DNA from: a virus
IMG/VR virus record: IMGVR_UViG_3300045918_000492
Span: 1 to 29,739 of that record
Strand: one strand, 5' to 3'
DNA length: 29,739 nucleotides
Part shown: piece by piece, positions 1 to 29,739 of the stretch
Layout: every line of letters starts with the position of its first letter
Numbering within the stretch: position 1 is the first letter of the stretch
Made by a program: the position numbers and the translations under genes
The notes under the pieces: generated by a model
Database searches by the model: none
Seen by the model: only the letters and a program-made list of their open reading frames with translations
Told to the model about the DNA's origin: nothing

Positions 1-1
1 C

Positions 2-127
2 AAATTTATGGACTGGTTAGCCAATATCATTTTACCGTCTGGCCCGGTCGAGGTGGACAGCGAAACGATGGAACGGCTACGAAAAGAGTACGAAAAATTA
101 GCCGAGGAGAACCCAGCGCATGACTGA
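2..127 (+). CDS. Partial or short ORF upstream of the endolysin
   Basis: An open frame enters the window from the left and stops at 125-127. It contains an ATG at 8, giving a 39-residue product that starts MDWLANIILPSGPVEVD and ends in a charged, helix-prone segment (ETMERLRKEYEKLAEENPAHD). It overlaps the endolysin start at 120 by 8 bases, as in a tightly packed lysis operon. Either it is a short complete gene or the end of a longer one beginning outside the window. No family is recognised. Position suggests a lysis accessory or the end of the tail module, but that is only inference. Confidence 0.45.
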   Translation, partial: KFMDWLANIILPSGPVEVDSETMERLRKEYEKLAEENPAHD

Positions 128-551
128 CCTACAAAACCAGGCAGATGTTGTTTTTCTGGCCCTGGTAATCTGGAGAGAGGCACGAGGGGAGTCAGCCGAG
201 GCCATGTGTGGTGTTGGTCATGCCATCCTTAATCGTGTGCAACGCCCAAGCTGGTGGGGCCGTTCGGTGTCCGGGGTATTGTTTAAAAAATGGCAGTTTT
301 CCTCCATGACCGACCCAAACGACAAACAGCTCACCACATGGCCGATCCAAGACGATAAATCATGGTACCCTTGCCTGAGCATAGCGAGTGCGGTGCTCAC
401 CGGCGCTGTGCCAAACCCGGTACCGGGCGCAGACTCCTATTTCGATATCTCTATCCCGGCCCCGGCTTGGACAAGCCAAGCGCGGTTTTGCCGTAAAATT
501 GGTCGAATCAATTTTTATGATGTTGATCACGATTATGAGGTGGCCAAATGA
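120..551 (+). CDS. Phage endolysin, SleB-type cell wall hydrolase
   Basis: A 143-residue protein of the Hydrolase_2/SleB cell wall hydrolase family, which cleaves peptidoglycan. The family signature is clear at residues 17-41: an alkyl segment, then WREARGES with the catalytic-type Glu, then AMCGVGHAILNRVQ. A QFSSM segment follows, and the C-terminal part has the conserved PVPGADSYF-type region ending near FYDV. There is no signal peptide, so it would need the neighbouring holin-like protein to reach the wall. It overlaps the upstream ORF and the downstream DUF1353 gene (ATG at 548), so translation is probably coupled. The length fits compact phage versions of the family. Confidence 0.85.
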   Translation: MTDLQNQADVVFLALVIWREARGESAEAMCGVGHAILNRVQRPSWWGRSVSGVLFKKWQFSSMTDPNDKQLTTWPIQDDKSWYPCLSIASAVLTGAVPNPVPGADSYFDISIPAPAWTSQARFCRKIGRINFYDVDHDYEVAK

Positions 552-982
552 ATGTAAGCGGTAAATTTGTGGGGAGATTACGGCTGGAGTATGTCGATGG
601 GCGAACATGGAAGTTGATCAACCCAGATGATGTCGATCTATTTGCTTTTATCCTTGATGATGGGCGGTCTGTCGTGCCACCTGACGGCATGATAACCGAT
701 TTTGCTTCCATCCCTCGTGTGGTGTGGGCTATCCTGCCGCCATGCGGTGACGGGCCTAGAGGTAAGTGGGGCCCGGGATCAGTGATTCACGATTGGATTT
801 ATAAAACGGGAAAAATAAACGGCAAATCAATCACCCAGCATGAGGCCGATCATGTGCTGAGGGCGTGCAATGAGTCGCTATGTGTTGCACACGATAAAAT
901 TACCATTATCCATGATGCGCTGGTGGTAGGTGGGTTCGTCGCGTGGAATGAGTACCGACGGGTGGAGGGGCTAGCGGCATGA
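548..982 (+). CDS. DUF1353 family phage protein
   Basis: A 144-residue protein with the DUF1353 pattern: G-x-ITDFASIPR-x-x-W near residues 47-60, then VIHDWIYKTG near residues 79-88, and a helical C-terminus. DUF1353 proteins are small phage proteins, commonly found beside lysis or tail genes, without an established biochemical role. The start codon overlaps the endolysin stop by four bases (ATGA), which supports this start and co-translation. The conserved HD in VIHDW could suggest metal binding, but that is speculation. Placement between endolysin and holin suggests a late role, perhaps release or virion maturation. Confidence 0.75.
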   Translation: MNVSGKFVGRLRLEYVDGRTWKLINPDDVDLFAFILDDGRSVVPPDGMITDFASIPRVVWAILPPCGDGPRGKWGPGSVIHDWIYKTGKINGKSITQHEADHVLRACNESLCVAHDKITIIHDALVVGGFVAWNEYRRVEGLAA

Positions 983-1016
983 AAATAAAAATCGTTGGGG
1001 TAGTGGCGGTGAGGCC

Positions 1017-1235
1017 ATGAACGGATTTCTACAAGGTCCAGAGGGGAATAATTCAAGCGCTAGGCTGATGGCCGGGATTTCACTCCTAGCGGCTATTCTA
1101 TTCGGTGGCATAGTCGTCACCGGGAAGGGATCGGCAAACGGGGACATGATCGTTTATGCGTTCCTAGGTGCGGCCATGGGCGGCAACTTGGTCAATAAAG
1201 CGATTGAGGCCAAGAAGGGGATGCCGGATGGCTGA
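1017..1235 (+). CDS. Small membrane protein, candidate holin
   Basis: A 72-residue protein with two hydrophobic stretches (about residues 18-36 and 42-58, MIVYAFLGAAMGGNLV) and a basic C-terminus (NKAIEAKKG). This is the size and hairpin topology of class II holins, which form membrane lesions that let endolysin reach the wall. GTGAGG precedes the ATG with short spacing. It follows the endolysin and DUF1353 genes on the same strand. No specific holin family is recognised, so the holin call rests on topology and context. Confidence 0.6.
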   Translation: MNGFLQGPEGNNSSARLMAGISLLAAILFGGIVVTGKGSANGDMIVYAFLGAAMGGNLVNKAIEAKKGMPDG

Positions 1236-1449
1236 TTTTGCAGACCAAGCCAGCAATCAGCAGGCGCTAGACATTGCTCAAGCCCTCGCCAACTTTACCC
1301 GTCATGTGCAGCACCTCGATGCTGGTCGTGATCAATGTGTGGAGTGTGGGGAGATTATTCCAGATCCTCGACGTGCAGCTGTGCCGGGGTGTATTTTGTG
1401 CGTGAGTTGTCAGGAGCAAAACGAAAATGGTGGCGGTTTTTGGGCGTAG
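1228..1449 (+). CDS. TraR/DksA-type C4 zinc-finger protein
   Basis: A 73-residue protein starting MADFADQASNQQ at the ATG at 1228. It is alpha-helical and charged for the first 35 residues and then carries C-x2-C (CVECG) and C-x2-C (CILCVSC) pairs separated by a PDPRRAAVPG segment. This is the layout of short phage and plasmid TraR/DksA-like proteins; in F TraR, such a protein binds the RNA polymerase secondary channel and alters promoter choice. The start overlaps the holin-like gene by 8 bases. A longer in-frame start exists upstream, but it encodes arginine-rich sequence antisense-like to the holin gene and was rejected. It is the last gene before attP. Confidence 0.75.
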   Translation: MADFADQASNQQALDIAQALANFTRHVQHLDAGRDQCVECGEIIPDPRRAAVPGCILCVSCQEQNENGGGFWA

Positions 1450-1482
1450 CTATTATACGCACTAGCATTGTGGTGATTATAG

Positions 1483-1548
1483 TTACCAAAAATTTACCAC
1501 CAGTGGTTATATTATCGTTATAATTTACCAATTATTTACCACTAACCA
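1483..1548. repeat. Cluster of TTACCA repeats, candidate integrase arm sites
   Basis: TTACCA occurs at 1483, 1494, 1525 and 1536, giving two pairs with an 11-base period. There is an inverted TGGTTA at 1504 and a TAACCA at 1543. A further TTACCA is at 1714 on the other side of the tRNA fragment. Short repeats flanking a core in this way resemble arm-type binding sites for a tyrosine integrase. No binding data exist; the inference rests on spacing and position beside int. Confidence 0.5.
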
Positions 1549-1572
1549 AGTACTGAAAGGCTACAAAAAAAG

Positions 1573-1610
1573 AACAGGGAAACCAACTGTAATAAGCTGA
1601 TTTCCCTGTT
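1573..1610. terminator. Perfect 10-bp inverted repeat next to the att core
   Basis: The arms are AACAGGGAAA (1573-1582) and TTTCCCTGTT (1601-1610), separated by 18 bases and followed by AATTTTATT. It could terminate rightward lysis transcripts before attP. The long loop also makes a protein-binding site (Xis or host factor) possible. Confidence 0.4.
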
Positions 1611-1618
1611 AATTTTAT

Positions 1619-1663
1619 TGGTGACCCCAACGAGGTTCGAACTCGTGTTACCGGCGTGAGAGG
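1619..1663 (-). other. tRNA-Glu 3' fragment, attachment-site core (attP)
   Basis: Read on the minus strand, this is the 3' part of a tRNA-Glu(CTC): anticodon loop CTCTCAC (1656-1662), 3' anticodon stem GCCGG, variable loop, T arm ACGAG-TTCGAAC-CTCGT, acceptor strand TGGGGTC, then ACCA (1619-1622). The 5' half is missing: the expected partner CCGGC is not found before the loop and no D arm follows to the right. A partial tRNA gene next to an integrase is the usual form of a tRNA attachment site. Phage lysis genes lie on one side and int on the other, which fits attP. Confidence 0.8.
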
Positions 1664-1792
1664 TATCGGGCATAGTTGATTCTATTGGCTTCAAGTGGGG
1701 TCGTGACGCCAAGTTACCACGGTTTTTGCGCTTATGAACACACGGGTTGTCCTTTTTTCTTGTCGGAATGGGCGGGAAACTCTCAAAAAATA

Positions 1793-2938
1793 CTATAATT
1801 TTTTTGGGGTCATGAATGGCAATAAGTCTTCATGGATCTCGCCAAAGTCAGGATGGTCATAATGGTGGTGCATCGTCGCATTTTTATGCCCTGTCCTGGC
1901 CATCACGTCTCGTTTTGAAACTCCGAGGTCACGCATCCTGGTGATGAAGGTATGCCTGGTGTCATGTAGGCGGACATCTGGCAACCCACATCGGTCAAAG
2001 TGGCGGCGGATCGCCCTGGTGACCGACCGGAGATTAAACCTGGGCAGGATGTATCCTGGCTTGCCGCCGTACTCTGCTTTCAACAGCGCAAAGAGCCTTT
2101 CGCCCAGGCCGACATCACGGTCTTCATCGGTCTTGGTCTCGGCCAGGTGCAACTTTCGTTGTTGCCAATCAATGTTTTCCCACCTGGCGGCCATCGCTTC
2201 ACTTCGCCGCATCCCACACCCAAGGAACATCAACAAAAAGAGCACCATCTTCCCGCCAAGTAGGGGAGGGTGACCTGGCGTGTCTTTCGCGGTCGGCAAT
2301 CTGGCGTCGTTTATCTCGGCTGCAGCCAGTACCATCTCGATCTGCTCGAAGGATAGGATGCTATGCTTGATCTTTTCAGACTGGGGAACCTTCACCCCCT
2401 TGCTGACTCCGAAAGGATGATGCCGGATCACCCCGGCTGCCAACTGCACGGTGAACAGGCGCTTCAAATCCTGTAAGTATTTGTTGCAAGTAACCGCTTT
2501 AAGTCCTTGTTGCCTCAATCGTTTCTTGATGTCCTCTCCGTCAAAAAAAGTGAAGCCATCAATCGTCCGCTCAGGGCCAAAGAGCACCACCATCTTATCG
2601 ACCCGGCGCTTTCGTTCGGTCATTTCGACCAGGCCACAGTCCATGGTGCTCTTGTACTCTTCGGCTGCGTCCTTGATCGTCTTGCGGCCGTCGGGGTATT
2701 TCTTGAGTTGGGCAGCGTCATTCTTGCTGACCAGGTCAAGCCGGATCCACTGCTTGATGTCCTGGTCGTCGTAGTCATCGAGTTTGGTTCTCGATTCCAG
2801 GACATCAGCTGCAGCCTTGGTTTCTTTGGCCTGACCGAGTTTGTCACAGCGCCGGGAGCGGTCTAGGCAGTGGCCATTCGGCAGGGTGATCCGGTACCGG
2901 ACCCGATATTGCCCATCAAGTTTATGGATGGAGGCCAT
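1793..2938 (-). CDS. int: Phage tyrosine recombinase (integrase)
   Basis: A 381-residue site-specific integrase that would recombine attP with a host tRNA-Glu gene. The catalytic set is visible: Arg245 (GCGMRRSE), Lys269 (ETKTDEDR), His325 and Arg328 (LHDTRHTF), His351 (TGHKN) and the nucleophile Tyr360 (HHHYDH). The N-terminal segment (YRVRYRITLPNG) resembles an arm-binding domain, and residues 85-190 resemble a SAM-like core-binding domain. The gene ends about 130 bases from the tRNA-Glu fragment, the normal place for an integrase. It is last in the leftward lysogeny operon, 7 bases after the DUF2335 gene. No good ribosome binding site is seen before its ATG. Confidence 0.93.
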   Translation of the reverse strand: MASIHKLDGQYRVRYRITLPNGHCLDRSRRCDKLGQAKETKAAADVLESRTKLDDYDDQDIKQWIRLDLVSKNDAAQLKKYPDGRKTIKDAAEEYKSTMDCGLVEMTERKRRVDKMVVLFGPERTIDGFTFFDGEDIKKRLRQQGLKAVTCNKYLQDLKRLFTVQLAAGVIRHHPFGVSKGVKVPQSEKIKHSILSFEQIEMVLAAAEINDARLPTAKDTPGHPPLLGGKMVLFLLMFLGCGMRRSEAMAARWENIDWQQRKLHLAETKTDEDRDVGLGERLFALLKAEYGGKPGYILPRFNLRSVTRAIRRHFDRCGLPDVRLHDTRHTFITRMRDLGVSKRDVMARTGHKNATMHHHYDHPDFGEIHEDLLPFMTPKKL

Positions 2939-2945
2939 TGTGTTT

Positions 2946-3347
2946 CTATTTGCGGCCTTTAATGAAGGCGGCTACTAAACCAACAACAGTTGTTGTCCAG
3001 ATGGCAATAGCGGCTTTTTCATATCCAAGAGTAACCGCCGTAATAGTGACAACGACAGCCGAAACGGTAGACCCCATGGCAAATATCTGCCCTAGGCGTG
3101 CTTCTGCAAACTCTTTTTCCATCTCTTGGCGTTCTGTTTCCAAGGAGATGCTGTCAATGCGGTGCCGATGTTCTGCTTCTTTTTCTGCTAAGGAGAAAAT
3201 CTTCTCGGCTGCGCCTGGGTATATTTCTTCAAAGTGGGCGAGGACTTGAGGTGGGGGTATAGGTCCAGAATAGTGGCTTTGGACAGCGATACTGTTGGTG
3301 ATGGTAGCAGGTTTCCTATCTGCTCTTTTGGTGAGGTTCTTGCTCAT
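2946..3347 (-). CDS. DUF2335 family membrane protein
   Basis: A 133-residue protein with the DUF2335 hallmark YSGPIPPPQVLAHFEEIYPG, followed by AAEKIFSLAEKEAEHRHRID, a charged helical segment, and two C-terminal membrane segments (about residues 91-109 and 112-129). DUF2335 proteins are predicted inner-membrane proteins common in prophage lysogeny regions; their role is not established, though superinfection exclusion would suit the location. It starts inside the end of the neighbouring 70-residue gene (32-base overlap), so the two are probably translated together. Confidence 0.8.
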   Translation of the reverse strand: MSKNLTKRADRKPATITNSIAVQSHYSGPIPPPQVLAHFEEIYPGAAEKIFSLAEKEAEHRHRIDSISLETERQEMEKEFAEARLGQIFAMGSTVSAVVVTITAVTLGYEKAAIAIWTTTVVGLVAAFIKGRK

Positions 3348-3528
3348 CGCGGAATTGGCCGATTGCTGAATTTAAGTCGCGACCTACTTGCTCCCATATT
3401 GAACGCGTTCGTTCTTCTGGTGTTTCTTTAAGCCTTAGCCGCGAAAAATTATGTGAAGGCCTGGAGGGGAACATCACAAGTATGCTCCCTGCTCCGCGCA
3501 AGAAATTATGGATAAATGATTTCTTCAT
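3316..3528 (-). CDS. Small basic protein paired with DUF2335
   Basis: A 70-residue protein beginning MKKSFIHNFLRGAGSILVMFP, with a short hydrophobic N-terminus, then SRPSHNFSRLRLKETPEERTRSIWEQVGRDLNSAIGQF. The pattern of a KxFxxGxGSIL start followed by a W-x-x-VGxDL segment resembles small unnamed proteins I recall from prophage regions, often beside DUF2335. Function is unknown. Overlap with the DUF2335 gene and shared strand support it being real. The start has only a poor Shine-Dalgarno. Confidence 0.55.
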   Translation of the reverse strand: MKKSFIHNFLRGAGSILVMFPSRPSHNFSRLRLKETPEERTRSIWEQVGRDLNSAIGQFRDEQEPHQKSR

Positions 3529-3613
3529 GCCTATACGATACTCTTTGTGATTTATATTTTCAAGCCGCTACATGTTGTGGTGATTAAATTTTGAAGCTAC
3601 TAAATGACAGCCA

Positions 3614-3847
3614 TTATCCAAACAGCTTGACAATAGCTGTCATTGCCCCAATCGCGGCGACAATGGCTGTCCCAAGCCTGACCGTCATGCGTAATTCCAT
3701 CTCTCTCAAGTCTTGCTTGGTCGCCAAATCTGCCGAAGACTGGGCCTCTTTGATGGCGTTGGTTATGGCCTCTGATTCCTTGGCTCCAAGTCCAGCGGCT
3801 TGCAGGTCGCAAACGAACTTATGTGTGTCGAATGTAATTGTTGTCAT
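3614..3847 (-). CDS. DUF1640-like coiled-coil membrane protein
   Basis: A 77-residue protein: MTTITFDTHKFVCDLQAAGLGAKESEAITNA, then the helical stretch KEAQSSADLATKQDLREMELRM, then one C-terminal membrane segment (LGTAIVAAIGAMTAIVKL). This matches the short bacterial members of the DUF1640/CCDC90 type: a helical coiled-coil stalk anchored by a C-terminal transmembrane helix. Such genes are frequent in phages and mobile elements, with unknown function. It lies in the leftward operon between two unknown small genes. Confidence 0.7.
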   Translation of the reverse strand: MTTITFDTHKFVCDLQAAGLGAKESEAITNAIKEAQSSADLATKQDLREMELRMTVRLGTAIVAAIGAMTAIVKLFG

Positions 3848-3866
3848 AGTTATTACTCTCTTCAGC

Positions 3867-4091
3867 TTATACTGTAATGGCCCTTTGCCAATTCTGCCAG
3901 GCCAGCTCGGTGATTAGGCCGGAACCGACGCACAAATCTTTTAAACCGGCACCACCCTTAATAAGCTGGCATTCAAATTTGTTGGGTGGTTCCTCGGTTT
4001 TGCCGATAAGTCCACCGGGAAGGACTGACCAGCCGTCAGGAATGGTTCTCTTTTTTTTCGCCCAATCCGGCTGCCAGAAGTTGATTGTCAC
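3867..4091 (-). CDS. Small unknown protein overlapping the repressor end
   Basis: A 74-residue ORF with a GTG start at 4091 and a plausible ribosome site (GGGAG, five bases before GTG). It overlaps the last 56 bases of the repressor gene in another frame. The product is rich in Trp and Gly (NFWQPDWAKKKRTIPDGWSV), with two Cys, and no membrane segment. I do not recognise a family. Its spacing before the DUF1640-like gene fits an operon. Reality rests on context and the ribosome site. Confidence 0.45.
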   Translation of the reverse strand: MTINFWQPDWAKKKRTIPDGWSVLPGGLIGKTEEPPNKFECQLIKGGAGLKDLCVGSGLITELAWQNWQRAITV

Positions 4092-5055
4092 GAATCTCCC
4101 GCATCAAGGCCTTCATCTCTGCCATCTCCTCTTTCATTCCCTTCATCTCTTCCTCCGTGTCAACTGCTGATTCAAATGCTTTAAGGTTTTCCCACAAGGC
4201 CTTGGAGAACTTGGTCTTGCTGGTCAAGACCTTGCGGGTGATTACCTCTCCCTGGGTGACTTTGGCATTTTCTTCTTCAGTTAGTGGAGCTGCTATCTGT
4301 TTTTCAGGGTGCAGCATCTTCCTTTTTTCTATCGTTGCGACGGCCTCGTCATATTCCTGCCGTTGATCTGGTAACGTAGGTGATTGATACAACGTGGCTA
4401 TATGAGGGTATTCAGATTCCCTGTTATTGTTAACGTATCCGCAGCCGCAAGCATTAAAAGCAGCGGAATAATAGTTTCGGCACTTGGGGCAAAGATGTGC
4501 TGTCCCCTCTTTGTGTTTCCGCTTAACCCCTTTGTATTTACCTACAATATCTAAAATATATCCTACGTCTTGAAAAGGAGAGTTTTTAGCAACACAATGT
4601 GCCACCCTATGGCCTGCCATACCCCCTCTACCCTCTAAATATGGGTAATCCTTCCCTCCGCGTCCGTGATGGTGCCAACGATTGCAATGGATGCAGAAAA
4701 AGTTCAGATGTACGTCCTCATCGTCATAAGTTTTTACTACGGGTATTTTGCCGTCTACAATATCAATTACTTCTGGATCAAGTCTAAAAATTTCTATCCT
4801 ACGTTCAATAGTCATCCCCTTTTCAAGGGACTCAACCTCTAAAGTCACCGGTCCTTTCCCATTCAGTAACCATGCCGGGTTAAGGGAATACAACTGGCTC
4901 AATTCCATTAACCATTCGTTAGGAAATGCTCCCCTTTTTTTTGCATCTGATATGGCTGGTGAACTTATGCCAAGTTGCTTGGCAAGGGCTGTTTGATTTT
5001 TTATGCCTGAAATTAAAAAAACTCTATCGATTATCTCTTTAAAATTATTAGACAT
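4036..5055 (-). CDS. CI-like repressor with zinc-finger domains in place of a peptidase
   Basis: A 339-residue protein with an N-terminal helix-turn-helix of the phage CI type (residues 5-67: NQTALAKQLGISSPAISDAKKRG, then LNPAWLLNGKGP). The rest is not an S24/LexA peptidase. It has a Cys/His-rich block at 119-170 (FFCIHCNRWHHHG, GHRVAHC, FQDVGYILDIVG), a second zinc-ribbon-like block at 186-207 (LCPKCRNYY, ACGCGY), and a Met/Glu-rich coiled coil at about 299-325. It diverges from a Cro-like gene at the normal immunity position and has a good ribosome site (AGGTG before ATG). It is probably the lysogeny repressor. Without a visible Ser/Lys autocleavage site, RecA-triggered induction is not expected. 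Confidence 0.75.
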   Translation of the reverse strand: MSNNFKEIIDRVFLISGIKNQTALAKQLGISSPAISDAKKRGAFPNEWLMELSQLYSLNPAWLLNGKGPVTLEVESLEKGMTIERRIEIFRLDPEVIDIVDGKIPVVKTYDDEDVHLNFFCIHCNRWHHHGRGGKDYPYLEGRGGMAGHRVAHCVAKNSPFQDVGYILDIVGKYKGVKRKHKEGTAHLCPKCRNYYSAAFNACGCGYVNNNRESEYPHIATLYQSPTLPDQRQEYDEAVATIEKRKMLHPEKQIAAPLTEEENAKVTQGEVITRKVLTSKTKFSKALWENLKAFESAVDTEEEMKGMKEEMAEMKALMREIRDNQLLAAGLGEKKENHS

Positions 5056-5097
5056 TATTTTTCACCTAAAAAAAAGAGCAGCATCATGGAATATATA

Positions 5098-5126
5098 TTG
5101 ACCAATAATTAAGTTTATCGTAAAAT
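5098..5126 (+). promoter_or_regulatory. Sigma70-like promoter of the Cro-like gene, leaderless
   Basis: TTGACC at 5098-5103, a 17-base spacer and TAAAAT at 5121-5126 form a strong sigma70-type promoter. The expected start of transcription, about 7 bases after the -10 box, falls on the ATG at 5133. No Shine-Dalgarno lies before that ATG. The 77-base gap to the divergent repressor is A+T-rich and would hold the operators; I could not define operator repeats by eye. Confidence 0.6.
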
Positions 5127-5132
5127 TAACCC

Positions 5133-5348
5133 ATGATGAGCAAAGAAAATATTAAGCTACTCTTAAAGCAACACAGAGTTACTCAAGCGGCAATAGCAAG
5201 GAAGTTGTGCGTGTCGTTAACCAGCGTCCACCTCACCATTTCCGGGAAAACTGTTTCAGCGAGAATCCGCCAAGCCATCGCCGAAGCCATCGGCAAGCCG
5301 GTCAACGAGATCTGGCCGGACACCACCACCAATCAGGAGGCAGCATGA
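5133..5348 (+). CDS. Cro-like helix-turn-helix regulator
   Basis: A 71-residue DNA-binding protein: NIKLLLKQHRVTQAAIARKLCVSLTSVHLTISGKTVSARIRQAIAEAIGKPVNEIWPDTT. The motif TQAAIARKLCVSLTSVHLTISG is a helix-turn-helix, and the ending GKPVNEIWP resembles the Ner/Nlp type of small phage regulators. It is the first gene of the rightward transcript and divergent from the repressor, so it probably acts as Cro does. Two adjacent ATGs (5133, 5136) are possible starts; neither has a ribosome site, in line with a leaderless message. It overlaps the next gene by four bases (ATGA). Confidence 0.75.
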   Translation: MMSKENIKLLLKQHRVTQAAIARKLCVSLTSVHLTISGKTVSARIRQAIAEAIGKPVNEIWPDTTTNQEAA

Positions 5349-5629
5349 ACGAGTTATTGAACTGCCCTTTCTGTGGCAGCAACAACGTGAGATACCGCTA
5401 TCAATGCGGCGCCAGATTTGTGACGTGCGACGCCTGCGAGGCTTATGGCCCTATGGTACGAGGCGAGGGAAGACAACCTGACCACAAGGAAATCGCTATT
5501 AGCAAGTGGAACTCTCGTGCGAGTCATTTGACTTCCAACAGTCTGCACGCCAACTCTTGCTCATGCCAGGAGGTGGCGAATGTGTCTGATACAACAAACC
5601 ATCTTCCTTCCGGATCTCCCGCCCCATGA
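5345..5629 (+). CDS. Lar-family restriction alleviation protein
   Basis: A 94-residue protein. Residues 1-56 fit the Lar family: LLNCPFCGSNNVRYRYQ, RFVTCDACEAYGPMV, and the closing AISKWNSR. Two CxxC pairs form a small zinc ribbon. Lar of the Rac prophage reduces type I restriction of incoming DNA, so this may be an early anti-restriction gene; many members are untested. The start at 5345 has GGAGG before it and overlaps the Cro-like stop. The last 38 residues are low-complexity and overlap the end of a convergent gene. Confidence 0.7.
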   Translation: MNELLNCPFCGSNNVRYRYQCGARFVTCDACEAYGPMVRGEGRQPDHKEIAISKWNSRASHLTSNSLHANSCSCQEVANVSDTTNHLPSGSPAP

Positions 5630-5973
5630 TTTGCGCCCATGCAGGAACACTGACACTCATGCTTTTGAGCGTTCCAGCACATAGGGGAGCATTTCTCTTG
5701 GATTCGATACGGTTGAATTATGTATAGCCGACGGTGTCTTTCGAGAGTTTGCTCCACAAGAGAACTGAACCACGACCTCGGTACTTTCCAACATTTATAC
5801 TTCGCAAGCCATTCAGGGTCTCTTTTCCTGTTATGCGATAACCATGATCGATTCTCTTTAGAGAATGGCAGTTTCAGTAATACTTCTCCTCTGGTTGGAG
5901 GGCGATATATTACAGGTATCAAATTTTGATGCCAAACTTCGTCTATTGTTTTTTGATTTGCAGTAGGTGTCAT
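5524..5973 (-). CDS. Conserved unknown protein with a Cys-rich core
   Basis: A 149-residue protein from the ATG at 5973 (MTPTANQKTIDEVWHQ). It has a basic first half (KENRSWLSHNRKRDPEWLAKYKCWKVPRSWF) and a C-terminal Cys cluster CSPMCWNAQKHECQCSCMGANHG, then GRWFVVSDTFATSW. The C-x3-CW ... CxCxCxGxNHG pattern is one I associate with unnamed bacterial and phage proteins; a metal-binding role is likely but function is unknown. It is the only minus-strand gene inside the rightward early region and converges on the Lar gene, overlapping it by 106 bases. A longer in-frame start runs through the terminator-like repeat and was rejected. Confidence 0.6.
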   Translation of the reverse strand: MTPTANQKTIDEVWHQNLIPVIYRPPTRGEVLLKLPFSKENRSWLSHNRKRDPEWLAKYKCWKVPRSWFSSLVEQTLERHRRLYIIQPYRIQEKCSPMCWNAQKHECQCSCMGANHGAGDPEGRWFVVSDTFATSWHEQELACRLLEVK

Positions 5974-6008
5974 TTTAATAGTCCAACAATAAACCATCTG
6001 AACGCAAA

Positions 6009-6082
6009 AAAGCCCCGCCCTCTGGACGTAGTAAGGGCTTGGTATGGTTGGCGCCTCCAATCCTACCAGAGGGCGGGGCTTT
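6009..6082. terminator. 17-bp perfect inverted repeat between divergent genes
   Basis: The arms AAAGCCCCGCCCTCTGG (6009-6025) and CCAGAGGGCGGGGCTTT (6066-6082) are perfect complements separated by 40 bases. On the minus strand the stem is followed by a run of T, so it can act as a leftward terminator; rightward the T run is short. It lies between the divergent unknown gene (start 5973) and the ribbon-helix-helix gene (start 6098), so an operator role is possible. Confidence 0.6.
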
Positions 6083-6097
6083 GACACAAGGGAAATC

Positions 6098-6307
6098 ATG
6101 GCCAAGGAAATCGACAAAGAAAACGTCACCGTGTCCTTGCCATCGTCCATCCTTGCCATGCTCGATCACTATTGCCATGAAAAAGACCTCACCCGTTCTC
6201 AAGCCATTGGCCGGGCGGCTCGTCTCTACCTGGCCACCAAGATTACCCAGTCTGCCACCTTTTGGGATGAAGCCTACCAGAAGATGACCGAGCATGGCAA
6301 ACTTTAG
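6098..6307 (+). CDS. Ribbon-helix-helix (CopG-like) regulator
   Basis: A 69-residue protein, MAKEIDKENVTVSLPSSILAMLDHYCHEKDLTRSQAIGRAARLYLATK, with the ribbon-helix-helix layout: a short strand (NVTVSLP), helix A (SSILAMLDHYCHEK), a turn, and helix B (RSQAIGRAARLYLATK). Such proteins bind operators as dimers. An AAGGG ribosome site precedes the ATG at 6098; a longer start at 6044 would translate the inverted repeat and was rejected. The repeat just upstream could be its operator. An antitoxin role is possible, but no toxin partner is visible. Confidence 0.65.
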   Translation: MAKEIDKENVTVSLPSSILAMLDHYCHEKDLTRSQAIGRAARLYLATKITQSATFWDEAYQKMTEHGKL

Positions 6308-6357
6308 AAATTACGTTCCACGCCAAAAATTATGAACCAGGAATGGAGGCAAAACGG

Positions 6358-6462
6358 ATGAGAGAATTGATGCTGCTGTTAAAATATTACACACCCCAGC
6401 AATACCTTACCAGAAAGGCCATTGCCCAAAGACTGAGATTTATGACCTTGGCTGCTGCCTGA
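6358..6462 (+). CDS. Very small ORF (34 aa) before the excisionase-like gene
   Basis: A 34-codon ORF, MRELMLLLKYYTPQQYLTRK..., with GGAGG eight bases before its ATG. A 9-codon ORF (6332-6361) ends by overlapping this ATG, which suggests coupled translation. It stops one base before the excisionase-like gene. The sequence LKYYTPQQYLTRKAIAQRL has a helix-turn-helix feel but is too short to assign. Kept because of the ribosome site and tight packing. Confidence 0.35.
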   Translation: MRELMLLLKYYTPQQYLTRKAIAQRLRFMTLAAA

Positions 6463-6463
6463 A

Positions 6464-6760
6464 ATGGGTGATCTTCTTGTCAGCAAGGCCGACCTGGCCG
6501 AGGTGCTAAAGGATCTGATCCCCAAGGCACCCGTCCGCCTGCCTCGCTACTTCCGTTTCCCGGATGAGATCCGCGAAATGTTAGGCGGTGGACCATCGGT
6601 AGTCACCATCCGCAACTGGAAGACCAGCTACGGACTCAAGACCACCAAGATCGGCGCGGCCTCCTATGTCTATGAGGATGATTGGTTCAACTGGGTCAAA
6701 AACAACACAAAGATCATGGCCGCCAAGCCAAGGAATCGTGGCGACCGTTTGAGTAAATAA
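6464..6760 (+). CDS. Excisionase-like DNA-binding protein
   Basis: A 98-residue protein. The centre (LPRYFRFPDEIREMLGGGPSVVTIRNWKTSYGLKTTKIGAASYVYEDDWFNWVKNN) reads as a winged-helix/MerR-like domain as in phage excisionases and Cox proteins: a helix-turn-helix with TIRNW recognition and a wing ending in YVYEDDW. It could be the directionality factor for int or another early regulator. It is one base after a tiny ORF on the same strand. No good Shine-Dalgarno precedes the ATG, so coupling is likely. Confidence 0.5.
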   Translation: MGDLLVSKADLAEVLKDLIPKAPVRLPRYFRFPDEIREMLGGGPSVVTIRNWKTSYGLKTTKIGAASYVYEDDWFNWVKNNTKIMAAKPRNRGDRLSK

Positions 6761-7038
6761 ATTTGATATGGTTTTGGCATGAATGTATCGGGACTACTTT
6801 TTTTGCCGTTGATTTAAAGCAAACCCATGGATCGCCCCGCGTAATCATACCAGAGAGCAATATCAAGAAAAAATATGGTGTTTCCCTTATTTTTTAGGCC
6901 GCTTTGAGCAGTGCCACCATTATCCGTGATGTGGGTGTTTTCGATGTCCTCCTTAACTCTTGCCATTTGAGCCTGCTGCCCCTGGTAGGCAAATCACGGA
7001 ACAGGGGATCTTTTCTAATAACTAAGGGGATATTTTTG
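6761..7038. other. Intergenic region without a supported gene
   Basis: 278 bases between the excisionase-like gene and the next gene. An open frame continues upstream of 7039 to 6904, but its residues look unlike the rest of the protein and the ribosome site (AAGGGGA) favours 7039. On the minus strand 6894-7030 reads as a Lys/Arg-rich, protein-like stretch (LPTRGSRLKWQELRR, then TPTSRIMVALLKAA) and might be the remnant of a decayed inserted gene. I cannot identify it. Confidence 0.4.
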
Positions 7039-7497
7039 ATGAGCCGAGCATCCAGACAATCATTGGCGCTGATCAGCGTGGTGCATGGCGGCATTCGAGC
7101 CGTGCAACAGTGCTTTACTCTCGGTGATGAGTTCGCTGTCATGGTCAAACTAGCCGACACCAGAGTACAGGACGTAGTGATCCACTGGCCAACATCCGGC
7201 GACGAAGCCGCCAATCAGGCATGGATTGCCGAACAGTTGCACGAGTGGGGCGTTGTCCTCGAATCCATGCCGCAAAAATGGACGATCATGGCCAATGTCT
7301 CAATCAGCCTGACCATCCTCGCCGACCTCTACGACAAGGTTACATGCCGAGGGAAAAAAGTTGCTCTGCAGGGCCTGTTTGTCTACCTGTCGGCGATCCA
7401 AGATTTCCTGAATGACGCCGGCAACAGCTTCGGAGATTACGAGTATGCTTCTGACTGTGTGTCCAGACTCTATAACATCATCGGTTTCGAGCCATGA
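7039..7497 (+). CDS. Unknown early phage protein
   Basis: A 152-residue protein beginning MSRASRQSLALISVVHGGIRAVQQ, with AAGGGGA before the ATG. It is acidic to neutral and without membrane segments: a first part with strands (FAVMVKLADTRVQDVVIHWP), then helices (EAANQAWIAEQLHEWG, SLTILADLYDKVTC, LFVYLSAIQDFLNDAG). I do not recognise a family. Its stop overlaps the next gene start (ATGA at 7494), so it belongs to the same operon as the DUF1599-like protein. Confidence 0.6.
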   Translation: MSRASRQSLALISVVHGGIRAVQQCFTLGDEFAVMVKLADTRVQDVVIHWPTSGDEAANQAWIAEQLHEWGVVLESMPQKWTIMANVSISLTILADLYDKVTCRGKKVALQGLFVYLSAIQDFLNDAGNSFGDYEYASDCVSRLYNIIGFEP

Positions 7498-8282
7498 TCT
7501 GCAATTTTTCTCAGCATGAGCCTCTGAAGGTGATGAGTTTTGAGTCATTCAGGATGCTTTGCGAAAAGAAGTACACCAAAGCCAATGAAAGTTTGACCGC
7601 CTTTGCTGTTGGCTGTGTCAAATGCCAATGCGGCCAGGCCATCGCCAAGGGTACAAAAAAAGACCTACCCGATAATGTCGGGATCATCGAGATCAACAAA
7701 CCAGAGGAGGGGGCCATGCCATTCGGAAAATGTGTTGGGTGTAGTCGTACACTAAGTATCAGAGGTAAAGGGTTGTGCTCGTGTTGTTTCAAAAAAGATA
7801 GCCTAGGCCAGCTGACACCAAACCAGGAAAAGCTTGCGGCTGAACGCAAGTTCGCCGAGAAAAATAAACAGATCGATGTTGATCAAGACAATGGCGGTTT
7901 CTTGGGAACCCCTGAAGAAGTTAAGCTCTCCACTATCGATGCCGCCCTTGAAACTGTGCCAGAGTCGGTCAAAGAGGCATACAGCCGACAAGAAAGGGAC
8001 ATTACCCCAACGGACACCATGCGTAATGCCATTGCTCAAGTGTGTGAGGAGATGTGCCAATTCCTTTTGCTCAAAAACGCCAGCTATGGAGACAGCGCTT
8101 CGAACCCAGTGCGGATTTTCTCAAAGGCCAAGCCGCTAGAGCAGATCAACGTCCGTATCGACGATAAGTTGTCACGGATGATGAGGGGCAACGCCTACCC
8201 AGGCGACGATGACGAACAAGACCTGATCGGCTATCTGCTGCTAAAAAGAGCCATAAAATTAAACAACGGCATCATGGCATGA
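7494..8282 (+). CDS. Zinc-finger protein with DUF1599 (Nmad1)-like C-terminus
   Basis: A 262-residue protein. The N-terminal half has three Cys groups, including CVKCQCGQ (about residue 41) and CVGCSRTLSIRGKGLCSCC (about residue 80), resembling a small zinc knuckle. After a charged linker, residues 172-258 (ITPTDTMRNAIAQVCEEMCQFLLLKNASYGDSASNPVRIF, then NVRIDDKLSRMMRGNAYPGDDDEQDLIGYLLLKRAI) look like the DUF1599 / nucleotide-modification-associated domain found in phages. Such proteins are proposed, not shown, to act in phage base modification. An alternative start at 7533 follows GAAGGTG closely. The zinc domain fused in front is unusual to me. Confidence 0.55.
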   Translation: MICNFSQHEPLKVMSFESFRMLCEKKYTKANESLTAFAVGCVKCQCGQAIAKGTKKDLPDNVGIIEINKPEEGAMPFGKCVGCSRTLSIRGKGLCSCCFKKDSLGQLTPNQEKLAAERKFAEKNKQIDVDQDNGGFLGTPEEVKLSTIDAALETVPESVKEAYSRQERDITPTDTMRNAIAQVCEEMCQFLLLKNASYGDSASNPVRIFSKAKPLEQINVRIDDKLSRMMRGNAYPGDDDEQDLIGYLLLKRAIKLNNGIMA

Positions 8283-9079
8283 TCACCATCAAAGTAGACG
8301 ATTCCCAGGTCAAGTCCATGCTGGCATCGTTCCCCAAGCAAGCCAGCCGTGCCTTGGAGATGGCCATCGATAAGACGGCCTTCAAAGTCAAGGAACGGGT
8401 GGTAGGCGAGATGAAGAAAGTATTCGACAAGCCTACACCATGGACGCTGAACTCCCTCAAGGTTACAAAAACCAAGGGCCACAACATGACCGCCATCATT
8501 GGCTTCAAAGAGCCAGATCGCAAAGGCGTGCCGTTGACCGAGCACTATCTAGTAAGTGAGGTTGTAGGTGGGGCGCGGCGCAAGAAGGGGCTTGAGATTG
8601 CGCTTGGTGCAAAGTTTGGTGGTGATGTTGGCAGCCTTATCCCTGCCCCTGGCTCAAAGCGAAATGCCTATGGCAATGTCACTGGTCAATCAATCCAAAA
8701 TATAATTGCTTCCCTCAAATCTGAGGGTGGATCGAACAGAGAGTTCATCTATTTGCCAAAAGGCAGCGGCAACAGACTACCAGGCATCTATCAACGTATC
8801 AAGGATGGCAAGGGCTTTGGGCGCAAGACAACCAAGACCCTGCCCTTTGGTAGCTGGCAGGCGGGCCGCAAACGTGGGCGCTTTGGCAGCACAGCAAACT
8901 TCGCAGTGGCAGACGCACGGGCCATCGTTGGTAGAGGTCTCAAGGCCATCATGCTCAAAGGTCGCGATGTCAATTACAAGGCCAGGTTGCCATTCTACGC
9001 CATTGGGCAAAAGGTAGTTGATCAAGAGTTCCCAACCCTGTTCTCTGCAGAGTTCGCCAAGATCATGGGCCACCCTTAA
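8279..9079 (+). CDS. Phage protein resembling tail or head-completion proteins
   Basis: A 266-residue basic protein: MITIKVDDSQVKSMLASFPKQASRALEMAIDKTAFKVKERVV, then FDKPTPWTLNSLKVTK, then VPLTEHYLVSEVVGGARRKKGLE, LIPAPGSKRNAYGNVTGQSIQNII, and a Gly/Arg-rich segment with FIYLPKGSGNRLPGIYQRI. The (R/K)PTPWTLNSL and AYGN-x-T/S-x-x-Q-I motifs resemble unnamed proteins of tailed phages; the N-terminus recalls minor tail or tail-completion proteins. Its position among early genes, upstream of the primase, is unusual for a virion protein. The start overlaps the previous stop by four bases. Confidence 0.5.
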   Translation: MITIKVDDSQVKSMLASFPKQASRALEMAIDKTAFKVKERVVGEMKKVFDKPTPWTLNSLKVTKTKGHNMTAIIGFKEPDRKGVPLTEHYLVSEVVGGARRKKGLEIALGAKFGGDVGSLIPAPGSKRNAYGNVTGQSIQNIIASLKSEGGSNREFIYLPKGSGNRLPGIYQRIKDGKGFGRKTTKTLPFGSWQAGRKRGRFGSTANFAVADARAIVGRGLKAIMLKGRDVNYKARLPFYAIGQKVVDQEFPTLFSAEFAKIMGHP

Positions 9080-9331
9080 TCCCCCTCACCCCCTTCAATG
9101 AGAACCACACCCAAAAGAATGATGAACCCCTTCAGCGCCACAGACGGCGGTCTCCGCGCCACAGTGCGACCACCACGGCGCGGAAAGGTACTCCTGGGAA
9201 CTGCCCTTATGCGGGGCTTTCGAGCTCCGGGGGTTTTGTCCGGTGATTTTTTTTGGATGTGTGGAAAAATGTAATTTTGTTGATTTTCGGTTAATTACAA
9301 AAAACGTCAATTTTTTGACACAAGGAGCACC
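9080..9331. other. Intergenic leader upstream of the helicase
   Basis: 252 bases. A 50-codon ORF (9122-9274) is open but has no ribosome site and unusual composition, so it is doubtful. At 9240-9253 a long T run follows a short CCGG stem, which could terminate early transcripts. Just before the helicase ribosome site is a small palindrome GTCAA-TTTT-TTGAC (9306-9319) that could affect translation. Confidence 0.4.
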
Positions 9332-10846
9332 GTGATTGTTGATTCTGAATTTGTCCTGAGTTGCCTGGTTGCTAATGAGCTGGGGGATGGCATGCTTTAC
9401 GCCGCCCTGCACCGTAACCAGTTCATTTTCGCCAAGAACTCTCAGCAGTGGTATGCCTGGGATAGACACTCCTGGATACGCGACGACATGGATCGCGCCG
9501 TATCGGCGGTGGAGAATGTCGCTAACTGCTACGCCATGGAGATCAAGAACCTGGGTGAAGAGATGGCCACCGCAATGTCCGAACCCACCCCTGAGGAACA
9601 AAAAAGCGACCCTCTCAAGCGGAAAATCGGCGAAATATGCCGCCGCATCAGGAGACTGCGCACCGACCAGGGCCGCAAGAACTGCCTGAAGTTCGCCCAC
9701 ACCAACCCCAGCAACCCGCTGTCGATAAACGGGGTAGAGTTCGATCAGAAACCATGGCTCCTGGCCTGCGCCAACGGCGTTATCAACCTGAAGACCGGCG
9801 TCCTTGAAACCGGCAGGCAAGAGGATTTCCTGTGCAAGAGATCGCCGATTGACTTCCTCGACATCAATACCCCGGCCCCGACCTGGAAACGGGTATTTGA
9901 AGAGATCAACGATGGCAATCAGGAGATCATCAGCTACCTGCACCGCCTCTATGGCTACGGTATCACCGGCCTGCACAGCGAACACGTCTTTCCGGTGCTG
10001 CAAGGACGTGGAAGAAACGGCAAATCCATCGTGGTCGAGTGTTTGAGCCATGTCCTGGGCGAACACGCCGGGCCGGTGGCGGCCGAGATGTTGCTTGAGT
10101 CGCCACGCGGGGCCTCGGCCAGCCAATCAACGCCGGAAATCATGGATCTGAAGGGCATGCGCCTGGTCTTTGCCAGCGAGACCGACGATGGCCGGCGCTT
10201 TTCAGCCTCCCGCGTCAAGTGGCTCACCGGTGGCGATACCCTGAAATCACGGGGGCTCTACGACCGACACATCACCGAGTTCGAACCCACTCACCTCCTG
10301 CTCCTGCTCACCAACCACAAGCCGGTGGCGCCGGATACCGATTTCGCCTTTTGGGAGCGCTGTTTTTTGGTGCCGCACAACCTTTCCTTTGTTGATCGCC
10401 CACCAACAGGACCCCACGAACGGGCCGCTGACAAGACCATTCCTGACAAACTGCGCGGGGAGTCGTCCGGCATCCTCTCCTGGCTGGTGCGCGGCTGCCT
10501 TGAGTGGCAGGAACTCAAAGGGCTGCACCCGCCTGACTCGATCATCGAGGCTACCAACGAGTATCAGGACGATGAGAACTACATGACCGCCTTCATCTCA
10601 TGTTGCTGCATCGATGATGATCTGGCCCGTACCTCTGCCGCCGATCTCTATAAGGCCTTTGTCCTCTGGTACCAGGCCAACGTCAACGCTAAAAAAGCCT
10701 ACACCCCGGCCCAGAAGGGCTTCACCTCAAAGGTCAAGGCGTTGGAACGCTATAACTTTCTGAAATCGAACGGGCTCAATTTCTTTAGAGGAGTGCGCTT
10801 AAACGACGACTATGCCCTCCAGATCCTGGACGCAGGAGAGGACTGA
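9332..10846 (+). CDS. P4-type phage helicase (SF3, D5_N)
   Basis: A 504-residue replicative helicase of the phage/plasmid P4 primase C-terminal family. Residues 140-215 form the D5_N region (PWLLACANGVINLKTGVLE, then SYLHRLYGYGITG). The SF3 motor follows: Walker A GRGRNGKS (225-232), Walker B-like RLVFASE (277-283), VKWLTGGD (296-301) and the motif C asparagine in LLLLLTNHKP (N328). There is no Toprim domain; that lies in the next gene, so the two activities fused in P4 alpha are split. It begins with GTG after AAGGAG. It would unwind phage DNA at initiation. Confidence 0.9.
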   Translation: MIVDSEFVLSCLVANELGDGMLYAALHRNQFIFAKNSQQWYAWDRHSWIRDDMDRAVSAVENVANCYAMEIKNLGEEMATAMSEPTPEEQKSDPLKRKIGEICRRIRRLRTDQGRKNCLKFAHTNPSNPLSINGVEFDQKPWLLACANGVINLKTGVLETGRQEDFLCKRSPIDFLDINTPAPTWKRVFEEINDGNQEIISYLHRLYGYGITGLHSEHVFPVLQGRGRNGKSIVVECLSHVLGEHAGPVAAEMLLESPRGASASQSTPEIMDLKGMRLVFASETDDGRRFSASRVKWLTGGDTLKSRGLYDRHITEFEPTHLLLLLTNHKPVAPDTDFAFWERCFLVPHNLSFVDRPPTGPHERAADKTIPDKLRGESSGILSWLVRGCLEWQELKGLHPPDSIIEATNEYQDDENYMTAFISCCCIDDDLARTSAADLYKAFVLWYQANVNAKKAYTPAQKGFTSKVKALERYNFLKSNGLNFFRGVRLNDDYALQILDAGED

Positions 10847-10983
10847 CCAGGGTTCTCAAGTGCTTAAGTTCTTAGTTTTCACCAAACCTCTCTAAGCACA
10901 CACCTACGCATACGCTATTTATTACAATTCTTATCACTTAAGCACTTAACATAAAAAAAAGAATAAAAGAAAAGATAAAAACT
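10847..10983. other. A+T-rich spacer with inverted repeats, candidate origin
   Basis: Between the helicase and primase genes the DNA becomes A+T-rich. An 11-bp element AAGTGCTTAAG (10858-10868) recurs in inverse as CTTAAGCACTT (10937-10947), with the overlapping CACTTAAGCACTTAA making a repeated core. A region of purine-rich A/G runs (10950-10980) follows. Repeats in A+T-rich DNA beside replication genes could be an origin or an operator. Nothing proves either. Confidence 0.35.
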
Positions 10984-12459
10984 ATGCTTAACGTACTGGA
11001 AATGCTTCATAATAAGGGAATTTCTACCCGCAGGGCTGGTCAAAGCCACGGCGGCGAGCACCACTCGTCCTGCCCTGGTTGCGGCGATGGCGGCCCCAGA
11101 AAGCCTGCTCAGGGCCTCTCTGATCGTTTCCAGACCTGGCCTGACCGTAAACCAGGCGGTCAGTATTGCTGCCGCCAGTGTGGCCTGCACGGCGATAATA
11201 TCCAGTTCCTGCGCGACTTCGACGGCATGGGCTACAAGGAGGCCTGCGCCGACCTTGGCATCGAAGTCAAGAACCACAACCAACCCAGCCGCCGTCTACC
11301 CCTCACCCCCAAGGCCATGCCTGTCAGTAACCCTATCCCCACCCATAGCCCTGTGGCTCACGATCTGCCTGCAGACGCCTGGCGTACCAAGGCCGGTGAG
11401 CTGGTCGATGCCTGCCACCTGGCGCTGCTTGACAATGCCCCGGCCCTCTCCTGGCTCGCTGCCCGTGGTCTGGGACTGGAGGCCGTCAACCGCTACCGCT
11501 TAGGCTACAACCTGGCAACCCTCTACAAGTCACGGCCAGCCTGGGGCCTGCCGGAAGAGAAGGAGGAAGGCCAGCGGCCAAAACCCCTGTGGATACCTGC
11601 CGGGCTGATCCTGCCCCTGTTCGATGCCGAAAGCGGTGAGGTCATCCAGATCCGCATCCGCCGCACCAGGCAGGAGATGTCCACCATGTTGCCGAACCTG
11701 AAATATTACGTCCTGCCCGGCTCCAGCACCGCCACCTTCGTGGTCAATCCAGCCGCCCGTGCCCAGGTGGTGGTAGAATCCGGACTTGATGCCATGCTAG
11801 TGGGCAGCCTGCAGCCGAAACTGCTTGGCGCCTGCTGCACCTGGAACGCCACCGCCAAGCCGGATCAGGCCGCCACCAAAATCATCAATCAGGCCGCCAC
11901 CGTGCTTATCGCCCTCGATGCGGATGCGGCTGGAGATCGTGGCGCCGACTGGTGGCTCCAGGCCTTCAGCCACTCCCGCCGCCTACGCCCCACCGCCAAA
12001 GACCCCGGCGACATGATCAAAGCCGGTATTGACCTGGCCGCCTGGCTGTGGGACGCCCTGCCGCCCGCTATCACCCTGTTTCATCCGCTTACAGGTGTAA
12101 AAAACCAGCCTGTAGCTGTCGACCAGGCAAGGGAGGGAGTTCCTAATCCTCATGGCCTGTCAAATTCGGGGGTCGGGGGGGTGGATCTTACGCCTACGGC
12201 ACAAGGGGAAAAACCGGCCCCTGATTCGCTAGGCCCGGTGCCCCGATTAGCCCTGCTCATGCAGCAGTACCGGGTATTGATCGCCAAGAAGGTGGACGAT
12301 AACGGTTCTTTCCTGAAGATCAAGGGTTTGAATCACTGCCCCGGCCCGATTGCCGATGAGCTCAGCGACCTCATCTGGTTTCAGCCGACGGTAGGCAAGC
12401 TGCTCGATACGCTACCAGTTGGCCTGCTCAGCGCCCGGGAGGTCATGCGTGGCTGTTGA
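10984..12459 (+). CDS. DnaG-like primase (CHC2 zinc finger and Toprim)
   Basis: A 491-residue primase-like protein. Residues 27-67 hold a CHC2-type zinc finger (HHSSCPGCG and QYCCRQCGLHGDNIQFL). A Toprim domain lies at about 261-345: VVVESGLDAML with Glu265 and Asp269, ALDADAAGD with Asp312 and Asp314, then KDPGDMIKAG. The C-terminal 100 residues are low-complexity and then helical. It would make RNA primers for phage replication together with the SF3 helicase upstream. No clear ribosome site lies before the ATG. It overlaps the small-terminase gene by 11 bases. Confidence 0.88.
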   Translation: MLNVLEMLHNKGISTRRAGQSHGGEHHSSCPGCGDGGPRKPAQGLSDRFQTWPDRKPGGQYCCRQCGLHGDNIQFLRDFDGMGYKEACADLGIEVKNHNQPSRRLPLTPKAMPVSNPIPTHSPVAHDLPADAWRTKAGELVDACHLALLDNAPALSWLAARGLGLEAVNRYRLGYNLATLYKSRPAWGLPEEKEEGQRPKPLWIPAGLILPLFDAESGEVIQIRIRRTRQEMSTMLPNLKYYVLPGSSTATFVVNPAARAQVVVESGLDAMLVGSLQPKLLGACCTWNATAKPDQAATKIINQAATVLIALDADAAGDRGADWWLQAFSHSRRLRPTAKDPGDMIKAGIDLAAWLWDALPPAITLFHPLTGVKNQPVAVDQAREGVPNPHGLSNSGVGGVDLTPTAQGEKPAPDSLGPVPRLALLMQQYRVLIAKKVDDNGSFLKIKGLNHCPGPIADELSDLIWFQPTVGKLLDTLPVGLLSAREVMRGC

Positions 12460-12991
12460 GCTTGAATTTACCGATACCGCCGTCGTCTCCAACGTATTGC
12501 GCTACGTCCACGACTGCGGGCTCAAGATCAGCCGCGCCGGTCTGGATCTGCATATCAAACACGGCCTCCTGCGCCGCGACAAAAACGGCCAATTCAGCGC
12601 CAAGGCGGTCAAGCGTTACGCCCATGAACGACTAGACCTGATTACCACTGGCATGACCGCTGCTGAGGGTGAAGACAACCTCATGCGGGATAAGTTGATC
12701 GAAGACATCAAGCTCAAGCGCGTCCAGCGCCAGCGTGAAGAGCTTCGCCTGGAAGCAGAGCAGGGCCGCTTCCTGCCCCGCGCCGAAGTCGAACTGGAGC
12801 TGGCAGGCCGGGCGGCGGTGCTGGCGGCGGGCTATGAGCACATGGTCTACTCGCGGGCCGCCGAGTTTATGGCCGCCACTTCGGTCGAGCAGCTGATTGC
12901 CGCCATGCTGGTCGCCAAGGATGAATGGCTGCACCAATACGCCTCAAGCCAGGGATTTGAGGTGGTCTTTACAGAGGAGGGAAACCCATGA
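12449..12991 (+). CDS. Terminase small subunit-like DNA-binding protein
   Basis: A 180-residue protein from the GTG at 12449, preceded by GGGAGG. The N-terminal 60 residues resemble a Nu1-type winged helix (NVLRYVHDCGLKISRAGLDLHIKHGLLRRDKNGQFSAKAVKRYAHERL). A long charged helix follows (EDNLMRDKLIEDIKLKRVQRQREELRLEAEQGRFLPRAEVELELAGRAAVLAAGYEHM). This layout (HTH, coiled coil, C-terminal helices) is typical of lambda-like small terminases, which recognise DNA for packaging and recruit the large subunit. It is separated from terL by about 5 kb of antirepressor and integron genes, which is unusual. Confidence 0.65.
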   Translation: MAVELEFTDTAVVSNVLRYVHDCGLKISRAGLDLHIKHGLLRRDKNGQFSAKAVKRYAHERLDLITTGMTAAEGEDNLMRDKLIEDIKLKRVQRQREELRLEAEQGRFLPRAEVELELAGRAAVLAAGYEHMVYSRAAEFMAATSVEQLIAAMLVAKDEWLHQYASSQGFEVVFTEEGNP

Positions 12992-13179
12992 AAAAAAATA
13001 TGCAAGATAACCCCTACGCTTACTGCCACGACCCTAAAAAACCAAGTGGCGACATAACCATCATGTTCACCAGAAAGAGGGCGAACGGCAGCAATAAAGA
13101 CAGCTCGGCCGTTATCCCCAAGCGGTTGATTCCGAAAATTATAGCAATCCTACATCGTGTTGATCGTGGAGAGTTGTGA
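12988..13179 (+). CDS. Small unknown protein downstream of the small terminase
   Basis: A 63-residue basic protein: MKKNMQDNPYAYCHDPKKPSGDITIMFTRKRANGSNKDSSAVIPKRLIPKIIAILHRVDRGEL. Its ATG overlaps the small-terminase stop by four bases and is preceded by GAGGAGGG, so translation is well supported. No family is recognised. Its 3' end overlaps a convergent minus-strand gene by 41 bases. Confidence 0.6.
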   Translation: MKKNMQDNPYAYCHDPKKPSGDITIMFTRKRANGSNKDSSAVIPKRLIPKIIAILHRVDRGEL

Positions 13180-13345
13180 TGAGAATGGTCTTACCCTTGT
13201 CTTTTTTCTTAGGCGGGTGGTGTCGCAAGTGAAACATCACGATCTTTGCCGCCTGGTCATTGGTAAGCTCGGTGTAAGCGACAACCCTGTAAAAAACACC
13301 GCTGATGTTGAAGGTCGTCGGGTGGGTAATGTTTGGAAGTTCCAT
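13139..13345 (-). CDS. Small minus-strand protein of unknown function
   Basis: A 68-residue protein: MELPNITHPTTFNISGVFYRVVAYTELTNDQAAKIVMFHLRHHPPKKKDKGKTI... A strong ribosome site (GGAGG, seven bases before the ATG) supports it. The ISGVFYRVVAYTELTNDQAAKI core looks like a small beta-helix fold. It is alone on the minus strand in a rightward region and lies just upstream of the antirepressor leader, so it might be a lysogenically expressed moron, but that is a guess. Confidence 0.55.
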   Translation of the reverse strand: MELPNITHPTTFNISGVFYRVVAYTELTNDQAAKIVMFHLRHHPPKKKDKGKTILITTLHDQHDVGLL

Positions 13346-13434
13346 GGTTTTTCCTCCTGGTGTGAAATGGTTGATGGTTTGGACGCCAGCGGCCAGAGTA
13401 GCACAGGGGGGATTTTTGAGAAACGGAGAAAGTT

Positions 13435-13737
13435 ATGCATGAAAAATTTATGTTGACAAAGAAGAGCATAGCTGGCTATTCTTTCCCTGCACCGTCAATA
13501 GGCGGTGTCGGGTTTGAGATCCCGAATCAAAGGCGGACGCGTACCGCCACATTTCCGATGTTTGGCGGTTTTTTTGCGTCCATTGCATGGCTTGCTCCCT
13601 TTGGGCAGGCTATGTGGGGGGCGAAAGCCCGCCGGGTGCCTTTGACCGGTATCTCAACCCGCATAGCCCTGCCCATTTTGCGTTTGAGATCGCATGGGTG
13701 GGAAATATTTCCCCTCTTCAAAGGAGCACGACCATGA
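13435..13737 (+). CDS. Icd/Ash-like ORF overlapping the C4 RNA
   Basis: A 100-codon ORF ending in an ATGA overlap with the antirepressor start. Its middle and end (FPMFGGFFASIAWLAPFGQAMWGAKARRVPLTGI, then PILRLRSHGWEIFP) match the recalled pattern of proteins annotated as Icd-like host cell division inhibitors or Ash family proteins, which overlap C4 RNA upstream of phage antirepressors. In P1, Icd from the c4-icd-ant operon blocks cell division. Whether it is translated here is uncertain: its composition is dictated by the RNA, and the first ATG (13435) lies upstream of the likely transcription start. A second frame is also open across this region. Confidence 0.45.
   Translation: MHEKFMLTKKSIAGYSFPAPSIGGVGFEIPNQRRTRTATFPMFGGFFASIAWLAPFGQAMWGAKARRVPLTGISTRIALPILRLRSHGWEIFPLFKGARP
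13453..13482 (+). promoter_or_regulatory. Sigma70-like promoter of the antirepressor operon
   Basis: TTGACA at 13453-13458 and TATTCT at 13477-13482, with an 18-base spacer. It is well placed to drive a transcript beginning near 13489 that carries the leader hairpins, the C4 RNA and ant. Confidence 0.5.
13544..13575 (+). terminator. Leader terminator before the C4 RNA
   Basis: A hairpin CCGCC-ACAT ... ATGT-TT-GGCGG (13544-13568) is followed by seven T (13569-13575). It is a good intrinsic terminator inside the ant leader. An alternative pairing with the preceding GGCGG (13532-13536) exists, so it could be switched like an attenuator. Confidence 0.6.
13588..13670 (+). ncRNA. c4: C4-type antisense RNA upstream of the antirepressor
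   Basis: The segment with GGCTTGCTCCCTTTGGGCAG, GGGCGAAAGCCCGCCGGGTG and TTTGACCGGTATCTCAACCC matches my recollection of the conserved phage C4 antisense RNA (P1/P7 family), including the GCGAAAGC tetraloop hairpin and the GCCGGGTGCCTTTGACCGGT region. In P1/P7, C4 is processed from the ant transcript and base-pairs with the ant leader to block translation. Here it lies on the same strand, directly before a BRO-type antirepressor and inside an Icd-like ORF, as in P1. Exact ends are approximate. Confidence 0.7.
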
Positions 13738-14615
13738 ACAACCCCACCAGTACCCTCACGCCTACCGTATTTCACTTCCAGGACCAGCCTATCCGCGAGA
13801 TCAGCGATACCAAAGGAGAACCATGGTTCTGCGCTAAGGATGTCTGCGATATCCTTGGCCTGGATAATGTGTCAATGGCCATGGCAAAAATCCCAGAGAT
13901 ACACAAGGGGGTCAATCGGATTGATACCCCCTCTGGAATCCAGCAGATGCATACTGTGGATGAACCTGGCCTCTACCGTCTCGTCCTTCGTTGCAACAAA
14001 CCGCAGGCCGAACCCTTCATGGAGTTCGTCACCGCCGAAGTCCTGCCCGCCATCCGCCAGCATGGCGGCTACACCCAGGCCCAAGCCAACCTTGCCGGTC
14101 TGGCTGGTCAGTTCCACCAGGCCTCCTTGGCGCTGGCCGCCCCTGGCCTCTCCGACCGGCGGCGCTGGGAAATGGCAAGCGGGATCTGCACCGCCCTCTT
14201 TGGCGAGGAGTCCGCCTACCTGCTCGGTGAAAAGGAGATCAAGCTCTACACCTCCCAGCTCAACTACCGGAAGACCCATGGCCACTTTGACTCCGACACC
14301 TTGGCCATCATCAACATCACCCCCCAGGGTCTCAAGCTCTCCATGCACGCCAAAATGTACTACCTGGCGGAGTGCTGCACGGTCAAGGCCGGACTCGCCG
14401 CCTCGGAGCGTGGTCTCTACCAGGCCTTTGACCAATGGTGGCAACACAGCTTTGCCGTCGCCGCCCCGCCGCTGGAGATGTTCCGCGCCATGCTCAGCGA
14501 TTCCCACCGCCGTTTCACCTTAGCCGACGAAACCTGGTACCTCGGACTGGAGCCGAAAGAGTCCACCCCCTGGCAACGGGCCGCCCTCGCCACCGGCAAG
14601 GAGGTGGCAGCATGA
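13734..14615 (+). CDS. ant: BRO-N phage antirepressor
   Basis: A 293-residue antirepressor. Residues 9-108 are a BRO-N domain: VFHFQDQPIREISDTKGEPWFCAKDVCDILGLDNVSMAMAKI, then TVDEPGLYRLVLRCNKPQAEPFMEFVTAEVLPAIRQHGGY. The C-terminal part is a separate helical domain of about 180 residues (ALAAPGLSDRRRWEMASGICTALFGEE...). Antirepressors bind and disable phage repressors. The chosen ATG has AAAGGAG upstream and overlaps the Icd-like ORF stop (ATGA). A longer ORF start at 13587 runs through the C4 RNA and was rejected. Control by C4 RNA is expected. Confidence 0.85.
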   Translation: MNNPTSTLTPTVFHFQDQPIREISDTKGEPWFCAKDVCDILGLDNVSMAMAKIPEIHKGVNRIDTPSGIQQMHTVDEPGLYRLVLRCNKPQAEPFMEFVTAEVLPAIRQHGGYTQAQANLAGLAGQFHQASLALAAPGLSDRRRWEMASGICTALFGEESAYLLGEKEIKLYTSQLNYRKTHGHFDSDTLAIINITPQGLKLSMHAKMYYLAECCTVKAGLAASERGLYQAFDQWWQHSFAVAAPPLEMFRAMLSDSHRRFTLADETWYLGLEPKESTPWQRAALATGKEVAA

Positions 14616-14863
14616 GCGCCTCAATCATCAACTTCCCAACCCGCCGCCCAAAAACCAGCCCAGCGGCCTTGCCGCAGGAAACCACGCAAACCGACCAGTT
14701 CAAGGCCGATATGGTCTGGATACTCTCCGAAGTGTGTGACATCCTGGCTAAGGTTGAAACCCGCCCCGGCTACCACCGGTCCCGGCAAGATGAAGCCCTG
14801 CGCTACCTGAATCACTTTGTCGGCATCTTCGATAAGCGCCGGGAGGTAACATGCCATGTCTAA
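14612..14863 (+). CDS. Small unknown protein after the antirepressor
   Basis: An 83-residue protein, MSASIINFPTRRPKTSPAALPQETTQTDQFKADMVWILSEVCDILAKVETRPGYHRSRQDEALRYLNHFVGIFDKRREV... The N-terminus is Pro/Thr-rich and flexible; the rest is helical. It overlaps the antirepressor stop by ATGA, so it is co-translated with ant. No family is recognised. Confidence 0.6.
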   Translation: MSASIINFPTRRPKTSPAALPQETTQTDQFKADMVWILSEVCDILAKVETRPGYHRSRQDEALRYLNHFVGIFDKRREVTCHV

Positions 14864-14942
14864 GGCCATAACCGTCAACGGCAGCCGGATAGAGTCGCTG
14901 GCCGACTTTTATGAATTTGTGCGAAGGAATTTCAGGAAGTAA
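14856..14942 (+). CDS. 28-residue ORF at the left edge of the cassette array
   Basis: A 28-codon ORF, MSKAITVNGSRIESLADFYEF, ending in RRNFRK. GGGAGG lies nine bases before its ATG and it overlaps the previous gene by 8 bases. The composition is protein-like: a strand, then an amphipathic helix. It is the last phage-type gene before the first attC. Confidence 0.4.
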   Translation: MSKAITVNGSRIESLADFYEFVRRNFRK

Positions 14943-14948
14943 CGCACC

Positions 14949-14976
14949 TGCCCCCGGCCTTCGGGCTTGGGGGCAC
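14949..14976. other. Strong hairpin immediately before the first attC
   Basis: TGCCCCC (14949-14955) and GGGGGCA (14969-14975) form a G+C stem around a TTCG-containing loop. There is no T run directly after it. It could terminate or pause transcription entering the array, or mark the old border between phage DNA and cassettes. Confidence 0.45.
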
Positions 14977-15066
14977 ATAACGTCGTTTTTAAGGGGCGCG
15001 GCCACTGAACGACCAGAAACCAGGGAAAGCGGCTCACCGCGTCCCTCTTCAAAAACCTTGTTAGCT
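14975..15066 (+). other. attC-type site A
   Basis: R'' ACATAAC (14975-14981) and R' GTTAGCT (15060-15066) bound a 92-base imperfect palindrome. The 5' arm GTTTTT-AAG-GGG-CGCGG pairs with the 3' arm, whose complement reads GTTTTTGAAGAGGGACGCGG; three bases are unpaired on one side only. One-sided extrahelical bases are the hallmark of folded attC sites used by IntI. The cassette that should precede this site is not recognisable. Confidence 0.8.
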
Positions 15067-15084
15067 GCGGAGGGTATTAGCAGC

Positions 15085-15330
15085 ATGAAATCAAAAGTTT
15101 GCAGAAAGCACAAAGATAAACCTGCCGTGATTTATGGGGAGTGCGTAGGTTGCGAAATTGAACAACTGCACAGCGAAATAAAAGCCCTGAAAGCCGACAA
15201 ACTCAGACTTGATTGGCTGGCAGATACAAATAATCAAATCGGAGAAGTGCTATTGCCGAAAGAGTGCGTTTTGAGCCACGTTGAAAGCATGAGAGATGCT
15301 ATTGACGCGGCTATGGCAATAAGCAGCTAA
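15085..15330 (+). CDS. Cassette 1: small zinc-finger-like unknown protein
   Basis: An 81-residue protein, MKSKVCRKHKDKPAVIYGECVGCEIEQLHSEIKALKADKLRLDWLADTNNQIGEVLLPKECVLSHVESMRDAIDAAMAISS. A C-x2-H ... C-x2-C group near the N-terminus looks like a metal site; a coiled coil follows, then an LDWLADTNN ... RDAIDAAM segment of a type seen in small phage proteins. Function is unknown. Cassette borders: the DNA after the site A junction (TTAGCTGC, 15061) is complementary to the end of this cassette (GCAGCTAA, 15323-15330). The stop codon is part of the R'' box of its own attC. Confidence 0.65.
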   Translation: MKSKVCRKHKDKPAVIYGECVGCEIEQLHSEIKALKADKLRLDWLADTNNQIGEVLLPKECVLSHVESMRDAIDAAMAISS

Positions 15331-15448
15331 CGACTAAGCTCACCTGAAACATGGGAAACGAAACTATGATTGAAATGACGGAAACACCCACGGCGGATAG
15401 TGCCGAAATCGCCCGCCCCATGTTTTCAGGTGTAGCGCCTGGTTGGGC
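15325..15448 (+). other. attC-type site B (end of cassette 1)
   Basis: R'' AGCTAAC (15325-15331) and R' GTTGGGC (15442-15448). The 5' arm CTC-ACCTGAAA-CATGGG pairs with the 3' arm, whose complement reads CTACACCTGAAAACATGGG, again with extra bases on one strand only. The site is 124 bases and contains the ATG codons used by methyltransferase 1. It is strongly similar to site C. Confidence 0.75.
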
Positions 15449-16043
15449 CAGCGATGACGGGAACGTCCAGCTATGGAATGCGGATTGTCTTGATGTCCTG
15501 CCCTTGCTATCTGGCATTGATGCCGTGATTACCGACCCGCCCTATGGAATTTACAAGCACGGCGGCAAATGGGGGAAGAAGGCCGAACTTTATTGGGACA
15601 CTCAAACCCCAGACATTAGCGGACTCTTGACGATGGCCCCCTATGTTGTGATTTGGGGTGGCAATTACTTTCCCTTACCACCGTCACGTGGGTGGCTGTC
15701 TTGGTTTAAGCCTGATTCTGTGCCAAGTGCTGCAAGCATGGAGCTTGCCTGGACGAACCAAGACATGAATTCTAGGCAGATTTCCCAAAGCATTGCAGCG
15801 ACGAATGCCGAGCGTGTTGGACACCCGACACAAAAGCCGATTCGCGTCATGGTCTGGACGATGGTAACGGCAAGAGTGCCGCAAGGCGCAACCGTCCTTG
15901 ACCCATTCATGGGCAGCGGGACTACTGGTGTCGCCTGCATCCGTTCTGGCCGCAAGTTCATTGGCATTGAACGTGATGCCAAATACTTCGAGATTGCCAA
16001 AGAGCGAATACGAAAGGAATTACAAGTAGGCCGGTTATTCTAG
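15351..16043 (+). CDS. Cassette 2: beta-class DNA methyltransferase
   Basis: A 230-residue DNA methyltransferase (probably N6-adenine). The order is that of beta-class enzymes: catalytic DPPY at 62-65, a variable target-recognition region, GHPTQKP (157-163), then the SAM motif DPFMGSG (184-190) and FIGIERD. The first 33 residues (ATG at 15351, alternatives at 15366 and 15375) are encoded by the attC of cassette 1; no ATG, GTG or TTG in this frame lies between the junction at 15443 and DPPY. Both ends are nearly identical to the next gene, while residues 66-178 are unrelated. No partner restriction enzyme is present. It may protect phage DNA. Confidence 0.85.
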   Translation: MGNETMIEMTETPTADSAEIARPMFSGVAPGWASDDGNVQLWNADCLDVLPLLSGIDAVITDPPYGIYKHGGKWGKKAELYWDTQTPDISGLLTMAPYVVIWGGNYFPLPPSRGWLSWFKPDSVPSAASMELAWTNQDMNSRQISQSIAATNAERVGHPTQKPIRVMVWTMVTARVPQGATVLDPFMGSGTTGVACIRSGRKFIGIERDAKYFEIAKERIRKELQVGRLF

Positions 16044-16045
16044 CG

Positions 16046-16170
16046 GCCCAACGATTTAGCTCGCCTGAAAACATGGGAAACGAAACTATGATTGAAATGA
16101 CGGAAACACCCACGGCGGCAAGTGCCGACATCGCCCGCCCCATGTTTTCAGGTGAAGCGCCTTGTTGGGC
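16046..16170 (+). other. attC-type site C (end of cassette 2)
   Basis: R'' GCCCAAC (16046-16052, exact RYYYAAC) and R' GTTGGGC (16164-16170). The arms again pair through CGCCTGAAAACATGGG on the left and CCCATGTTTTCAGGTG on the right. 125 bases. Cassette 2 therefore runs from TTGGGCC at 15443 to its own GGCCCAAC end, a complementary pair as expected. Confidence 0.78.
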
Positions 16171-16834
16171 CAGCGATGACGGGAACGTCCAGCTATGGAA
16201 TGCGGATTGTCTTGATGTCCTGCCCTTGTTGTCTGGCGTTGACGTTGTTGTGACTGACCCACCGTACATGGTGCAAGCCGGGAAAGGTGGTGGCGCTTTC
16301 GGGAACTGGGATAGCCTTGTGAACACTGGGGGTTTTACCGACGCTGGCGTTGACCATTCTTTCGTGACTGCCTTTGAAAACTGGGTGGTGTTTTGCTCCA
16401 TTAAGCAACTGCATGGCCTGATTGAAATAGCCGAGCAATACCCACGGTGGAACCTGATAACCTGGGCGAAACCAAACCCGGTGCCGACGTGCTGCAATAA
16501 GTATTTGCCGGATGTTGAGTACATTGTTCATGGCTTTGGCAAAGGCAAGCTGTTCGGAGACTACAAAGACAAACAGAGTTTTTTCCACCAACAGACCGGA
16601 AAGAAGGTAAGCGACCACCCGAATGAAAAGCCGGTGCCACTGATGATGAAAATGGTTGCCCTGGCTGCGTGGGAAGGTGCAACCGTCCTTGACCCATTCA
16701 TGGGCAGTGGCACAACGGGGGTTGCTTGCATCCGTTCCGGGCGCAAGTTCATCGGCATTGAGCGTGATGCCAAATATTTCGAGATTGCCAAAGAACGAAT
16801 ACGAAAGGAATTACAAGTAGGGCGGTTATTCTAG
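16073..16834 (+). CDS. Cassette 3: second beta-class DNA methyltransferase
   Basis: A 253-residue paralog of the previous gene. DPPY is at 62-65, DHPNEKP at 181-187, the SAM motif DPFMGSG at 207-213, and the last 52 residues from GATVLDPF are identical to the first enzyme. The middle (residues 66-200, MVQAGKGGGAFGNWDSL ... WAKPNPVPTCCNKYLPDVEYIVHGF) is different and longer, so another target sequence is likely. As in the first gene, translation can only begin inside the upstream attC (site C). The two genes differ by exchange of the recognition region, like variants produced by recombination. Confidence 0.85.
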   Translation: MGNETMIEMTETPTAASADIARPMFSGEAPCWASDDGNVQLWNADCLDVLPLLSGVDVVVTDPPYMVQAGKGGGAFGNWDSLVNTGGFTDAGVDHSFVTAFENWVVFCSIKQLHGLIEIAEQYPRWNLITWAKPNPVPTCCNKYLPDVEYIVHGFGKGKLFGDYKDKQSFFHQQTGKKVSDHPNEKPVPLMMKMVALAAWEGATVLDPFMGSGTTGVACIRSGRKFIGIERDAKYFEIAKERIRKELQVGRLF

Positions 16835-16836
16835 CG

Positions 16837-16924
16837 GCCCAACGTTTGAAGTAAGCCGCTGGCCGGGATAGCCGCCCCTGACAGCGATGCTCCAACCCAG
16901 TCGGCTTGAGTGATCTTGTTATGC
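16837..16924 (+). other. attC-type site D (end of cassette 3)
   Basis: R'' GCCCAAC (16837-16843) and R' GTTATGC (16918-16924). The 5' arm AAGCCG-CTGG pairs with the 3' arm, whose complement reads AAGCCGACTGG, with one extra base on one side. 88 bases. The left edge matches the end of cassette 2 up to GGCCCAACG and then diverges, so cassette 3 carries a different attC from cassettes 1 and 2. Confidence 0.78.
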
Positions 16925-17178
16925 CGTACAGTACGAAGAAAAAACGAGGTTGCCCCACATGCGATGGTGTTGATGCGAAAAGTTGCATGAGGTGTAACGG
17001 AAAAACCAGGATGAGCGACTGGCATTACACAAAATCAGGATGGGCGCACATCTCACAACTGGATGCTAAAGATGCCATGGAGTTATTCGGAGATACGATT
17101 TCCTCTCTAAAAAAGGAATGCCCAGATGTTTTTCAGTTTTTGGTGGATAAAGGGCTGATCGTGGCCAGTGCGGCATAA
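16921..17178 (+). CDS. Cassette 4: small CxxC protein
   Basis: An 85-residue protein, MPYSTKKKRGCPTCDGVDAKSCMRCNGKTRMSDWHYTKSGWAHISQLDAKDAMELFGDTISSLKKECPDVFQFLVDKGLIVASAA. Two CxxC pairs (CPTC, CMRC) with Gly resemble a DnaJ-type zinc knuckle; the rest is helical. Function is unknown. Its ATG lies inside the R' box of site D, two bases after the junction, and its stop lies in the R'' box at its end. TTATGCCG at the start and CGGCATAA at the end are perfect complements, so this is an intact cassette. A TTG start at 16906 is less likely. Confidence 0.65.
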   Translation: MPYSTKKKRGCPTCDGVDAKSCMRCNGKTRMSDWHYTKSGWAHISQLDAKDAMELFGDTISSLKKECPDVFQFLVDKGLIVASAA

Positions 17179-17216
17179 CAGATATTATCCCGCCACTAGG
17201 CGGATATACACAACAG
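17173..17216 (+). other. Degenerate attC (site E) or attI candidate before intI
   Basis: R'' GCATAAC (17173-17179) closes cassette 4. After it, a short palindrome TATTATCCCGCC-ACTA-GGCGGATATA (about 17184-17209) follows, but no GTTRRRY box is found before the intI ribosome site. It may be an attC truncated when intI became fixed downstream, or part of a non-canonical attI. Confidence 0.5.
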
Positions 17217-17226
17217 GAGGGGAGAC

Positions 17227-18192
17227 ATGGACATTCAGCAAGCACTTGAGATGACACGAAATACCATCCGCTTTAAGCACTACTCCTTGAAGACTGAAAA
17301 GTCTTACCTTGGGTGGGTCAAGCGCTATTGTTTATACTGCCGGAGTCATGCCGAAGGAACCTCAGAGGACAAGATTAAAGGCTTTCTGGGTGGAATGGTA
17401 ACTGAACGCAACATATCGGCATCCACTCAGTGCCAGGCCCTGAATGCGATTGTCTTTTTTTATGCACAAGTTCTGAAGCAGGAGATGGGGGATTTTCCCG
17501 ATTTCTCACGAGCTAAAAAGCCGCGTCGCTTGCCGGTGGTGCTTTCTGTGACAGAGGTCAAGAATTTGCTTGGTCACCTATCGGGTCAAAATTGGTTAAT
17601 GGTCTCCTTGCTCTATGGCGCCGGTCTCAGGCTCAGCGAATGTCTCCGTCTACGGGTAAAGGACGTCGATCTTGGCCGGGGAATCATTACGGTACGGGCT
17701 GGCAAGGGCGACAAAGACCGCACGGTTATGCTGCCAGCGTCTCTTGCCGATGCCCTCCGAGGGCAGCTAGATGAAGTCGAGCGCATCCATCGGCAAGAAA
17801 AGGCGCGGGGGATCTCTGATGTCGAGCTACCCAACGCCCTCGCCAAAAAATACCCGACTGCCGCCTCTGACTTGGCTTGGCAATGGATGTTTCCAGCCCG
17901 AAAACGTTCGGTTTGCCCGCGTACCGGTGCCGTGCGCCGCCACCACATCCACGATAGCGCCGTGCAGAAGGCCGTGAAGGCAGCGGCCAGAATGGCCAAG
18001 ATTGCCAAACAGGTCGGTCCGCACACCCTACGCCACTCCTTTGCCACTCACCTGCTTGAGGCTGGCGAGACCATCCGAACGGTGCAGGAGTTGCTGGGCC
18101 ATAAGGATGTCACCACCACCATGATTTACACCCATGTTGCCCAGCAACACTTGGCGGTATCTCCCCTCGATCGATTAGCCGTCAACCAATGA
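17227..18192 (+). CDS. intI: Integron integrase IntI
   Basis: A 321-residue tyrosine recombinase of the integron type. Catalytic residues: Arg135 (GAGLRLSE), Lys160 (AGKGDKDR), His266 and Arg269 (PHTLRHSF), His292 (LLGHKD), Tyr301 (MIYTH). The IntI-specific insertion that other tyrosine recombinases lack is present at about 203-241 (LPNALAKKYPTAASDLAWQW, then RSVCPRTGAVRRHHI). IntI recombines folded attC sites to capture, shuffle and excise cassettes. AGGAGG precedes the ATG. It is in the same direction as the cassettes and downstream of them, opposite to the usual layout. Its stop overlaps the terL start (ATGA). All catalytic residues are intact. Confidence 0.93.
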   Translation: MDIQQALEMTRNTIRFKHYSLKTEKSYLGWVKRYCLYCRSHAEGTSEDKIKGFLGGMVTERNISASTQCQALNAIVFFYAQVLKQEMGDFPDFSRAKKPRRLPVVLSVTEVKNLLGHLSGQNWLMVSLLYGAGLRLSECLRLRVKDVDLGRGIITVRAGKGDKDRTVMLPASLADALRGQLDEVERIHRQEKARGISDVELPNALAKKYPTAASDLAWQWMFPARKRSVCPRTGAVRRHHIHDSAVQKAVKAAARMAKIAKQVGPHTLRHSFATHLLEAGETIRTVQELLGHKDVTTTMIYTHVAQQHLAVSPLDRLAVNQ

Positions 18193-20117
18193 CCACCCCG
18201 CAACCAATCACCATCACCACCAAGCCCACCTGGGCGCCACTATCCTGGCCGCTCGGCGCTCGGGTGCACTTTCACTTCTCAGCTGCTGAGCGCCGAGTCC
18301 TGCGCCGCCGTCGGCCGATACCGGTCTCAGAGTGGTGCGAGCGTCATCGGGTGGTGACCATGTCGTCGTTGCCTGGCATGTGGCGCAACGAGGTCACACC
18401 CTACCTGGCCGGCATCATGGACGCCTCGTTTTTCGAGTCGGTGCAGGAAATCACCCTCTGCAAGGCCCCGCAGACCGGCGGCTCGGAGGCGGTCAACAAC
18501 TGCATCGGCTACGCCTCAGACCGCGCCCCCGGCCCTGCCCTCTATGTCTACCCGGACGAACTCACCGCCCGTGAAAACTGTCAAGACCGCATCACCCCAA
18601 TGTTTTCGTCGTCACCCCGCCTTCGCGAAGGCATGACCGGCCGTGACGATGATGCCGGGGCGCTGAAGATCAAACTGGCCTCGATGCCGATCTACATGGC
18701 CTGGTCACGCTCGGTGTCGCGGCTGGCCAACAAGCCGATCCGCTACCTGGTCTTTGACGAAACCGACAAATACCAATCCGCCAACCTGGCCGAGACCGAC
18801 CCCATCAAACTGGGAGAGGCCCGCACCACCACCTTCCGCTGGACCCGCAAGATCTGGAAAATCTCCTCTCCCACGGTCGAGGCCGGGTATATCTGGCAGG
18901 CGCTGATCAGCGCCCAGGTCATCTTCGAGTTCGTCGCCAAGTGCCCGACCTGCGGTGGTACACAGGTTATGTTTTTTGACGGTATCCGCTGGCCGGAAGA
19001 GATCCGCGACCCCGACCTCATCGAGACCAGGGAGCTTGCCACCTACCAGTGTGCCCATTGCCCGGCCAGCTGGAGCGACTACCAACGCGACCTGGCCATC
19101 CGAGCCGGCCACTGGCAGGCGAAAAACGATCCAGAAGAGCGAACCATGGCCGACTATCTCGCCGGCGAGCGCCCGCGCCGCATCGGCTTCCACCTGCCAA
19201 GCTGGCTCTCGACCTTCGTCTCCCTCTCCAAGGTCGCCGGTGCCTTCCTGCGCTGCAAGACCGCCGATGGCAAGAACATTGACCTCAACGCCTTGAAGAA
19301 CTTCATGAACACCCACAAGGCCGAACCCTGGGTCAACGACCGTCAGGATCGTCAAGAGGATCAGATCCTGCGCCTGGTCGATCCCTCCATGCCGCGTGGC
19401 ATCGTGCCCCGCGATCCGTCCGCCCTCATCCTGGTGGTAGATACCCAAGCCGTCGGCTTCCACTACCAGGTGGTGGCCTTCAGCTGGGGCCGTGATTTGG
19501 AGTCCTGGCGCATTGATCACGGTTTTGTCGAGGACTTTGCCCATCTGGTTGACATCGCCGGTAGCGACTACGCCGATGCAGACGGCATCAAGTACCGCTG
19601 TCAGGCCGCCTTCATCGACTCTGGTGGTGGCACCAACCCTCATCAACCAAAACACTCACGCACGGCGGAGGTCTATGAGTTCTGTCGCCGTCATCCGCTG
19701 TTCAAACCCCTGAAGGGCCGCCAGACTCAAACTCAGCCCTGGAACGCCACTCGCCTTGACCACTACCCGTCCCGCAGCGGTGCCAAGATCCCGATCCCCG
19801 GCGGCCTCACCCTCTACACCCTGAACGTCACCCTCTACAAAGACGCCGTGGCGAGCAAGCTCATGATCGAACCGCACGACCCCGGGGCCTGGCATCTCCA
19901 TGCCGAGGTCAGCGACGACTTTGCCCGCCAGATGTGCGCCGAGTTTCAGGATGAGCGCGGCTTCTGGCAGTGCCCACGCTCCAAGCCTAACCACCACTGG
20001 GATATCGCTACCTATACTATGGCGGCGGCAGATATTTTGGGTCTCAAGAATCGCAGAAAAGAAAGGCAGGCCCCCCAACGACGAATCATCAGCAAAGGAG
20101 TTACACAGCATGGTTGA
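18189..20117 (+). CDS. terL: Terminase large subunit (GpA family)
   Basis: A 642-residue packaging ATPase and nuclease of the lambda gpA type. Family segments include RRPIPVSEWCERHRVVTMSS, LPGMWRNEVTPYLAGIMDA, the Walker A-like KAPQTGGSE (92-100) and Walker B VFDETD (188-193). A zinc-like insert (CPTCGG 252-257, CAHC 288-291) follows, and the nuclease half is C-terminal. It cuts concatemers and pumps DNA into proheads. The start overlaps intI by ATGA and has no Shine-Dalgarno of its own, so it probably depends on ribosomes finishing intI. Its own stop overlaps the next gene. Confidence 0.92.
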   Translation: MTTPQPITITTKPTWAPLSWPLGARVHFHFSAAERRVLRRRRPIPVSEWCERHRVVTMSSLPGMWRNEVTPYLAGIMDASFFESVQEITLCKAPQTGGSEAVNNCIGYASDRAPGPALYVYPDELTARENCQDRITPMFSSSPRLREGMTGRDDDAGALKIKLASMPIYMAWSRSVSRLANKPIRYLVFDETDKYQSANLAETDPIKLGEARTTTFRWTRKIWKISSPTVEAGYIWQALISAQVIFEFVAKCPTCGGTQVMFFDGIRWPEEIRDPDLIETRELATYQCAHCPASWSDYQRDLAIRAGHWQAKNDPEERTMADYLAGERPRRIGFHLPSWLSTFVSLSKVAGAFLRCKTADGKNIDLNALKNFMNTHKAEPWVNDRQDRQEDQILRLVDPSMPRGIVPRDPSALILVVDTQAVGFHYQVVAFSWGRDLESWRIDHGFVEDFAHLVDIAGSDYADADGIKYRCQAAFIDSGGGTNPHQPKHSRTAEVYEFCRRHPLFKPLKGRQTQTQPWNATRLDHYPSRSGAKIPIPGGLTLYTLNVTLYKDAVASKLMIEPHDPGAWHLHAEVSDDFARQMCAEFQDERGFWQCPRSKPNHHWDIATYTMAAADILGLKNRRKERQAPQRRIISKGVTQHG

Positions 20118-20373
20118 GATCAGCAAGCAGTACATCACCAGAAATGATGTCGATACCTTCAAGCGAGAGATCATGGAGTCCACAGTACTGGTGCGGCTAG
20201 AGGTGGCGGCCACCATCATGGACTGTTCGCCGAGAAAGGTAGAGCGCCTGATTAAGGATGGCCGTCTGCGCTGTTATAACGAGTCGATGAACCGAGGATT
20301 GCGGGTGATGGCCTCCGAGCTGAAGCAATACGTCAAGTCAATCCAGATTGATCACCAGGAATGGTTCAAATAA
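20110..20373 (+). CDS. Excisionase-type helix-turn-helix protein
   Basis: An 87-residue protein: STVLVRLEVAATIMDCSPRKVERLIKDGRLRCYNESMNRGLRVMASELKQYVKSIQ. The pattern (VAATIMDCSPRKVERLIKDGRL, then a wing and a helix with SELKQYV) fits the MerR-like excisionase fold. Its ATG overlaps the terL stop by 8 bases, so it belongs to the packaging operon. A DNA-binding gene between terminase and head genes is found in some phages; a role in excision, packaging or regulation cannot be told apart here. Confidence 0.65.
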   Translation: MVEISKQYITRNDVDTFKREIMESTVLVRLEVAATIMDCSPRKVERLIKDGRLRCYNESMNRGLRVMASELKQYVKSIQIDHQEWFK

Positions 20374-20385
20374 TGTAAAAGTTAC

Positions 20386-20415
20386 GACAAAGGCCGACAA
20401 AGGCCGACAAAGGCC
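20386..20415. repeat. Three tandem copies of GACAAAGGCC
   Basis: A perfect 10-base unit repeated three times directly after the excisionase-like gene, followed by a pyrimidine run. It might bind that protein or another regulator, or be a slippage product. Confidence 0.7.
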
Positions 20416-20453
20416 CCTCCTCTTTTCTGTTCCAGCCATGCTATTTTATTCCC

Positions 20454-20675
20454 ATGGCTGGAATAACCCTCTTACAAGCAGAAACCCAACTCGCCCTCTA
20501 CCTGGCTGCCGAGACTAACATCTTGGCTGGCCAGCGCGTGAGCATGAATGGCCGCGATCTTACCCTCGCCAACCTCAAAGAGGTGCAAGAGGGTATCAGT
20601 ATCTGGAATAAACGAGCCCAAGCCCTTGGCCGCACCGCCTCTGGCCTCAGAGTCAGGGAGGTCATACCGCGATGA
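20454..20675 (+). CDS. gpW-like / DUF6148 head protein
   Basis: A 73-residue protein, MAGITLLQAETQLALYLAAETNILAGQRVSMNGRDLTLANLKEVQEGISIWNKRAQALGRTASGLRVREVIPR. The pattern of an amphipathic helix, a short strand GQRVSMNGRDLTLANL, then a second helix is that of the DUF6148 family (gpW-like), found just before portal genes. Lambda gpW joins head and tail after packaging. The stop overlaps the portal start (ATGA at 20672). Confidence 0.75.
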   Translation: MAGITLLQAETQLALYLAAETNILAGQRVSMNGRDLTLANLKEVQEGISIWNKRAQALGRTASGLRVREVIPR

Positions 20676-22360
20676 GCCTGTCCAGAGAGATTACCATCGG
20701 TCGTCGTACTGTTTCGGTACCGGTCACCATCGTTGATCAGGTAGTCAACTGGCTGAACCCGGTCAAAGGCCAAGCCCGCTACCAGGCCCGTGCCCGCATG
20801 GCCATCTCCGGAGGCTACACCTCAGCCGACCGCACCCGCCGTGCCAATCAGTCCGGCAGCCTGCGAGAGATGGACGCCGACAGCGCCATCCTGCCCGATC
20901 TCCGCACCCTGCGTGAAGAATCCCAGCACGCCGTCAGAAACTCCCCGATTGCCACCGGCGCCATTAAAACTAACCTCACCAAGGTGGTCGGTACCGGCCT
21001 CAAGGTCAAGAGCCAGATCGACCGCGACCTGGTCAACCTCACCGAAGAACAAGCCGACGCCTGGGAACGCACCGCCGAACGTGAATTTCTACTAGCTACC
21101 GAGACCAGGGAAATCGACCTCGAACGCCAGCTTACCTTTTCGCTGCTCCAGAATCTGGTTTTCCGCAAAGTCCTGGAAGATGGCGATTGCCTGGTCAATA
21201 TGCCGCGCAAAAAACGCGCTGGCTCTCCGTACTCTCTCAAGCTCCAAGTCATCGACGCCGCCCGCCTCTCAAACCGAAATGGCGTTATGGACTCCGCCCG
21301 CCAAGTGGCAGGTGTTGTCAAAGACGAAGACGGGGCCCCACTGACCTATCAGGTCTCAAACCGTCACCCTGGCAATTTCCGTGGCGTCTCAGGCAACCAG
21401 CAGAAGATGACCTGGCTCGACATCCCGGCCTTCTCTAAGTCCAGCGGGGCCCCACTCTGCCTGCACCTCTTCGACAAGACCGGCTGCAGCCAAACCAGGG
21501 GCGTGCCGTACTTGGCCCCGGTACTTGAGATCATCAAGCAGCTGGGCCGCTATACCGACGCCGAGATCATGGCCGCTGTTGTCTCTGGCATGTTCACCGT
21601 TTTTGTTACCAACGAGACCGGCAACCCGATGATCGGCGATAACCCCTCCGAGGCCACCACCCCCACCGACACCAGCGGCATGGAGATGGGACACGGATCA
21701 GTGGTCGGGCTGATGCCTGGAGAGAAGATAGAGTTTGCCAACCCTGGTCGGCCGAATACCGCCTTCGACCCCTTTGTCCAGGCCATCCTGCGCCAGATCG
21801 GCGTCGCTCTCGAACTACCCTACGAACTCCTGGTCAAGCACTTCACCGCCTCCTACTCAGCGGCCCGCGCCTCCCTCGAAGAGGCCTGGGACTATTTCAA
21901 CCGGCGCCGTCACTGGCTGGTGACCATGCTTTGTCAGCCGGTCTACGAGACAGTCATCACCGAGGCCATCGCCTCTGGTCGGCTGGCTGCCCCTGGATTC
22001 TTTTCAGACCCACTCATCCGCCGGGCCTGGCTCTCGACCTCCTGGACTGGTGACGCCCCCTCTCAGCTCGACCCAATGAAAGAGATCAACGCCGCCGAGG
22101 CGCGGGTCAACCTACGGATCAGTACCAGGGCTGAAGAGTGCGCTCGCCTCACCGGCGGCGATTGGGAATCGAAGTTGCCGCAGATGATCAAAGAAAACCG
22201 AATGATGAAGGAAAACGACCTGCTACCAGAACCCGTTGCCGGGGTTAATCAAGCAAATGGACGTCCCCTGAGCGGAGCCGAAGGGCACGTCCCGGACCAG
22301 GATGAGACCACCGAGACCACCGACCAGAAAGACACAGGAGACGCCAATGCGACTGATTGA
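20672..22360 (+). CDS. Portal protein (lambda family)
   Basis: A 562-residue portal subunit of the lambda gpB family. Recognisable segments are DADSAILPDLRTLREESQHAVRNSPIATGAIKTNLTKVVGTGLK, EDGDCLVNMPRKK, FDKTGCSQTRGVPYLAPVLEIIKQLGRYTDAEIMAAVVSGMFTVFV, ALELPYELLVKHFTASYSAARASLEEAWDYF, and TSWTGDAPSQLDPMKEINAAEARV. Twelve subunits form the channel at one prohead vertex. The C-terminal tail carries the peptide GRPLSGAEGH, encoded by a palindromic CCCTGAGCGGAGCCGAAGGG element, which seems to be an insertion into a tolerant end. It overlaps the protease gene by 14 bases. Confidence 0.92.
   Translation: MSLSREITIGRRTVSVPVTIVDQVVNWLNPVKGQARYQARARMAISGGYTSADRTRRANQSGSLREMDADSAILPDLRTLREESQHAVRNSPIATGAIKTNLTKVVGTGLKVKSQIDRDLVNLTEEQADAWERTAEREFLLATETREIDLERQLTFSLLQNLVFRKVLEDGDCLVNMPRKKRAGSPYSLKLQVIDAARLSNRNGVMDSARQVAGVVKDEDGAPLTYQVSNRHPGNFRGVSGNQQKMTWLDIPAFSKSSGAPLCLHLFDKTGCSQTRGVPYLAPVLEIIKQLGRYTDAEIMAAVVSGMFTVFVTNETGNPMIGDNPSEATTPTDTSGMEMGHGSVVGLMPGEKIEFANPGRPNTAFDPFVQAILRQIGVALELPYELLVKHFTASYSAARASLEEAWDYFNRRRHWLVTMLCQPVYETVITEAIASGRLAAPGFFSDPLIRRAWLSTSWTGDAPSQLDPMKEINAAEARVNLRISTRAEECARLTGGDWESKLPQMIKENRMMKENDLLPEPVAGVNQANGRPLSGAEGHVPDQDETTETTDQKDTGDANATD
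22266..22285. repeat. CCCTGAGCGGAGYCGAAGGG element, copy 1
   Basis: Located in-frame in the portal 3' end. It is flanked by the inverted arms GGACGT (22259-22264) and ACGTCC (22287-22292). Confidence 0.75.
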
Positions 22361-23720
22361 TATCGTCAATGGTCCCTGGGCCACCACCCCGGCTATGCTC
22401 ACCGAGATCCAGTCGATCTACACCCGGCACTGCCGTGGTGAAAAGATCGATCTCTCCGCCCTGGAGGCCAGGATCGGCGCACCGCTGGCCAATGAACCCA
22501 AAGGCTACACGATTGAAGATGGCGTGGCCGTTCTTCCCATCGATGGCGTCATCGCCAAAAAGATGAATCTCTTCTCCAGGATCTCCGGCGGCACCTCAAG
22601 CGATCTGATTGGTCGTGACCTGCAAGCAGCCTTTGCCGACCGCGCCGTCGAAGCCATCGTCCTTGCCGTCGACTCACCCGGAGGCACCGTTGACGGCACC
22701 CCGGAACTGGCCGCCCAGATCTATGCCGCCCGTGGTGTCAAGCCTATCCTCGCCCACACCGATGGCATGATGGCCTCTGCTGCCTACTGGATTGGTGCGG
22801 CTGCCGACCAGGTGTTCATTTCAAGCGATGTCACCATGGTGGGCAGTATCGGCGTGGTTTCGGCCCACACCGATGTCTCCAAGGCCGAAGATAAGCAAGG
22901 CATCAAGACCACCGAGATCTACGCCGGCAAGTATAAGCGGATAGCCAGCCAATATGGCCCCCTCACCGAAGAAGGCCGGGCCGACATCCAGGACATGGTC
23001 GATCACGTCTACGGAGTCTTTGTCGAGGATGTCGCCCGCTTCCGGGAGACGTCAGTCGAAGACGTCTTGGCCCGCATGGCCGATGGCCGTTTGTTCCATG
23101 GTAAAAAAGCAATTGACGCTGGATTGGTGGACGGTGTCTCCACCCTGGCGGCAGTGATAGACAAAGCGCGGGCCTTGGCCCGTAGCAAGACCAAGACCAG
23201 CCGGGCCGGTGTTGCCCAGGCACTCATTGACCCCATGTTCCCTGAGCGGAGTCGAAGGGCTCAGGGCCAACCAGAAACTACTCAATCAACGACAGGAGTA
23301 AAAATTATGAATTTGCAAGAATTGAAAGCTGAGCACCCGGAGCTGGTGCAGGCCATTACCAAGGAGGCCCAGTCCGGTATGGCCGAGGCTGTGAATGCCG
23401 CTAAGATCGATGGCGCTGCCGCCGAGACCGCCCGTGTCGCTGCCGTCCGTGCTCAAAGCATCCCAGGCCACGAGAAGTTGGTCGAGGCCATGATCGCCGA
23501 TGGCAATACCACCGGAGCCGAGGCCGCCATGGCGATTGTCGCCGCTGAAAACAATCTCCGCTCTGCTGCCCTCAAGGCCATAGAGTCTGAGGCCCCGCCT
23601 GCTGCCCCTGCCGCAGAAGCCACAGATGATGCCAAGGGCCTGACCCGTTCCGCCTTTGCTGCCCTGTCAGCACTAGACCGGGCCGCCTTTATCAAATCAG
23701 GTGGTATCGTCCGCGATTAA
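22347..23720 (+). CDS. S49 head maturation protease with C-terminal scaffold
   Basis: A 457-residue protein like lambda gpC. The N-terminal 300 residues are an S49/SppA-type protease: VAVLPIDGVIAKKM, AVDSPGGTVDG (108-117), the nucleophile Ser144 in DGMMASAAYWIGAAAD, VGSIGVVSA, and the probable catalytic Lys195 in YAGKYKR. A linker at about 298-315 (FPERSRRAQGQPETT) contains a palindromic repeat. The last 137 residues are an Ala/Glu-rich, helical scaffold-like domain that can also start internally at 23307. It shapes proheads and cuts capsid components. The start at 22347 has ACAGGAG upstream. Confidence 0.88.
   Translation: MRLIDIVNGPWATTPAMLTEIQSIYTRHCRGEKIDLSALEARIGAPLANEPKGYTIEDGVAVLPIDGVIAKKMNLFSRISGGTSSDLIGRDLQAAFADRAVEAIVLAVDSPGGTVDGTPELAAQIYAARGVKPILAHTDGMMASAAYWIGAAADQVFISSDVTMVGSIGVVSAHTDVSKAEDKQGIKTTEIYAGKYKRIASQYGPLTEEGRADIQDMVDHVYGVFVEDVARFRETSVEDVLARMADGRLFHGKKAIDAGLVDGVSTLAAVIDKARALARSKTKTSRAGVAQALIDPMFPERSRRAQGQPETTQSTTGVKIMNLQELKAEHPELVQAITKEAQSGMAEAVNAAKIDGAAAETARVAAVRAQSIPGHEKLVEAMIADGNTTGAEAAMAIVAAENNLRSAALKAIESEAPPAAPAAEATDDAKGLTRSAFAALSALDRAAFIKSGGIVRD
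23240..23266. repeat. CCCTGAGCGGAGYCGAAGGG element, copy 2
   Basis: Inside the protease-scaffold linker. CCCTGAG (23240-23246) pairs with CTCAGGG (23260-23266). It is in frame and keeps the reading frame open. Confidence 0.75.
23307..23720 (+). CDS. Nested scaffold protein (internal start in protease gene)
   Basis: A 137-residue product in the same frame as the protease. The ATG at 23307 is preceded by CAGGAG at good spacing, directly after the linker. The product, MNLQELKAEHPELVQAITKEAQ..., is rich in Ala and Glu and helical, as expected for a scaffold that guides coat assembly. This copies the lambda C/Nu3 arrangement, in which the scaffold is made alone as well as fused to the protease. 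The C-terminus (AALSALDRAAFIKSGGIVRD) may bind the coat. Confidence 0.65.
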   Translation: MNLQELKAEHPELVQAITKEAQSGMAEAVNAAKIDGAAAETARVAAVRAQSIPGHEKLVEAMIADGNTTGAEAAMAIVAAENNLRSAALKAIESEAPPAAPAAEATDDAKGLTRSAFAALSALDRAAFIKSGGIVRD

Positions 23721-23738
23721 GTAGGAGAGACCGGTGTT

Positions 23739-23782
23739 CCCTGAGCGGCTTGTCCTGAGCGGAGTCGAAGGGAGTCGAAGGG
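23739..23782. repeat. CCCTGAGCGGAGYCGAAGGG element, copy 3 (compound)
   Basis: Located between protease and coat genes. CCTGAGCGG and AGTCGAAGGG each occur twice, as if one element had been partly duplicated. Flanking GACCGG (23729-23734) and CCGGTC (23783-23788) are complementary. Confidence 0.7.
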
Positions 23783-23839
23783 CCGGTCGCCCCTGCCACA
23801 TACAAAAACACCCATAAAAAAATATAAGGAGTAATCCCC

Positions 23840-24985
23840 ATGGCTAATACCCTGACCAACCTCATCCCCACCCTCTACCAGGCAGTCGATATCGTCAGCC
23901 GCGAACTGTGCGGCATGATCCCAGCCGTCACCATCAACGCCGATGCTGAACAGGCCGCCAAAGACCAGACCATCACCTACCCGATTGCACCGGCCTCCGC
24001 TGCCGCTGATATCACCCCAGGCACCACCGCCCCGGATACCGGCGACCAGACCTTCGGCAATGACTCGATCACTATCTCCAAGGCCCGTGCGGTGCCAGTA
24101 CGTTGGACTGGTGAGGAGATTGTCTCCATGGGCACGGCCCATCAAGTCATGTTGCGCGACCAGATTGCTCAAGCCATGCGCACCCTGACCAACGAGGTCG
24201 AAGCGGACTTGGCTGCCCTCTATAATAAGACCTCTCGGGCCTATGGCTCTGCCGCCACCACCCCCTTCGGCACGGCAGGCGATTTCACCGATGCCGCCTT
24301 GGTGCGTCAGATCCTGGTGGATAATGGTGCTCCTGGTTCTGATTTGCAGTTGGTCTTAAATACCTCAGCCGGTGCCAACCTGCGCGGCAAACAAAGCCAG
24401 GCGCAGATGGTCGGCGGCGATAGCTTGCTAAAACAGGGCGTCCTCTTCGATATCCACGGCATGCAGATCCGGGAGTCCGCTCAGATCAAGGCCCACACCA
24501 AGGGCACAGGTGCTTCCGGAACTATCAGCAATGCCGGTCATGTCCTGGGCTCGACTACCCTCAACCTCACCGCTGTCGGCACCGGTACCATCGTTGCCGG
24601 TGATGTCCTAGTCTTTAACGGAGATACCAACAAGTACGTCGTTACCACTGGAGATGCCGATATCTCCAACGGCGGCACTGTCGTGCTCGGCAAACCAGGC
24701 ATCCTGATTGCCATGAGTGCCGCCACCAAGGCCATCACCTGGACGGCGAACTATGCCGCCAACATGGCATTCTCCAGATCCGCCATCCATCTTGTCGCCC
24801 GCACCCCTGCCATGCCTCCTGGTGGAGATATGGCAGACGATGTCGTGCTGATCACCGATCCGGTCTCCGGCTTGACCTTCCAGGTTGCTCTCTACCGTGA
24901 GTACCGCCGCATCAAGTATGAAATCGGACTAGCCTGGGGCGTCAAGGCCGTCAAGCCAGAGCACATGGCACTCCTCCTCGGCTAA
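23840..24985 (+). CDS. Major capsid protein, P22 coat-like
   Basis: A 381-residue coat protein. The start (MANTLTNLIPTLYQAVDIVSRELCGMIPAV), the following strands (ITISKARAVPVRWTGEEI), the helix LRDQIAQAMRTLTNEVEADLA, and the inserted strand-rich segment (about 235-300, including VGTGTIVAGDVLVFNGDTNKYVVTTGDADIS) resemble the P22 coat (gp5) family, which has an HK97 fold with an inserted I-domain-like module. The C-terminal LTFQVALYREYRRIKYEIGLAWGVKAVKPEHMALLLG is typical. AAGGAG precedes the ATG. The next gene starts in a TAATG overlap. Confidence 0.82.
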   Translation: MANTLTNLIPTLYQAVDIVSRELCGMIPAVTINADAEQAAKDQTITYPIAPASAAADITPGTTAPDTGDQTFGNDSITISKARAVPVRWTGEEIVSMGTAHQVMLRDQIAQAMRTLTNEVEADLAALYNKTSRAYGSAATTPFGTAGDFTDAALVRQILVDNGAPGSDLQLVLNTSAGANLRGKQSQAQMVGGDSLLKQGVLFDIHGMQIRESAQIKAHTKGTGASGTISNAGHVLGSTTLNLTAVGTGTIVAGDVLVFNGDTNKYVVTTGDADISNGGTVVLGKPGILIAMSAATKAITWTANYAANMAFSRSAIHLVARTPAMPPGGDMADDVVLITDPVSGLTFQVALYREYRRIKYEIGLAWGVKAVKPEHMALLLG

Positions 24986-25284
24986 TGTTCACCCCGGCCA
25001 ACATAGCCACAATGCTGAAGCCTCCCCTTGGCCGGTCTGTTGAGATTAATGGCCAGACCACTTATGCCGTTATCGATACCAAGCAATTGGTCGCCGATGG
25101 CATGGGTGGTCTGATCGTCGCCGACCCCAGCGCCAGCATTGCCACCACTGATGTCGCCGCCCTATTTATCGAAGGTGGCGAGAATGGCAGTCAGTTGTTA
25201 GATGGCGAGACATTTTACCGGGTGTTGTCGGTAATGGACGAAGGCACCGGATTTTCGATTTTGCGTCTTGAGGAAGAGAGATGA
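24985..25284 (+). CDS. Head-tail connector-like protein
   Basis: A 99-residue protein starting at the TAATG junction with the coat gene. It is mostly strands with an acidic C-terminus: ATMLKPPLGRSVEINGQTTYAVIDTKQL ... TDVAALFIEGGENGSQLLDGETFYRVLSVMDEGTGFSILRLEEER. Size and position match head-completion/adaptor proteins of the lambda FII type. The family is called from context and fold-like features. Confidence 0.6.
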   Translation: MFTPANIATMLKPPLGRSVEINGQTTYAVIDTKQLVADGMGGLIVADPSASIATTDVAALFIEGGENGSQLLDGETFYRVLSVMDEGTGFSILRLEEER

Positions 25285-25724
25285 GCAGCGTCCGCCAACA
25301 AGTCACCGACGCCCTGGCCGCATCGCTCCGCCTGATCCGTACCACCAACGGCTACCAAACCGAGGCCGGGGCCAATGTCTTTGTCTGGCGCAAGTACGAA
25401 CTAACCGCCAGCGAACTCCCCTGTCTCCTGGTCAGCGATACCGCCCTAAGCCGCGACATGGTGATCATCGGCACGGTGGACAACACCCTGACCGCCGAGA
25501 TCGTCGCCGTAGCCGAGGGTTCGACCAGTGCCGCCCAGGCCCGTTTGATCGAGGCCGATCTGATTAAGTGCTTGGAAGACTTCGACCTGGCTGCTGTCAT
25601 GCCGGATTGGGGAGCGCTACGGGTCGAGCAGTCAACCCTGGCCATGGAACAGCACGAACAGGTGGTTGCTGCCGTTAGCATCACCGTTAAATTGAATTAC
25701 CGCACCGCACCAAACCAATCCTAG
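25281..25724 (+). CDS. Tail terminator-like protein
   Basis: A 147-residue protein, MSSVRQQVTDALAASLRLIRTTNGYQTEAGANVFVWRKYELTASELPCLLVSDTAL ... LIKCLEDFDLAAVMPDWGALRVEQSTLAMEQHEQVVAAVSITVKLNYRTAPNQS. An N-terminal helix followed by strands and a conserved ending VSITVKLNYRT is typical of minor tail proteins like lambda gpU, which cap the tail tube. It overlaps the previous gene by four bases (ATGA). Confidence 0.6.
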   Translation: MSSVRQQVTDALAASLRLIRTTNGYQTEAGANVFVWRKYELTASELPCLLVSDTALSRDMVIIGTVDNTLTAEIVAVAEGSTSAAQARLIEADLIKCLEDFDLAAVMPDWGALRVEQSTLAMEQHEQVVAAVSITVKLNYRTAPNQS

Positions 25725-25740
25725 ATCGCCCTCACCCCTG

Positions 25741-25761
25741 CCCTCTCCCAGAGGGAGAGGG
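25741..25761. repeat. Short palindrome between connector and tube genes
   Basis: CCCTCTCCC (25741-25749) and GGGAGAGGG (25753-25761) form a 9-bp stem with a 3-base loop. No T run follows. The sequence resembles dispersed palindromic repeats of many bacterial genomes, and it lies close to the other repeat family of this region. Confidence 0.65.
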
Positions 25762-25796
25762 GGCGCTTTGGGAGTTAACTTTATAGGAGAACCACC

Positions 25797-27053
25797 ATGC
25801 CCCAAGCAAAAGGCTCAAAATCATACCTTGCCATCCAGGAGGAAGGGGCGGCCTACAATACCGACCCGGTTGTCACCCTGGCCACCACCAAAATCTACTT
25901 TGAAACGGAATCGCTCTCCAAATCCATGGCGATGAACGATTCAAACCTTATCCGGGGCAACCGCAACGCCGTGGCCCCCTCCCGTGGCAATATCGATGTC
26001 GGTGGTCCCTTCTCCACTGAGCTGATGGCCAGTATCGGCGCTTGCCTGTATGGCACCCTAGGCAGCGTTGCCACGACCTCAAACTCGGGTACCGGCGAGA
26101 CAGTCGGCACGGCGCTCACCACCCCGGCTGGCGTCATCGATAGCGACAACCAACGCTTGACCGTCACCGCTGCCGCCCACGGCCTGGTGCTGGGCGATGT
26201 GGTGCAGATCTTAGGTCTCACCGCTCCGACCACCCTCAACAGTCTCTACTGCAAGGTCATCGCTGTCACGTCGGCTAGTATCTTTGTCCTGCGCTTGCCG
26301 GTCTGGGTCACAGGCACCGCCACCACCTTCACCCTTGGCACTGGTACCTTGAAGAAAGTCACCGCCGCTGCCACCACCTACCTGCATACCATCAAGATCG
26401 GTTCGGCCTTGCCCTCTTTCCTGGTCGAGAAAGGATTCACCGACATTGGCCAGTATTTCAAATACAACGGCGTCAAATTCGGCAAGCTCGGCATGGACGT
26501 TACCTCCAGCGGCCCGCAAAAACTTACCTTCGACCTGATGGGCGCCAAGGAAACAGTCTCGACTTCCCCCTTTGCCACCCCCACAGATTTGGGCATGGCT
26601 TCCTTTGACGGCCTCTCCCTGGCCACCATCGAAGAAGGTGGATCCACCATCGCCATTGTTTCGACGATCAGCGGCCTGGCCATCGACAACCAGCTCGACG
26701 GTGACACCTTCCTGCTCGGCGGCCAAGGTTCAAGAGGATCGATCAACGAAGGATTGATCAAGGTCTCCGGCACCCTCAAGGCCCTATTCCAGGATGTGGT
26801 GCTCTACAACAAAGCCCTGAACAAAACCGAATCCAGCCTGCGCATCGTCTTCAACCGAGGCACTGGCGCTGGCACCCTCGGCAACGAGTCCGTCGAGATC
26901 AAGATCCCAGAGCTCTTTTACTCAGTCAAAACCCCGGCGGCAGATAAGCCAGGAGGTCTGTGGGTAGAACTCGGCTTCCAGGGCTACTTCGACAACTCAT
27001 CCGAAGCCACCACCATCCAGATTCTTTTAAAAAATACCCAATCAGCCATCTAA
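25797..27053 (+). CDS. Major tail tube protein
   Basis: A 418-residue protein in the tail tube position. The N-terminus (KGSKSYLAIQEEGAAYNTDP, then KIYFETESLSKSMAMNDSNLIRGNRNAVAPSRGNIDVGGPFSTELM) is characteristic of phage tail tube proteins. Residues 95-200 form a Thr/Val-rich module with GVIDSDNQRLTVTAAAHGLVLGDVVQILGLTAPTTLN that may be a surface decoration domain. The end, LWVELGFQGYFDNSSEATTIQILLKNTQSAI, is typical. AGGAG lies before the ATG. Hexamers stack to form the tail tube. Confidence 0.75.
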   Translation: MPQAKGSKSYLAIQEEGAAYNTDPVVTLATTKIYFETESLSKSMAMNDSNLIRGNRNAVAPSRGNIDVGGPFSTELMASIGACLYGTLGSVATTSNSGTGETVGTALTTPAGVIDSDNQRLTVTAAAHGLVLGDVVQILGLTAPTTLNSLYCKVIAVTSASIFVLRLPVWVTGTATTFTLGTGTLKKVTAAATTYLHTIKIGSALPSFLVEKGFTDIGQYFKYNGVKFGKLGMDVTSSGPQKLTFDLMGAKETVSTSPFATPTDLGMASFDGLSLATIEEGGSTIAIVSTISGLAIDNQLDGDTFLLGGQGSRGSINEGLIKVSGTLKALFQDVVLYNKALNKTESSLRIVFNRGTGAGTLGNESVEIKIPELFYSVKTPAADKPGGLWVELGFQGYFDNSSEATTIQILLKNTQSAI

Positions 27054-27061
27054 CCGCCGAC

Positions 27062-27119
27062 TTCGACTCTGTTCAGGGACAAAACATTCGTGCCCTGAGC
27101 GGAGCCGAAGGGCACGAAT
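27062..27119. repeat. Palindromic element copies 4 and 5
   Basis: Copy 4 (27093-27112) has a 10-bp stem ATTCGTGCCC (27086-27095) with GGGCACGAAT (27110-27119). A degenerate copy in the opposite direction (27062-27078, TTCGACTCTGTTCAGGG) lies just before it. The pair sits in the gap between tail tube and chaperone genes. Confidence 0.7.
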
Positions 27120-27130
27120 ACGGAGCTTTC

Positions 27131-27529
27131 ATGAAGACCTACACCATCAACAATACAAAATACACCCAATCGCCCTTGGTCATTGGCCAGGTCTCTCGCC
27201 TGCTCTCCGAACTGCAAGGAGTCACCTTCGCCTCATTAGCGGTCATGTCTCTGGTTGCGGCCTTTGGTGAAAAGTTGCCCCGTCTCCTGGCCTGTGTCTT
27301 GATCCCGGAAGGCCAGACCCCGGCTCAAGTCAAGATCGATGCGCTCAGCGAACAATTGTTTGATGCCCCAATTGATACGACTCTGGAGGTGTTGGCCGAT
27401 TTTTTGGAGATGGCTGCTCTGGAATCAATTTCCGAGCGCATCCGCCAGATCGTCAGCAAAGTAACGGCCAAGATCGAGCAGAGTGGCCAGGATCCCTCTG
27501 CGCCCAACTTGCCGGAGGCGACCCCCTAA
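27131..27529 (+). CDS. Tail assembly chaperone (gpG-like)
   Basis: A 132-residue helical protein from the ATG at 27131, with CGGAG upstream: MKTYTINNTKYTQSPLVIGQVSRLLSELQGVTF ... QLFDAPIDTTLEVLADFLEMAALESISERIRQIVSKV. Size, position between tube and tape measure, and the following overlapping frame fit lambda gpG-type chaperones, which coat the tape measure protein. A longer frame start at 26960 runs through the tube gene and the palindromic repeats and was rejected. It ends in a run of five C directly before TAA. Confidence 0.65.
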   Translation: MKTYTINNTKYTQSPLVIGQVSRLLSELQGVTFASLAVMSLVAAFGEKLPRLLACVLIPEGQTPAQVKIDALSEQLFDAPIDTTLEVLADFLEMAALESISERIRQIVSKVTAKIEQSGQDPSAPNLPEATP

Positions 27530-27738
27530 GAGGGCGTGAAATTCTCTGGGGCTGCACCATGGATGAGGTGTTGCCTTACCTCAAGGTCAGAGAGCGTGAA
27601 ATGTTGTTCAGGGAAGGGGTAATGAACTTTATCGGAGTTGGTCAGGAAGAACGACTTGAGAAGCAGGATGAAGACGATTACCAGGCGGCAGTGCGGATGG
27701 CAGAAGCCAAACGCAAGGAAAACGAACCCCAAGCATAA
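27526..27738 (+). CDS. Probable -1 frame extension of the tail chaperone (gpT-like)
   Basis: In the -1 frame relative to the chaperone the reading stays open across its stop to 27738 and encodes LRGREILWGCTMDEVLPYLKV, then REREMLFREGVMNFIGVGQEER and a charged tail. It could be made by slippage at the ACCCCCTAA end of the chaperone gene, giving a fusion of about 202 residues as with lambda gpGT. Alternatively it is a separate 59-residue gene from the ATG at 27559, which has GGGG upstream. The residues before that ATG (REILWGCT) look coding, which favours the fusion. Confidence 0.55.
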   Translation, partial: LRGREILWGCTMDEVLPYLKVREREMLFREGVMNFIGVGQEERLEKQDEDDYQAAVRMAEAKRKENEPQA

Positions 27739-27748
27739 GTAAGAGACC

Positions 27749-29739
27749 ATGGGCCAAAACGACATCAAAGTTGCGATTACCGGCGATTCAACGCAGTTGG
27801 CGCAATCGGTAAAAAGGGCAGAGGGCACCATCCGGGAGTTCTCTGCGTCCGCGCAGAACTATGTTGCGATCCTCCAAGGTGCTGTCACTAGCCTGGTTGC
27901 CGCCTTTGGTGGCTTGCAGCTTGGTGCCTTTTTCAAAGATTCGGTCATGCTGGCCGCCAATATCGAGCAGGCCAATGTCGCTCTCGGCAGTATTGCAACC
28001 TCGCTTGGGGTCTCATCCGCTGAGGCGATCAAGTACCGGGACTCCCTACGGGACATCAACATCACCACCAGCGCGGCAACCAATGCCACTGCGCAGTTCT
28101 TGCGTGCTGGTCTTCCCCTGGATGGGCTCAATCAGTTGGGGCAGGCGGCGCAAGGCGCGGCGATCAGCTATAACATGCTGGGCAAGGAGACCATCAGCTC
28201 CTCTGAGGCACTGGAGAAGATGGTCCGGGCCATCGTCACCGGCAATGTCAAGGAACTGAAGACCCTTGGCTTCCAGACCATGCTCCTGGATCTATTGCGT
28301 GAGAATAAGCTTGCCACCGGCGAAGCGGCCACCGAGGTCGACTCCCACGCCCGGAGGATGCTCGTATTTAATGATGTCATCAAGCAATCCGGTTCGTTGA
28401 TGAATCTCTATTCGGATTCAACCGGCTTGGCGACGAAAAATATTTCCTCATCGAAACGGCCCCTAGAAGAGCTCAGGGTTGCCTTTGGTAATCTCTTTTT
28501 GCCGGAACTCACCCAAGCATCAGCGGCATTCTATGCGACCCTCATCGATGGCCAGCAATGGGTCAAGGCCAATAAAGAAGAGATGGACGGCTGGAAAGAC
28601 ACCATCAGCAGCATCTCTGATTTCTTGGTGACCATGTCAAAACTTGAATTCACTTCGATCAAGGAGTTTGCGGGTCTCGAATTTAACGGGTGGAAAGGTC
28701 TCTTTGAGCTGGCAGGCATAGAAGGGGTAGCGGACATCCTGAATGGTCTGGATGTCACAATCCAAGCCATTGGCAATAGTATAGCGGCCCTGGCTGCCGC
28801 TGCCCCACACGTTGCCCAATTGATTCTGCATAATTTCAATCCGGAAATCTCCCAGCGAGAGGCCGACGCCATTAAGGCAATCTATGAACAGTCGGCGGCA
28901 GATCTGGACCAGCTCTTAACCCGCAAGAACCCATACAAAAAGACCCCAGAAGATAAGGCCCGCGAAGAAGAACAAGCGAGCATCTTGGCCGAGGAAAAGG
29001 GTTTCTACCAGGAGTTGGCGAGAATCAAAGGAGAAGCCAACAACCCAAAGAATGAAGATGATGGCGCAGGCGCCGCCAAGGCTGCCAAGGCCTCATCCGA
29101 TGCCTGGAAAAAGGTCTACGGCGACCTTAAATTCGAAGCCGCTGGCTACTATGATGCCCAAATCAAACTGATCAACCAGCAGACCGAGGAGTACCGCAAG
29201 GCTGGGGTCTCTGCCGTTATCCTTGAGCAATGGAAAAAAGGCCAGATCAAGAAGCTCGATGAGGAAATGACAAAGTCGAGTGATGCTCTTTATAAGGAAG
29301 AACAAGACCGGATGCTCAAAGAGGTCGAGTGGGAGCAAAAACTTCGGAATGATGCCGCGAAAGAAGAAAAAGATGCCGCGAAAGACACCTACGAACAGCA
29401 GCAAAAATACCTAGATGAGTGGTTCAAAAAGGATGAAGCCAAGGCCAGCGAGATGTCAGAGATCTGGAAACAGGCCTATCGAAACATGGAAAATGCGGCC
29501 AGTGATTTTTTCCTTGATGCCATGCACGGTAATTTTTCCAACTTCCTGGATAGTTTTCAGTCCATGATTGATCAGATGGTGGCTAACTGGATGGCAGGTC
29601 AAGCGATGATGACCATGTTTGGCCCGAACTTCGGCAAATCAGACGGTACTGATAAAATTGGTGGATTGATTGGCATGGGGCTTAACTGGCTGGCTGGTGG
29701 AGGTAGTGCTAATGGCTCATACGGAGTTTTAGCTACTGC
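27749..29739 (+). CDS. Tape measure protein, incomplete at the window end
   Basis: The frame from the ATG at 27749 is open to the window edge (663 codons). It starts MGQNDIKVAITGDSTQLAQS; a hydrophobic helix (VAILQGAVTSLVAAFGGLQLGAFF) and a segment like phage tail tape measure domains (NIEQANVALGSIATSLGVSSAEAIKYRDSL) follow. After long charged helices comes a region resembling the lambda tape-measure C-terminal domain (ENAASDFFLDAMHGNFSNFLDSFQSMIDQMVANWMAGQAMMTMFG). The protein sets tail length and is ejected during infection. The stop lies beyond the window. Confidence 0.85.
   Translation, partial: MGQNDIKVAITGDSTQLAQSVKRAEGTIREFSASAQNYVAILQGAVTSLVAAFGGLQLGAFFKDSVMLAANIEQANVALGSIATSLGVSSAEAIKYRDSLRDINITTSAATNATAQFLRAGLPLDGLNQLGQAAQGAAISYNMLGKETISSSEALEKMVRAIVTGNVKELKTLGFQTMLLDLLRENKLATGEAATEVDSHARRMLVFNDVIKQSGSLMNLYSDSTGLATKNISSSKRPLEELRVAFGNLFLPELTQASAAFYATLIDGQQWVKANKEEMDGWKDTISSISDFLVTMSKLEFTSIKEFAGLEFNGWKGLFELAGIEGVADILNGLDVTIQAIGNSIAALAAAAPHVAQLILHNFNPEISQREADAIKAIYEQSAADLDQLLTRKNPYKKTPEDKAREEEQASILAEEKGFYQELARIKGEANNPKNEDDGAGAAKAAKASSDAWKKVYGDLKFEAAGYYDAQIKLINQQTEEYRKAGVSAVILEQWKKGQIKKLDEEMTKSSDALYKEEQDRMLKEVEWEQKLRNDAAKEEKDAAKDTYEQQQKYLDEWFKKDEAKASEMSEIWKQAYRNMENAASDFFLDAMHGNFSNFLDSFQSMIDQMVANWMAGQAMMTMFGPNFGKSDGTDKIGGLIGMGLNWLAGGGSANGSYGVLAT

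Follow-up and report, generated by a model that had tools for sequence, protein, structure and literature searches.

A phage integron with genes apparently antisense to their attC sites and methyltransferase starts predicted inside the attC of the same cassette

A textbook integron cassette consists of a gene followed by its attC, a position at the 3′ end of the cassette gene being usual, but not strictly required, for an integron. Translation signals in integron recombination sites have been described in two settings. The attI1 site of class 1 integrons carries ORF-11 and ORF-18, of which ORF-11 has a start of its own (PMC8876359). Hairpins formed by attC hinder ribosomes, and a short ORF in the attC can relieve this (PMC8876359), such short ORFs being already known from the work of Jacquier et al., as summarized in that paper. 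Treponema has reverse-orientation integrons, in which intI lies in the gene direction and is transcribed towards attI (PMC3607928). Phage integrons and attC clusters, including methyltransferase cassettes, are reported by Qi et al. 2023 (PMC9892861), in the accessible sections of which we found no description of flipped genes or of a coding attC. A literature search covering few subscription papers and no bioRxiv found neither genes starting in their own attC nor flipped phage arrays, which is weak evidence.

The window analyzed here, a stretch of 29,739 bases, is the entire virus record IMGVR_UViG_3300045918_000492. Profile and RNA searches identify a Bro-N antirepressor gene accompanied by a C4 antisense RNA, and terminase and portal genes are found. 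A small integron, consisting of an array of four cassettes, intI, and an attI-like box, is sited between the antirepressor gene and the large terminase gene, in the order attC A, ORF1, attC B, MT1, attC C, MT2, attC D, ORF4, intI (Table 1). In addition to the match of its integrase to the intI family, the locus has tandem attCs with complementary R boxes and extrahelical bases: neighboring boxes along the chain A-B-C-D are complementary at 7/7, including the attC A right box with the attC B left box. The attCs are located 5′ of their own genes and not at the 3′ ends. The lone box at 17172-17179 has no attC partner and is attI-like by position and box only. The stop codon of intI and the ATG of the terminase gene overlap as ATGA (18189-18192), which would place intI inside the phage packaging operon. 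MT1 and MT2 are assigned to PF01555 by profile match and by DPPY and DPFMGSGTT motifs, with activity predicted only. ORF1, which has its own ATG 25 nt past the attC A box and a GGAGGG-like SD, serves as a control cassette with its own start. Profile family searches with ORF4 returned no family match; its ATG overlaps a box, as the preliminary description had stated, but the overlap is not special, the box being of the common GTTATGC type.

Table 1. Features of the integron, in window coordinates (polarity: extrahelical bases on left arm : right arm, relative to the genes)
Feature	Coordinates	Strand	Remarks
attC A	14975..15066	-	complete; left (distal) array end; polarity 0:3
attC A cassette	14981-15330
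ORF1	15085..15330	+	small, function unassigned; phrog_37882 match 4.6e-10
attC B	15325..15448	-	5′ part of MT1 cassette; polarity 0:2; model R1 141.5 bits (attC B itself among R1 training members)
MT1 cassette	15331-16051
SD-like GGGAAAC and ATG 15366	15353..15368	+	proposed MT1 start inside attC B; conserved in 10 family sites
MT1	15366..16043	+	predicted N6/N4 DNA methyltransferase, 225 aa; PF01555 4.1e-22
attC C	16046..16170	-	5′ part of MT2 cassette; ~90% identity to attC B; polarity 0:1
MT2 cassette	16052-16842
MT2	16088..16834	+	predicted N6/N4 DNA methyltransferase, 248 aa; PF01555 1.1e-25; phrog_67 9e-52
attC D	16837..16924	-	sequence unrelated to B/C; polarity 0:1; within box chain
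ORF4 cassette	16843-17178		attC D is its 5′ part
ORF4	16921..17178	+	ATG overlaps attC D box
attI-like end	17172..17226	-	lone R-type box (minus strand GTTATGCC) beside intI 5′ end
IntI	17227..18192	+	integron integrase, full length; TIGR02249 407.5 bits vs. cut-off 265

Both methyltransferase reading frames are open from an ATG inside the attC-like sites B and C, as first described. We compared same-family attCs in contigs L055, L057, L073, L074, L077, L078, L091, and L104. The first ATG, 15351/16073, is not conserved (CAAGGG in L091 and L104, ATGGGGGAATGA in L078), and the ATG before ATT GAA, corresponding to 15366/16088, is conserved (GTG in L078), and we therefore place the start at 15366/16088. 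The conserved start sits 8-9 nt past GGGA/AGGGAG in most sites of the attC family. The attC-encoded N-terminal tag of the preliminary description is thereby retained, but its length of about 33 residues is not: counted from 15366/16088, the tag comprises 25 1/3 codons. The predicted RNA fold of attC B (z −2.5) leaves the region around the ATG single-stranded, in the apical loop. The MT1 and MT2 frames run for at least 174 codons beyond the box and are not short ORFs that end and are followed by reinitiation. The results support the proposal that the attC before each methyltransferase gene provides the RBS, the start codon, and the N-terminus.

The preliminary description had singled out as decisive whether homologs outside integrons share the N-terminal stretch, and such homologs lack it. 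A tblastn search of phages with MT2 returned 1617 records, and, among the matches listed, alignments mostly begin at residues 37-40 in the numbering of the preliminary description; in the same numbering, the phrog_67 match to MT1 begins at residue 35. Homologs L003 and L004 start with MTYTLHCGDCL and VSYTLHLGDC, about 7 residues beyond the box position, and annotated starts of further homologs likewise fall close to the box at 15442/16164 or immediately downstream of it. Homologs that begin near or after the box are found for several families: PF01555 methyltransferase, C5 methyltransferase (L077), phrog_954 methyltransferase (L078), and phrog_874 (L055). A scan of a genome collection with MT2 returned two distant relatives only, attC B had no match among annotated phages, 399 genomes from a single bacterial phylum were searched by pattern without a match, and the ORF in L074 had no phage homolog by tblastn. 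An AlphaFold model of MT2 was set aside: its mean pLDDT, 48.7, is poor, and it cannot show that the tag is disposable.

According to the hypothesis that the true start is in the gene body, at TTG 15504 or at a non-standard codon, the attC frame is open by chance. An in-frame TTG is indeed present: the assertion that no ATG, GTG, or TTG occurs in frame before the DPPY motif is incorrect for MT1 (TTG 15504) and for MT2 (two TTGs). These TTGs are unlikely starts, lying as they do inside the conserved NADCLDVLPLL segment, and the methyltransferase gene bodies appear to have no plausible start of their own. With shuffled attCs, the probability of an in-frame open start is 0.20-0.58 per site, and a single in-frame case is unremarkable. 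Fourteen more phage junctions of the same build were found, behind attCs of the same or other families and mostly before unrelated genes; in total, 16/16 junctions are open and in frame, vs. 7.0 expected from shuffled attCs, and 16/16 is not chance. A stricter count, 14 independent junctions plus three failures (L171, L104:6078-6204, and the ambiguous L091:3577-3757), gives 14/17, with p = 5e-5 under random frames, the junction counts being post hoc. The distance from ATG to box also tracks the phase of the following gene: sites with 76 nt have one reading phase, three sites with 75 nt have another, and each fits its own gene. Together with the SD-like spacing conserved in most sites, these results make a start in the gene body the least probable of the readings considered here. 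Control cassettes, which follow ordinary attCs in these contigs, for the most part have an ATG of their own 10-36 nt past the box.

Wider searches, one of which fixed the attC right arm only and not the coding part, yielded coding attCs with other stems (L169/L186, L174, L173, L181/L182, L185); the output of the pattern scans, largely unrelated sequence, was filtered manually, and an unchained attC scan was discarded on account of many chance hairpins. L181 and L185 have no clear SD ahead of the proposed start. The start module of the attC family of B and C precedes PF01555, C5, and phrog_954 methyltransferases, a ROS/MUCR-like protein (L074), a phrog_874 protein, and others, and a Mom-like protein (L181) follows a different coding attC. 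Several further arrangements were observed. At L171:1015-1074 and L104:6078-6204, an attC-coded short ORF stops just past the box and the next gene has its own RBS, resembling the known termination-reinitiation (short-ORF) type. At L091:3231-3409, the attC is ~180 bases long, and its loop codes ~46 residues with a zinc-ribbon-like CxxC pattern, reading on into the next ORF in a third phase. Genes for RtcB-like RNA ligases, identified by eye, lie near or directly before a coding attC (L055:3247-4356 and L074:6777-7968). Many cassette genes in L068, L077, L078, and L181 are for DNA methyltransferases or Mom-like modification proteins, suggesting that modification-gene cassettes are an anti-restriction stock.

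The preliminary description assigned attC B and attC C to the preceding cassettes, with crossover at the right box and with methyltransferase cassettes that are startless until inserted behind a compatible attC. That the gene bodies lack a start is in keeping with this scheme; the source of the start, a neighbor's attC, is not borne out by the results that follow. We scored attC polarity from extrahelical bases. The set comprised 36 phage sites, of which one was unplaceable and one had no extra base, leaving 34 scored. Polarity was opposite to the genes at 33/34 scorable phage sites vs. 0/5 controls: 27 sites had extra bases on the right arm only, 6 had more on the right, and 1 had more on the left. 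The exceptions were L074 (unclear), L073:9333 (unscored), and L073:9061 (discordant). The controls, five canonical attCs in all (class 1/3 and phage TJE1), read in the gene direction, had extra bases on the left arm only: aadA12 2:0, OXA-256 1:0, aac(6′)-Ib 3:0, and the two attCs of TJE1 2:0 and 1:0. TJE1 thus has ordinary polarity, and not every phage array appears to be flipped. A start supplied by the neighbor was rejected on this scoring. Box complementarity was rejected as proof of cassette limits, being symmetric and leaving direction unfixed.

The array ends are consistent with the polarity. The right end has the intI 5′ end and the lone attI-like box, and the left end has the complete attC A. 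If attC points left, the intI 5′ end adjoins the array on the entry side for new cassettes, and lies beside the array as in ordinary integrons; the opposite polarity would leave cassette 4 without an attC and would put an attC, not an attI, at the beginning of the array. In L068, another intI-bearing viral contig, the attCs point away from intI, the genes with domain matches (PF14216, helicase, PF01555 methyltransferase) are on the intI strand (plus), and opposite-strand ORFs have no such matches; the layout of L068 appears flipped as in the window. The stretch GGTCGAATT precedes the intI-adjacent box in L067, L068, and L069, as expected for attI. The right end of the array in L055 (L055:5350-5370, GGCACAACAACTTATTATCC) resembles the attI-like end of the window, GGCATAACAGATATTATCC; intI was not found in the L055 contig.

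Duplication and exchange both point to the left box as the limit of the unit. Segments 15329-15544 and 16050-16266 are 90.3% identical, and segments 15883-16056 and 16674-16847 are 90.8% identical; the MT1/MT2 duplication thus reaches from one left box to the next and comprises attC plus gene, with attC D unrelated to B and C. Since the 90% ends are shared from left box to left box, attC and gene would travel together. The middles of MT1 and MT2 (15544-15883 and 16266-16674) are unrelated despite ~90% DNA identity at both ends, as if the specificity-determining center had been exchanged. In other phages, L162 and L187/L191 are 99.9% identical from the attC left box rightwards and are unrelated to the left of the box; a natural exchange appears to have broken exactly at the left box. 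The mobile unit would be the attC plus its own gene to the right, start included. Because five observations give this unit, positions 15442 and 16164, which the preliminary description took for recombination junctions, would be uncut R″ boxes, and the start of each methyltransferase would lie in its own cassette. The proposed tie of expression to the neighboring cassette falls with this assignment, no neighbor being needed.

The best remaining argument for sites owned by the preceding cassettes is that unrelated genes stand behind one attC family and its shared start module. Crossover at the right box would explain this directly, whereas flipped cassettes require separate in-frame fusions at R″. 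Free shuffling should also yield out-of-frame junctions, and none is found among 10 sites of this attC family. Given the opposite polarity, the array ends and intI position, the duplication of attC together with its right-hand gene, and the breakpoint at the left box, we regard ownership by the preceding cassette as very improbable, if slightly less so than a start in the gene body. Our preferred reading, to which we assign a probability of about 0.85, is that the cassettes are flipped: attC polarity would be normal with respect to intI, the genes would be antisense to attC, and the methyltransferases would start in the attC of their own cassette.

A further possibility is that the hairpins are non-recombining relics, the genes of a frozen phage operon having simply kept 5′ ends derived from attC. 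Searched without a positive control, seven other contigs of this attC family, which may be fragments, yielded no intI. Against this, stems are kept by compensating changes (L091/L104, L169, and L174 vs. attC B), exchange is visible at the left box, and the window intI is full length. We consider relics unlikely, albeit less so than either alternative start.

Reading the anatomy of the array, its polarity, its reading frames, and the starts of homologs from sequence, we infer how flipped cassettes might be transcribed from phage promoters, translated, and recombined. The genes would have the direction of intI and of the phage operon, with attC ahead of the gene in each cassette; gene direction and the intI-terminase overlap suggest cotranscription of the array with that operon. 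In the mRNA, the attC ahead of each gene would fold. For MT1 and MT2, the SD and ATG would be in the loop of their own attC, within the long variable terminal structure, and a ribosome would start in the loop, open the hairpin, and read across the 3′ arm and the uncut R″ box before entering the methyltransferase body. Cuts are predicted at the left boxes, 15330/15331, 16051/16052, and 16842/16843, and an excised cassette would therefore retain its whole gene. It is possible, although we hold this only tentatively, that an attC with RBS and start codon serves as a portable module for starting translation, to which unrelated bodies, including those of several DNA-modification enzymes, have been fused in frame at R″ many times.

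What appears to be new is the occurrence of phage integrons with genes that are antisense to attC, that run alongside intI and the phage operon, and in which translation would start in the attC loop. If so, an attC can be coding sequence, and some phages wire their cassettes differently. A start module common to unrelated genes would provide a testable case for the open question of cassette origin: if true, a portable start module would make visible a route by which cassettes arise, with genes, intI, and phage operon all in one direction. Arrays of this kind can lead gene callers and attC finders to misplace the limits of cassettes, since direction cannot be read from box complementarity alone.

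The closest described systems share individual elements with the window. ORF-11 of attI1, like the phage attCs, has SD and ATG of its own in an att site, a frame that crosses the core box, and a helping role for cassettes without a translation start (PMC8876359); the att site is attI for ORF-11 and attC for the phage ORF, and ORF-11 acts by termination-reinitiation with the first cassette, whereas the phage ORF would be continuous with the gene of the same cassette (PMC8876359). With the short ORF of Jacquier et al., as summarized in PMC8876359, the phage attCs have in common that translating the attC would unfold its hairpin to the benefit of the gene behind it; that short ORF terminates and translation begins anew at the next gene, whereas the phage attC start and N-terminus would belong to the gene. 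The phages of Qi et al. 2023 (PMC9892861) have, like the window, attC arrays, intI, and methyltransferase cassettes, and TJE1, from the same study, has ordinary attC polarity, unlike the window. In the reverse-orientation integrons of Treponema, intI is transcribed towards attI (PMC3607928); in the window, by comparison, the intI 5′ end adjoins the attI-like box in the ordinary way, and the genes would be flipped with respect to attC.
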